A stretch of 44,862 nt of DNA from an uncultured Bacteroidales bacterium (GTDB lineage: Bacteria; Bacteroidota; Bacteroidia; Bacteroidales; FEN-979). Under the pieces are notes generated by a model. The model had not been told where the DNA came from. It did no database searches and saw nothing but the letters and a program-made list of their open reading frames with translations. Position numbers and translations under genes: made by a program. Of the stretch, positions 1-44,862 are shown one piece after another. The stretch's first letter is position 1. The number at the start of each line of letters is the position of its first letter. Where the stretch lies: NCBI GenBank assembly GCA_903885595.1, contig CAISJJ010000297.1, positions 1-44,862 of the forward strand. The letters run 5' to 3'.

Positions 1-173
1 AAGTTGGTAAGCTGGTAAGCTGGTAAGTTGGTAAATTTGTGAACAGGTGAAAAAGAAGACAAGCGGACGGGTGGTTTGTCTGCTACTTGCATTACTTGCA
101 TTGTTTACATTTTTTGCATTGTATGCATTGTTTGCATTGCTTGCATTCCTTTGCACTGCTCGCATACTATTCA
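1..173. repeat. Two tandem-repeat tracts at the left edge
   Basis: This stretch follows the stop codon of the minus-strand radical SAM gene. Positions 1-35 are an 8-bp tandem repeat of the form GGTAAGCT with T/C variants. The same unit occurs, in reverse complement, at about 17413-17480 and 19081-19130. Positions about 82-165 are a degenerate 9-bp repeat of the form TTGCATTGT. The plus-strand open frame over it (His/Leu/Cys-rich) is a translation of the repeat and not a credible gene. Confidence 0.7.
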
Positions 174-1445
174 TCAGGCTACTTTAGGGACTTTTTTTCC
201 GAAGCTGAGATCGGCGATGTCACGGCGGCGTGCTGTGTAGGTTCCATCTTCAATTTCGCGGGAAACAACTTTATTAATCAGGTTGAACATTTTCATCGTT
301 TGCGGTTCATCTTTATAAAAGGTATCCCAGGCATATTGGTAAAGTTCACCAAGTCTTTCTGCTGACATATGTTTTGGATGATACACTACTTTCCCGGCAT
401 TGTAATGATTCCAGTCCGTATCGAAAATGCGGCCCTGTTTTAACAGGTCGCTGTAGGCTTTTGTATGCGGGAAAGGCGCCAGTACAGTGAATTCGGCAAG
501 ATCCAGCTCGATTTCAAGCAAAAAATCGACCAGGCGTTTGATATCATCCTCGGTTTGGTTGTCGAGGCCCAATAAAATAGTGCCTTCAACGGCAATTCCA
601 TACTGATGGTACTGTTTGATGCGGTTTTTAATGTAATCAGAGGTATCAAACACTGCCTGGTATACATACCATGCGCCAGCCTGGGCAGCCAGGTCGAGTA
701 CATCATCCTTATCTTCGATGGTGTGACTCACCCATTTTTTCTTCAGCGGGATCATGGCTTTAAAGAGCTCCTTTTCCCACTGGGTATCGAGGGCAAGTGA
801 ATTATCCACGATGAAAAGGCGGTTGTTATCCATTTGCGATAGTTCCTCAACCACCCGGTCGATCGGGCGGGGACGGAACCCCCGGCCTCCAAGATAACGA
901 ACAGCACAGGGATAGCAGTCGTAGATGCATCCGCGGGAGGCGTGAAACAGATCGACCATGCGGAATCCCTTGTGATAATAAAGATCCTTGTTCAGGATGT
1001 CACGCTTTGCCGGTCCGATGAGTCCCATGTCGGGTGGCTTGCTCATGAAGTTGTAGATTTTTTTCAGGTCATTTTTATGGAAGTCCTGAAATACCTGGTC
1101 GAGGCGTCCTTCCACTTCACCCAGAAAAACCGAATCGGCATGCAGCATGGTTTCTTCAGCATGAAGCATGGTCGATATTCCGCCAAAGATGACTTTTTTA
1201 CCGAGTTTATGGTACTGATCGGCAATCTCCCAGCCCCGTTTGACCTGGGTGGTGAGCATCATCGAAATGCCAACAAAATCAGGACTTTCATCAATCACGA
1301 GTTCCTCAACATTTTCATCGGTAAAGTCAATTTCGACATTTTGCGGAATTGCAGCGGCCATAACCACCGGACCATGGGGCGGCAGGTTAAAGATCGTTTG
1401 TCCTTCGAGTTTTTCCCAGCGGGGATATATCAGTTTAAATTTCAT
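174..1445 (-). CDS. B12-binding-domain radical SAM protein (1 of 4)
   Basis: A 423-residue class B-type radical SAM protein. Residues 1-135 form a Rossmann-like cobalamin-binding domain, with the strand-turn 'VIFGG' near 85-89 and 'GEVEG' near 109-113. The usual DxHxxG cobalamin ligand motif is not seen, as in many members. The radical SAM core begins with the CxxxCxxC cluster motif at C173, C177 and C180, which would bind the [4Fe-4S] cluster and SAM. Such proteins methylate or rearrange unactivated carbons, often in lipids. It is the last gene of the minus block starting at 9963, 47 bp after the C45-type hydrolase. The substrate cannot be read from the sequence. Three other members lie in this locus, so a shared lipid pathway is inferred. 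Confidence 0.88.
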   Translation of the reverse strand: MKFKLIYPRWEKLEGQTIFNLPPHGPVVMAAAIPQNVEIDFTDENVEELVIDESPDFVGISMMLTTQVKRGWEIADQYHKLGKKVIFGGISTMLHAEETMLHADSVFLGEVEGRLDQVFQDFHKNDLKKIYNFMSKPPDMGLIGPAKRDILNKDLYYHKGFRMVDLFHASRGCIYDCYPCAVRYLGGRGFRPRPIDRVVEELSQMDNNRLFIVDNSLALDTQWEKELFKAMIPLKKKWVSHTIEDKDDVLDLAAQAGAWYVYQAVFDTSDYIKNRIKQYHQYGIAVEGTILLGLDNQTEDDIKRLVDFLLEIELDLAEFTVLAPFPHTKAYSDLLKQGRIFDTDWNHYNAGKVVYHPKHMSAERLGELYQYAWDTFYKDEPQTMKMFNLINKVVSREIEDGTYTARRRDIADLSFGKKVPKVA

Positions 1446-1492
1446 TATTTGATCTTTTTCGTTCTTAAAAGTTTTCTACCACCCTGACAGGG

Positions 1493-3190
1493 TTATTTCT
1501 TATCAGCGCAATCCACCAGTTTTTTAATAATGTTTTCCTTTTCCTTCCATCGCGGAATAACCAATAACAGCGCTTGACGGTATTCTGCCTGAGCAAGTTT
1601 CCATTGGCCGTTTTGGGAATAAAAATCACCAATCAGGTCAAAAACCTCATAATACATGGGATTAGATGCCCTGAAATCATCAATAAAAGAACCTGGCAGT
1701 GCATCGGTTTTTCCGGACCGGATAACATGTTTCAGATATTTCCTCATTTCCTTAAAGCGCACGAAACGCTTGTAGTCATTGGATCCGAGGAATGAATCTG
1801 ATGAAATAGTCTTATCCGGTTCCGTTATTTCAACCTTACGCTGAAGCCCGGCAAAGTTATGAAAAATTTTATATAGGTCGTAACATACATATGGCCCGAT
1901 TTGCCATGGTGAGGTTGAAACCCAGACCATCAGTTTTTCCGGCATGAAAATAATGGAATGATGGGCAATCAGCTGGTTCATTGCTTTCTCGTTGCCCATT
2001 CCAATGTTGACGCCATTAAGCCCCCGCTGATCGCGCAGAATATCAGCCACAGACTGATAGTCGCTGGGGATGTCACTGCTGAGATTCTGCACCAGCCTTT
2101 TATAACGATAAACGGAGGCATTCTCCTTCATGTTTTGAATATTCAGAGGATCGGTAGAAAATTCATCAGACTGAAAATGGTTTGCACAGGCAATGTAATC
2201 TTTGTCGGGCAAAACCAGGGCAATTTTGAATGGTGATTTCTCAATAATGACAGCCTTCTTGTCCAATGACGAACCTACCAGAATGGATTCGGTGACGAAT
2301 GTTTCACGTTTCCGGGCAATTGCGAATGCTTCGCCGATATTTTTTGCATACTGCAGAATTTCCCTTGCCACGATTGATATCGGGGTTCGCGCCGAAGAAG
2401 GAATATCTGATTTAGCTGCGTTGATGGTAATGGTCAGCCCCATTTCATTCATGCCTGAAACTGTCCCGATCATGCCTCCCCAGGTAACCATCATAAAGCC
2501 ATAACCATCTTCGGGTTTTTCAAAACAGATGATCTTGTTCCGGGCAAATTCATCCCCAACATAGAAATCGAAATTCCGGCCAATGATCAGGGAGCTGTCT
2601 TTTGATTTGCTTCCCCAAATCCCGAAACTGGTGCATCCAACCAGGCTGTAGTCCTGCAGGGCATGGCCAATGTCATGGGCCGAGTGATAATTGAGCATGC
2701 GCTGATAATTTGAACCGATAAATGAAAACTGGTCTGATGCCGACAATGATATTCCGTATATTTCAAGTTTATATTCTTCGGTGAGATGTTTATCGAGATC
2801 GCGGTTGAACCAATAGATAAAGTACTTCAGAAAACGAAGATAAAAATCTGAGGGGATCATTTCCCGAATCTGGTCAATAAATGCCTTTTCCTGTGCGGCA
2901 ATGAGATGTTTTGACAGCTTTCCATTTATAACGCCCCGGTCGAAAGGTTTACCTTCAATGTACATTTCCCATAACCCGGTGCTACTTTGTTTCAGCCAGT
3001 TAGGGCCGATCCTGTAAAAACCGCTCTCCGGGTTGTCCACAATAAGGCTGACAGATTCAATATTTACTGGTTTTGGCGGCTGAATTTGTGTCCTGAAGCT
3101 GAACCATATCGAAAATCCTGCAGCGATTGCAACGATTAACAGCAGGACCCACCCGATCCGTTTAACCCGGCGATGCTTATGGTCAGGCAT
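1493..3190 (-). CDS. Membrane-anchored C45/AAT-type N-terminal-nucleophile hydrolase
   Basis: A 565-residue protein with a basic N-terminus and one membrane segment (about residues 12-30), so the rest probably faces the periplasm. The central part resembles the acyl-CoA:6-aminopenicillanate acyltransferase / peptidase C45 family: 'VGCTSFG' with presumptive nucleophile C186, 'GRNFDFY', and 'GMNEMGLTITINA'. In this family autocleavage before the Cys frees the catalytic N-terminus. The last ~60 residues look like a TPR-type helical hairpin. The gene overlaps the upstream FAD oxidoreductase by 8 bp, indicating translational coupling. Such hydrolases also occur in Bacteroidota aryl-polyene-type clusters. 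A role in cleaving or transferring an acyl group of the product is inferred. Confidence 0.75.
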   Translation of the reverse strand: MPDHKHRRVKRIGWVLLLIVAIAAGFSIWFSFRTQIQPPKPVNIESVSLIVDNPESGFYRIGPNWLKQSSTGLWEMYIEGKPFDRGVINGKLSKHLIAAQEKAFIDQIREMIPSDFYLRFLKYFIYWFNRDLDKHLTEEYKLEIYGISLSASDQFSFIGSNYQRMLNYHSAHDIGHALQDYSLVGCTSFGIWGSKSKDSSLIIGRNFDFYVGDEFARNKIICFEKPEDGYGFMMVTWGGMIGTVSGMNEMGLTITINAAKSDIPSSARTPISIVAREILQYAKNIGEAFAIARKRETFVTESILVGSSLDKKAVIIEKSPFKIALVLPDKDYIACANHFQSDEFSTDPLNIQNMKENASVYRYKRLVQNLSSDIPSDYQSVADILRDQRGLNGVNIGMGNEKAMNQLIAHHSIIFMPEKLMVWVSTSPWQIGPYVCYDLYKIFHNFAGLQRKVEITEPDKTISSDSFLGSNDYKRFVRFKEMRKYLKHVIRSGKTDALPGSFIDDFRASNPMYYEVFDLIGDFYSQNGQWKLAQAEYRQALLLVIPRWKEKENIIKKLVDCADKK

Positions 3191-4685
3191 TTTGAATTTT
3201 TTTCAGAATGTATTCCAATCCGAGAATTTCGCCACAGGTCACAACAGAACCAATAGTTACACCAAGTACACCATGCAGATTTGTATTCTGTCCCGTAAAA
3301 TAAAAATTCGGGATCTTGGTTTTCGGCATCACATTAGTCAACAGCGGTTCATGAAAGTTTTTCTGGATTCCATAAAGTGAGCCTTCGGGTATGCCAGTAT
3401 AATCGCGATAGGTGAGGGGGGTTGATATTTCAATATTTTCAATAGCCGGTTTTAATCCGGGGAATTTCGCATAAACCACCTCAAGGAGCTTCTCTGCTTT
3501 TTTGTTCTTGAAATCGTGGTATTCCGGTCCCCTCTTTCCGACTGAGGTGTGATTCCACTGCGACACATCATCGAAGCGCATATAGGTAAGTATGGTCACA
3601 GTTTCGGCGTATTGCTGAGAAGGCTTATGACATCCTGTTGATAAGAGAAACATCCGTGGCCATTTACTATCGGGAGCAGTAGTTTCATCCCATGGATCGT
3701 GAGCAGTGTGGTAGTAATAATTATAGTTCAGGTAAGGAAAAGAACCAGGTTTGACCGATAGAAACAGAATGAATGAGGAGATTGTGTTTTGAAGGGAAAC
3801 AATTCTTTTCTGGTAAGCAGGACGAACAATATCGGCAGGCATCATCGAAAGAGTGGTTGCAGGATGGATATTGGAAACAACCTTTTCTGAATGAAATACC
3901 TGTCCGGTTCCCGTGGTGATGGTGAATTTCTGCTGAAGCTGCCCGATGGCAGTAACTGCTTGTTTTTTGATAATTGAGCCTCCATGGGAAATAATTGCAT
4001 CTTGAAGAATCTGAGTGATCCTGTCGCTGCCACCAATGATCCTGTAGGCTCCCGAAATAAAGGAATGACTGATCAGAGATGCAACATGCAGCGGGGTCAG
4101 ACGACTGCCACCATACAGGTAGTTGTTCCCTGAAAGCACTGCCGATAGTGAAACATTGGATCCCGGATTGCGGATGCCGGATGTTACATCAGCTATAAAA
4201 CCACAAGCGCTCTGGGTCGTAAAATGATGTTCGCGGTGGTCGACAGGCAATTCAAGATTATACAGCGGAAAGGCTGAAGTGATTTCATGAATCTCCCGGA
4301 CATAGCGGTTTAGTGAAGCCTTTGCTCCTGGAAACAACGGCAGAAGCTGATCTGTGAAGTTTTCAAATCCCTGTGCCAGTGGAAATTCCTCGTCTCCGAA
4401 AATCACACGATCAAAGCAATCCGGATCAAGTTGTTGAAAGTCGATGGATTCGGTCAAACCAAAATATTTCCAGTACCGGTTCAGCGTCTGGCCAGGTCCC
4501 AAAGCGCCAAGATAATGAACACCGGTTTCAAATTTATGGCCATGCCGTGAAAATGTCTGCAGGTTCCCGCCAGCCTGGGCTTGTTTTTCAAGAATACACA
4601 CGTGGTACCCTTCCTTTGACAGGATATACCCGCAAAGCAATCCACCCAGGCCGGAACCGATTATGATGATGTCGAATTTGTTCAT
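3183..4685 (-). CDS. CrtI/phytoene-desaturase-like FAD oxidoreductase
   Basis: A 500-residue flavoprotein. The N-terminal dinucleotide-binding fold is clear (residues 4-40: GSGLGG at 10-15, ending in the acidic residue of 'ILEKQ', then 'AGG'). The C-terminus has the family's second FAD-binding segment ('FTGQN...GVLGVTIGSVVTCGE'). Relatives are carotenoid desaturases, isomerases and retinol saturases, which add or remove hydrogens across C=C bonds of long hydrophobic chains. No carotenoid synthase genes (crtB, crtE) are in the window, so a carotenoid role is unlikely. CrtI-like proteins also appear in the ladderane candidate gene sets of anammox bacteria. A TAnnTTTG element lies 32-39 bp before the start codon. 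Modification of an ACP- or CoA-derived acyl chain is inferred. Confidence 0.82.
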   Translation of the reverse strand: MNKFDIIIIGSGLGGLLCGYILSKEGYHVCILEKQAQAGGNLQTFSRHGHKFETGVHYLGALGPGQTLNRYWKYFGLTESIDFQQLDPDCFDRVIFGDEEFPLAQGFENFTDQLLPLFPGAKASLNRYVREIHEITSAFPLYNLELPVDHREHHFTTQSACGFIADVTSGIRNPGSNVSLSAVLSGNNYLYGGSRLTPLHVASLISHSFISGAYRIIGGSDRITQILQDAIISHGGSIIKKQAVTAIGQLQQKFTITTGTGQVFHSEKVVSNIHPATTLSMMPADIVRPAYQKRIVSLQNTISSFILFLSVKPGSFPYLNYNYYYHTAHDPWDETTAPDSKWPRMFLLSTGCHKPSQQYAETVTILTYMRFDDVSQWNHTSVGKRGPEYHDFKNKKAEKLLEVVYAKFPGLKPAIENIEISTPLTYRDYTGIPEGSLYGIQKNFHEPLLTNVMPKTKIPNFYFTGQNTNLHGVLGVTIGSVVTCGEILGLEYILKKIQNA

Positions 4686-4716
4686 TAAAGGAGGTTAATT
4701 GCTTTTTTCGGCAATG

Positions 4717-4724
4717 CAAAAGTA
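4717..4724 (-). promoter_or_regulatory. Bacteroidota -7 promoter element for the CrtI-like gene
   Basis: The minus strand reads TACTTTTG, a perfect TAnnTTTG match. It predicts a transcript start near 4712 and a leader of about 25 nt. No convincing -33 TTTG was found at the expected distance. It would let the last three genes of block A be transcribed separately from the exporter gene. Confidence 0.45.
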
Positions 4725-4760
4725 GTAAAGATGTGCAGCATTTGCGAAGGGGTTGATATA

Positions 4761-4887
4761 CCTCACCCCCTGACCCCTCTCCTGAAGGAGAGGGGAAAGA
4801 GGTTTGGGTGTTTGACTGAATTTGCTGCAGTAGCAAACAGAGGCTGTTTCCCCCTCTCCGTGCAGAGAGGGGGTCAGGGGGGTGAGG
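4761..4887. repeat. Large C/G-tract inverted repeat with nested hairpins
   Basis: The arms begin CCTCACCCCCTGACCCC on the left and end GGGGTCAGGGGGGTGAGG on the right. Each arm contains its own hairpin (CCCCTCTCCtgaaGGAGAGGGG at about 4774-4795 and a similar one near 4851-4873). The centre (about 4796-4848) is ordinary sequence. It fills most of the gap between the exporter gene and the CrtI-like gene. The form fits the dispersed MITE-like or REP-like hairpin elements of Bacteroidota. It could also act as a terminator for the upstream minus-strand genes. Confidence 0.75.
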
Positions 4888-4931
4888 TAGTTGGGTTGAG
4901 GATGGACGTAATTCCTGTTCATTCGAAAATT

Positions 4932-7900
4932 TTATTTCAAAACGAATAAATTATTCGACGTAACCTTTTTATTGTCAATAATCTGTATGGTCAGGCCAAA
5001 TTCTGCTGCAACAGCGCTGATCTTCTTAGCAGAGGTGAAATGAAGGCGGTGGTCAGGAGTCCGGGTTTTATTAAAACCAATGCGGGTGGATAGAAATTCT
5101 GTAATCAATGACTTTTTATGACGCGCTGCCAGTTCTGCATTCGCCTCGCGTATGAGCATGACTCCACCGGGTTTCAGGTTGGCAAAACATTTTCTGAGCA
5201 GGATTTCCTGTTTCTCAGGTGTAAGGTAATGCAAAATATCGCCCAGTACAAAACCATCTTTTGGAATGATTTCATAATCAGATACATCGGCCGTGGTGAA
5301 GTTGATCCGCTCATTTTTCGAAAAGCAGTTTTCAGCCACTTCAATTTTTTCGTCATCATAATCGACGCCGATGATCCTTCGACTTTCACTGGTGAACATC
5401 AGCATATAGGATATGAATCCATAACCGCATCCCAGGTCCAGGATGTCCCCTTCACGCGGCATAAGCTGGTTATAGATTTCATAGTTATCTTCCAGTTTCA
5501 GCTTTACCCGCATATACCATTCCAGGATGGGGCCTTTCAGAACATAATTCAGTGCCAGTTTACGCCGGTAATAATGAGCATTGCCTTCTTCTGCCTTGAA
5601 CTTCGAATATTGCGAGACATAATACTTCCGGAACTGCCTGGTTCGCTCCTGGTAGGTATTTCCGAAAGAGGGATCTACAATTGGCACGCGCGGGAGTATT
5701 TTCATCCTGAAACTGTTTGGCCTGCCCCAGAATTCACCTTTACCAAGGAAATCGCCAGTGCCGAATACAAGAATGGGTAAAATATCAACCTGCAGTTTTT
5801 CGGCAAGATAAAATGCACCCCTGTGAAATCGCTGAATCTGCTGCTCATACGAACGGTGTGCCTCGGGAAAGATCAGGATCGAAAAGCCTTCATTTACTTT
5901 TTCCTTCAATTGACCGATGATGCTTTCAATTCCGTTATCAACATTGAAATAGTTTGCGAGCCTAGCAATTGGTCCGAAAATAGGAGACCTGTAAACCCAT
6001 GAAGTTGTAAGGATGATAATTTTGGGGTATAATCTCAGAAATGCCGGAGTTTCGATAAGGCTCTGATGGTTGCTGATAATAATGGCCGGTTTGGTGAAAT
6101 CCTCACCAGGTTCATTGATCAGTTTCCGGTCCCAGGCAAAGGTAAATGCAATATAGGCTTTTGTGAGCCAAAAAAACGCATTATGAAAGAGCATCTCCTT
6201 TTTCTTGCGCTTTATGGGCAAAAGTAGATTGATCATACCCCCGAGGATCATTAAAACCAAAGCTATCGTGACAATATTTCCCCAGGTGACAAAAGTTTTT
6301 AACACGATCAGTAAGGTGACCGGAAATCTATTCCTCCTGCATCTTGATAGGATTATCCCATTGAAAATCAATGGTTGAAATGTAAATGAAAGGAGGACAA
6401 CAGCGGCAATACCAATCATTGATACCATTGCAATCGAATTGAGAGCCGGGTGGCGGGCAAAAAAGAGGGCGCCAACGCCAAACATCGTGGTCAGGGAGGA
6501 GAGTAATACGGAGACTTTGTATGCGTGAAGATCATCCTTTCCTGTTTTCAGGGAATGCTGCAACCCGCGCATCATCAGGATGCTGTAATCGACGCCAAGT
6601 CCGAAAATAAACGAAGAGATAATGATATTGAAAATATTGAACCGGATACCGGTGAATCCCATAAATCCAAGGGTGATCAGCCAGCTGAAAAACATCGGCA
6701 GGGCAGTTATAAGACCGAGGCCGATCCTGCCGAAGGAAAAGATCAGAAGCAGTGTGACAAATATCATTGACAGGGTTACCAGCAGGTCGAAGTCGTGTTT
6801 GACATTCATAACGAACTGTTCGGTGAGACTTTGTTTGTCAAACAGTACATACCTTGAATTTTCTGGAAACTCCCGGTAGACATCGGCTATATTTGCCTCT
6901 TTGACCTTCAGTATGGTTGGGGCAAGTACCTGGTTGGCAGTTACCGTAATCCAGTCAGCGAACATTTGATTATCATTCATTTTTAACTCATTTGCCGTGA
7001 TCGGTGTATAATTTTTGTTGATCAGGGCGAAAAAAGGATCAAATGCCGCGGTACTGAAGCCATATTTTTGAGAAACAGAGGATAAACTTATTTTCAACTG
7101 CGCCTTTTTTTCTGAGGTCCAGTACTGGTTCCAGCGTGCGATTTTTATAAATTGGTGTGAACCGGAGGTGAGCAGCGAACCGGCATCCGAAATTCCGGAT
7201 ATTGTGCCGGTGTTAACCAGTTTCCGGATCTTTTCACTCAGCATTTCCTTGTTTTCTAGCGCCTCTTCTGCTGTTTTTCCAGTTGAAACCAGGTATAGAT
7301 TTTTAAGTTTATAGTTGCTTATTTTATCGAGGTCCGATTCAGCCCTGGCAAGTCCGGGGGTTACAAAACTGAGCGCCGACATGTCTTTTTCGAATTCGAC
7401 TTTGCGTGAAAACCATATGCTGAGGGCCCCTATAAACACGAGGACGGCGATCAGCCATTTTTTTCTATCAAGGGGAATGGCGGCAATACGGTCAATGAAG
7501 TTGATTTTTCCGGTTTTTTGCAGTTCCATCACTTTTCCATTCAACAGGTGGGGGAGGATGATCAGTGTAAACATTGCAGCGCCCGCCACACTGAGGGCTG
7601 AAAACCATCCCAGGTCCTGCAATACGACTGAATTCAGAAAAGTGAGGCATAAAAACGCGCCGGCCGAAGTGAGGCTGCATAGTACAATGGTCAGCGACAT
7701 TTCTTTCAGAGTCAGTTCAATGTTCTGTTTTGCCCTGAAATGGTTTATCAGATAGAGGGCATAATCCACAATTAATCCAAGGATGACGGAGCCAATCCCA
7801 AGGGAGATTGCAGAGATCTTACCTTTAAAAAGGAACAGGATGGCCAGGGAGAATGCGCCTCCAAACAGTGCAGGTAGCAACCCCAGCAAGGGAATCCTGA

Positions 7901-8783
7901 AACTTTTGAAATACCATCCGACCAGAAGAAATATTAAACTGAAGGCGATGGCCAGGGTAATCATGATATCTGTCTTCAGTTGCCGCGCATTGGAAACTGC
8001 AACAGCAGCACCACCGAAGTACTGAACCTGGAAGCGTGATTTATTATCCATCGTAAGCTCCCGGATGATTTCATCAAGGCCGGTAATTAACTGTTCGTTA
8101 CGGGAAGTTTCGCTGGCAGGGTTGGCCGGGTTAATGAAGATGAGCAAATGCCGCAGGTCGCTTGTATATACACTTCCGTTATACACTTCAAAGGTATCAC
8201 CTGCCTTCAGGGATTTCAACTTTACGAAAGCGATGTTGGTTATTCCCAGCGGATCCTGCTGAATCCGCTTTTTCAGGACCATGCTTGCCGGGGAGACAAG
8301 GATTTTGTAATTCTTCTCCAGCGCTTTATTCATAGATTCAGGAAGAAGCAGGCTATCCAGCCTGGTATAATCGGATTCATCGAAAAAAATTGGCAAATGG
8401 CCGGCTACCAGGTTCAGCAGGTCTGTCATGGCTTCGTCGGAAGCCCTGAATATAATATTGCGTATAACAGAGGAATCAAAGCGTATATTCAGGGAATCAA
8501 CCAGCTGTTGTCCAATCGATCCTAATCCATCCGGATCGGGACTGGCAGTTGTATCTTTAAGAGCAATATGGACCACCAGCTTATCAATGAATTTGAAATT
8601 CCTGACCACATAGCCAGTTTGATCGGTAATGTCGTCAGCGGAAATGGAATCTGAAATATCCTCTTCAAAACTGATCTGTGAAGCCAGCAGAACCATAGCA
8701 ACGAACAGAACAAGGATCAGAATATAAAATACTGACTTTCTTGCATGAAAAAAAATATAGATGTGTACAAAGAAATCAGACAT
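4932..8783 (-). CDS. MMPL/RND exporter fused to acyltransferase and SAM methyltransferase
   Basis: Three domains in one chain of 1283 residues. Residues about 15-835 are a twelve-helix MMPL/RND-type exporter (two repeats, each with one helix, a large periplasmic loop, then five helices; 'GLIVDYALYL' and 'GLGVDYSILM' are the paired TM4-type motifs). Residues about 865-1080 are a PlsC-like acyltransferase. Its motif I is HQSLIE, an HX4E where HX4D is expected, and its motif III is FPEAHRS where FPEGTRS is usual. Residues about 1095-1283 are a class I methyltransferase (DLGCGYGF). A start at 8846 is possible, but the Met at 8783 gives an ATGTCTGA 8-bp overlap with the upstream glycosyltransferase instead of 71 bp. 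MMPL exporters with separate acyltransferases occur in aryl-polyene and flexirubin clusters. It probably loads and moves the lipid product across the inner membrane. Confidence 0.85.
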   Translation of the reverse strand: MSDFFVHIYIFFHARKSVFYILILVLFVAMVLLASQISFEEDISDSISADDITDQTGYVVRNFKFIDKLVVHIALKDTTASPDPDGLGSIGQQLVDSLNIRFDSSVIRNIIFRASDEAMTDLLNLVAGHLPIFFDESDYTRLDSLLLPESMNKALEKNYKILVSPASMVLKKRIQQDPLGITNIAFVKLKSLKAGDTFEVYNGSVYTSDLRHLLIFINPANPASETSRNEQLITGLDEIIRELTMDNKSRFQVQYFGGAAVAVSNARQLKTDIMITLAIAFSLIFLLVGWYFKSFRIPLLGLLPALFGGAFSLAILFLFKGKISAISLGIGSVILGLIVDYALYLINHFRAKQNIELTLKEMSLTIVLCSLTSAGAFLCLTFLNSVVLQDLGWFSALSVAGAAMFTLIILPHLLNGKVMELQKTGKINFIDRIAAIPLDRKKWLIAVLVFIGALSIWFSRKVEFEKDMSALSFVTPGLARAESDLDKISNYKLKNLYLVSTGKTAEEALENKEMLSEKIRKLVNTGTISGISDAGSLLTSGSHQFIKIARWNQYWTSEKKAQLKISLSSVSQKYGFSTAAFDPFFALINKNYTPITANELKMNDNQMFADWITVTANQVLAPTILKVKEANIADVYREFPENSRYVLFDKQSLTEQFVMNVKHDFDLLVTLSMIFVTLLLIFSFGRIGLGLITALPMFFSWLITLGFMGFTGIRFNIFNIIISSFIFGLGVDYSILMMRGLQHSLKTGKDDLHAYKVSVLLSSLTTMFGVGALFFARHPALNSIAMVSMIGIAAVVLLSFTFQPLIFNGIILSRCRRNRFPVTLLIVLKTFVTWGNIVTIALVLMILGGMINLLLPIKRKKKEMLFHNAFFWLTKAYIAFTFAWDRKLINEPGEDFTKPAIIISNHQSLIETPAFLRLYPKIIILTTSWVYRSPIFGPIARLANYFNVDNGIESIIGQLKEKVNEGFSILIFPEAHRSYEQQIQRFHRGAFYLAEKLQVDILPILVFGTGDFLGKGEFWGRPNSFRMKILPRVPIVDPSFGNTYQERTRQFRKYYVSQYSKFKAEEGNAHYYRRKLALNYVLKGPILEWYMRVKLKLEDNYEIYNQLMPREGDILDLGCGYGFISYMLMFTSESRRIIGVDYDDEKIEVAENCFSKNERINFTTADVSDYEIIPKDGFVLGDILHYLTPEKQEILLRKCFANLKPGGVMLIREANAELAARHKKSLITEFLSTRIGFNKTRTPDHRLHFTSAKKISAVAAEFGLTIQIIDNKKVTSNNLFVLK

Positions 8784-9963
8784 TTTTTTTACGAAAAACA
8801 GAGAGAAGGAAATATGTGAATGGACCCAAAACCGCAGCAACAACAAACCCGAGTATAAAACTGCCCACGAGGTATTGTATCAGGTTTTCCTTTATCCAGT
8901 GAAGTCCGAATCCGGAGCTGTATTCGAGGTTCGACACATTGGCGCCCAGTATCCAACCGCCCATAATATAACTGAGGAAAATGATCAGGGGAAGCATTGG
9001 CGGCAGGCTGATATTACAGGAGGTTATCGCGACAAATTTGTTGAGTTTGAAAAAATGGGCCAGCCCGAAGGTGGCCAGCATCTGCCATCCCCAGATCGGC
9101 AGCACTCCGATAAAAAGACCAACTGCAACTGAAATTGCCAGTTTTGCATTGGAATCGTCGCTGTTCAGGATGTATTCCCTTACAAATTCCCTGACTGACT
9201 TTTTCCGGAGTCCTTTGAAAAATGAGAGCGGCCGCACCCATAGCAGCGCCATGAAGACAAGAATGCTGTTGGCAATGCTAACACGCGTGAAATCCCTGAC
9301 TTTCCGGAAATGTGAAACACGGAACTCCTTTGGTGCGTAATACACCCTGACAGGCACCGACAGTACATTTACGCCGCGCCAGGCAAGCCGGACCAGTATT
9401 TCAACCTCATACTCATATTTTTTGGAAACAATCCACTTGATTTCTTTTATTTTACGAAGTGGATATAAGCGATAACCTGTCTGAACATCAAGCACAGTGA
9501 TCCCGGTTTCAACCTTAAACCAAAAAATCGAGAATTTATGCCCAAAACTACTTGTGCCAGGAATCTCTTCGCGGTTCATGTCACGCGCACCGAGAATCAT
9601 GGAGTCGGGCTGCTTTTCAATCAGATCGAGGAACAGGGGAAGATCCTCCGGGAAATGCTGTCCGTCGCTATCAATGGTAATAGCGTATCGATATCCCTTG
9701 TCAATAGCATGTTTAAACCCTTGCCTCAACGCCCACCCCTTACCGGTGTTGACAGGGACATGCAGTGACCGGATCTGAGGATACCGCCCGAGTATTTCAG
9801 CTGTTGTATCTGTTGAGCCATCATTGACCACGATCACATCATTGGAATATCCTAAAACCCCGATAATAACATCTTCCAGGGCATGGTCGTTGTTAAAGGT
9901 CGGAACGATGATGCAGCAGTGGAGATCTGTGAACTGTTGTCGCACCAATGATAAATCGAACAT
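8776..9963 (-). CDS. Family 2 glycosyltransferase with C-terminal DUF2062 membrane domain
   Basis: A 395-residue protein. Residues 15-240 are a GT-A fold family 2 glycosyltransferase of the dolichyl-phosphate-mannose-synthase type: 'IVPTFNN' at the start, 'VNDGSTD' near 47-53, the metal-binding DSDGQH at 98-103 and 'QTGYR'. Residues about 255-390 are DUF2062, with hydrophobic helices around a Gly/Trp/Pro-rich segment ('VLPIWGWQ'). It is the first gene of block A and overlaps the exporter fusion by 8 bp. GT2-DUF2062 proteins are recurrent members of Bacteroidota aryl-polyene and flexirubin loci. Transfer of a sugar to a lipid intermediate at the inner membrane is inferred; donor and acceptor are unknown. 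Confidence 0.85.
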   Translation of the reverse strand: MFDLSLVRQQFTDLHCCIIVPTFNNDHALEDVIIGVLGYSNDVIVVNDGSTDTTAEILGRYPQIRSLHVPVNTGKGWALRQGFKHAIDKGYRYAITIDSDGQHFPEDLPLFLDLIEKQPDSMILGARDMNREEIPGTSSFGHKFSIFWFKVETGITVLDVQTGYRLYPLRKIKEIKWIVSKKYEYEVEILVRLAWRGVNVLSVPVRVYYAPKEFRVSHFRKVRDFTRVSIANSILVFMALLWVRPLSFFKGLRKKSVREFVREYILNSDDSNAKLAISVAVGLFIGVLPIWGWQMLATFGLAHFFKLNKFVAITSCNISLPPMLPLIIFLSYIMGGWILGANVSNLEYSSGFGLHWIKENLIQYLVGSFILGFVVAAVLGPFTYFLLSVFRKKNV

Positions 9964-9983
9964 AATTGAGTTTCAATATTCTT

Positions 9984-10080
9984 CTCAGTGGCCCTCTGCG
10001 TAACCTTTGCGGCCCTCTGCTGTTAAACATTTTTTTACCGCAGAGAACCGCGGAGTTATTTCGCAGAGAACCGCAGAGAA
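9984..10080. repeat. CTCTGCG/CGCAGAG inverted repeat element
   Basis: Between two divergent genes lie short repeated motifs: CCCTCTGCG and GCGGCCCTCTGC on the left, and CCGCAGAGAACCGCGGAG and CGCAGAGAACCGCAGAG on the right. Together they form an imperfect inverted repeat around an AT-rich centre (about 10022-10036). The layout matches dispersed hairpin elements found in Bacteroidota genomes. No gene fits in the 9964-10177 gap. Confidence 0.6.
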
Positions 10081-10166
10081 AAAACACGGGTAATCGGAAT
10101 TCTCTTATCCAGTGAATCTCATCGATGGCAATTCAAATGAGCTCAACAAAAATAGTAAAAATAAGC

Positions 10167-10174
10167 TAAATTTG
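10167..10174 (+). promoter_or_regulatory. Candidate -7 element giving a nearly leaderless mRNA
   Basis: TAAATTTG matches TAnnTTTG and ends only 3 bp before the ATG at 10178. If used, transcription would begin about at the start codon. No -33 TTTG at the right distance was seen, so this is tentative. Confidence 0.3.
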
Positions 10175-10177
10175 CGT

Positions 10178-11518
10178 ATGAAAATTCTGCTGATCAATCC
10201 GCCCAGATCTCCGGAGAATAATATTCTGAAGTTTGCCCCTGAGGAGGCAAAGCGTTTTATACATAAAAAGCTGATCGGCCCGCCGCTGGGATTGCTTACC
10301 ATTGCTGCTGCCGTAAAGGATCATGATGTCACCGTGTTTGATACCAAGGGAGAGTATGACCTGGTGCCTGACACCCCGGCCTTGAATATGTTGGTTCTCA
10401 CCTTGCTCGAAAAGCACCAGCCCGACCTTGTGGGCGTGACAGCCATCACATCTGAATTTGATTTCTGTATTGAAATATGCCGGACTGTTAAACAGTATGA
10501 TCCATCGATCCTTACTGTTGCCGGCGGTTTGCATGCCACCCTTTGCCCGGGTGATTTCACCGATCCTGCCTTCGATATTGTCATCCCCGGTCAATGTCCG
10601 CACATTTTCAGGAATGTAGTGAGGAAAAAGGAAAGAGGTGGTTCCCTGTCTTCAATTCCCGGAATTCTGATCAATACCGCTGCCGGCCTGAAACGAACTC
10701 CCCGACAGACTGCGCCCTGGGACACTGCCGGGGCCGATTATCTTATGCCTGACCGCAATCACCTGAAACGCTGGATCGATGCCTATAAAGTAGGGAACAG
10801 TCCGTATCCAAGTACCTATGTGTTTACCTCGTTGGGTTGTCCTTACAAATGCACATTTTGCTCAATCTGGACACAGTTTAAAGGAAAATATTACCAGCGG
10901 ACAGTTGAAAGCCTGATTACTGAACTCAAAACCATTGATGAATATCCCGTAGTGCGTTTTGCTGACGCCAATACCGTAGTGGATGAGCAGTTCATGCTGC
11001 ATTTATTCAAACGGATGGAAGAGGAGGGGATACGAAAAACATTTATCATGGATATCCGTGCCGATGTTGCAGCAAACCGTCCTGATATCATCGAAAAGCT
11101 TGCCCGGGGCGGATTGAAGGTCGTAATCTGTGGTTTTGAATCTTTCCGCGATGAGGAGCTTAGAAAATATCATAAAGATTCTCCGGCCATTGACAACCAG
11201 GAGGCAGTGAAGGTTTTTGAGAAAAACGGGATCATGGTCCGCGGAAATTACGTAATCCCGCCCGATTACACAGTGAAGGACTTTGATGCGCTGGCTCAAT
11301 ATGCCGACCGAAACCGGGTTGTTTATGCAGGATATACGGTTTTAACCCCAATGCCTGGCACAATTTATTATAAACAGGTTAAGGATCAGATCATTGATCA
11401 TAACTACCGGAAGTATAACTTCTTTAACTCGGTTATGAAGACAACTTTGCCGCATGATGAATTTCATACACGGATCGGGAGTTTGTGGCTGATCAAAAAG
11501 GGGACGGATGTCATATAA
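10178..11518 (+). CDS. B12-binding-domain radical SAM protein (2 of 4)
   Basis: A 446-residue protein when started at the ATG at 10178, which begins with the family's first strand 'MKILLINPPRSP'. An upstream ATG at 10112 would add 22 Asn/Lys-rich residues that do not look like part of the fold. The cobalamin-binding-type domain covers about residues 1-160 ('GPPLGLLTIAAAVK', 'VAGGLHA'). The radical SAM motif is C221, C225, C228 in 'LGCPYKCTFC'. It starts a plus-strand pair with the next radical SAM gene and diverges from the glycosyltransferase gene. The 'GPPLG' start resembles HpnJ-, BchE- and Mg-protoporphyrin-type class B enzymes, but the substrate is unknown. Confidence 0.87.
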   Translation: MKILLINPPRSPENNILKFAPEEAKRFIHKKLIGPPLGLLTIAAAVKDHDVTVFDTKGEYDLVPDTPALNMLVLTLLEKHQPDLVGVTAITSEFDFCIEICRTVKQYDPSILTVAGGLHATLCPGDFTDPAFDIVIPGQCPHIFRNVVRKKERGGSLSSIPGILINTAAGLKRTPRQTAPWDTAGADYLMPDRNHLKRWIDAYKVGNSPYPSTYVFTSLGCPYKCTFCSIWTQFKGKYYQRTVESLITELKTIDEYPVVRFADANTVVDEQFMLHLFKRMEEEGIRKTFIMDIRADVAANRPDIIEKLARGGLKVVICGFESFRDEELRKYHKDSPAIDNQEAVKVFEKNGIMVRGNYVIPPDYTVKDFDALAQYADRNRVVYAGYTVLTPMPGTIYYKQVKDQIIDHNYRKYNFFNSVMKTTLPHDEFHTRIGSLWLIKKGTDVI

Positions 11519-11520
11519 AG

Positions 11521-11602
11521 AATATCGAATATTGAACAACGAATGTTGAAATACGAAGTAAAAGAAAAAAATTGAATATCGAATATCGAATATTGAATAT
11601 TG
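11521..11602. repeat. AT-rich GAATATYGAA-type tandem repeat
   Basis: The 81-bp gap between the two plus-strand radical SAM genes consists mostly of GAATATCGAA / TATTGAATATTGAA units and variants (GAACAACGAATGTTGAA). The tract runs into the TTG start codon of the next gene, so the repeat supplies its translation start region. Confidence 0.65.
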
Positions 11603-13027
11603 AAAAAAGTTCTGCTGGTAAATACGAACATGGAAAAGGCGCCGTATCCGGTGCCGCCGCTGGGATTATGCCTGCTGGCAGCCTGTTTGCGTGATCATTA
11701 TGAGGTGAAGGTTTATGATGGGGTGTTTGATGAGGGTAAGAGCCTTGTTGCACTGGTTGAGCACTTCAATCCTGATTACGTTGGTTTCAGCATCCGGAAC
11801 ATTGATGACATTGTGATGGACCGGGAAATTTTTTACCTGGACGGGATCCTTGACAAATTCATCAGGCCGGTAATGGCTGCGACAGATGTGCCTATTATTT
11901 TGGGTGGAAGCGGTTTCAGTATTTTTCCTGTTGAGTGTATGAAACTTACGGGGGCCGATTATGGTATAGTGGGTGAGGCTGAAGTTATCTTACCGGCGTT
12001 GCTAGACAGGCTGCAATTCAATCTGGACATTTCCATGCTTCCAAACCTGATCACCTCAGAAGACTGGAAAATTCAGACGGGGTCTTCGTTTTCATATTCC
12101 AAACCTATACTAAAGCGCTTTTCAGAGATTGACAGCTGGATTGATTTTACACATTACCTGCAAAAGGGAGTATATTCAATTCAGACCAAACGGGGATGTT
12201 CACATAGATGCATATACTGTACCTACCCGTTAATTGAGGGAATAAAGTTCAGAACCCGCAAACCCGCTGATATTGCCGATGAGATTGAACAAGCGCACAA
12301 GCGGCTTGGATTTATCACGTTTGAGTTTGTAGACTCCACATTCAATGATCCTGCCGGGCATGCTGAGTTGATTTGCAGGGAGATCATCAGTCGCAAAATA
12401 AAGGTCAGGCTCAGAACCATGGGCATTAATCCAAGACATACCAGCGACGAGTTATTTGAACTGATGCTGGAGGCGGGATTCTACCAGATCGATGCCACCC
12501 CAGACAGCGCCTCCCCAAAGATGCTGAAAAACCTTGGCAAGGGATTCGACCTTCCTGAAATTGAAAAGATGGCATTGCTGATTCGGAAATATAATATCCC
12601 GACCATGTGGTTTTTTCTTTTTGGAGGCCCGGGTGAGGATGATCAAACATTCATGGAAACCGTTGAATTCATTGAAAATCATATTAATCCAGCCGATCTT
12701 GTTTATATGAATGCCGGTCTCCGGATCTATCCCAACACGCCATTATACTCCATTGCTGTATCGGAGGGCAGAATTATTACAGGTGATGCTGTATTTCAGC
12801 CTCCAGCCTACTATTTTACCGAAAAAATCACCAGGAGCCGCCTTGATCAGATGATGAAGGAGGTCTCAATGCTTTATCCAAACTGCCTGCCGGCACTGGA
12901 AACTTCTCCTTCACCAGAAATGATTGCTGAAGCTCTGACTTTACGGATGAGCAAGCAGTTTGATGAACCAATGTTCAGGACATTGTTGAGGATCCGAAAA
13001 AAATGGAGGGGTGAGGGAAAAATCTGA
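11600..13027 (+). CDS. B12-binding-domain radical SAM protein (3 of 4), TTG start
   Basis: A 475-residue protein. The start is a TTG at 11600, chosen because the next residues ('KKVLLVNTN') form the expected first strand of the B12-binding fold; the next ATG (codon 11) would remove it. Residues 1-140 are the B12-like domain ('PPLGLCLLAACLR', 'ILGGSGFS', 'GIVGEAE'). The radical SAM motif is C200, C204, C207 in 'KRGCSHRCIYC'. 'FLFGGPGE' near residue 340 is the usual strand-loop late in the barrel. It probably forms an operon with the preceding gene. Reaction and substrate are unknown, though the neighbourhood points to an acyl chain. Confidence 0.85.
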   Translation: MKKVLLVNTNMEKAPYPVPPLGLCLLAACLRDHYEVKVYDGVFDEGKSLVALVEHFNPDYVGFSIRNIDDIVMDREIFYLDGILDKFIRPVMAATDVPIILGGSGFSIFPVECMKLTGADYGIVGEAEVILPALLDRLQFNLDISMLPNLITSEDWKIQTGSSFSYSKPILKRFSEIDSWIDFTHYLQKGVYSIQTKRGCSHRCIYCTYPLIEGIKFRTRKPADIADEIEQAHKRLGFITFEFVDSTFNDPAGHAELICREIISRKIKVRLRTMGINPRHTSDELFELMLEAGFYQIDATPDSASPKMLKNLGKGFDLPEIEKMALLIRKYNIPTMWFFLFGGPGEDDQTFMETVEFIENHINPADLVYMNAGLRIYPNTPLYSIAVSEGRIITGDAVFQPPAYYFTEKITRSRLDQMMKEVSMLYPNCLPALETSPSPEMIAEALTLRMSKQFDEPMFRTLLRIRKKWRGEGKI

Positions 13028-13109
13028 TCTGGTAGATGCAAATTCTGCAGAAATTAGCTGAAAATCCCAATTCTTTTCCCATTATTCAGGAATCAACTGC
13101 ATAGAACAA

Positions 13110-14066
13110 TCAACTGCGAACAGCTCCCTGGTTATCATTATTTGGAATCACTTCACCGGGATTCAATGGAAGCGAGCCCAGGGCATAGAAAAGGAAGTCG
13201 CCATCCACAAATTTTGAGTTTTTAACAAGGCCTTTCGAAGGACCACATTCGACGAAGACCGAAACATGGCGTTCAAGCATTACCTGTTTGGTGCGGAACC
13301 AATTGAGTGCATAGAAAAGATTGTTGATCAGCTCCTGCCTAATAATCTCAGGATTCGTCAAAAATGTCTGATCGATCAGCGAAATGATCTGGTTCCCGGG
13401 ATGTTTTACCTCCAGGTGGCTGATCTCCCGGGCAAAATGCATGGCGCCCTCTTTTAAATAGCTCGAATGATAAGGAATTGAGACCTGCAGGTCGCGTGTA
13501 TGAAGCGCCCCTTCAACCTTTGCCAGCTCCATTAATTTCATGATATCATGATGATAACCGGAAACCACAAATGAGTGGGCTGCATTCTGGTTCGTGATTT
13601 CGATCTGCAGGTCAGCCTGGTCGATGAGGTGATGGATGTCGCGCCCCGAAAGACCAATGAGCGAACCCATTCCAAAAGAGCGGGAACCAATGGCCTTCAT
13701 GAGCGACCGGTAGGCCAGACGGATGAGTTCCAATCCTGTTTCAAAGGAAACCGATCCTGCATCGAACAGCGTTGCGTAAATGCCCATGCTGTATCCGGCG
13801 TTCATTATTGGGATGATGCCGGACTTCCTCAACAGGGATGATGCCGCACAACTATAAGTGTAGGTAAGGTACTGGGTACGCAACTCGTCGTCAAGGAAGG
13901 TGTTTCCGCTAAAAGTGAAACCGGCAAGGGATGGATCAACCTGGCTGGCGGCAATTTGCAGCATTGATTGAAAATGTGCAGCAAAACCTGGAATCTTTTG
14001 ACCGGGATGATTCGAATAATCGCTTGCAAAAGCGGGAAAAATAAAGGCTAAATGATTGTCCGACAA
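13110..14066 (-). CDS. FabD-like acyl-CoA:ACP acyltransferase
   Basis: A 318-residue alpha/beta protein like malonyl-CoA:ACP transacylases. The nucleophile elbow is GYSMG (S93) where FabD has GHSxG, and the catalytic-type His is H200 in 'IPYHSSYL', matching FabD 'xxSHxxxM'. The Arg that binds the malonyl carboxylate in FabD (in an 'xRGxxM' motif) appears to be a Tyr here ('AYRSLM', residues 118-123), though the alignment is by eye. Loss of that Arg would favour an uncharged acyl group over malonyl. It is the last gene of block C, 14 bp after the ACP gene, so the ACP is the likely acceptor. Confidence 0.72.
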   Translation of the reverse strand: MSDNHLAFIFPAFASDYSNHPGQKIPGFAAHFQSMLQIAASQVDPSLAGFTFSGNTFLDDELRTQYLTYTYSCAASSLLRKSGIIPIMNAGYSMGIYATLFDAGSVSFETGLELIRLAYRSLMKAIGSRSFGMGSLIGLSGRDIHHLIDQADLQIEITNQNAAHSFVVSGYHHDIMKLMELAKVEGALHTRDLQVSIPYHSSYLKEGAMHFAREISHLEVKHPGNQIISLIDQTFLTNPEIIRQELINNLFYALNWFRTKQVMLERHVSVFVECGPSKGLVKNSKFVDGDFLFYALGSLPLNPGEVIPNNDNQGAVRS

Positions 14067-14080
14067 ATTTAAAGTGCAAT

Positions 14081-14389
14081 TTAATGTTCCAGGTCAAGGA
14101 GACGGTTCTCGTGTTCGATGATCAGCAGCTGCATATCGATCAGCTGGCCGATCGTTGCAACCGGGTGTTTTACAGCGTATTTGCCAATGACTTTCAATTC
14201 AATATCGAGGTTGTATTTTTTCTTGAATATTTCAATCAGTTCCAGGAACATCAGCGAATCACCATCGAGATCTTTAATGATACTCGTGTTATCATTGATC
14301 TGAGCGATATCAACTTCACATTCTTCGGCAAAAAAACTGTAAACGATTTCTTTGACTTCGTTCTTTATACTTTCAGTTAGGGTAGCCAT
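14081..14389 (-). CDS. Acyl carrier protein
   Basis: A 102-residue acidic helical protein with the phosphopantetheine attachment motif 'DGDSLMFLE' (S45), preceded by 'NTSIIKDL' as in ACPs. It is longer than the typical 75-80 residue FAS ACP, with a ~20-residue extension at the C-terminus ('LLIIEHENRLLDLEH'). Being flanked by a FabD-like enzyme and FabF marks it as the carrier of this dedicated pathway and not the housekeeping AcpP. It should carry the growing chain for the condensing enzymes, dehydrogenase, hydratases and thioesterase of block C. Confidence 0.88.
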   Translation of the reverse strand: MATLTESIKNEVKEIVYSFFAEECEVDIAQINDNTSIIKDLDGDSLMFLELIEIFKKKYNLDIELKVIGKYAVKHPVATIGQLIDMQLLIIEHENRLLDLEH

Positions 14390-14431
14390 GAATCTTTACT
14401 TTTTTGCAAAAATAGTACTTTTTTTAAAAAT

Positions 14432-15652
14432 TCAGGTCAGGTGTTTTTTTAATACGAGGGTTGCATTATGTCCACCAAAGCCAAAAGAATTGGATAGTGC
14501 GAAGCAAATGTTCTTTTTTCGCGCAACATTGGGAACATAATCGAGCTTTAGGTCCGGGTCGGGCTGCAGATAATTGATTGTAGGCGGAAGGACTCCATAT
14601 TTCAGACTCAATGCGGTGATAATTGCTTCGATGGCGCCGGCAGCTCCTATCGTATGGCCCAGCATCGACTTTGATGACGAAACCGGCACCTGACCTGCAT
14701 AATCACCAAACACCTTGTTAATAGCCATTGTTTCGTAGCGGTCGTTTAATTCTGTCGAAGTACCGTGGGCATTGATATAGCCAACTTCATTTTTCTCAAT
14801 TCCGGCATTCTTAATGGCAAGTTCAATCGTCTTTGCCATTCCTTCGCCATCCTTCATCGGGGCCATGATGTTGTACCCTTCACTTGTCAGCGCATACCCG
14901 GCAATTTCAGCATGAATGGCTGCCTGCCTCGCCATGGCATGAGATTTTGATTCAAGTACCAGAACTCCTGCTCCTTCACCAATCACAAATCCATCCCTGT
15001 CTCTTGAAAACGGCTTGCTGGCCTGCCCCGGGGGATCATTGGCAACAGAGAGGGCATACAAGGCATTAAAACCCTGGATTTCTTCGAAGTTAATGATTGA
15101 ATCGGCGCCACCTACTATTACAACATCGGATTGGCCGCTCCGGATCATTTCATATCCGAATGCGATGGCATAGGCGGATGAAGCGCAGGCGGTGTTAACA
15201 GCAAAATTGGGTCCCGTTAACTGATACTCGAGCGATATCCATGCCGGCATCGAGTTGGTCATGGTTTTAAAAACCGTATTTTGTGGAGTTGTATCCTTTT
15301 CGACGCTGGAATTACCGGTATTAACAACCCCCATTATAACACTGCATCTTGAACGGTCGGCCTGTTCAAAATCAATCCCGGCATGTGCCACGGCCATTTT
15401 TGCGGCTGTAACACACATCCGGGTCACACGGGTCATCTGGCTTGCAGCACGTTTTTTAATATGGGCACGCGAAAGCTCCTCGAATTCAGGAGGGACTTCA
15501 GCCGCAAACCTTGTGTTCAGCGAACTGGCATCAAACAAGGTGATATATTTTACCCCGCTTTTACCGGCAACCAGGTTGTTCCAATTTTCTTCCAATGATA
15601 ATCCCAGGGATGTGATGAGGCTCATCCCTGTAATAACAACTTCATTTGGCAT
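14432..15652 (-). CDS. fabF: Beta-ketoacyl-ACP synthase II-like condensing enzyme
   Basis: A 406-residue KAS I/II protein started at the ATG at 15652 ('MPNEVVITGMSLITSLG'), 8 bp after the stop of the heme protein gene. The longer frame from 15685 adds 11 polar residues and overlaps the upstream gene. The catalytic triad is intact: C156 in 'NTACASSAY', H296 in 'NAHGTSTELND' and H333 in 'SMLGHTIGAAG'. It should perform decarboxylative Claisen condensation to extend ACP-bound chains. Its place beside a dedicated ACP and acyltransferase, among lipid-tailoring genes, points to a secondary pathway. The symbol describes the family and does not imply housekeeping FabF. Confidence 0.88.
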   Translation of the reverse strand: MPNEVVITGMSLITSLGLSLEENWNNLVAGKSGVKYITLFDASSLNTRFAAEVPPEFEELSRAHIKKRAASQMTRVTRMCVTAAKMAVAHAGIDFEQADRSRCSVIMGVVNTGNSSVEKDTTPQNTVFKTMTNSMPAWISLEYQLTGPNFAVNTACASSAYAIAFGYEMIRSGQSDVVIVGGADSIINFEEIQGFNALYALSVANDPPGQASKPFSRDRDGFVIGEGAGVLVLESKSHAMARQAAIHAEIAGYALTSEGYNIMAPMKDGEGMAKTIELAIKNAGIEKNEVGYINAHGTSTELNDRYETMAINKVFGDYAGQVPVSSSKSMLGHTIGAAGAIEAIITALSLKYGVLPPTINYLQPDPDLKLDYVPNVARKKNICFALSNSFGFGGHNATLVLKKHLT

Positions 15653-15660
15653 CTGGTAAT

Positions 15661-16053
15661 TTATTTTTGTATTCCTTTCGCCCATCGGCAGATCATATCA
15701 ACTTCGGCCTGGGTTGGTATATCGGCGGGGTTATTTGCACGCCACTTCTTGGGAGGCATATCGCCTTTGGTAAGTTCCTTGCAGATGGAATTTGCTTTTT
15801 TTGCCTGTTTATCTGCATCATAGGTTCCCCATTTGGAGAAATTGACCTTTCCTCGTGCCATAGAACTACCATCATCCGCATGGCAGTCCATACAAGCTTT
15901 TTGCACAAATTTCATTACACTGTCAGGAAGTTCAGTTCCCTGTTCAGGCGGGGCATATTTCATTGAACCACTGACTTTCTGAGGGTTCAGGAACAAAACT
16001 GATGTTATCAGTATCCCCATCAACATAACTATGTAGAAGGCTATCTTTTTCAT
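15661..16053 (-). CDS. Small secreted c-type heme-binding protein
   Basis: A 130-residue protein with an N-terminal hydrophobic segment (about residues 4-22) that serves as signal peptide or anchor. A single heme c motif CMDCH (C54, C57, H58) follows, and a 'GDMPP' segment near 97-101 may give the Met axial ligand. The layout matches the small 'heme-binding domain' proteins of Bacteroidota. It sits 8 bp before fabF and behind its own TAnnTTTG element. A periplasmic electron carrier inside a FAS-like operon is unexpected; it could serve an oxidative or reductive tailoring step outside the cytoplasm, or could simply be a passenger. Confidence 0.8.
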   Translation of the reverse strand: MKKIAFYIVMLMGILITSVLFLNPQKVSGSMKYAPPEQGTELPDSVMKFVQKACMDCHADDGSSMARGKVNFSKWGTYDADKQAKKANSICKELTKGDMPPKKWRANNPADIPTQAEVDMICRWAKGIQK

Positions 16054-16081
16054 AGGGGTGATAGTTTAAATTAATGTTTTA

Positions 16082-16089
16082 CAAAGGTA
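16082..16089 (-). promoter_or_regulatory. Bacteroidota -7 promoter element before the heme protein gene
   Basis: The minus strand reads TACCTTTG, a perfect TAnnTTTG match. It predicts a start near 16077 and a leader of about 24 nt for heme protein - fabF - ACP - fabD-like. A TTTG-like box lies further upstream but with too long a spacer (about 27 bp). The remainder of the 16054-16262 gap shows no gene. Confidence 0.5.
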
Positions 16090-16262
16090 CATGACATTTT
16101 TAAATTTTTACGCAGACAAATAAAAACCACAGCTGTAAAACACTGGTTTTGGTTTGCCAATCTTAAGCCTTAATTGGGAGAGTGCTTGCCTGTCTTTGAC
16201 AATGATCATATTAATATTTCAAAATCAGTGAATTACAAATAAATACAATATGTGTTAAATGT

Positions 16263-17309
16263 TTATCCAAAAGGCCCGGTGTCCGTTCCAAAATACTCTT
16301 TGATAGCCCGGTTCATGTCATCAAGCGGAAGATGACATTGTGCTGCAAATCTCCTGGATGCGGAAATCCAGGTTTGACGGAGGTGTTCAACGATTGCATC
16401 CGATCCGGGAGGTAATTCAGAACGAACCTCCTCCTTGGGATATTTGTAAAAACCTTCATTTGATTTAACCCCAAATTTACCCATGGCAGCCAGATCATCC
16501 AGCGCAGAGATAAAAGAGGCAAAATAGTTCTTATGGGGATAATCTTTGATGTAATTCCGGATCGAAGCAAGCATGGTATCGATTCCCACGCTGTCGCATA
16601 TATCGAAGATACCAAAGGGAAAAAGGTGTCGGTTGACGAGTTGGTCCATCTGCGCCAATGTAATCTGACCGGCACGCACAATCAGCCAGGCTTCATTCTG
16701 CACGTCAAGAAGGATTTTATTCAGGACGAAACTGTTTTTTTCTTCCAGTGTGATAAAATGCCTTTGGATTTTTTCAAGGAAGGTCTCAGTCGCATCAATT
16801 GTACAAGCAGTCGTTGAGGGGGATATGGTAAGTTCAACTATATTCTTCAACTGAACCGGATAAAAAAAATGAAGACCCGCGAATTGCCCCATGCGGTTGC
16901 CCGGAGGGGCAATCAATGATGGACTGATCGAAGATGAGTTTGATGTAAAAATCGCCTCCGGTTTGATGATCCGGTCAAGTTGTATAAACAGGTTTCGTTT
17001 TAGCGCCACGGTTTCAGGAATGGCTTCAATGACCAGATCACAGTCGTACAAACTGTCCATGTTTCGTGTGATGGGAGATTGAATAAGCACGTCAAACCGG
17101 TCCCGGTCTATGATTCCGGCTTCCAGCGACCGTTTGATCCTTTTGGCGAACTGCCTGTTAATTTTCTCAGTATCGGCATCCTGGCTGCACAGCCAAACCA
17201 ATTCAAAGTTAAAATCGAGCAGATAGGTAAATATGCCGGATCCCATTTTCCCTTCGCCGATGATACCGACCTTTATTATACCGGAAGAGTCGTGCTTAAT
17301 GGTAGGCAT
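16263..17309 (-). CDS. 3-hydroxyacyl-CoA dehydrogenase family protein
   Basis: A 348-residue NAD-dependent dehydrogenase. The N-terminal Rossmann motif is GEGKMG (18-23), followed by 'DLVIEAIPE', 'TSNSSSIS' and 'LHFFYPV', where the family has HFFNP; the catalytic-type His is retained, as are the Glu of 'IVEL' and the Asn of 'FVLNKIL'. 'GKFGVKSNEGFY' is the family's C-terminal domain signature. It interconverts 3-hydroxyacyl and 3-ketoacyl groups. Because no FabG-type ketoreductase is visible in the locus, it may do the beta-keto reduction for this pathway. Its start codon lies 14 bp from an (AATC)8 tract. Confidence 0.85.
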   Translation of the reverse strand: MPTIKHDSSGIIKVGIIGEGKMGSGIFTYLLDFNFELVWLCSQDADTEKINRQFAKRIKRSLEAGIIDRDRFDVLIQSPITRNMDSLYDCDLVIEAIPETVALKRNLFIQLDRIIKPEAIFTSNSSSISPSLIAPPGNRMGQFAGLHFFYPVQLKNIVELTISPSTTACTIDATETFLEKIQRHFITLEEKNSFVLNKILLDVQNEAWLIVRAGQITLAQMDQLVNRHLFPFGIFDICDSVGIDTMLASIRNYIKDYPHKNYFASFISALDDLAAMGKFGVKSNEGFYKYPKEEVRSELPPGSDAIVEHLRQTWISASRRFAAQCHLPLDDMNRAIKEYFGTDTGPFG

Positions 17310-17320
17310 TTAAATGATTA

Positions 17321-17355
<35 letters not shown>

Positions 17356-17382
17356 CTGAATTTAAATGCTCCTCTGTCAGGT

Positions 17383-17480
17383 TGTTCACCTGTTCACCTG
17401 TTCACATGTTCACCAGCTTGCCAACTTACCAGCTTGCCAACTTACCAGCTTACCAGCTTACCAACTTACCAGCTTCCCAG
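17383..17480. repeat. Two adjoining 8-bp tandem repeats
   Basis: About 17383-17414 is an 8-bp repeat of GTTCACCT, and about 17413-17480 an 8-bp repeat of CCAGCTTA with CCAACTTA and CCAGCTTG variants. The latter is the reverse complement of the unit at 1-35 and matches 19081-19130. The tract ends beside the stop codon of the radical SAM gene at 17482. Confidence 0.75.
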
Positions 17481-17481
17481 C

Positions 17482-19023
17482 TCATTCATTCCGCTTCCAT
17501 GGGCCTTTGTCCTGTTCCATCACAATACGCCGGTATTCATCCATGTTACGCTGATGAGCCCTGATATGCCGGTTGTAACCAAGCATTGAGAGCAGGAAAC
17601 CCAGTCCCTTATCGATAGCGATTCTTTTTGTCTTTATCAGGTTGAGGATAAATTTAAATAGCTTTTTCCGGTCAGGGTCGGCAGTGAGAACAAATTCTTT
17701 GAATGTAATCCATGACAGGCGTGCTTTCATAAAAACTGAAATTTCACCCCCGGGGCGGGTAAAGGCTCCATTGCCCAGGAGCGCTTCACCTTTTTTACGG
17801 ATTGTATCGAAGGAGTAAAGTTTTGCGATGGTTTCCATGTATTTGTCGAAGATGTCGATTTGCGACATATTCATATATTGCAGGGTAGGGAAGTGACCGA
17901 CACCTAATTCCGGGTCACACGAGAGCAGCCGTCCCTCCTCATTGAATTTCCGATGCGTTTCGGTGCCGGGAGGCGCATTTAAAAGGTGCAGGTTGACATT
18001 TGGCAGGTTATGCTGCATGGAGAAATCAAAAATACGGTCAAATTCCTCCAGGGTGTCGTTGTCAAAACCAACTACGAAGCTGGCGTTGATATGAATACCT
18101 GCTGCATGGATCTTGTTGATGGCCTCAGCATATATCTTTCCTCCGCGGTTATGATGTTTTTGCGATTCATCGAGGCTGTCGGGATTTAGTGATTCAAAAC
18201 CAACGAGGATGTTAAAACATCCGGCCTCAGCCATTAATCCAAGGAGTTCATCATCGGTTGCGACATCGAGGCTGCACATGCATCCCCAGGAAATTTTCAG
18301 GGGGATGATGGCCCGCATCAACTCCTTTGCATATTTCTTGTTGATTGTGAGATTGTCATCAACAAAGAAAAAGTATTTCGACGGTGCAGCCTTGATCTCT
18401 TCAACCACATTGCCGATTTCACGATAGCGCATTTTCCTTCCGAAATTCTTTGAGACCAGGCAAAAATCGCAGTTGAAGGGGCATCCGCGCGAAACCTGGA
18501 TGGCAACCTGGAAAATCCTGTTCATTTTTACAAGGTCCCAGCGGGGTGGTTTCTGGGTTGTATAATCCACATAAGTCTGTGATTCGTAGACCTGTTTCAT
18601 ACAGCCGTTCTCGAAATCGGCAAGGCATTGTTCCCATTTTCCTTCGGCTTCACCGGCTATAATACAGTCGCCATGTTTGAGTGCCTCTTCCTGCATGAAG
18701 GAGGCATAAGGACCGCCAAACACAACTTTGACCCCCATGGCACGGTACCTGTCGCCCAGTTCAAAGGCCCGTTTTCCGGTGGCTGCAAGTGTCGTTATTC
18801 CCACGATATCAGGTTTTCCATTTGCAGGCAAATCTTCAATCTCCTCATCGAAAATGCGGATATCGTAATGACCGGGTGTGAGCGCAGCAACAGTGGGAAG
18901 CGCCAGGGGAATCATCAGTCGCCTCTTCCCGAACATTTTCGCCAGTTCGCTGTGAGCAGGATAGTTCACAAACCGCTGGAGGGGTGAGATCAGGTAAAGC
19001 GAATATCTGTGTTTGGTGGACAT
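17482..19023 (-). CDS. B12-binding-domain radical SAM protein (4 of 4), HpnP-like layout
   Basis: A 513-residue protein started at the ATG at 19023 ('MSTKHRYSLYLISPLQ'); an earlier ATG at 19044 adds 7 residues from the flanking repeat. Residues 1-150 are the B12-like domain ('DIVGITTLAATGKRAFEL', 'VVFGGPYAS', 'IAGEAEG'). The radical SAM motif is C181, C185, C188 in 'SRGCPFNCDFC'. After the barrel comes a ~150-residue C-terminal part with 'LHLLNAPPGT', a layout like that of hopanoid C2-methylase (HpnP) relatives with a DUF4070-type end. It lies inside block C between the dehydrogenase and KAS III-like genes. Lipid methylation or C-C bond formation is plausible, but the reaction is not known. 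Confidence 0.87.
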   Translation of the reverse strand: MSTKHRYSLYLISPLQRFVNYPAHSELAKMFGKRRLMIPLALPTVAALTPGHYDIRIFDEEIEDLPANGKPDIVGITTLAATGKRAFELGDRYRAMGVKVVFGGPYASFMQEEALKHGDCIIAGEAEGKWEQCLADFENGCMKQVYESQTYVDYTTQKPPRWDLVKMNRIFQVAIQVSRGCPFNCDFCLVSKNFGRKMRYREIGNVVEEIKAAPSKYFFFVDDNLTINKKYAKELMRAIIPLKISWGCMCSLDVATDDELLGLMAEAGCFNILVGFESLNPDSLDESQKHHNRGGKIYAEAINKIHAAGIHINASFVVGFDNDTLEEFDRIFDFSMQHNLPNVNLHLLNAPPGTETHRKFNEEGRLLSCDPELGVGHFPTLQYMNMSQIDIFDKYMETIAKLYSFDTIRKKGEALLGNGAFTRPGGEISVFMKARLSWITFKEFVLTADPDRKKLFKFILNLIKTKRIAIDKGLGFLLSMLGYNRHIRAHQRNMDEYRRIVMEQDKGPWKRNE

Positions 19024-19029
19024 TTTAAA

Positions 19030-19130
19030 AAACTCAAAATTCAAAACTCAAAACCAAAAATCAAAACTCAAAACTCAAAACCAGCTTACCAGCTTACCAG
19101 CTTACCAACTTACCAACTTACCAGCTTACC
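19030..19130. repeat. A-rich 8/9-bp repeat followed by CCAGCTTA 8-bp repeat
   Basis: 19030-19080 holds AAAACTCA / AAAACCA units, and about 19081-19130 a CCAGCTTA array. The array includes the TAA stop of the KAS III-like gene (19126-19128), and the A-rich tract ends just before the radical SAM start codon. The whole spacer between the two genes is therefore repeat sequence. Confidence 0.75.
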
Positions 19131-20250
19131 ACCTCCCAATCACATATCCCGCCTGCATAAACTTGCTCACCTCCGTTACAAAACTCAGAATGATGTCTCC
19201 TGTTTCCAATTTTTCCTCTTTCCTGATTTTGTCGAGGCACAGCAGGGCCATCGGGGGGCCGGTATACCCCATGGATGCCATTTTTGAATAGAGCGTTTCT
19301 CTTGGGATTCCCAATGCTGCACATTCATCCATAATCAATTCCGAGATATGTTTTGATGGAAAATTAACCTGGAAGAACCTGATCTTTTTCAGGTCGACCG
19401 GATATTTGGCCACCATCCGTCTAAGTCCTTTGAGAAAAACAGATCCATCCGGTTCATGAAAATTTTCACGCAACTCCTCCTGGAACATCTGTGCCAGGTG
19501 ATGATAACCAAGTTCAAACTCCTCTCTGGGATTCATATAATAAGCCGGTCGTTTATTGCCCATGGCCGAAGGTTTGTTCCCCCCGATCGATTCCATGTAG
19601 TTATAGTCCATGAACAATCCATCGGAGCGGGTTTCAGCAGCTTGTAACACAATCGCTGCTGCTCCATCGCTCAGGAAATAACGTAAAAACAGCTCCTCCT
19701 TTTTAACCAGTGGCTGGTTGTAATATTCAGCGACCAGTTCTGACGAAGATATCCCGGATGAAACGACCAGTGCGGTCCTGTAACGTCCGTTGCGGATCAG
19801 GTCGGCGCCCAGGAGCAGCGCCTTGTAAGCTGAGGTACAGTTTGCATGTACCGATAATTCGGCGCATTGTTCAATCCCCAGCGCCTCCTGTATGCGGACG
19901 CTGGCTGTTGGCATCTGGTCCTGGTGGGCGCTGCCATAAACGATCAGGTCAATATCCGCAGGTGCCAGCCCGGCATCTTCAATAGCTTCCCTTGCAGCTT
20001 TTACCGACATGGTCACATTGTCTTCGGTGAATTTGCGGGTCACCGGGTCCATCGCGAAGTGATAGTATTCAACTTCCAACAGTTCCTTCATGAGGAGCCT
20101 GATCCGCTGAAGCCATTTCCTGATTTTCTCCGGTGCCTCTGTAAGTTCTCCGAGGAAATGATCAACCTGGTCGGCCGGAATGGGTTCCCCAGGCAAAAAG
20201 GAGCCACTGCCGGTCACCCTGACAAATATATCGTTGTTATGTTTTTGCAT
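19126..20250 (-). CDS. KAS III-like (thiolase fold) condensing enzyme with altered active site
   Basis: A 374-residue FabH-like protein. The nucleophile is C138 in 'VHANCTSAY'. The FabH active-site His of 'PHQAN' corresponds to F293 in 'RFFQVNFPSK', and the Asn of 'GNTS' corresponds to Tyr in 'SMGYTG' (326-331), so only the Cys of the Cys-His-Asn triad is recognisable. Such a protein could do a non-decarboxylative condensation, an acyl transfer, or need another residue for catalysis. It overlaps the crotonase-fold gene upstream by 14 bp, so they are translationally coupled. It probably primes or modifies chains on the pathway ACP. Confidence 0.8.
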   Translation of the reverse strand: MQKHNNDIFVRVTGSGSFLPGEPIPADQVDHFLGELTEAPEKIRKWLQRIRLLMKELLEVEYYHFAMDPVTRKFTEDNVTMSVKAAREAIEDAGLAPADIDLIVYGSAHQDQMPTASVRIQEALGIEQCAELSVHANCTSAYKALLLGADLIRNGRYRTALVVSSGISSSELVAEYYNQPLVKKEELFLRYFLSDGAAAIVLQAAETRSDGLFMDYNYMESIGGNKPSAMGNKRPAYYMNPREEFELGYHHLAQMFQEELRENFHEPDGSVFLKGLRRMVAKYPVDLKKIRFFQVNFPSKHISELIMDECAALGIPRETLYSKMASMGYTGPPMALLCLDKIRKEEKLETGDIILSFVTEVSKFMQAGYVIGRW

Positions 20251-20887
20251 GCAATGGTTTTAGAAACTTATGAAGATAAATATTCCGGTTTTCTTTATCT
20301 ATCTTCACCGGTAACAATGCGGCAAAATTCAATGCCAAAGGGAGAACTTCTTTTTTAGGAACCACAATATCGACCAGGCCCATGGATAAAGCATCCTGGG
20401 CACGAAATGTATTTCCCCTGAGCGTGATTTCAATTGCAGCAGCGCTACCTGCCAAATTAGCCACCCTCCGGATACCCCCAATACCTGGCATAATATTAAA
20501 CCCTGACTCGGGCAGCCCCAAAACGGCATCTTCGGCGCAAATTCTGAAATGGCTGAATAGTGCAAGCTCAAATGCGGACCCAAGGCATACGCCCCTGATT
20601 GCAGAAATCACGGGAATATCCATTTGTTCAATCCGGGAAAAGGTGCGGTAGTTTTCAATCATAATCTTTTGATCCACATTCCGAAGCAGTTCTTCTATAT
20701 CAGCTCCGGAGGAATAATGGCGGCCGTTTCCATAAATGATCAGTGCCTTCAGGTTTCTGGTACCCGTGATAACATTTACCACTTCCTTCATTTCGCCAAA
20801 GAAATCAATGGTCATGGTATTCGAAGGAGGCTGATTCAGCATCAGGCGTCCGATCCCCTCTTCAACAGTCCATTGAATTGTCCTCAT
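20237..20887 (-). CDS. Enoyl-CoA hydratase/isomerase family protein
   Basis: A 216-residue crotonase-fold protein, somewhat shorter than the usual ~260. It has the oxyanion-hole segment 'YSSGADI' near 58-64 and both acidic positions of enoyl-CoA hydratases: E107 in 'GSAFELA' and E127 in 'LPESGF'. Hydration, dehydration or double-bond isomerisation of an acyl thioester is expected. The start overlaps the stop of the next crotonase-fold gene by 4 bp (ATGA) and its end overlaps the KAS III-like gene by 14 bp, so all three are in one operon. Two different crotonases in one operon suggest successive or alternative double-bond placements. Confidence 0.83.
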   Translation of the reverse strand: MRTIQWTVEEGIGRLMLNQPPSNTMTIDFFGEMKEVVNVITGTRNLKALIIYGNGRHYSSGADIEELLRNVDQKIMIENYRTFSRIEQMDIPVISAIRGVCLGSAFELALFSHFRICAEDAVLGLPESGFNIMPGIGGIRRVANLAGSAAAIEITLRGNTFRAQDALSMGLVDIVVPKKEVLPLALNFAALLPVKIDKENRNIYLHKFLKPLHAKT

Positions 20888-21639
20888 GCCGGTTTCTCCG
20901 ATTTGCGCCGTTCTGCCTCATCTATGGCAAGCGAACAGAAGAGTCTGGTTTCCTCTGCCATGGCTTCCGCCCTGCTCATTATCCGTGAATTTCTCAACGA
21001 TTTCATAATGGAATTGATCACCTTTAATGGTCGGTCGTGGGTCATTTTTTGCATAAGATTCACGGAAAATTCAAAAGCCTGGTCTTTGGGTGCAATATAA
21101 TCTATCAATCCAAGTTTTTGCCCTTCCATTGCATTCAGCATGTCTCCACCAAGCAGCATTTTTATCGTATCCGGCAAGCCTATCACCCCAGGAAGCCGAA
21201 TTGTTCCGCCCATCCCGGGCATCAGATTTTGATTGACCTCGGGAAATGCAAGCAGGGCATTTTCTGACGCAATCCGCATGTGGCAGGCCAATGCAATTTC
21301 AAGCCCCCCGCCAAAACATACCCTGTTTATGGCTGCGATGACAGGAATTTCAAGACACTGTATGAAGTTCAGCAATTCTATGCCCTCCCCGACAAGGCGA
21401 TGAATAGATTGCGGATCTTTGCCCGCTTCAAAAATCTTACCCAGGTTGCCCCCGGCTGAGAAATGCTTACCCGCGCCACGGAAGATCAATCCTTTGAGAT
21501 TTTCCGTCGCAATCCATTTTTCAAAATGTTTTAATGGAATAAAACCGGGAACCGGGAGATAATTTTCAGGAGGAAGATCCATCGTGATAATCCCGATGCA
21601 GTTTGTGATCTCAAATGTAATTGAATCAAGCCTTTCCAT
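20884..21639 (-). CDS. Enoyl-CoA hydratase/isomerase family protein
   Basis: A 251-residue crotonase-fold protein of normal length. The oxyanion-hole segments are 'FSAGGNL' (60-66) and 'FGGGLEIA'; E114 and E134 ('FPEVNQ') occupy the two catalytic Glu positions, so hydratase or isomerase activity is possible. It is clearly diverged from its neighbour (20237-20887), so the pair is not a recent duplication. It starts 5 bp after the thioesterase stop codon and shares a 4-bp overlap with the following gene. Substrate and double-bond position are unknown. Confidence 0.85.
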   Translation of the reverse strand: MERLDSITFEITNCIGIITMDLPPENYLPVPGFIPLKHFEKWIATENLKGLIFRGAGKHFSAGGNLGKIFEAGKDPQSIHRLVGEGIELLNFIQCLEIPVIAAINRVCFGGGLEIALACHMRIASENALLAFPEVNQNLMPGMGGTIRLPGVIGLPDTIKMLLGGDMLNAMEGQKLGLIDYIAPKDQAFEFSVNLMQKMTHDRPLKVINSIMKSLRNSRIMSRAEAMAEETRLFCSLAIDEAERRKSEKPA

Positions 21640-21644
21640 GAATA

Positions 21645-22040
21645 CTATTGTTGGATCATCTCGCCTATTTCAGCCGGGACATCTATGGCAATCTTGTTCT
21701 TGTCAAGAAATATCAGTTTGGTTGTTGCCCTGGCAGCGGTCACACCAGTCGTTTTATTGTTTATTTTCTGTCGGAATACCAGGTACGGTTTTTCCTGAAT
21801 ACAAAATGATTCGATGATAAGTTCATCGAAAAGCCTGATCTCACGCTGGTAACGGATGTGCACATCGGTGACGACAGGAAGATGGTCAAATGCCGCTATA
21901 ATCCGGTACAGGTCCAATGTGCGGAAAAACTCCCATCGGGCATGCTCGAAATAATTCAGGTAAACGGCATTGTTAAGGTGACCATATGAATCAAGTTCAT
22001 AGCCCCTTGCCGTGATTGTTGTTGTTATCTTTTTTTGCAT
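21645..22040 (-). CDS. 4-hydroxybenzoyl-CoA-type (YbgC/FadM-like) acyl thioesterase
   Basis: A 131-residue single hot-dog protein with the signature 'DSYGHLNNAVYLNYFEHAR', in which D17 is the catalytic-type Asp, followed by H21 and N23. Such enzymes hydrolyse acyl-CoA or acyl-ACP thioesters. Overlap with the FabZ-like gene by 16 bp and a 5-bp gap to the crotonase gene place it in the same operon. Thioesterases of this size occur in aryl-polyene and related clusters. It could release the finished chain or edit stalled ones. Confidence 0.87.
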   Translation of the reverse strand: MQKKITTTITARGYELDSYGHLNNAVYLNYFEHARWEFFRTLDLYRIIAAFDHLPVVTDVHIRYQREIRLFDELIIESFCIQEKPYLVFRQKINNKTTGVTAARATTKLIFLDKNKIAIDVPAEIGEMIQQ

Positions 22041-22426
22041 CCTGCTTCAAGTTTAAATTTTCCCTTGAATTTTAAAAATATTTTTGACCCTGATCCGATA
22101 TTGGCATTGGCCGTAAACTGGCTCGCTGTTATGGGTTTTATGTGTATATTGAACTCAAGCAATGTTGTTTCCTGTGGATTGATCATCGATAAAAATTTAA
22201 TATTATCTGATTCGAAAAGTTTTACCGGATGATTCAACGCTTTTTCAACCAAATCCTTCACCATTTGCACCTGGTAAACTCCCGGAACAACCGGATTACC
22301 AGGGAAATGTCCATCAAAAACGGGGTGGTCGGCATTGACCTGGATAACTCCCTGGCACTGTCGTTCAGAATTTTCGGTTTCTGAGTATGTAAATGATTGA
22401 ATATCATAGATATTGACTGCAGTCAT
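22025..22426 (-). CDS. FabZ-like 3-hydroxyacyl-ACP dehydratase family protein
   Basis: A 133-residue hot-dog protein with 'FDGHFPGNPVVPGVYQVQ'. H40 is the catalytic His of FabZ, but the acidic partner (Glu in FabZ 'PGVxxxEA') is Q54. With Gln there, ordinary dehydration may be weak or lost; related proteins in polyene-type clusters are also diverged. It is the first gene of block C and is preceded by a TAnnTTTG element at 22457-22464. It should act on ACP-bound 3-hydroxyacyl chains if active; alternatively it may hold or present a chain. Confidence 0.8.
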   Translation of the reverse strand: MTAVNIYDIQSFTYSETENSERQCQGVIQVNADHPVFDGHFPGNPVVPGVYQVQMVKDLVEKALNHPVKLFESDNIKFLSMINPQETTLLEFNIHIKPITASQFTANANIGSGSKIFLKFKGKFKLEAGCKKR

Positions 22427-22456
22427 TTCTGGTTTATTTAGTCTAAAGTAACTTCA

Positions 22457-22464
22457 CAAAGATA
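22457..22464 (-). promoter_or_regulatory. Bacteroidota -7 promoter element for block C
   Basis: The minus strand reads TATCTTTG, a perfect TAnnTTTG match, placing the transcript start near 22452 and a leader of about 26 nt before the FabZ-like gene. No clear -33 TTTG. The rest of the 22427-22635 divergent gap shows no clear promoter for the plus-strand kinase. Confidence 0.5.
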
Positions 22465-22635
22465 AAGAAAATTGTACACCCTGGTATGTTTTTGCTCTTC
22501 CCGGAATCGCAGGTTTGGGATTTTATTCCTTTCCTGTTTTAAATTCAAATTGATATTGAAGAATACATTACTTTTACAAGATAGCAAGTTATTATAATCA
22601 TTAGGATTGCTGTTAACCTTATAAAAGCGATTAAA

Positions 22636-24573
22636 ATGAAAAAAGGTTTGAGAATCCTGTTTGCAGAAGATGTTGCAATCCATCACCTGATGGCTAAACA
22701 GATATTACTGCAGGAAGGTATAAAGTTTGAACCATTCCTGGTTGAAGCCAAAGATACATTCCTTGATGCGTTGCACAACTTTAAACCGGATATTGTGATA
22801 ACTGATTTCATGATGCCGAATTTCGATGGCATGGAGGCATTAAAGCTCACACTTGCATACGACCCCCTGATCCCGGTCATTATTTTAACTGGTTCTATCA
22901 ATGAAGAAGTTGCCGTAGATTGCTTGCGGAACGGGGCCACAAATTATGTTATCAAAGAAAACCTGATGCGTTTGCCCTTTGCTGTAAAGGAAGCAATTGA
23001 AAAAAAACGGGCGCTGGCGGAAAAAACATCGGCTTTGATAGCCCTGCAGGAAAGTGAATCAAGGTTAAGCAGTATTACCAATGCTGCCGGAGACGCAATT
23101 ATCATGATGGATAACGATGGCCTCATCTCTTTCTGGAATCCGGCTGCTGAGAAAATATTTGGATTTGCTGAACAGGAAGCGCTCGGTAAAGATTTACATG
23201 CCTTGATTGTTCCGGAGAATCATCATCTGGATTTTCGGCAAAAATTTCCGCTATTTCAAAATACAGGTAAGGGGAGTGCAGTTGGCAAATCATTGGAAAT
23301 GAAAGCACTAAAAAAGGATAGACATTTGTTAAATGTTTCCATCACCCTTTCGGCAGTGCTGGTAAAAGAAAAATGGCATGCCGTAGGAATTGTGAGGGAT
23401 ATTACAGATCGCAAGCATTCGGAGGAGGAATTAATTGCTGCCAAGCAAAGAGCCGAAGCAAGCGACCGGCTTAAAACAGCTTTTATCAACAACATTTCAC
23501 ATGAAGTCAGAACTCCGTTGAACGGAATACTTGGATTCAGTGCTTTAATTATGCAACCCGATCTGCCTGACGAAGACAAGGAGCAGTTTTTCTCAATTAT
23601 TAAAATCAGCAGTTCACGATTATTGAATACCATGGCCAGCTATATGGATATCTCGATGATCGTGTCTGGCAATATGGAGGTACAGGTTAAACCTTTTGAC
23701 CTGAATCAACTGTTATATACACTCAGGGATCAGTTTCAGTCAATGTGTGCAGTGAAAAACCTTGTTTTTAGCTTAACTATTCCTGAGGATTACGACATTT
23801 GTATGCTCAAGTCAGACCCTGAATTCATCAGGAAAGCTGTAACACATTTGCTTGACAATGCGATAAAATTCACACATCACGGGGAGATTAGGTTTGGCTA
23901 CTCCCTGAAACCAGGAGCGCTGGAGTTGTTTGTCAGCGATACAGGGATCGGCATCAGCCTGGAAATTCAACCGCATATTTTCGAACATTTCATGCAGGAA
24001 GAGTCCTCAATCACCAGGGATTATGAAGGAAGCGGATTGGGTTTGTCGATCGTTAGCGGGTTGGTCACTTTGCTCGGTGGTAAACTCCGACTGCAATCGG
24101 AAAAAGGTATAGGCTCTGTCTTTTTCTTCACCATCCCGTATGAAAAAGATTTGTCAGGATGTGATGTTCCTCATGACAGGATCGTTTCGGCGCCCCTCAT
24201 TGCCAGACCGGTTATCCTCATTGCCGAAGACGATGAATCGAACTACCTGTTAATGGTTCGGCTGCTCAGAAAGGCGTCTGTTACGATCATACCTGCCATA
24301 AACGGGAAGGAAGCAGTACAGAAATGCCATGACCACCCCGAATTATCCCTCGTAATTATGGATCTGAAGATGCCCGAGATGGATGGGATGGAGGCGACCC
24401 GTGAAATAAAAACATTCAGGAAAGAGCTGCCGGTGATTGCAGTCACGGCTTTTGCCATGAGTGGGGACGAAAAGAGGGCGTTGGATGCAGGATGCGATGA
24501 CTATATTGCCAAACCCGTAAATCAGGAGTTGTTGTTTTCTAAACTAAAATTATTTGGAATTATTGGTGGTTAA
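22636..24573 (+). CDS. Hybrid histidine kinase: REC-PAS-HisKA-HATPase-REC
   Basis: A 645-residue cytosolic protein without membrane segments. Domains: receiver 1-125 (phospho-acceptor D57 in 'ITDFMMP'), PAS about 140-260, HisKA with H289 in 'ISHEVRTPLNG', ATP-binding domain about 395-505 (N box 'HLLDNAIKF', G1 'DTGIGI', G2 'GSGLGLSI'), and a C-terminal receiver 525-645 (D576 in 'IMDLKMP'). Receivers at both ends suggest input from another kinase and output by phosphorelay. It heads a five-gene plus-strand signalling block leading to the gas vesicle genes, from which a role in their control is inferred. Confidence 0.9.
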   Translation: MKKGLRILFAEDVAIHHLMAKQILLQEGIKFEPFLVEAKDTFLDALHNFKPDIVITDFMMPNFDGMEALKLTLAYDPLIPVIILTGSINEEVAVDCLRNGATNYVIKENLMRLPFAVKEAIEKKRALAEKTSALIALQESESRLSSITNAAGDAIIMMDNDGLISFWNPAAEKIFGFAEQEALGKDLHALIVPENHHLDFRQKFPLFQNTGKGSAVGKSLEMKALKKDRHLLNVSITLSAVLVKEKWHAVGIVRDITDRKHSEEELIAAKQRAEASDRLKTAFINNISHEVRTPLNGILGFSALIMQPDLPDEDKEQFFSIIKISSSRLLNTMASYMDISMIVSGNMEVQVKPFDLNQLLYTLRDQFQSMCAVKNLVFSLTIPEDYDICMLKSDPEFIRKAVTHLLDNAIKFTHHGEIRFGYSLKPGALELFVSDTGIGISLEIQPHIFEHFMQEESSITRDYEGSGLGLSIVSGLVTLLGGKLRLQSEKGIGSVFFFTIPYEKDLSGCDVPHDRIVSAPLIARPVILIAEDDESNYLLMVRLLRKASVTIIPAINGKEAVQKCHDHPELSLVIMDLKMPEMDGMEATREIKTFRKELPVIAVTAFAMSGDEKRALDAGCDDYIAKPVNQELLFSKLKLFGIIGG

Positions 24574-24603
24574 AAAGCGAAATACCGCCCAATGAAATAA
24601 GAT

Positions 24604-27357
24604 ATGGTCAATATTAAAAAGAATATGCAAAGTCAGTCTTTGGAGCCACAACAAGGCCCCGAAAACTATTACCGCCTTTTGTTGGAGCAGTTGCCAAGCG
24701 CGGTTGCCATTCATTGTGAAGGGAAGATTGTCTATATCAATCCGGCCGGGATCAGGCTTTATGGAGTTGGGAGCGATAAAGAAATCGTGGGAAAAAACCC
24801 ACACGAACTCTTTCCTCCCGAAGTTGCAGATATGATGGTGGAGCAGGACACCAAAGCGCTCACAATCGGATATACTGCATATGAGGAATCCTGGAATGAT
24901 AAGGAGGGTAATCCGCATGTATATTTTATCGAAAAATTCAGAATTGACATACCGGATGGGGAGCCGCTTCTGGGATCAATCATAACGGATGTATGTGATA
25001 AGAACAAGGTGGAGCAGGCCTTAATGCAGGGTGAGGAGATTTTTACCCAGTTTCTGAAGCGTAGTCCGGTTTATGTATTTTTCAAGGATGACCAGATAAG
25101 ATCGCTGAGACTCAGCAGTAATTTTAAAGAGATGCTGGGCCGACCATTAGAAGAGATGCTTGGAAAAACCATGTATGATCTCTTTCCTTCTGATTTTGCA
25201 AAAAAAATAGTTGAAGACGATATCAGGGTATTACGAGAGGGGAAAGAGGTTGTATTAGAGGAAGAGTTCAACGGGAGAAGCTACACAACCATCAAATTCC
25301 CGATCCACATCAGCGGAAAGCCCCAATTTTTAGCAGGATTTTCAATTGATATAACAGCGAAGAAGCAAGCAGAAGCAACACTGCTGGAGCGTGAGAAGAA
25401 ATACCGGTTACTTTCCGAATCGCTTGAAATGGCAGAAAAGAAATCAAGAGCACTGATTGAAAATGCACCCGATGGAATCGTGATGATAAACAAGGAGGGA
25501 CGTTTCTGTTACGCAAGCCCGCCTGCTTCCCGAATGTTTGGTTATTACGCAGAAGATTTCGGACAGTATCATCCCAATGAATTGACCCATCCGGAAGATC
25601 TGCCTATGGTACTGGAAACGCTGGGCCGGCTATTGCAGGATCCAAAACTTGTTCCTACCATACAATATCGTTTCAGGCATAAAAAAAGCAATTGGTTCTG
25701 GATTGAAAGCACTTTTACCAACCTGCTCGGAACTCAGGGTATTGAGGCCATCGTCATAAATTTCCGTGATGTCACTGATCGGAAAAATGCAGACGATAAG
25801 CTCAGGGAAAGTGAGCAGCGTTCCAGAAGATTGTCGCACGGGATTGAACAAAGCCCGGCAGCAGTCGTCATTACCGATGCCACGGGCCATATCGGATATG
25901 TCAATCCAAAGTTTACACACATGACGGGGTATTCTTTTGAAGAGGTTGAAGGAAAGATTGCCCGTATTTTAAAAATTGACAGGACGCCCGACGATGTTCA
26001 TAATCAGATTTGGAATGACATAACTTCTGGAAGGGTCTGGGCAGGAGAGTACCTGAGCAAGAAAAAGAACGGGGATACCTATTGGGAATCGGTCTCCGTG
26101 GCTCCGATATTTGATCCGATGGGTGATATTACCGATTTTATTATCACCATGGAAGATATTTCGGAACGTAAAAAAATGATCAGTGAGCTGGTTAATGCCC
26201 GTAAAAAAGCGGAGGAAAGCGATCGCCTTAAAACAACATTTCTGGCCAATATGAGCCATGAGATCAGGACCCCCATGAATGCCATTGTCGGTTTTGCCGA
26301 AATGCTTTCTGACCCGGATCTGACTCCAGCGGAGCGTAGCAAATTTTCAAGGATTGTTCAAACACGATCAGATGACCTGATGCACATCATCAACGACATC
26401 CTTGAAATTTCAAGGATAGAGTCGGGAAATATCACGGTTATGAAAAGCGAATTTATGATCAATCAGATACTCAGCGATATTGAATCGGTTTACCGGCAAC
26501 GTTTACAACGCAGTAATTCCGTCATTTCTCTTCATGTCGAAAAGGTCCTGCCCGACAATCAGTCTGTAATTGTTACAGATGTTCACATTCTCAAGGAGGT
26601 TTTTTTTAATCTCATCGACAATGCGTTAAAATACACTCCGTCAGGTTCGATCAGGTTCGGATATCATGCGCCTGAAGATGGCAAGGTTACTTTCTATGTA
26701 AAAGATACCGGGATCGGGATATCCTCTGAAAATCACACTGTGATTTTTGAACATTTCCGGCAGGCGGAAATCGAAAATCAACAAAATTACAGTGGTACCG
26801 GTCTGGGATTAGCCATCTGTAAAGGCGCCCTTCAGTTTATCGACGGCAGTATCAGGGTAGAATCTGAATTAGGAAAAGGAAGTACATTTTATTTCACCCT
26901 TCCATATGATCAACCGGCCTCCGGAACAAAAGATGAGGCCTCCAGGATTGCTCCAGGCATAAAGCAACAGGTAACCGTTTACCCTTATCTCTGGCCTGAC
27001 AAGCGCTTGCTGATTGTTGAGGATGAACCCACGAACATGGAGTTTTTAACAATCATCCTGAAGCGAACCCAGGTAAAAATTACGCCAGTTGCAACCGGTG
27101 CTATCCTGAGAAGCCATTATCATGAGCTGGATCAGTTTGATCTGGTTATGCTCGATGTCAGGCTGCCTGATGCGAGCGGGTGGGACCTGGCACGGGACAT
27201 TAAAGCTATTCGACCAGGATTGCCTGTTATCGCGCAAACTGCTTATGCCATGTCGACCGACCGCCAGAAGAGCGAGGAGACGGGTTGTGATAATTACATA
27301 TCCAAACCGATTAAGAAGGAGAAATTATTGGAAATGCTTGCGGTTTATCTGGATTGA
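24604..27357 (+). CDS. Hybrid histidine kinase with four PAS domains: PAS x4-HisKA-HATPase-REC
   Basis: A 917-residue soluble sensor. PAS domains lie at about 20-135, 145-255, 275-395 and 405-525, each ending in a 'DIT/DVT/DIS' type PAC strand. HisKA has H552 in 'NMSHEIRTPMNA'; the ATP-binding domain covers about 655-770 ('NLIDNALKY', 'DTGIGI', 'GTGLGLAI'); and the C-terminal receiver has D851 in 'MLDVRLP'. It follows the previous kinase by 30 bp. A second ATG at 24625 is a possible start. The PAS set could sense redox, oxygen or small ligands; no cofactor ligand is evident. No membrane segment is seen. Confidence 0.9.
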   Translation: MVNIKKNMQSQSLEPQQGPENYYRLLLEQLPSAVAIHCEGKIVYINPAGIRLYGVGSDKEIVGKNPHELFPPEVADMMVEQDTKALTIGYTAYEESWNDKEGNPHVYFIEKFRIDIPDGEPLLGSIITDVCDKNKVEQALMQGEEIFTQFLKRSPVYVFFKDDQIRSLRLSSNFKEMLGRPLEEMLGKTMYDLFPSDFAKKIVEDDIRVLREGKEVVLEEEFNGRSYTTIKFPIHISGKPQFLAGFSIDITAKKQAEATLLEREKKYRLLSESLEMAEKKSRALIENAPDGIVMINKEGRFCYASPPASRMFGYYAEDFGQYHPNELTHPEDLPMVLETLGRLLQDPKLVPTIQYRFRHKKSNWFWIESTFTNLLGTQGIEAIVINFRDVTDRKNADDKLRESEQRSRRLSHGIEQSPAAVVITDATGHIGYVNPKFTHMTGYSFEEVEGKIARILKIDRTPDDVHNQIWNDITSGRVWAGEYLSKKKNGDTYWESVSVAPIFDPMGDITDFIITMEDISERKKMISELVNARKKAEESDRLKTTFLANMSHEIRTPMNAIVGFAEMLSDPDLTPAERSKFSRIVQTRSDDLMHIINDILEISRIESGNITVMKSEFMINQILSDIESVYRQRLQRSNSVISLHVEKVLPDNQSVIVTDVHILKEVFFNLIDNALKYTPSGSIRFGYHAPEDGKVTFYVKDTGIGISSENHTVIFEHFRQAEIENQQNYSGTGLGLAICKGALQFIDGSIRVESELGKGSTFYFTLPYDQPASGTKDEASRIAPGIKQQVTVYPYLWPDKRLLIVEDEPTNMEFLTIILKRTQVKITPVATGAILRSHYHELDQFDLVMLDVRLPDASGWDLARDIKAIRPGLPVIAQTAYAMSTDRQKSEETGCDNYISKPIKKEKLLEMLAVYLD

Positions 27358-27413
27358 AAGCGAAGAGGTAGTAGGAAGCACATTTCATTTTTCACTGAAA
27401 AAATAAAAAACCG

Positions 27414-30400
27414 ATGAAAAATTTACCAAATGTTCTCATTGTTGATGATAGCGAAGAGAATATTTTTTTCCTTGAAAGTGTCATAAAAAAAATTAAAGTT
27501 AATCTTATCAAGGCCTTTTCGGGTTTAGAAGCATTGGAGAAAAGCAAAGACCTGGAACTTGCACTTGCCATCATCGATGTGCGAATGCCTGAAATGAATG
27601 GTTATGAGCTGGCAATGAGGCTTAATGAAATAAGGCAGGAGAATAAGGTTCCTATCATTTTTCTTACTGCAAGCCATGTTACTGAAGTTCAGGTATTCAA
27701 AGGATATGGCTACGGAGCTGTTGATTACCTGGTCAAACCAGTGAACAATAACATCCTGTTGTGTAAAATTAATGTGTTCCTCGACCTCTCCATGCAAAAA
27801 CAGACCATTGCAAGGGATGCTGCTTTACTTAAAAAATCGGCCGACGAACTCATTAAAGCAAATGAAGCACTTGTAAAAAGTGAGAAAAAATACCGGAGTT
27901 ATATCGACAATGCACCGGACGGGGTTTTTGTGACTGATGAAAAGGGAAAGTACATTGAAGTAAATGAGGCAGCCTGTGCCATTACAGGATATTCGAAGGA
28001 TGAACTGTTGAATATGTCGGTCTCAGACATACTTCCCGATGAATCGGTTGAAGATGGCCTTGCCCACTTCAGAGCAGATGGTACAATTGGAAAATCAAAA
28101 GCAGATCTGTTGTTCAAACATAAAAACAGGAAGACCCGGTGGTGGGCAGTCGAAGCCGTAAAGCTATCGGAAACACGGTATCTTGGATTTACAAAAGACA
28201 TCACCCTTCGGATAGAAATGGAGGAGGCCATCCGGAGGCATCAGTTTGAACTTGAATCGCAGAACGATGAACTATCCATTGCTATTGTCGAAGCGAAAGT
28301 TGCTTCCGAAAAATATGCTGAACTTTACAATTTTGCCCCTTCGGGTTATTTTACGCTTTCGACCGATTATAAAATTCTGGATTTGAACCTGGGCGGAGCA
28401 CATTTATTGGGGAAAGAGCGATCGCGCATTATTGACAGCCATTTTGGCCTTTTTGTATCAATTGATACGCTGCCTGTCTTTCACGCTTTTTTACTCGATG
28501 TTTTTAAAAAAGATTCAAAAGAATTCTGTGAAGTAATGCTCGAAACAGGCGGTATTCAGCGCAAATGGGTACACATGGAAGGTGTCACCATCGGTAATGG
28601 GGCCCAATGCCTTTTAAATGTTGTGGATATAACCGACCGTAAGAATGCTGAAGAGCGTCTTAAGCAAACATCCACCCGCCTGGCTCTGGCAACACGGGCA
28701 GGAGGAGTTGGCGTTTGGGAGCTTGATTTTTTCAATAATAAAATGACATGGGATGATCGCATGTTCGAACTGTATGGTATTGATGAAAAGGATTTCACCC
28801 GCAACATTGAAGCCTGGTATGCATGCATTCATCCCGATGACCTGATTCGATGCAATGCTGAGATCGAGATGGCGAAGTGCGGTGAAAAGGAATTTGATAC
28901 AGAGTTCCGGGTATGCCACACCAATGGAAGCGTGCACAATATCAGGGCAATGGCCATCATTTTGCATGATAGCTCAGGCAGTCCGCAAAAGGCAATAGGT
29001 ACAAACTGGGATATTACTAAACAAAAGCAGCTGGAGGACAAACTCAAGTCAAGTGAAGTGAACTTCCGCACATTTTTCGAGACCATGGGCGACATGATCA
29101 TGGTCGGTAACAGCCAGGGAGAGGTTTTTTATGTAAATACCTCCTTATGCCACAAACTTGGCTATAAAACTGAAGACTTTCAGAGAATGAACCTTTTGGA
29201 AATGATTCAGGCAGAAAGACGGATAGAAGCTGAACAGATTTTTATAGAAATGTCGACAGGGAAAAGGAACTCATGTAATTTACCGCTTGTGAGAAAAGAC
29301 GGATCGCTCGTACCTGTTGAAATTCGTGTATGGTATGGCAAGTGGGACGGGAAAGACTGCATTTTTGGCATAGCCAAGGACCTCACTTCGGAGCAAGAGG
29401 CCCTGCTGAAATTTAATAAAATATTTTATGGTAATCCCGCTCTTATGGCCATGAGTACATTCCCGGAAGCTGTATTTACCGATGTGAATGATGCTTATAT
29501 TACCAAAACAGGATATACCAGAGAAGAACTCATCGGAAAAATAAGCGGAGACTTAAATCTTTCACTTCAACCTGAAAAACAAAAAATAGCTTTTAAAGAG
29601 TTAGAAAAAAAAGGGTTTATCCATAATCTTGAGTTAACCATAAAAACCAAATCAGGAGCGACACTTGACGGGCTTTTTTCCGGCGAAATTGTTGAAAACC
29701 AGGGAAAGAAGTTTTTTTTATCGGTGATGGTTGATATTACAGCCCGTAAAAAGGCTGAGGAAGCCCTCAGGAAGAGCGAATCAAACCTTGCCGAAGCCCA
29801 GCGGATCGCGCATATGGGTAGTTGGGAATGGGATATGATTTCGGGTACGGTAATTTGGTCAGAAGAGATGTACCGCCTTTTTGACATGGAACGAAAGAAC
29901 AAAGTCATCAAGCCTGAATCGATCATTAAGAATCTCCATCCCGATGATGTGGGGATATTCTCGGAAAGTATGAAAAGTAATTTATCCGATGGCAAGTCAA
30001 CCTCCCTTGAATACCGTGTCGTCCATAAAGATGGTTCGATTCACCACCTCTTTGCTGAAGGCAGGGTTGAATTTGATGATGATGGCAAACCAATCAGGAG
30101 CATTGGAACGGTTCAGGACATTACTGAACGTAAGATTGCAGAGCAACAAATGAAAATAGGAGAAGAAAAATATAAAACGATGTTAAATGCATCCCCCGAT
30201 GGAATTCTTTTGGTTGATATGAATGGAATCGTAACAGAGGCCTCTGAAATTGGGCTGGAATTGCTGGGCGCCGAATCAAGAAACGACCTGGTGAGTAAAG
30301 ACATTTTCAGGTTCATTCCATCAGATGAAAAATATACGCTAAAAGAGATCATTAACAGAACTATGAATGAAGGCCTGGCACAAAATGTAGGAATGCAAAT

Positions 30401-31259
30401 CAGAAAGAGAAACCGTACATTATTTGCAGGGGAAACCAGTGTCACCCTGATTCAGAATCCTGATGGCACGCCCTCATCATTTATGATCATTATTCGTGAT
30501 ATTTCGCAACGTAAAAAGATGGAGACCAAACAGATGCATGCCGACAGAATGGCCAACCTGGGGGAGATGGCCTCAGGAATCGCACATGAAATCAACCAGC
30601 CACTGAATATAATCTCCATGGTAATGGATAAAATTTTATTTGAGTCAGTCAAAGCTGATTCGATCGATCTGGAATTCCTGAAAAACAAATCAAATAAAAT
30701 TTTTGACAATATAACCCGGATACGGAATATTATTGATCACATCAGGGCCTTTTCAAGAAGCCATGATGATTTTGTTTTGACAGCTTTTGATATCAATGCA
30801 AGCATCGAAAGCGCAACTTCGATGATTTCAGAACAATTCAAACACTTGGGCATAAGTTTGTTAATTCAGCTTGATAATAAAATTCCTTCGATTTGCGGCA
30901 ATACCTACAAGTTTGAACAGGTTATCATTAACCTCCTGGTTAATGCCAAAGATGCAGTGCTTGAAAAGAAAGGCAAACAGGATGCAGATTTTGAGATGGT
31001 TGTTGGGATAAAATCCTACAAGGAGAATCAAATTTTAGTGGTTGAAGTAACAGATAATGGTATTGGTATTGGCAATGAGGATATTAATAATGTCATTCTT
31101 CCCTTTTACACCACCAAGGATGAAGGTAAGGGAACAGGCCTCGGATTATCAATCTGCTATCAGATCATTAAGGAAATGGGAGGAAACATTGAGATTATAA
31201 GCGACTATTCTCATGGTACAACGATCAAACTGCTATTGGACATTACTGAGAAAAAATGA
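27414..31259 (+). CDS. Multi-PAS NtrB-type histidine kinase: REC-PAS x7-HisKA-HATPase
   Basis: A 1281-residue soluble sensor. The N-terminal receiver has D55 in 'IIDVRMP'. About seven PAS domains follow (roughly 160-285, 300-410, 420-545, 548-660, 665-775, 785-905 and 915-1035), with the third and sixth of the PAS-3 type ('GVWELDF', 'GSWEWDM'). The kinase core is NtrB-like: 'GIAHEINQPLN' with H1058, N box 'NLLVNAKDAV', 'DNGIGI' and 'GTGLGLSI'. Its last ~360 residues (PAS7 plus kinase core) are a close match to the next, broken gene, showing a tandem duplication. NtrB-type cores usually pair with sigma-54 activators, and one is encoded two genes downstream. Confidence 0.9.
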   Translation: MKNLPNVLIVDDSEENIFFLESVIKKIKVNLIKAFSGLEALEKSKDLELALAIIDVRMPEMNGYELAMRLNEIRQENKVPIIFLTASHVTEVQVFKGYGYGAVDYLVKPVNNNILLCKINVFLDLSMQKQTIARDAALLKKSADELIKANEALVKSEKKYRSYIDNAPDGVFVTDEKGKYIEVNEAACAITGYSKDELLNMSVSDILPDESVEDGLAHFRADGTIGKSKADLLFKHKNRKTRWWAVEAVKLSETRYLGFTKDITLRIEMEEAIRRHQFELESQNDELSIAIVEAKVASEKYAELYNFAPSGYFTLSTDYKILDLNLGGAHLLGKERSRIIDSHFGLFVSIDTLPVFHAFLLDVFKKDSKEFCEVMLETGGIQRKWVHMEGVTIGNGAQCLLNVVDITDRKNAEERLKQTSTRLALATRAGGVGVWELDFFNNKMTWDDRMFELYGIDEKDFTRNIEAWYACIHPDDLIRCNAEIEMAKCGEKEFDTEFRVCHTNGSVHNIRAMAIILHDSSGSPQKAIGTNWDITKQKQLEDKLKSSEVNFRTFFETMGDMIMVGNSQGEVFYVNTSLCHKLGYKTEDFQRMNLLEMIQAERRIEAEQIFIEMSTGKRNSCNLPLVRKDGSLVPVEIRVWYGKWDGKDCIFGIAKDLTSEQEALLKFNKIFYGNPALMAMSTFPEAVFTDVNDAYITKTGYTREELIGKISGDLNLSLQPEKQKIAFKELEKKGFIHNLELTIKTKSGATLDGLFSGEIVENQGKKFFLSVMVDITARKKAEEALRKSESNLAEAQRIAHMGSWEWDMISGTVIWSEEMYRLFDMERKNKVIKPESIIKNLHPDDVGIFSESMKSNLSDGKSTSLEYRVVHKDGSIHHLFAEGRVEFDDDGKPIRSIGTVQDITERKIAEQQMKIGEEKYKTMLNASPDGILLVDMNGIVTEASEIGLELLGAESRNDLVSKDIFRFIPSDEKYTLKEIINRTMNEGLAQNVGMQIRKRNRTLFAGETSVTLIQNPDGTPSSFMIIIRDISQRKKMETKQMHADRMANLGEMASGIAHEINQPLNIISMVMDKILFESVKADSIDLEFLKNKSNKIFDNITRIRNIIDHIRAFSRSHDDFVLTAFDINASIESATSMISEQFKHLGISLLIQLDNKIPSICGNTYKFEQVIINLLVNAKDAVLEKKGKQDADFEMVVGIKSYKENQILVVEVTDNGIGIGNEDINNVILPFYTTKDEGKGTGLGLSICYQIIKEMGGNIEIISDYSHGTTIKLLLDITEKK

Positions 31260-31309
31260 AAACTTTTTGATGTAAACACCAGGATCACAATGAAAATACA
31301 ATATTTTCC

Positions 31310-33299
31310 ATGAATAAACCGCATAACAGACAGGAAGAGAAAATAACGCATAAACAGGCTAAGGAAGGGCTGAAAAGGAGACCAGAGAAGAAACAATCAC
31401 AACGTTCTGAAGCAGATTTGATGAGGATCGTCCATGCAATGGAGATACAGCTGATGGAATTGAAAGCCCAGAATGATGATCTCCGGCAAGCCGAACTGTC
31501 AGCCAGGTTAAACAAGAAATACCTGGAAGCTGGCCGTGAGGTTCTTCAGATACTGAACGAATTTGGCGATCCGCGGGATTCAATACAAAGGGTGCTCGAT
31601 GTTTTGAAGAAGCGGACCGGTTTCGATGCGGTTGGCATTCGGCTCCAAAAGGACGATGACTTCCCCTATTATGCCCAGGATGGTTTTTCAGGTGACTTCT
31701 TACTGACAGAAAATACGCTGGCTGAATATTCTGAAGACGGCCAGGTATGTCGTAATAAAGATGGTAATGTTAGTCTGGAATGTACCTGTGGACTGGTTCT
31801 TTCCGGTAAGACCGATCCTGAAAATCCGCTTTTTACCGCAGGGGGAAGTGCCTGGACGAACGATTCATTACCCTTCCTCGATATCCTGCCTGGCGACGAT
31901 CCCCGTAATCGTCCACGCAACAATTGCATTCATAAGGGATATACATCGGTTGCTTTGGTCCCCATACGGAATAAGGAAAAAATTATCGGACTGATCCAGT
32001 TAAACGACCATCGCAAAGACTGTTTTGACCTGCATACAATTGAATTGCTCGAAGGAATTGCCTCGCACATCGGGGAGGCGTTTATGCGCAAACAGGCAGA
32101 AGATGATCTGAAGGAAAGCAAAGAGCTGCTCTCATTATATATAATTCATTCACCAATTTATTCCTACCGTAAGCTGGCAGAACAGGCAATGAGGATAAGT
32201 GATGAAAAGTACAGAACAATGCTTAATTCCTCACCGGATGGAATTTTATTGATTAACATGAAGGGTATCATAACCGAGGTATCTGAAATCGGAATGGAAT
32301 TGTTTGGTGTCGATACCAAGGATGACCTTGCGGGGAATGATCTTTTTCAATTTGTTCCGCCTGATGATCAAAATACTTTAAAAGAGATCATTGAAAAGAC
32401 AATGAACGAAGGGCTGGCGCAAAATATCGGGTTAAAATTCAGGAAGAAAAACCAGTCTGTTTTTGCCGGTGAAACCAGCGCAACCCTCATACAGGGCCCC
32501 GATGGGGTTCCTGTCGCTTTTATGATCATCATCCGTGATATTTCGCAGCGGAAAAAATTAGAGACTAAGCAGGGGCATGCCGACCGTATGGCCAACCTGG
32601 GCGAGATGGCCTCGGGTATCGCACATGAAATAAACCAGCCATTGAATATCATTTCGATGGTAATGGATAAAATATTGTTTGAATCAGCCAAAACCGAAAC
32701 AATCGACATCGATTTTCTAAGGAATAAATCGGATAAAATATTCGAAAACATAACACGGATAAGGAACATCATTGATCAGATCAGGGCATTTTCGAGAAGT
32801 CATGATGATTACGTTCTGTCTGCCTTCAACATAAACACGAGTATTGGCAATGCCACTTCAATGATTGCCGAACAATTCAAGCACCTTGGAATCAAGCTGA
32901 TGCTGCAGCTCGAAAAAAAAAATTCCCCGTTGTTCGGTAATTCAATTAAATTTGAACAGGTAATCGTAAATCTGCTGCTCAATGCCAAAGATGCGGTAAT
33001 TGACAACAGAACCAAACGGGAAGGAAATAATTTCGATGGTTGTTGGGATCAGGTCTTACCTGGAACATAACCATATTATTGTTGAGGTCACTGATAACGG
33101 GATTGGCATAAGCAATAACGATATAAATAATATTATGCTTCCGTTTTATACAACCAAGGATGAAGGAAAGGGGACAGGTCTCGGATTATCGATCTGTTAT
33201 CAGATAATCAAAGAGATGAATGGCTCAATCGAAATAACGAGCGAACCGGCTCACGGGACAAAAATCAAATTGGTTATGGATATTGAAAATCTAAAGTAA
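31310..33299 (+). pseudogene. Frameshifted NtrB-type kinase: coiled coil-GAF-PAS-HisKA-HATPase
   Basis: The first frame (31310-33070) encodes a Lys/Glu-rich coiled coil (1-70), a GAF-type domain (about 75-265), a PAS domain (about 300-420) and the kinase core with H439 in 'GIAHEINQPLN', up to the N box 'NLLLNAKDAV'. The frame then breaks near 33000-33035; the remainder of the ATP-binding domain ('DNGIGI', 'GTGLGLSI') continues in the frame one base further on, to the stop at 33299. One extra base explains this. At about 279-291, 'HSPIYSY' runs straight into 'RKLAEQ', which look like the start and the end of one PAS domain whose body has been deleted. A sequencing error could explain the frameshift but not the PAS loss. 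The sigma-54 activator gene starts 3 bp later. Confidence 0.85.
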
Positions 33300-33301
33300 C
33301 A

Positions 33302-34690
33302 ATGTCAGTACACGATAAAATTAAAATTCTGATCCTTGATGATGAAAAGCAATTCACAGAAGAATTAAGTGGGTTCTTTCAGGGATCTGATTATGAATCA
33401 TTTGAGGCAAACACAGAAAAGGATGGACGAAAAATTCTGACGAGCCATGAAATCGACCTGCTGATTCTCGATGTCAGGTTGCCTGGCGTGAACGGTCTTG
33501 ATATACTCAAGGATGTAAAGGTTCAGTATCCGCGGATGGAGGTCATCATCATTTCAGCGCATGGCGACATGGACACGGTAATCAAGGCTATGCGGCTCGG
33601 GGCATTCGATTATTTGCGCAAACCGTTCAGATATATCGACATCCAGATTGCAATCGAACGTACCCAGAAGTACCTTCAGATGCACCGGCGGCTGAAACAG
33701 ATGGAGGAGCGGAATTCGCTGATCTCAAAAAATCTTGAAGAAAAAATAGACCGGCAGTTTATTGGTGTAAGTCCGCAGATTCTGGAGGTTTTCGAACAAG
33801 CTATTACCGCTGCAAATTACCCCGATTCCAATGTGCTTATTACCGGTGAAAGTGGCACAGGAAAGGAAAATATTGCCAGGATCATTCACTATTCAAGCTT
33901 GAGAAAAGATCATGTTTTTTGTGCCGTTAACAGCAGTGCGATCACTGAATCACTGCTGGAGAGTGAATTCTTTGGCCATAAAAAAGGTTCATTCACGGGC
34001 GCAATCAGCGACAAAATGGGATTCTTCGAAGTTTGTCACAAGGGCACTTTGTTTCTTGATGAGATTGCTGACATGCCTTTCAACCTTCAGGCAAAGATCC
34101 TCCGTGCAACCGAAGAAAAGGTGATCACCAGGGTGGGCGATACAAAACAGATTCAAACCGACTTTCGCATTGTTTCTGCAACAAACCATGATGTTCACAA
34201 ACAGGTGGAAAAAAAGAAATTCAGGCTTGACCTGCTTCACCGGCTCAACACCCTGCATATTCATATTCCTTCGCTCAGGGAAAGGCCCGAAGATATCAAA
34301 CCCCTGCTGGTCCATTTTGTAGATGTTTATTCTACGAAATTCAATAAACCAAATGTCCGCATCTCACGCGAGGTTTTTGACACACTCTTAAAATATTCTT
34401 TTCCAGGTAATGTCAGGGAATTACGAAATATGACCGAGAGAGCGATAATCCTGTGCAAAGGCAATCTGCTTGGCATAAATGATTTTCCTGTAAAAATAGA
34501 GAAACCTGCCGCAGCGGATAAGGATGCTGATTCTGTGAACCTGAAGCTGAACGAACTCAACCTGATTCAGAAAGCGCTCGCCATGGCAAAATTTAATCAG
34601 CAAGCCGCAGCTGATGCACTTGGTATTCACCGCGATGCCTTAAGCAGAAAGATGAAGAAGTATGATATCAGGGTTGAGTCGGATGAATAA
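33302..34690 (+). CDS. NtrC-family sigma-54-dependent response regulator
   Basis: A 462-residue activator. Receiver 1-125 with D57 in 'LILDVRLPG'; AAA+ domain about 150-385 with Walker A GESGTGKE (182-189), the sigma-54 contact loop GSFTGA (229-234, a common form of GAFTGA) and Walker B 'GTLFLDEIAD'; and a C-terminal Fis-type helix-turn-helix ('QQAAADALGIHRDALSRKMKKY'-like, near 437-458). All elements needed to activate sigma-54 polymerase are present. It starts 3 bp after the broken kinase gene and is the last gene before gvpA, whose upstream region has a sigma-54 promoter. Direct control of the gas vesicle operon is the simplest reading. Confidence 0.92.
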   Translation: MSVHDKIKILILDDEKQFTEELSGFFQGSDYESFEANTEKDGRKILTSHEIDLLILDVRLPGVNGLDILKDVKVQYPRMEVIIISAHGDMDTVIKAMRLGAFDYLRKPFRYIDIQIAIERTQKYLQMHRRLKQMEERNSLISKNLEEKIDRQFIGVSPQILEVFEQAITAANYPDSNVLITGESGTGKENIARIIHYSSLRKDHVFCAVNSSAITESLLESEFFGHKKGSFTGAISDKMGFFEVCHKGTLFLDEIADMPFNLQAKILRATEEKVITRVGDTKQIQTDFRIVSATNHDVHKQVEKKKFRLDLLHRLNTLHIHIPSLRERPEDIKPLLVHFVDVYSTKFNKPNVRISREVFDTLLKYSFPGNVRELRNMTERAIILCKGNLLGINDFPVKIEKPAAADKDADSVNLKLNELNLIQKALAMAKFNQQAAADALGIHRDALSRKMKKYDIRVESDE

Positions 34691-35123
34691 CAGGGTTAAC
34701 TGACTAAATTCAAAGAGATACGATCAGTTTGGGAGCATTTCGCGCCATAGGTGCGAAACATTGGTAGACCGATGAGGATTGGGAGCATTTCGCGCCATAG
34801 GTGCGAAACATTGGTAGACCGATGAGGTTTAGGAGCATTTCGCGCCATAGGTGCGAAATTATTTTCCGGAGATTCAAATCCAAAATATGCTATGCGCCTA
34901 CGGCGCGCTGAGATAGGAGTGGGGGTATGCGGGCTACCAGGATTTGGCTCCTACGGAGTCGGAATGGATTAATGAAAACAATTACCTCAAACAGGAAGGA
35001 TCTTGTTAAACACGGAGTATGGTGTGTCAAAGTTTTTAACAGTGTCGGTGTTTATCAATACGCGTTTTCACGTAAGTACGCGATTTTATTGTTGAATAAC
35101 ATGAACCACCTCCGGGTCTGGCA
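34691..35123. repeat. Gene-free stretch with 50-bp tandem repeat and further hairpins
   Basis: Units at 34731-34780 and 34781-34830 are 50 bp long and nearly identical; a third, partial unit runs from 34831 to about 34860. Each contains the hairpin TTTCGCgCCataGGtGCGAAA. Further hairpins follow: GCGCCtacGGCGC near 34905 and CTCCtacGGAG near 34949. This CTACGG/CATAGG hairpin style resembles dispersed repeats of Bacteroidota genomes. A 66-codon frame at 34927-35127 has no family features and is not called. No other gene is seen before gvpA. Confidence 0.75.
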
Positions 35124-35124
35124 T

Positions 35125-35182
35125 TGAAAATCCGATTTTCAAAAAAAAATTACAATTTTTTTATCTTTCATTTTCAGATAAA
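35125..35182. promoter_or_regulatory. Two inverted repeats, candidate activator-binding sites upstream of gvpA
   Basis: TGAAAATCcGATTTTCA (35125-35141) is a perfect palindrome with 8-bp arms. TTTATCT-N9-AGATAAA (35160-35182) is a second one with 7-bp arms. They lie about 117 and 79 bp upstream of the transcript start predicted from the sigma-54 promoter, the usual distance for NtrC-type enhancer sites. The first could alternatively be part of a weak terminator, since A and T runs follow it. Confidence 0.45.
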
Positions 35183-35223
35183 TAGCTGTCCGGATTTGAT
35201 ATTTTTATTTTGTCTGTCATTTC

Positions 35224-35239
35224 TGGCCCACCCTTTGCA
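35224..35239 (+). promoter_or_regulatory. Sigma-54 (-24/-12) promoter of gvpA
   Basis: TGGCCCACCCTTTGCA matches the consensus TGGCACrNNNNTTGCW at all defined positions but one (C for A at the fifth base), with correct GG-to-GC spacing. It predicts a start near 35250 and a leader of about 75 nt to the gvpA ATG at 35326. An NtrC-type activator gene ends 534 bp upstream. Confidence 0.75.
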
Positions 35240-35310
35240 ATACTTAACATCACAACAAAAAAAGAGGTAAGCCGTCCCTCATGTAAAGCACGGTTTTTAT
35301 CAATCAAATA

Positions 35311-35316
35311 TAGGAG
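35311..35316 (+). promoter_or_regulatory. Strong ribosome binding site of gvpA
   Basis: TAGGAG lies 9 bp before the ATG, followed by an A-rich spacer. Almost the same arrangement recurs at 36295-36300 before the coiled-coil gene, while most genes in the window lack such a site. High translation of gvpA is expected for the main structural protein. Confidence 0.65.
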
Positions 35317-35325
35317 ATTAAAAAA

Positions 35326-35532
35326 ATGGCAGTAGAAAAGACAATCGGATCATCCAGCCTCGTAGAAGTAATCGACCGTATCCTTGACAAAGGTGTTGTA
35401 GTTGATGCATGGGTAAGAGTATCATTGGTAGGTATCGAACTGCTTGCAATTGAAGCAAGGGTAGTCGTAGCCTCAGTTGAAACATACCTGAAGTATGCTG
35501 AAGCAATCGGATTAACTGCTAAAGCCGCATAA
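35326..35532 (+). CDS. gvpA: Gas vesicle major structural protein GvpA
   Basis: A 68-residue protein with the typical GvpA sequence: '[23 protein letters not shown]', then '[31 protein letters not shown]', split here by a single stretch of conserved residues. GvpA monomers form the ribbed, gas-permeable protein shell. The length is normal (about 70). It is first in the cluster, behind a sigma-54 promoter and a strong ribosome binding site. A weak hairpin (GCTTTgctcctgAAAGC, about 35580-35596) in the 126-bp gap after it might reduce read-through, which would fit the need for far more GvpA than accessory proteins. Confidence 0.97.
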
Positions 35533-35658
35533 GGCACATTGCAGTTAAGCAGTTATTCTTGCTAAAACATCCTTGCAGGCTTTGCTCCTGAAAGCATGAT
35601 TTACCAGGAATTTCTTTTTCTCCAGCAATTTCTCCAATCAATAATTCAATAAATCAAT

Positions 35659-36267
35659 ATGAACACCCATCCAGAATTTAATATCGATGGTTTTTTCGGT
35701 AATATTATAACCTCCTACGAATCCCGGATCCAAAAAATTCAGACAGCCTTCCAGTCGTCAGAAAATATTACTGAATCTTCCTACTCACTTTTTGATAATG
35801 TTCATCAATCCTTAAATGAACTTAAAAAGGAGCGTGACATTTTGAATTCCAGGCTTTGCGAGAATCTCGCGAAAAATGGATCCCTACGTAAAAAAGATTA
35901 CAACACAATGATGTCGGGCATTCTCGCAGCGCTCGATGAAAAAGAAAAAGAGGCTGAAAACCAGTTTTTGAACTTTATTGAAGCCCAGAAAGTGACAGCC
36001 CAATCATTGAAAAACAGTCTGCTGGGTATAAACGATATTACCTCTCAGGACAACAGCGAAAAAATTTCCATTATAAAAGAGGAACTTTCCCGTATTTCCA
36101 AAATACAGGAAATGAGAAAGGAAACAGTCATGAAGACATTTCTGGATTTTCAGCAAATGCATAACAGAATGATGACATGCCTTGAAGACCTGTTAAACAA
36201 GGGCGAGCACATTTTGGTCAGGGATATTAAAAAAGTGAAGGATCAGATCATCAATCAAAATAATTAA
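35659..36267 (+). CDS. Coiled-coil gas vesicle cluster protein of unknown function
   Basis: A 202-residue, almost wholly helical, charged protein with no signal peptide or membrane segment. Residues about 53-95 ('LKKERDILNSRL', 'LAKNGSLRKKDYNTMMSGI') resemble the repeat unit of the next gene ('LARGEKERLNTFNELMAGI'), so the two proteins share a module. I do not recognise a named Gvp family. Its place between gvpA and the 390-residue repeat protein suggests a shell-associated, size-control or assembly role, which is inference only. Confidence 0.75.
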   Translation: MNTHPEFNIDGFFGNIITSYESRIQKIQTAFQSSENITESSYSLFDNVHQSLNELKKERDILNSRLCENLAKNGSLRKKDYNTMMSGILAALDEKEKEAENQFLNFIEAQKVTAQSLKNSLLGINDITSQDNSEKISIIKEELSRISKIQEMRKETVMKTFLDFQQMHNRMMTCLEDLLNKGEHILVRDIKKVKDQIINQNN

Positions 36268-36294
36268 TCACAGAAAACAAATATTTACTTAAAA

Positions 36295-36300
36295 TAGGAG
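36295..36300 (+). promoter_or_regulatory. Strong ribosome binding site of the coiled-coil repeat gene
   Basis: TAGGAG lies 8 bp before the ATG at 36309 with an A-rich spacer, nearly identical to the gvpA site. It implies high expression of the 390-residue protein. Confidence 0.6.
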
Positions 36301-36308
36301 ACAAAAAA

Positions 36309-37481
36309 ATGGGACTAGCATCAGACATGAAAAATTTAACAGAAGATTTACTTGCTTCATTCAAACAACGCATCAAGGATAATGAAGATCTTGTCAATGA
36401 TGTACAAAACACCCTCGACGGGTTCCGCAAGGATCAAATGGAAATGGCTGCATCCTTAAATGCAAAAGCTGCTGCCTTGAGAAAAGGACTTGCACGCGGG
36501 GAAAAAGAACGTTTGAATACATTTAACGAGTTGATGGCCGGAATAAACGGTACGATCGCCTCCATCCAGAAAGAAGTGGTTGGGATTCAGACCTCAACCA
36601 TCAACATGATCAACGACTTTACAACCGACAGGGCAAGCATGTCAGCCGAGCAGGACAAATCATTTGCAGAAGGCCGGGCAGAAAGGATGCAGAATGAAAA
36701 GTCCAGGATGAAGGATTTTGATGCCCTCATGAAAAACATCACTGATGATATTAAAAGTATCAACAATGAGGTATCTGCTATTTTTAAGAATACGAACGAC
36801 ATGCTCGACCGGTTTGAAAAAGAGCACCAGGACATGTCGGCTGAGCTAAGGGCTGAATTGGGTAAAAACCTTGCTGAAAGGGTTGAATATACCAGGACTT
36901 TGCTGCATGGATTTCAGAAAAGGTTATCAGAAATCAGCAAAGAGAACCAGAAAATGGCTCAAAAACTGAGAAAGGATCTTGCCAATGGTGAAACTGACAG
37001 ACTTCATGACTATAATGGTATCATGAAAGGCATTCACGTGGCCATTAAAGGAATCCGCAAAGAGGTTAAGGACATTGAGAAGTCTACAAACCACATGCTA
37101 AATGATCTTTTGCAAAACAGGGTTGAAGCTTCGGCTGAATGGAACAAAATGCAGGATGCGATGGCCCAGATAAGGAAAACCGGAGTTGTAAGGCAACCAA
37201 AAAGTGCTGTAAAAAAAGTTGAAAAGAAAGAGGTAAAGAAGGAAATCCCGGCAGAACCAGAAAAACCAGCCCCGGTTGTTGTAGTCGCTCCCAAAACGCC
37301 AATGACGCTCGAGGAGAAGGTATTGGACTACATAAACAAGCATCCAAAGGGTGTGAAAATTTCAGAGATGGAAGAACCGTTGGGTGAAACCAGAATGAAG
37401 CTTGGGTTTACGGCCAAAGCATTGCTGGATGACGGTAAAGTACTGAAAGTGGAAAATATTTACTACCCAAAACCAAAATGA
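36309..37481 (+). CDS. Coiled-coil repeat protein with C-terminal winged helix, possible GvpC analogue
   Basis: A 390-residue protein. Residues 39-290 hold about three and a half copies of a ~65-residue helical repeat (39-104, 105-169, half of one at 170-208, 209-268, start of another at 269-290). The unit has the pattern 'MSAEL..(8-10)..G..ERL..F..LM..I...I..I.KEV..I..STN.ML.DF'. A Lys/Pro/Val-rich linker (291-331) leads to a compact domain (332-390) that looks like a winged helix ('LDYINKHPKGVKISEME', 'LLDDGKVLKVENIYYP'). No membrane segment. GvpC of cyanobacteria and haloarchaea is also a helical repeat protein that coats the shell, but the repeats here are not the GvpC 33-mer. The gvpA-like ribosome binding site supports an abundant structural protein. 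Confidence 0.78.
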   Translation: MGLASDMKNLTEDLLASFKQRIKDNEDLVNDVQNTLDGFRKDQMEMAASLNAKAAALRKGLARGEKERLNTFNELMAGINGTIASIQKEVVGIQTSTINMINDFTTDRASMSAEQDKSFAEGRAERMQNEKSRMKDFDALMKNITDDIKSINNEVSAIFKNTNDMLDRFEKEHQDMSAELRAELGKNLAERVEYTRTLLHGFQKRLSEISKENQKMAQKLRKDLANGETDRLHDYNGIMKGIHVAIKGIRKEVKDIEKSTNHMLNDLLQNRVEASAEWNKMQDAMAQIRKTGVVRQPKSAVKKVEKKEVKKEIPAEPEKPAPVVVVAPKTPMTLEEKVLDYINKHPKGVKISEMEEPLGETRMKLGFTAKALLDDGKVLKVENIYYPKPK

Positions 37482-37540
37482 TTTACCGAAGCAGGAGGAA
37501 ACAGACCAGGTAAATGACCATCGGGATCACCTAACATTCA

Positions 37541-37638
37541 ATGTTTTGTCAGTGCGGAGTTGAATTCCGCCCAATGATAAGGACCTATCGGAACATTTAC
37601 CTGGTTTGCACCTGCGGGAATCAGAAAACAATCAAAAG
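37541..37638 (+). other. Possible small zinc-ribbon frame preceding the zinc-finger gene
   Basis: From an ATG at 37541 the frame reads 'MFCQCGVEF' and then 'LVCTCGNQK', a CxC...CxCG zinc-ribbon-like pair in the first ~30 codons. The frame stays open beyond 37638, but there it runs under the DnaJ-type zinc-finger gene in another frame, where it has no zinc motifs. It may be a short real N-terminal part separated from the next gene by a frameshift, or chance. A Shine-Dalgarno-like AGGAGG at 37493-37498 is too far away to support it. Confidence 0.25.
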
Positions 37639-37950
37639 ATGGCGACAACAATCAAATGTGCATTTTGTAACGGAACGGGAAAAGATCCATTCGATCTGCT
37701 CTCAGCGATCTCACATTGCCTGGTTTGCAACGGTAAGGGGCGGGTCGAAGTTGAGGAACCCATGCAAAAATGCGTTTTTTGTTCGGGGACTGGCCGAAAC
37801 CCGCTTGGCGCCAGAATTTCCTGTATTGTTTGCGGCGGAAAAGGAAGTAATTACTGCGGTTCAAACACTGCTTGCCTTCAATGCAAAGGGTCGGGAAAAT
37901 CAAGCGACGGTTTACCATGTACACGATGCGGTGGAAAAGGATTCAATTAA
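37639..37950 (+). CDS. DnaJ-type zinc-finger protein (six CxxCxGxG motifs), no J domain
   Basis: A 103-residue protein made of six CxxCxGxG-type motifs (Cys pairs at 7/10, 27/30, 45/48, 62/65, 79/82 and 94/97), against four in DnaJ. It lacks the J domain and the client-binding beta domains. The ATG at 37639 is chosen because it is 6 codons before the first Cys pair; an upstream TTG at 37606 is possible. In DnaJ this zinc module helps hold unfolded clients. A GvpF/L protein with a fused J domain is encoded later in the same cluster, so the two may act together on hydrophobic GvpA. It could also bind RNA or act as a redox sensor. Confidence 0.8.
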   Translation: MATTIKCAFCNGTGKDPFDLLSAISHCLVCNGKGRVEVEEPMQKCVFCSGTGRNPLGARISCIVCGGKGSNYCGSNTACLQCKGSGKSSDGLPCTRCGGKGFN

Positions 37951-37975
37951 AAAATAAATAATTGAGAATTTGAAA

Positions 37976-38161
37976 ATGAATGGGATTGGAAATAAACTGA
38001 AAAGTAGTCTGGCAAAAAGGCAGAAAGCATTGCAGGCTTTTAAAGCCCGGAAGGAGGCCTTTTTGCTGGAGAAGCAGCAAATCATAAGGGACATTGAGGA
38101 GGCAAGAACAATTTGGAGCGCCACCCTGAAACAATTACCCAACCGCCCTTTTAGCCAATAG
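37976..38161 (+). CDS. Small basic helical protein of unknown function
   Basis: A 61-residue Lys/Arg/Gln-rich helical protein ('NKLKSSLAKRQKALQAFKARK') started at the ATG at 37976; an in-frame TTG at 37970 would add two residues. The last codons and the TAG lie in the first unit of an 8-bp repeat. It sits 25 bp after the zinc-finger gene and before gvpN. No family recognised. Coding potential is supported only by position and amphipathic helix pattern. Confidence 0.5.
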   Translation: MNGIGNKLKSSLAKRQKALQAFKARKEAFLLEKQQIIRDIEEARTIWSATLKQLPNRPFSQ

Positions 38162-38241
38162 GCAATAGGCAATAGGCAATACATTACCGAATTACCGCAT
38201 TTTCATATTTTCATATTTTCAAATCTTCAAATCTTCAAATT
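38156..38241. repeat. 8-bp CAATAGG- and 9-bp CATATTTT-type tandem repeats before gvpN
   Basis: 38156-38181 has three units of AATAGGCA. 38197-38241 has a 9-bp repeat, TTTTCATAT changing to TTCAAATCT. Together they fill most of the 93-bp gap before gvpN. The 9-bp unit recurs at about 39266-39295 before the next gene. Confidence 0.7.
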
Positions 38242-38254
38242 AACAACACTTCCC

Positions 38255-39217
38255 ATGAGCAACAACAATGAAATGAATACCGTACTGGAGCTAAAGCCAA
38301 TGTCCAATTTTGTAGAGACAGAATACATTAAGGATATTACAAACCGCGGACTTACTTACATCAAGGCTGGATTTCCGGTGCATTTCAGGGGCCCTTCGGG
38401 AACCGGGAAAACAACGGTGGCAATGCACCTGGCAAGTAAAATCGGCCGTCCGGTAGTCATTATCCATGGCGATGCCGAGTACAAAACTTCCGATTTGATC
38501 GGCAGTGAACAGGGATATAAATATAAAAAGCTGGACGATAAATTTATTCATTCTGTTCATAAGTATGAGGAAGACATGAGCAAGCAGTGGGTTAACAACC
38601 GTTTAACCATTGCTGTGAAAAATGGATTCACCCTGATATACGATGAATTCACCCGTTCGCGTCCGGAAGCTAATAATATCCTGCTGCCCATCCTCCAGGA
38701 ACGGATGCTGAGCACATCGGCCGCAAAGGAGGAGGATTACTACATGAAGGTCCATCCCGAGTTCCGTGCCATCTTTACATCGAATCCTGAAGAATATGCA
38801 GGTGTCAACCGCACCCAGGATGCCCTGCGCGACAGGATGGTGACCATGGACCTCGATCATTTCGATTATGAAACCGAATTGAAGATCACCATGGCAAAAT
38901 CTGATCTTTCGTTAAAGGACACTGAAGTTATCGTTAAAATTGTCAGGGGCTTGCGTGAATCGGGGAAGACTGAATTTGACCCGACCATACGTGGCTCCAT
39001 CATGATTGCAAAAACCCTGGCGACTTTAAAAACTACTCCATCGAAATCGAAAGAGACATTTCGCAAAATTTGCCAGGATATACTCACCTCCGAAACAAGC
39101 CGGATTGGCTCAAAAACAAACCAGGAGAAGGTCAAGATCATTGTTGACGAACTCATCGAATTGTACACCAGCCAGGCGGCAGGAAGCAAGGAAAAAGGTG
39201 ACAAGATGACAACGTAA
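38255..39217 (+). CDS. gvpN: Gas vesicle protein GvpN, AAA+ ATPase
   Basis: A 320-residue MoxR-type AAA+ ATPase. Walker A is GPSGTGKT (46-53), and Walker B the segment 'TLIYDEFTRS'. 'GDAEYKTSDLIGSEQGY' and 'FTSNPEEYAGVNRTQDALRDRM' (the second one given here as consecutive conserved blocks, 'FTSNPEEYAG' and 'QDALRDRM') are typical of GvpN. In known systems GvpN aids gas vesicle growth and assembly by ATP hydrolysis. The C-terminal tail ('GDKMTT') and stop codon are encoded by a 16-bp repeat that continues into the spacer. Confidence 0.95.
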   Translation: MSNNNEMNTVLELKPMSNFVETEYIKDITNRGLTYIKAGFPVHFRGPSGTGKTTVAMHLASKIGRPVVIIHGDAEYKTSDLIGSEQGYKYKKLDDKFIHSVHKYEEDMSKQWVNNRLTIAVKNGFTLIYDEFTRSRPEANNILLPILQERMLSTSAAKEEDYYMKVHPEFRAIFTSNPEEYAGVNRTQDALRDRMVTMDLDHFDYETELKITMAKSDLSLKDTEVIVKIVRGLRESGKTEFDPTIRGSIMIAKTLATLKTTPSKSKETFRKICQDILTSETSRIGSKTNQEKVKIIVDELIELYTSQAAGSKEKGDKMTT

Positions 39218-39295
39218 AAACGTGACAACGTAAAAACGTAATTTATCCTAATATCAGTAAATCAGCATATTTTCATATTTTCACATTCTCAAATC
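39205..39295. repeat. 16-bp and 9-bp tandem repeats after gvpN
   Basis: Two units of about 16 bp (GTGACAACGTAAAAAC) cover 39205-39239 and include the gvpN stop codon. The 9-bp CATATTTT unit follows at 39266-39295, close to the next start codon at 39303. Confidence 0.65.
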
Positions 39296-39302
39296 AAGTT
39301 AT

Positions 39303-39617
39303 ATGCCAATCTCAACAGCAATAAAAGGACTTCAAAGCATAAAAAGTATGCAGGGTGTCGTCAAATCTGGTATTCCCAACAAGGAAGATTCGGATTTCAT
39401 TAAATTGTACATGCTGGAAAAAGAAAGAACACGGCTGAAAAGTGAAGAAATAAGAATCCTGCAACGACTTGAGATCGTTCAGGGCAGGTTGAAGGAGATC
39501 CAGTTGTATTATGATGAAAAGGCTGGCGAGATGCATACACCGGTACCATCAGAGAAAAATAAAAAGTCCAAAAAGGATGAAAAAAATGAATGGAAAACTA
39601 TGTCAATAGATTATTAA
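39303..39617 (+). CDS. Small coiled-coil gas vesicle cluster protein
   Basis: A 104-residue protein. Residues about 28-72 form a charged coiled coil ('YMLEKERTRLKSEEIRILQRL'-type, ending 'GRLKEIQLYYDEK'); the tail is Lys-rich and probably disordered. No GvpG, GvpK or GvpO signature was found, so no Gvp letter is given. It is 12 bp from the following GvpJ/M-type gene, so the two are co-transcribed. A scaffold or adaptor role for the minor shell proteins is possible but not shown. Confidence 0.72.
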   Translation: MPISTAIKGLQSIKSMQGVVKSGIPNKEDSDFIKLYMLEKERTRLKSEEIRILQRLEIVQGRLKEIQLYYDEKAGEMHTPVPSEKNKKSKKDEKNEWKTMSIDY

Positions 39618-39629
39618 AATAAAACTACA

Positions 39630-39929
39630 ATGGCTGAAATGACCCATGCGCTGCAAGCGACCAATCTGGCCGACATTCTCGAGCGGGTGCTTGATAAAGG
39701 GATCGTAATTGCAGGAGATATTAAAATACAGATTGCAGATATTGATCTGCTTACTATTAAAATACGATTGTTGATCGCATCGGTTGACAAGGCGATGGAG
39801 ATGGGCATTAACTGGTGGCAGGAAGATACCTATCTCTCGACTAAAGCACGGGAGAAAGAGCTAATGCAACAGCAGGAGGCGCTCGAGTTACGGCTGGAAA
39901 AACTGGAAGCCATGAATTCACCGAAATAA
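39630..39929 (+). CDS. GvpA-family minor protein (GvpJ/GvpM/GvpS type)
   Basis: A 99-residue GvpA paralogue. Residues about 12-60 align with GvpA ('LADILERVLDKGIVIAGDIKI', 'IDLLTIKIRLLIASVDKAMEMG'); it differs in having 'INWW' and a ~35-residue Glu/Gln-rich helical tail, as in GvpJ, GvpM and GvpS. These minor proteins are thought to form or cap the nucleating tips of the vesicle. It lies between the small coiled-coil gene and gvpH. The choice among J, M and S cannot be made from the sequence alone. Confidence 0.92.
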   Translation: MAEMTHALQATNLADILERVLDKGIVIAGDIKIQIADIDLLTIKIRLLIASVDKAMEMGINWWQEDTYLSTKAREKELMQQQEALELRLEKLEAMNSPK

Positions 39930-39980
39930 TCTATACCTTGGAATCAATTAGGTAAGCCCACACAATTAAATACAACCGTG

Positions 39981-40499
39981 ATGGAAAAAGATAATAAAAG
40001 AGAGAAAAAGGAAGATGCCGATTTTGACCTTTTCGGACTTGGTGGTCTGTTCAAAGGAATTGAAAAATTAGTCGACCTTGCCGGGAAGTTGGATGAAAAC
40101 GGCGGAATCAGGAAAGAGGGTGAAATCAACTTTGATCACCTGAAAAAGGGGATGAAGGGGGTGTATGGTTTTACCATCAACACTGCCGGGGGAGGAGCCC
40201 CGAAGGTGGAGACATTCGGAAATATTAAAAAAACACCTGAAGGCCCCAAGGTGGATGAAGAGCGGGAACCTATCACCGACATTTTCGATGAAAAAAATGA
40301 GTTGGTGATCCTCGCCGAGATGCCGGGAATCGAGGAAACTGATCTAAAAATAGATTTAAAGGAAGACATCCTTGAAATCTCAGCCAAAAGCAAAAACAGG
40401 ACTTATCGTAAAGAATTGTTACTTCCGGTAAAAACAGATAAGCAAAACCTCAGGCACAAATTTACAAACGGGATCCTTGAAATCAGGATAAAAAAATAA
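39981..40499 (+). CDS. gvpH: Hsp20-like gas vesicle protein GvpH
   Basis: A 172-residue protein. The N-terminal part ('FDLFGLGGLFKGIEKLVDLAGKL'-type, residues about 15-37) and the Gly-rich middle are as in GvpH; residues about 92-172 are an alpha-crystallin-like domain ('VILAEMPGIEETDLKIDL', 'NGILEIRIKK'). GvpH is thought to act as a small heat-shock-type chaperone on gas vesicle proteins. The ATG at 39981 is preferred over the adjoining GTG at 39978. The Get3-like gene follows after 4 bp, so the two should be co-translated. Confidence 0.88.
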   Translation: MEKDNKREKKEDADFDLFGLGGLFKGIEKLVDLAGKLDENGGIRKEGEINFDHLKKGMKGVYGFTINTAGGGAPKVETFGNIKKTPEGPKVDEEREPITDIFDEKNELVILAEMPGIEETDLKIDLKEDILEISAKSKNRTYRKELLLPVKTDKQNLRHKFTNGILEIRIKK

Positions 40500-40503
40500 A
40501 GTA

Positions 40504-41466
40504 ATGGCACTCACGGGCTTAGAAAACAACGACCTTAAACTTATCATTTTCGGCGGAAAAGGCGGTGTTGGAAAAACCAGTTGTGCTATTGCCACAGCCC
40601 TGGCATTGTCAGAAAATTTCAAAACCCTTCTCATATCTACCGATCCTGCTCATTCTGTTTCGGATTGTCTGGAACAAAAAATTGGTTTTAGGGTAGTTAA
40701 AGTGGATGGAACAGCCAACCTCTTTGCCATAGAGGTGGTTGCCGATGAGGCACTTTCAGGCTTTATCAGGGAACATCAGGCAGAGCTGAAGAAGCTCCTT
40801 GAAACCTCCACAAATCTTGATAATGATGACATCGAAGAGATGATGACCTTGTCAATCCCAGGCATTGATGAGGTGATGAGTTTTAAGACCATCATTGATT
40901 TTATGGAGGAAGGGCAGTATGATAAATATGTTGTTGATACAGCTCCTACGGGGCATGCCCTGCGGCTGATATCATCGCCCCGGTTGTTGGATGAATGGAT
41001 TAAAGTTGCAGCCAGGATGAGATGGAAATACAGGTACATGATTACCAGTTTTTCCGGATCCTATCAGCAGGATGATGTCGATGTTTTTTTATTGGGGCTG
41101 AAAAAGACAGTAAAAAGAATTGAAACAATTTTAAGAGATAACAACCGGTGTGAATTTATTCCCGTTTGTATACCCGAAGCCATGGCGATTTTGGAAACAG
41201 GCAGGCTTCTGGCTGAACTTGGAACATCCGGAATCGTATCACGGCAAATCATCGTGAATAATGTGATGACTTCGCAGGGATGTGATTTTTGTATGAAGCG
41301 AAAAAATGCGCAGATGCCATATTTACACGATATCAGCAATAAATTTGAGAATCTGAGCAGGATTGAAGTACCCGTGTTTCCTGAGGAGATAAAGGGGCTG
41401 GATGCCCTCGACAAATTGAGGATGTGTTTGTTTTTTAATTGTCAATCCAAAACCTTCGACAACTAA
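40504..41466 (+). CDS. Get3/ArsA-like ATPase
   Basis: A 320-residue P-loop ATPase of the ArsA/Get3 family: deviant Walker A GGKGGVGKT (17-25), switch I 'STDPAHSVSD', 'DTAPTGHALRLI', and a CxxC at C260/C263 ('GCDFCMKRK') in the place of the zinc-binding CxxC that holds the Get3 dimer together. There is a single ATPase unit, as in Get3, and no arsenic genes are nearby. Get3 shields hydrophobic helices of tail-anchored proteins. In this operon, between gvpH and a CDC48-like gene, it could hold hydrophobic Gvp subunits such as GvpA, GvpJ or GvpM; this is inference. Confidence 0.87.
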   Translation: MALTGLENNDLKLIIFGGKGGVGKTSCAIATALALSENFKTLLISTDPAHSVSDCLEQKIGFRVVKVDGTANLFAIEVVADEALSGFIREHQAELKKLLETSTNLDNDDIEEMMTLSIPGIDEVMSFKTIIDFMEEGQYDKYVVDTAPTGHALRLISSPRLLDEWIKVAARMRWKYRYMITSFSGSYQQDDVDVFLLGLKKTVKRIETILRDNNRCEFIPVCIPEAMAILETGRLLAELGTSGIVSRQIIVNNVMTSQGCDFCMKRKNAQMPYLHDISNKFENLSRIEVPVFPEEIKGLDALDKLRMCLFFNCQSKTFDN

Positions 41467-41545
41467 ATTCCGAAGGTGTCCTTTTGTGTCAATTGTGGTT
41501 TGATTTTTACCCTTATAGCGTACGGTTTTTAAATTACTGACAGAA

Positions 41546-43702
41546 ATGACCAAGACGAAAGATGAAATAGTTCTGCGGGTGAAGGAAGCCCTGGTTAAAG
41601 ATGTTGGCAGGGCCATTGCCAGGATCGATCCACAAGATATGAAACTGGTTGGTCTGGAAAGTGGTGATGTGATCATGATCGAAGGCAAGCGTGCCACACC
41701 GGTCAAGATCATGCCTTGTTATCCGGATGACAGGAATAAGGGCATTATTCAGATTGACGGAATCTCCAGAGAAAATGCGCAGGCCGGGATCGACGAGAAA
41801 GTAAAGCTGCTTAAAGTCGCATGCCGGCAGGCAAGCAAGATAAAACTCAAACCCGAAACCAAATCGGGTTCCCTGAAGGCCGATGATGCCAGGTACATCG
41901 GGTCGCTCATGAATGGCTTACCGGTAGTTAAAGGCGATAAGGTGAGGGCCAACCTGTTTGGGTCGCGCTCGGTTGATTATACCGTTACCGGCGTAAACCC
42001 TGAAGGAGTGGTGCTGATTCACCCAAATACTACATTCCAGCTCGAACTGTCGAAGCAGGAGGGCGAGCGGAAAAGTAAGGTTTCTTACGAAGACATCGGA
42101 GGCCTTGGAAACCAGGTTCAGCGGATCAGGGAAATGATAGAGCTGCCGCTGAAGTATCCGGAAATTTTCGAACGCCTTGGTATCCAGCCACCCAAGGGAG
42201 TCTTTCTTTATGGCCCCCCAGGTACGGGCAAAACGCTTATAGTGAGGGCGGTAGCACATGAAACCGACGCTTATTTCATCAACATTTCCGGTCCGGAAAT
42301 CATGGGGAAGTTTTACGGAGAAAGCGAAGGACGTATAAGAAAAATTTTCGAAGAGGCCCAGCAACATGCGCCTGCAATAATTTTTATCGATGAAATTGAT
42401 GCCATTGCTCCCAAACGGGAGGATATGGGGGGCGAGAAGCAGGTTGAAAAACGCGTGGTTGCCCAGTTGTTATCGCTGATGGATGGGTTGGAGTCGCGTG
42501 GAAAGGTTATCGTGATAGGTGCCACAAACATCCCCAACTCCATTGATCCGGCGCTGAGGCGGCCGGGACGGTTCGACCGTGAAATCTCCATTTCCATTCC
42601 CGACAAAAAGGGGCGGCTTGAAATTCTGCACATCCACACCAGGGGTATTCCTTTATCGATGGATGTAGATATGGAAAAACTGGCTGAAATCACCCACGGT
42701 TTTGTGGGCGCCGACCTGGAAGCACTGGCCCGGGAAGCTGCCATGACTGCATTGCGGAAAATTCTGCCTCAAATCGATTTCGAGATGTCAGAAATTCCAT
42801 ATGAACTTTTAATGTCACTTGAAGTAACCATGGATAATTTCCTTGATGCCATGAAAGAGGTGGAACCCTCGGCGATCAGGGAGGTATTTGTGGAGGTGCC
42901 CGATGTGAAATGGGATGATGTAGGCGGTTTGGATGAAATCAAGGAGGCATTGAAAGAAACAGTGGAATGGCCATTGAAATATGCCGAATTGTTTAAAACA
43001 GCCGATACCAAACCGCCCAGGGGAATTATCCTTTATGGAAAACCGGGGACCGGAAAGACATATCTGGCTAAGGCGCTGGCCAGCGAGAGCGGGGTGAATT
43101 TTATTTCTGTGAAGGGACCCCAGATTCTAAGTCGTTATATAGGCGAATCGGAAAAAGGGGTCAGGGAACTTTTCAGAATGGCTAAACAGGCATCGCCATG
43201 TATTTTATTTCTTGATGAGATTGACAGCCTTACCCCCAGGCGCAGCAACGACAGTTCAGGATCGGGCGTGATTGACCGGGTGATCGGTCAGTTCCTGACA
43301 GAAATGGATGGCATTGAAGATCTGAAAGGTGTTATTGTGTTGGCAGCAACCAACCGCATCGACTTGATTGACCCGGCTTTGTTAAGAAGCGGCCGGTTCG
43401 ACCTGCTGTTTGAACTGCCATTGCCCGATGTGAAAACCAGGGCGAAAATATTTGATATTCATACGCGAAAAAAACCTTTAGGAAAAAAAGTGAACCTTGG
43501 CAAACTGGCACAGAAAACCGAATCTCTTACGGGGTCCGATATCGAGTTCATATGCAGGAAAGCGGCCATGCTTGCCATTCGCAGCCTGATTGATCAGCAT
43601 CGTGGCAAAACTGAGGAGCTGACCGGTGACATTTTCCTGCTGGAAAGCCACTTTGATGAGGCGATAGGGCTGGTTTTCAAGCAAAATGAAGCGAAGCGGT
43701 GA
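41546..43702 (+). CDS. CDC48/VAT-like tandem AAA+ ATPase
   Basis: A 718-residue protein with the full CDC48/VAT plan: N-domain (1-185, beginning 'LRVKEALVKDVGRAIARID', double-psi barrel type), D1 with Walker A GPPGTGKT near 223-230 and Walker B 'IIFIDEIDAIAP', and D2 with Walker A GKPGTGKT near 497-504 and Walker B 'ILFLDEIDSLTP'. Both Walker B Glu residues and Arg-finger regions ('RRPGRFDR', 'LRSGRFD') are present, so both rings should be active. It is of the archaeal type and unusual in most Bacteria outside gas vesicle loci. It probably remodels or disassembles gas vesicle assembly intermediates. The 79-bp upstream gap shows no clear promoter. Confidence 0.92.
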   Translation: MTKTKDEIVLRVKEALVKDVGRAIARIDPQDMKLVGLESGDVIMIEGKRATPVKIMPCYPDDRNKGIIQIDGISRENAQAGIDEKVKLLKVACRQASKIKLKPETKSGSLKADDARYIGSLMNGLPVVKGDKVRANLFGSRSVDYTVTGVNPEGVVLIHPNTTFQLELSKQEGERKSKVSYEDIGGLGNQVQRIREMIELPLKYPEIFERLGIQPPKGVFLYGPPGTGKTLIVRAVAHETDAYFINISGPEIMGKFYGESEGRIRKIFEEAQQHAPAIIFIDEIDAIAPKREDMGGEKQVEKRVVAQLLSLMDGLESRGKVIVIGATNIPNSIDPALRRPGRFDREISISIPDKKGRLEILHIHTRGIPLSMDVDMEKLAEITHGFVGADLEALAREAAMTALRKILPQIDFEMSEIPYELLMSLEVTMDNFLDAMKEVEPSAIREVFVEVPDVKWDDVGGLDEIKEALKETVEWPLKYAELFKTADTKPPRGIILYGKPGTGKTYLAKALASESGVNFISVKGPQILSRYIGESEKGVRELFRMAKQASPCILFLDEIDSLTPRRSNDSSGSGVIDRVIGQFLTEMDGIEDLKGVIVLAATNRIDLIDPALLRSGRFDLLFELPLPDVKTRAKIFDIHTRKKPLGKKVNLGKLAQKTESLTGSDIEFICRKAAMLAIRSLIDQHRGKTEELTGDIFLLESHFDEAIGLVFKQNEAKR

Positions 43703-43745
43703 GCGACGACAATGTCAATAAACATCAGCAAACAGGATAAATCAG

Positions 43746-43779
<34 letters not shown>

Positions 43780-43785
43780 TCAAGT

Positions 43786-44826
43786 ATGGCACCAAAAGGG
43801 ATCTACATTTACGGAGTTGTACCGAATTTTTACGGAACAACACACTTTCAATCATTTGAACCTTCAGGGGTGTATGCTATAACGTATCAGAATATATCTG
43901 CCATTGTTTCTGACAGGGATTCAGTACACCTTGATTTGCTGGACAGGGAATCGTTGGGATATTTGCTGGTTCATCATCAGAAAACGATTGAAGAACTTCA
44001 GCGTAAAGGGTTTAACATGCTTATTCCCATGAAACTTGGAACGATTGCAGCATCAAGGGAAGAGGTAATTAAAATACTGTCGAACGGCCATGATTTAATA
44101 ATTGACACCCTTACAAAAATAGAATACCTTACGGAAATTGATCTTGTTGTCATGTGGGCAAACTTTGGAGAGGTACTAAAGAGCATCGCCGAAGATGTTA
44201 AAATCAGGGAAATGAAGGAAGACCTGCTGAAAAACAAGGAGAGTATCACGAAAGTCGACCAGGCTGCGATCGGGATGTTGATCCAGGAAAAAATTAATGC
44301 TAAAAACAAAGCAATTGAAATAACAATACTGGATGCCCTGGCATCTTTTGGTATCGATATCAAGATGCATCAGGTGATGAATGACGAGATGGTGACCAAT
44401 TCGGCCTTTCTCATTAACAGGAACAAACAGGAAAAGTTTGAGCAGGCGATTGGCAGGCTTGATGAGGAATTCAACGGAACCCTCAATTTTAAACTGGTAG
44501 GGCCCTTGCCCTGTTACAGCTTTTTCACCCTTGAAGTTGACCTGCTGAACCCTGAAAAGGTGGAGCAGGCAAGAAAAGAACTCGGTCTGAAGGAAAAGAC
44601 GACAGAGAGTGAAATTAAAAAGGCATACCTTGAAAAGGCGAAATTATTTCATCCTGACAACAGCCAGGAGAGCGATGATACAGAAAAATTTAACAAGATT
44701 CAGAATGCCTACCATACCCTGCTGGATTATGCAGCAGCAGCAAAACAATCAGTAAAGGAAGAGTTAATTTTCCTTGCAACAGAAAAAGTGAAAGAAAATC
44801 TCACCCTTGTAAAAATAAAGGAATAA
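43786..44826 (+). CDS. GvpF/GvpL family protein fused to a C-terminal J domain
   Basis: A 346-residue protein. Residues about 5-257 are a GvpF/L domain: 'GIYIYGVVPN' at the start, 'AIVSDRD', 'HHQKTIEEL', 'MKLGT', 'VGPLPCYSFFTLEVD' at the end. Residues about 262-320 are a J domain: helix I-like 'ARKELGLKEKTTESEIKKAYLE', the HPD motif at 289-291 in 'KLFHPDNSQ', and helix III 'EKFNKIQNAYHTLLDY'. The HPD is the residue set that triggers Hsp70 ATPase. GvpF/L proteins bind GvpA and other Gvps during assembly, so this fusion should bring DnaK to gas vesicle subunits. The tail (320-346) is helical. It is followed after 1 bp by a second GvpF/L start. Confidence 0.9.
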   Translation: MAPKGIYIYGVVPNFYGTTHFQSFEPSGVYAITYQNISAIVSDRDSVHLDLLDRESLGYLLVHHQKTIEELQRKGFNMLIPMKLGTIAASREEVIKILSNGHDLIIDTLTKIEYLTEIDLVVMWANFGEVLKSIAEDVKIREMKEDLLKNKESITKVDQAAIGMLIQEKINAKNKAIEITILDALASFGIDIKMHQVMNDEMVTNSAFLINRNKQEKFEQAIGRLDEEFNGTLNFKLVGPLPCYSFFTLEVDLLNPEKVEQARKELGLKEKTTESEIKKAYLEKAKLFHPDNSQESDDTEKFNKIQNAYHTLLDYAAAAKQSVKEELIFLATEKVKENLTLVKIKE

Positions 44827-44827
44827 T

Positions 44828-44862
44828 ATGCAGCGCGACGGAAAATATATTTATTGCATCAT
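44828..44862 (+). CDS. Start of a second GvpF/GvpL family gene (cut by the window edge)
   Basis: Only 35 bases are visible: an ATG one base after the previous stop codon, reading 'MQRDGKYIYCI'. The 'GKYIYCI' start is characteristic of GvpF/L proteins. The gas vesicle cluster therefore continues to the right. Nothing can be said about the rest. Confidence 0.6.
   Translation, partial: MQRDGKYIYCI

Follow-up and report, generated by a model that had tools for sequence, protein, structure and literature searches.

The gas vesicle genes of an uncultured Bacteroidales bacterium raise the question of how gvpA is switched on and what its untranslated leader may contribute once it has been transcribed. 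They lie on a contig analyzed over its full length of 44,862 nt (CAISJJ010000297.1; hereafter the window), on which gvpA occupies positions 35326–35532 of the plus strand and encodes a gas vesicle structural protein of 68 aa (PF00741). Pfam places GvpA-family domains at 35326 and 39630 and a GvpL/GvpF domain at 43786, so that the window holds a gvpA operon, that is, a GvpA protein with gvp neighbors. The GvpL/GvpF protein encoded at 43786–44826 (domain at residues 5–247) carries a DnaJ domain at its C-terminus (266–314). In the draft genome of this organism the window corresponds to contig C297; a second gvpA locus is found on C109, and more GvpA-family matches lie on C297 and C527. Listed matches to the leader pattern described below include uncultured Bacteroidales and Bacteroidetes, many with lake-derived isolate names, and the host group is predicted to consist of lake bacteria that float by means of gas vesicles. 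Two features of the gvpA upstream region stand somewhat apart. The gap between the upstream activator gene (see below) and gvpA contains, at 34729–34878, three 50-nt tandem repeats with the hairpin TTTCGCGCCATAGGTGCGAAA, the last of them terminator-like. Shine–Dalgarno (SD) sequences are reportedly of rare use in Bacteroidota, and gvpA of the window has a strong SD-like sequence, TAGGAG at 35311–35316 (plus strand), that is conserved in the alignment and atypical for this phylum.

The original prediction had placed a sigma-54 promoter, TGGCCCACCCTTTGCA, at 35224–35239 of the plus strand, matching the −24/−12 consensus at all defined bases but one, and the site indeed differs from TGGCAC-N5-TTGCW at a single position. 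Only one other site in the window comes as close (19481–19496, minus strand), and sites with up to two mismatches number 20 against 25 expected by chance; the motif match alone is therefore weak, and it is conservation that carries the promoter call. When up to 600 bp upstream of 21 orthologous copies were scanned with a sigma-54 score, whose base frequencies were assumed rather than fitted, the best-scoring site lay 78–87 nt 5′ of the ATG in 18, and 12 of these 18 sites were better than shuffles at p ≤0.05. The sites of G015, G002, and G018 score only 6.0, two of the three being tied with another site. The orthologs keep the GG at −24 and the GC at −12 at fixed spacing, with GT, GG, or GA replacing GC in some relatives. 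It had been set beforehand that the promoter should be kept wherever the activator gene adjoins gvpA, and there it is conserved in both sequence and place. Sigma-54 itself is encoded in the genome (rpoN; PF04552, E 3.5e-48). Judged by this comparison, the −24/−12 site at 35224–35239 is real and conserved; since sigma-54 transcripts usually start 11–12 nt after the −12 element, the gvpA transcript is predicted to begin at about 35250.

A broader sample comprised 106 distinct leaders, identical sequences having been merged: 50 from Bacteroidota, 24 of the Chlorobia type, 11 from families f87/f108, 16 cyanobacterial, three gammaproteobacterial, and two from Rossellomorea. The groups were assigned from record titles and kinship data. 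Copies with less than 130 nt of upstream sequence, with N, with no near ATG, or with less than 60% identity (including G096) were left out. A site scoring above the 99% shuffle level occurs in the zone 70–95 nt from the ATG in 29 of the 50 Bacteroidota and 12 of the 24 Chlorobia-type copies, the latter sites mostly reading TGGCAC-N5-ATGC, as well as in two of 11 f87/f108 copies (a wider scan of f87 found sites at 97–100 nt in two further copies) and one of three gammaproteobacterial copies; L261, from Gammaproteobacteria, has a perfect −24/−12 site. No such site is present in that zone in the 16 cyanobacterial or the two Rossellomorea copies. Among the remaining 21 Bacteroidota copies, four have sites scoring 5.7–6.0 at the usual place, six have sites scoring 8.7–12.7 at 143–154 nt from the ATG, scores that carry no null of their own, and eight are second tandem gvpA copies with no promoter of their own. 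The last three, G055, G034, and G068, have no −24/−12 site at the usual place, and G068 has one 41 nt from the ATG. First or single Bacteroidota copies thus have a −24/−12 site in 39 of 42 cases, four of them weak, or in 23 of 26, again four weak, if only copies found by gvpA searches are counted. The six loci with the more distant site at 143–154 nt (L239, L250, L175, L148, L065, and L193) have a second element between promoter and pseudoknot, in the region some 60–150 nt 5′ of gvpA, mostly a hairpin of the AACCC/GGGTT type with the loop GGCACAT and perhaps a degenerate first leader.

Sigma-54 promoters direct attention to upstream activator sites, and two inverted repeats had been proposed for that role. 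Both exist, TTGAAAATCCGATTTTCAA at 35124–35142 and TTATCT/AGATAA at 35161–35181, but by eye neither is kept in 18 aligned upstream regions and they were rejected as enhancers for this reason. The best candidate enhancer site falls just outside the span of the original prediction (35125–35325): a conserved inverted repeat, TTTTCACGTAAGTACGCGATT, at 35065–35085 of the plus strand, which is recommended by its matches in the genus and by its spacing. The repeat, TTTTCRCGT-N-ACGCGAT, is picked up by a tolerant pattern in 10 of the 21 upstream regions at 252–265 nt 5′ of the ATG. The exact pattern has seven matches in six of the 19 genomes of the genus comparison (10 with gvpA and nine without), and its reversed control has none. 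All seven start 156–162 bp 5′ of the best −24/−12-like site (scores 6.0 to 14.8) in the next 500 bp (226 bp for L278), and L282 has a second site on its other side, at 157 bp with a score of 10.1; looser copies of the repeat start 159 bp (G000:C247) and 164 bp (G008:C58) 5′ of such a site. Four of the seven exact repeats stand before gvpA or, where a contig ends, before its leader; the other three (L280, L281, and L282) do not. We take 35065–35085 as the candidate contact site of the activator, and the pairs of repeat and −24/−12 site look like the marks of a small regulon. At L280 (G014:C410), L281 (G002:C155), and L282 (G013:C5), the repeat and a −24/−12 site at 156–158 bp are found away from gvpA. 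The ORFs that follow L280 and L281 encode 1326 and 988 aa, respectively, and have signal-peptide-like starts; in the 988-aa product a Por secretion tail is matched weakly, under the cut-off. Between the candidate enhancer and the promoter there is also an A-tract/T-tract palindrome, AAAAAAATTACAATTTTTTT, at 35143–35162 (plus strand); AT-rich palindromes occur near this place in several relatives, and it may possibly act as a DNA bend.

The gene upstream of gvpA at 33302–34690 (plus strand) encodes an NtrC-type response regulator with receiver, sigma-54 AAA+, AAA lid, and Fis-type helix-turn-helix domains, all over Pfam cut-offs. An intact sigma-54 activator core had been claimed for it and is borne out by the presence of GESGTGKE and GSFTGA, the latter also in all 10 relatives tested. 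Among 16 loci for which upstream sequence extends beyond 1.5 kb, the activator gene lies 5′ of gvpA in 14; at the two exceptions, the second gvpA of the same genome (C109) and G013, promoter and leader are present with no activator directly upstream. It is kept in eight of eight further Bacteroidota loci at 69–81% identity, and no activator was found near gvpA in the four Chlorobium-type, two f87, and one gammaproteobacterial loci examined. Kinase sequence precedes the activator in 13 of the 14 and seven of the eight loci, the contig ending there in L040 and L294. In the window, the nearest sensor kinase (GAF-PAS-HisKA, then HATPase; 31310–33299, plus strand) is split between two frames, 31310–33070 and 33000–33299. 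Its H-box and ATPase motifs lie within a single frame in at least nine of the 10 relatives examined (L034 being the tenth), and the frameshift of the window may be due to assembly or to mutation. An intact PAS-rich hybrid kinase (receiver, PAS repeats, HisKA-like, HATPase) is encoded at 27414–31259 (plus strand), with HisKA at 26.4 bits against a Pfam cut-off of 26.9. Of the two-component, sigma-54 route fed by PAS-rich kinases that had been suggested, the sigma-54 part is upheld by the conserved promoter with an activator beside gvpA and by rpoN; the kinase input is qualified by the split frame of the nearest kinase, an intact one being encoded further upstream.

The protein of 33302–34690 is likely to be the regulator of gvpA. 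Activator homologs of 66–79% identity are encoded away from gvpA in the genus, also in gvp-free genomes, so that the acting activator is assigned by position. One such homolog might bind the repeat at 35065–35085 in place of the adjacent protein: one of 66% identity is encoded at G000:C528, and the C109 gvpA copy has the repeat with no activator directly upstream. The synteny of activator and gvpA in most loci speaks against this, and we regard it as fairly unlikely. An activator 79% identical is encoded at G001:C133, in a genome with no GvpA-family match found.

Within the span of the original prediction, about 60 nt 5′ of gvpA and just 3′ of the predicted transcript start, lies an element missed there. 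Comparison of leaders reveals a putative H-type pseudoknot at 35264–35293 (plus strand), with no relevant Rfam match, in which GAGG (35264–35267) pairs with CCUC (35277–35280) to form P1 and CCGU (35272–35275) pairs with ACGG (35290–35293) to form the crossing helix P2. Between promoter and gvpA, each of the 18 aligned regions contains AGAGGTAA-N-CCGTCCCTC-N-AGCACGG or a sequence near it. The GAGG follows the −12 C by 14–25 nt in Bacteroidota (median 17, n = 33) and by 12–14 nt in the Chlorobia type (n = 12), and precedes the ATG by 52–66 nt. Given where sigma-54 transcripts usually start, this spacing would put the beginning of the pseudoknot within about 0–14 nt of the mRNA 5′ end. Its 5′ half is present in 48 of the 50 Bacteroidota leaders, a frequency that is overstated because many of the loci (L062–L180) were found through the leader pattern itself; among the 28 Bacteroidota copies found by gvpA searches, 26 have the leader, and gvpA stands without it in G034, of the same family as the host, and in G068. 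In the Chlorobia type, 12 of the 24 leaders carry the element, which in L200 includes a G-U pair, and these 12 are precisely the copies that have a promoter. The 12 copies without it are mostly second tandem copies, together with copies of G174 and G127, which have a plain hairpin at the leader place, and one copy from another family. G174 (L290) has several gvpA copies in a row, of which one contains three in-frame stops and some have the plain hairpin replacing the pseudoknot. In Bacteroidota, all eight second tandem copies, which come after the previous gvpA and are promoterless, keep the leader.

Defined without reference to sequence, the pseudoknot core is found in 47 of the 50 Bacteroidota leaders versus 25 of 1120 window stretches and none of 46 control stretches further upstream. 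It occurs in 11 of the 24 Chlorobia-type copies and in five of 23 Chlorobia-type control stretches, all five of which coincide with the real leader of the tandem copy before or look like one. The idea that it is a general feature of gvpA was rejected, as the generic core is absent from the 16 cyanobacterial, three gammaproteobacterial, and two Rossellomorea copies; a looser search found some pseudoknot at p ≤0.05 in three of the 16 cyanobacterial copies. A covariance model (R1), built from leaders that include some genomes of the genus, was matched 15 times within the genus; every one of the 10 gvpA-bearing genomes has a match and the nine gvpA-free genomes have none, with 150 of 995–1997 first-look candidates scored per genome. 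Of these matches, G008:C58 precedes an apparent truncated gvpA, and those of G004:C434 and G012:C59 are placed where the contig ends or nearly so, with no gvpA start visible for G004:C434. Another, G000:C247 (L313), precedes a 210-aa ORF that starts MKKLCVFVVYLISLLTLIGC and has no Pfam match, and its enhancer-like repeat, promoter, and leader stand at the spacings usual for gvpA (159, 17, and 63 nt). The leader pattern has, among the matches listed, 126 sites in 124 loci, 37 of them with the 3′ arm ACGG; of these listed ACGG sites, 34 precede gvpA, L059 is at a contig end, and L064 and L174 look like chance. L107, also among the matches listed, is a gvpA leader site with the 3′ arm AUGG, and the other listed matches, without gvpA, were set aside as looking like chance.

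Whether the element acts as RNA was addressed through base-pair compensation. In an alignment of 46 leaders (A1), 89.1% of cells pair versus 87.8% in shuffles, 32 of 500 shuffles being as high, and slid pairings reach at most 56.4%. Two-sided changes are seen at five of the 10 pairs, a count reached by none of 500 shuffles, and the covariation score of 0.105 is equaled by four of 500. Compensated arms include CCAU/AUGG in L107, CCGC/GCGG in L206, and GAAGG/CCUUC in L239. These modest counts reflect a core that hardly varies and rows many of which were selected for it: most letters of the core are set by the leader pattern, so that variation is hidden and pairing inflated. Three rows (L148b, L186, and G055) are misaligned and were counted against the structure. 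Families f87/f108, of the same class as Chlorobiaceae, vary far more. There GGCGG pairs in P2 with CCGCC, or in one case with CCGUC, and P1 has 4–12 bp, differs in sequence between most genomes, and pairs at p <0.03 in nine of 11 leaders, in a test that is anchored on P2 and so examines P1 alone; a scan without the anchor gives p ≤0.05 in 10 of the 11. Compensatory changes argue for a conserved structured RNA modestly in Bacteroidota and the Chlorobia type, and strongly for P1 of f87/f108. Folded as a nested structure, the window leader is no stabler than its shuffles (z −0.28; ViennaRNA folds exclude pseudoknots), and of the leaders taken singly just 13 of 50 from Bacteroidota and seven of 24 of the Chlorobia type do better than shuffles at p 0.05, so that the structure rests on comparison. 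Rfam searches of 34690–35700 of the window (E up to 10) and of six related loci (E up to 1) returned sub-threshold matches only, unrelated by name.

Taken as a whole, these observations are probably best explained by a gvpA operon driven by sigma-54 and an NtrC-type protein, with a 5′ pseudoknot that acts as RNA. The promoter would remain shut until the adjacent PAS-rich kinases phosphorylate the activator, which then binds the enhancer TTTTCRCGT-N-ACGCGATT, some 160 bp ahead of the −24 box, and contacts the promoter through DNA looping. Transcription would start shortly 5′ of the small H-type pseudoknot, which at the RNA level may shield the 5′ end of gvpA mRNA from decay, help ribosome loading, or both, making very large amounts of GvpA possible. 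Comparison establishes the conservation and spacing of promoter, repeat, and leader, the kinase–activator synteny, and the base-pair compensation; we infer the transcript start, the contact between activator and site, the signal, and what the pseudoknot does. For the leader, the lack of overlap with the SD-like sequence, of a terminator, and of strong SD pairing in nested folds, together with its 5′ place and the bulk protein encoded, favors 5′-end protection or better ribosome loading; set against all possible leader functions, 5′-end protection has about an even chance. Translational repression through SD pairing, unseen in nested folds, was rejected, as was a start-stop mini-ORF (ATG TAA in the window), the ATG being missing in many relatives. 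In mRNA stabilizers of the ompA type, a stem-loop occupies the 5′ end of a highly abundant transcript, at a distance from the start codon; the gvpA leader is similarly placed on a bulk mRNA and differs in being a pseudoknot instead of a hairpin, with a putative stabilizing effect.

The preQ1-I and SAM-II riboswitches are H-type pseudoknots with two crossed short helices and an A-rich third loop, and a minimal ligand-sensing riboswitch of such a shape could be envisaged for the gvpA leader, which has the H-type order and an A-rich third loop, and whose unpaired A's in the first and third loops are near-invariant in the 46-row set of Bacteroidota and Chlorobia-type leaders. However, no expression platform is visible, 17 nt separating the pseudoknot from the SD-like sequence in the window, with neither a terminator nor strong SD pairing in nested folds; f87/f108 keep neither the loop letters nor P1, a plain hairpin replaces the pseudoknot in copies from two Chlorobia-type genomes, no Rfam riboswitch family was matched, and the mRNA, which encodes a structural protein, carries the element close to its predicted 5′ end. 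A riboswitch is unlikely, and less likely than the two favored functions. Quite improbable is a reading of the interleaved repeats as DNA to which a repressor or some other protein binds. Their place as inverted repeats just 3′ of the promoter would fit this, and in Serratia SmaR represses the gvpA1 promoter (PMC4982088), but the arms change with compensation, P1 of f87/f108 differs between most genomes, and the element also stands, at the same distance from the ATG, before second tandem copies that have no promoter. Transcription from a primary sigma factor promoter of the usual Bacteroidota kind (−33 TTG / −7 TAnnTTTG), with the −24/−12 resemblance fortuitous, is very improbable and was rejected, for although TTTG is present in most Bacteroidota sites and G055, with no −24/−12 site at the usual place, carries TAACTTTG, the TA of TAnnTTTG occurs at none of the 18 ortholog sites, the −24 GGC retains its fixed spacing, most Chlorobia-type sites read TGGCAC-N5-ATGC, and the enhancer repeat holds its distance to −24/−12.

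The promoter and activator part of this sigma-54 scheme is already known in kind. In Serratia sp. ATCC 39006, transcription of gvpA1 requires the NtrC-like GvrA, which is encoded among the gas vesicle genes, and a consensus sigma-54 site lies 5′ of the start mapped by 5′-RACE (PMC4982088). The Bacteroidales locus likewise has an NtrC-type gene beside gvpA and a sigma-54-type site upstream. Serratia, however, is a gammaproteobacterium in which gvrA belongs to a separate operon of the cluster and SmaR represses the promoter, and the account of gvpA1 control given there describes no structured leader (PMC4982088); the Bacteroidales locus has a kinase gene directly 5′ of the activator and a pseudoknot leader after the promoter. 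For p-gvpA of Halobacterium salinarum, structure in the transcript is said by a review to help stabilize gvpA mRNA (PMC4390858), a likeness for which no homology is claimed, that system being archaeal, with a 20-nt 5′-UTR and activation by GvpE. RNA-level control of the gvpA operon has also been proposed in Calothrix PCC 7601 from an antisense RNA over gvpABC (PMC6202907); as presented there it is a separate antisense transcript rather than a structure in the leader, and the 16 cyanobacterial leaders compared here have no pseudoknot core. No recognizable account of such a leader, or of such control in Bacteroidota, was found among the open-access papers searched, and the pseudoknot is apparently an undescribed RNA element before a protein needed in bulk.

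On balance, we lean toward seeing in it a new and deeply conserved class of cis-acting RNA of Bacteroidota and Chlorobia that would prolong mRNA life or aid translation of a mass-produced organelle protein, as part of a portable cassette of enhancer, sigma-54 promoter, and 5′-terminal pseudoknot that has also been copied before the 210-aa ORF of G000:C247. The pseudoknot is small and might be useful in gas-vesicle expression constructs, while the near-fixed enhancer–promoter spacing of 156–162 bp provides a sharp handle on the rest of the regulon. Flotation control by sigma-54 and NtrC-type activators, known from Serratia, would hold for Bacteroidota as well and, judging by promoter sequence, for Chlorobia, which suggests a widespread means of gating a costly organelle.
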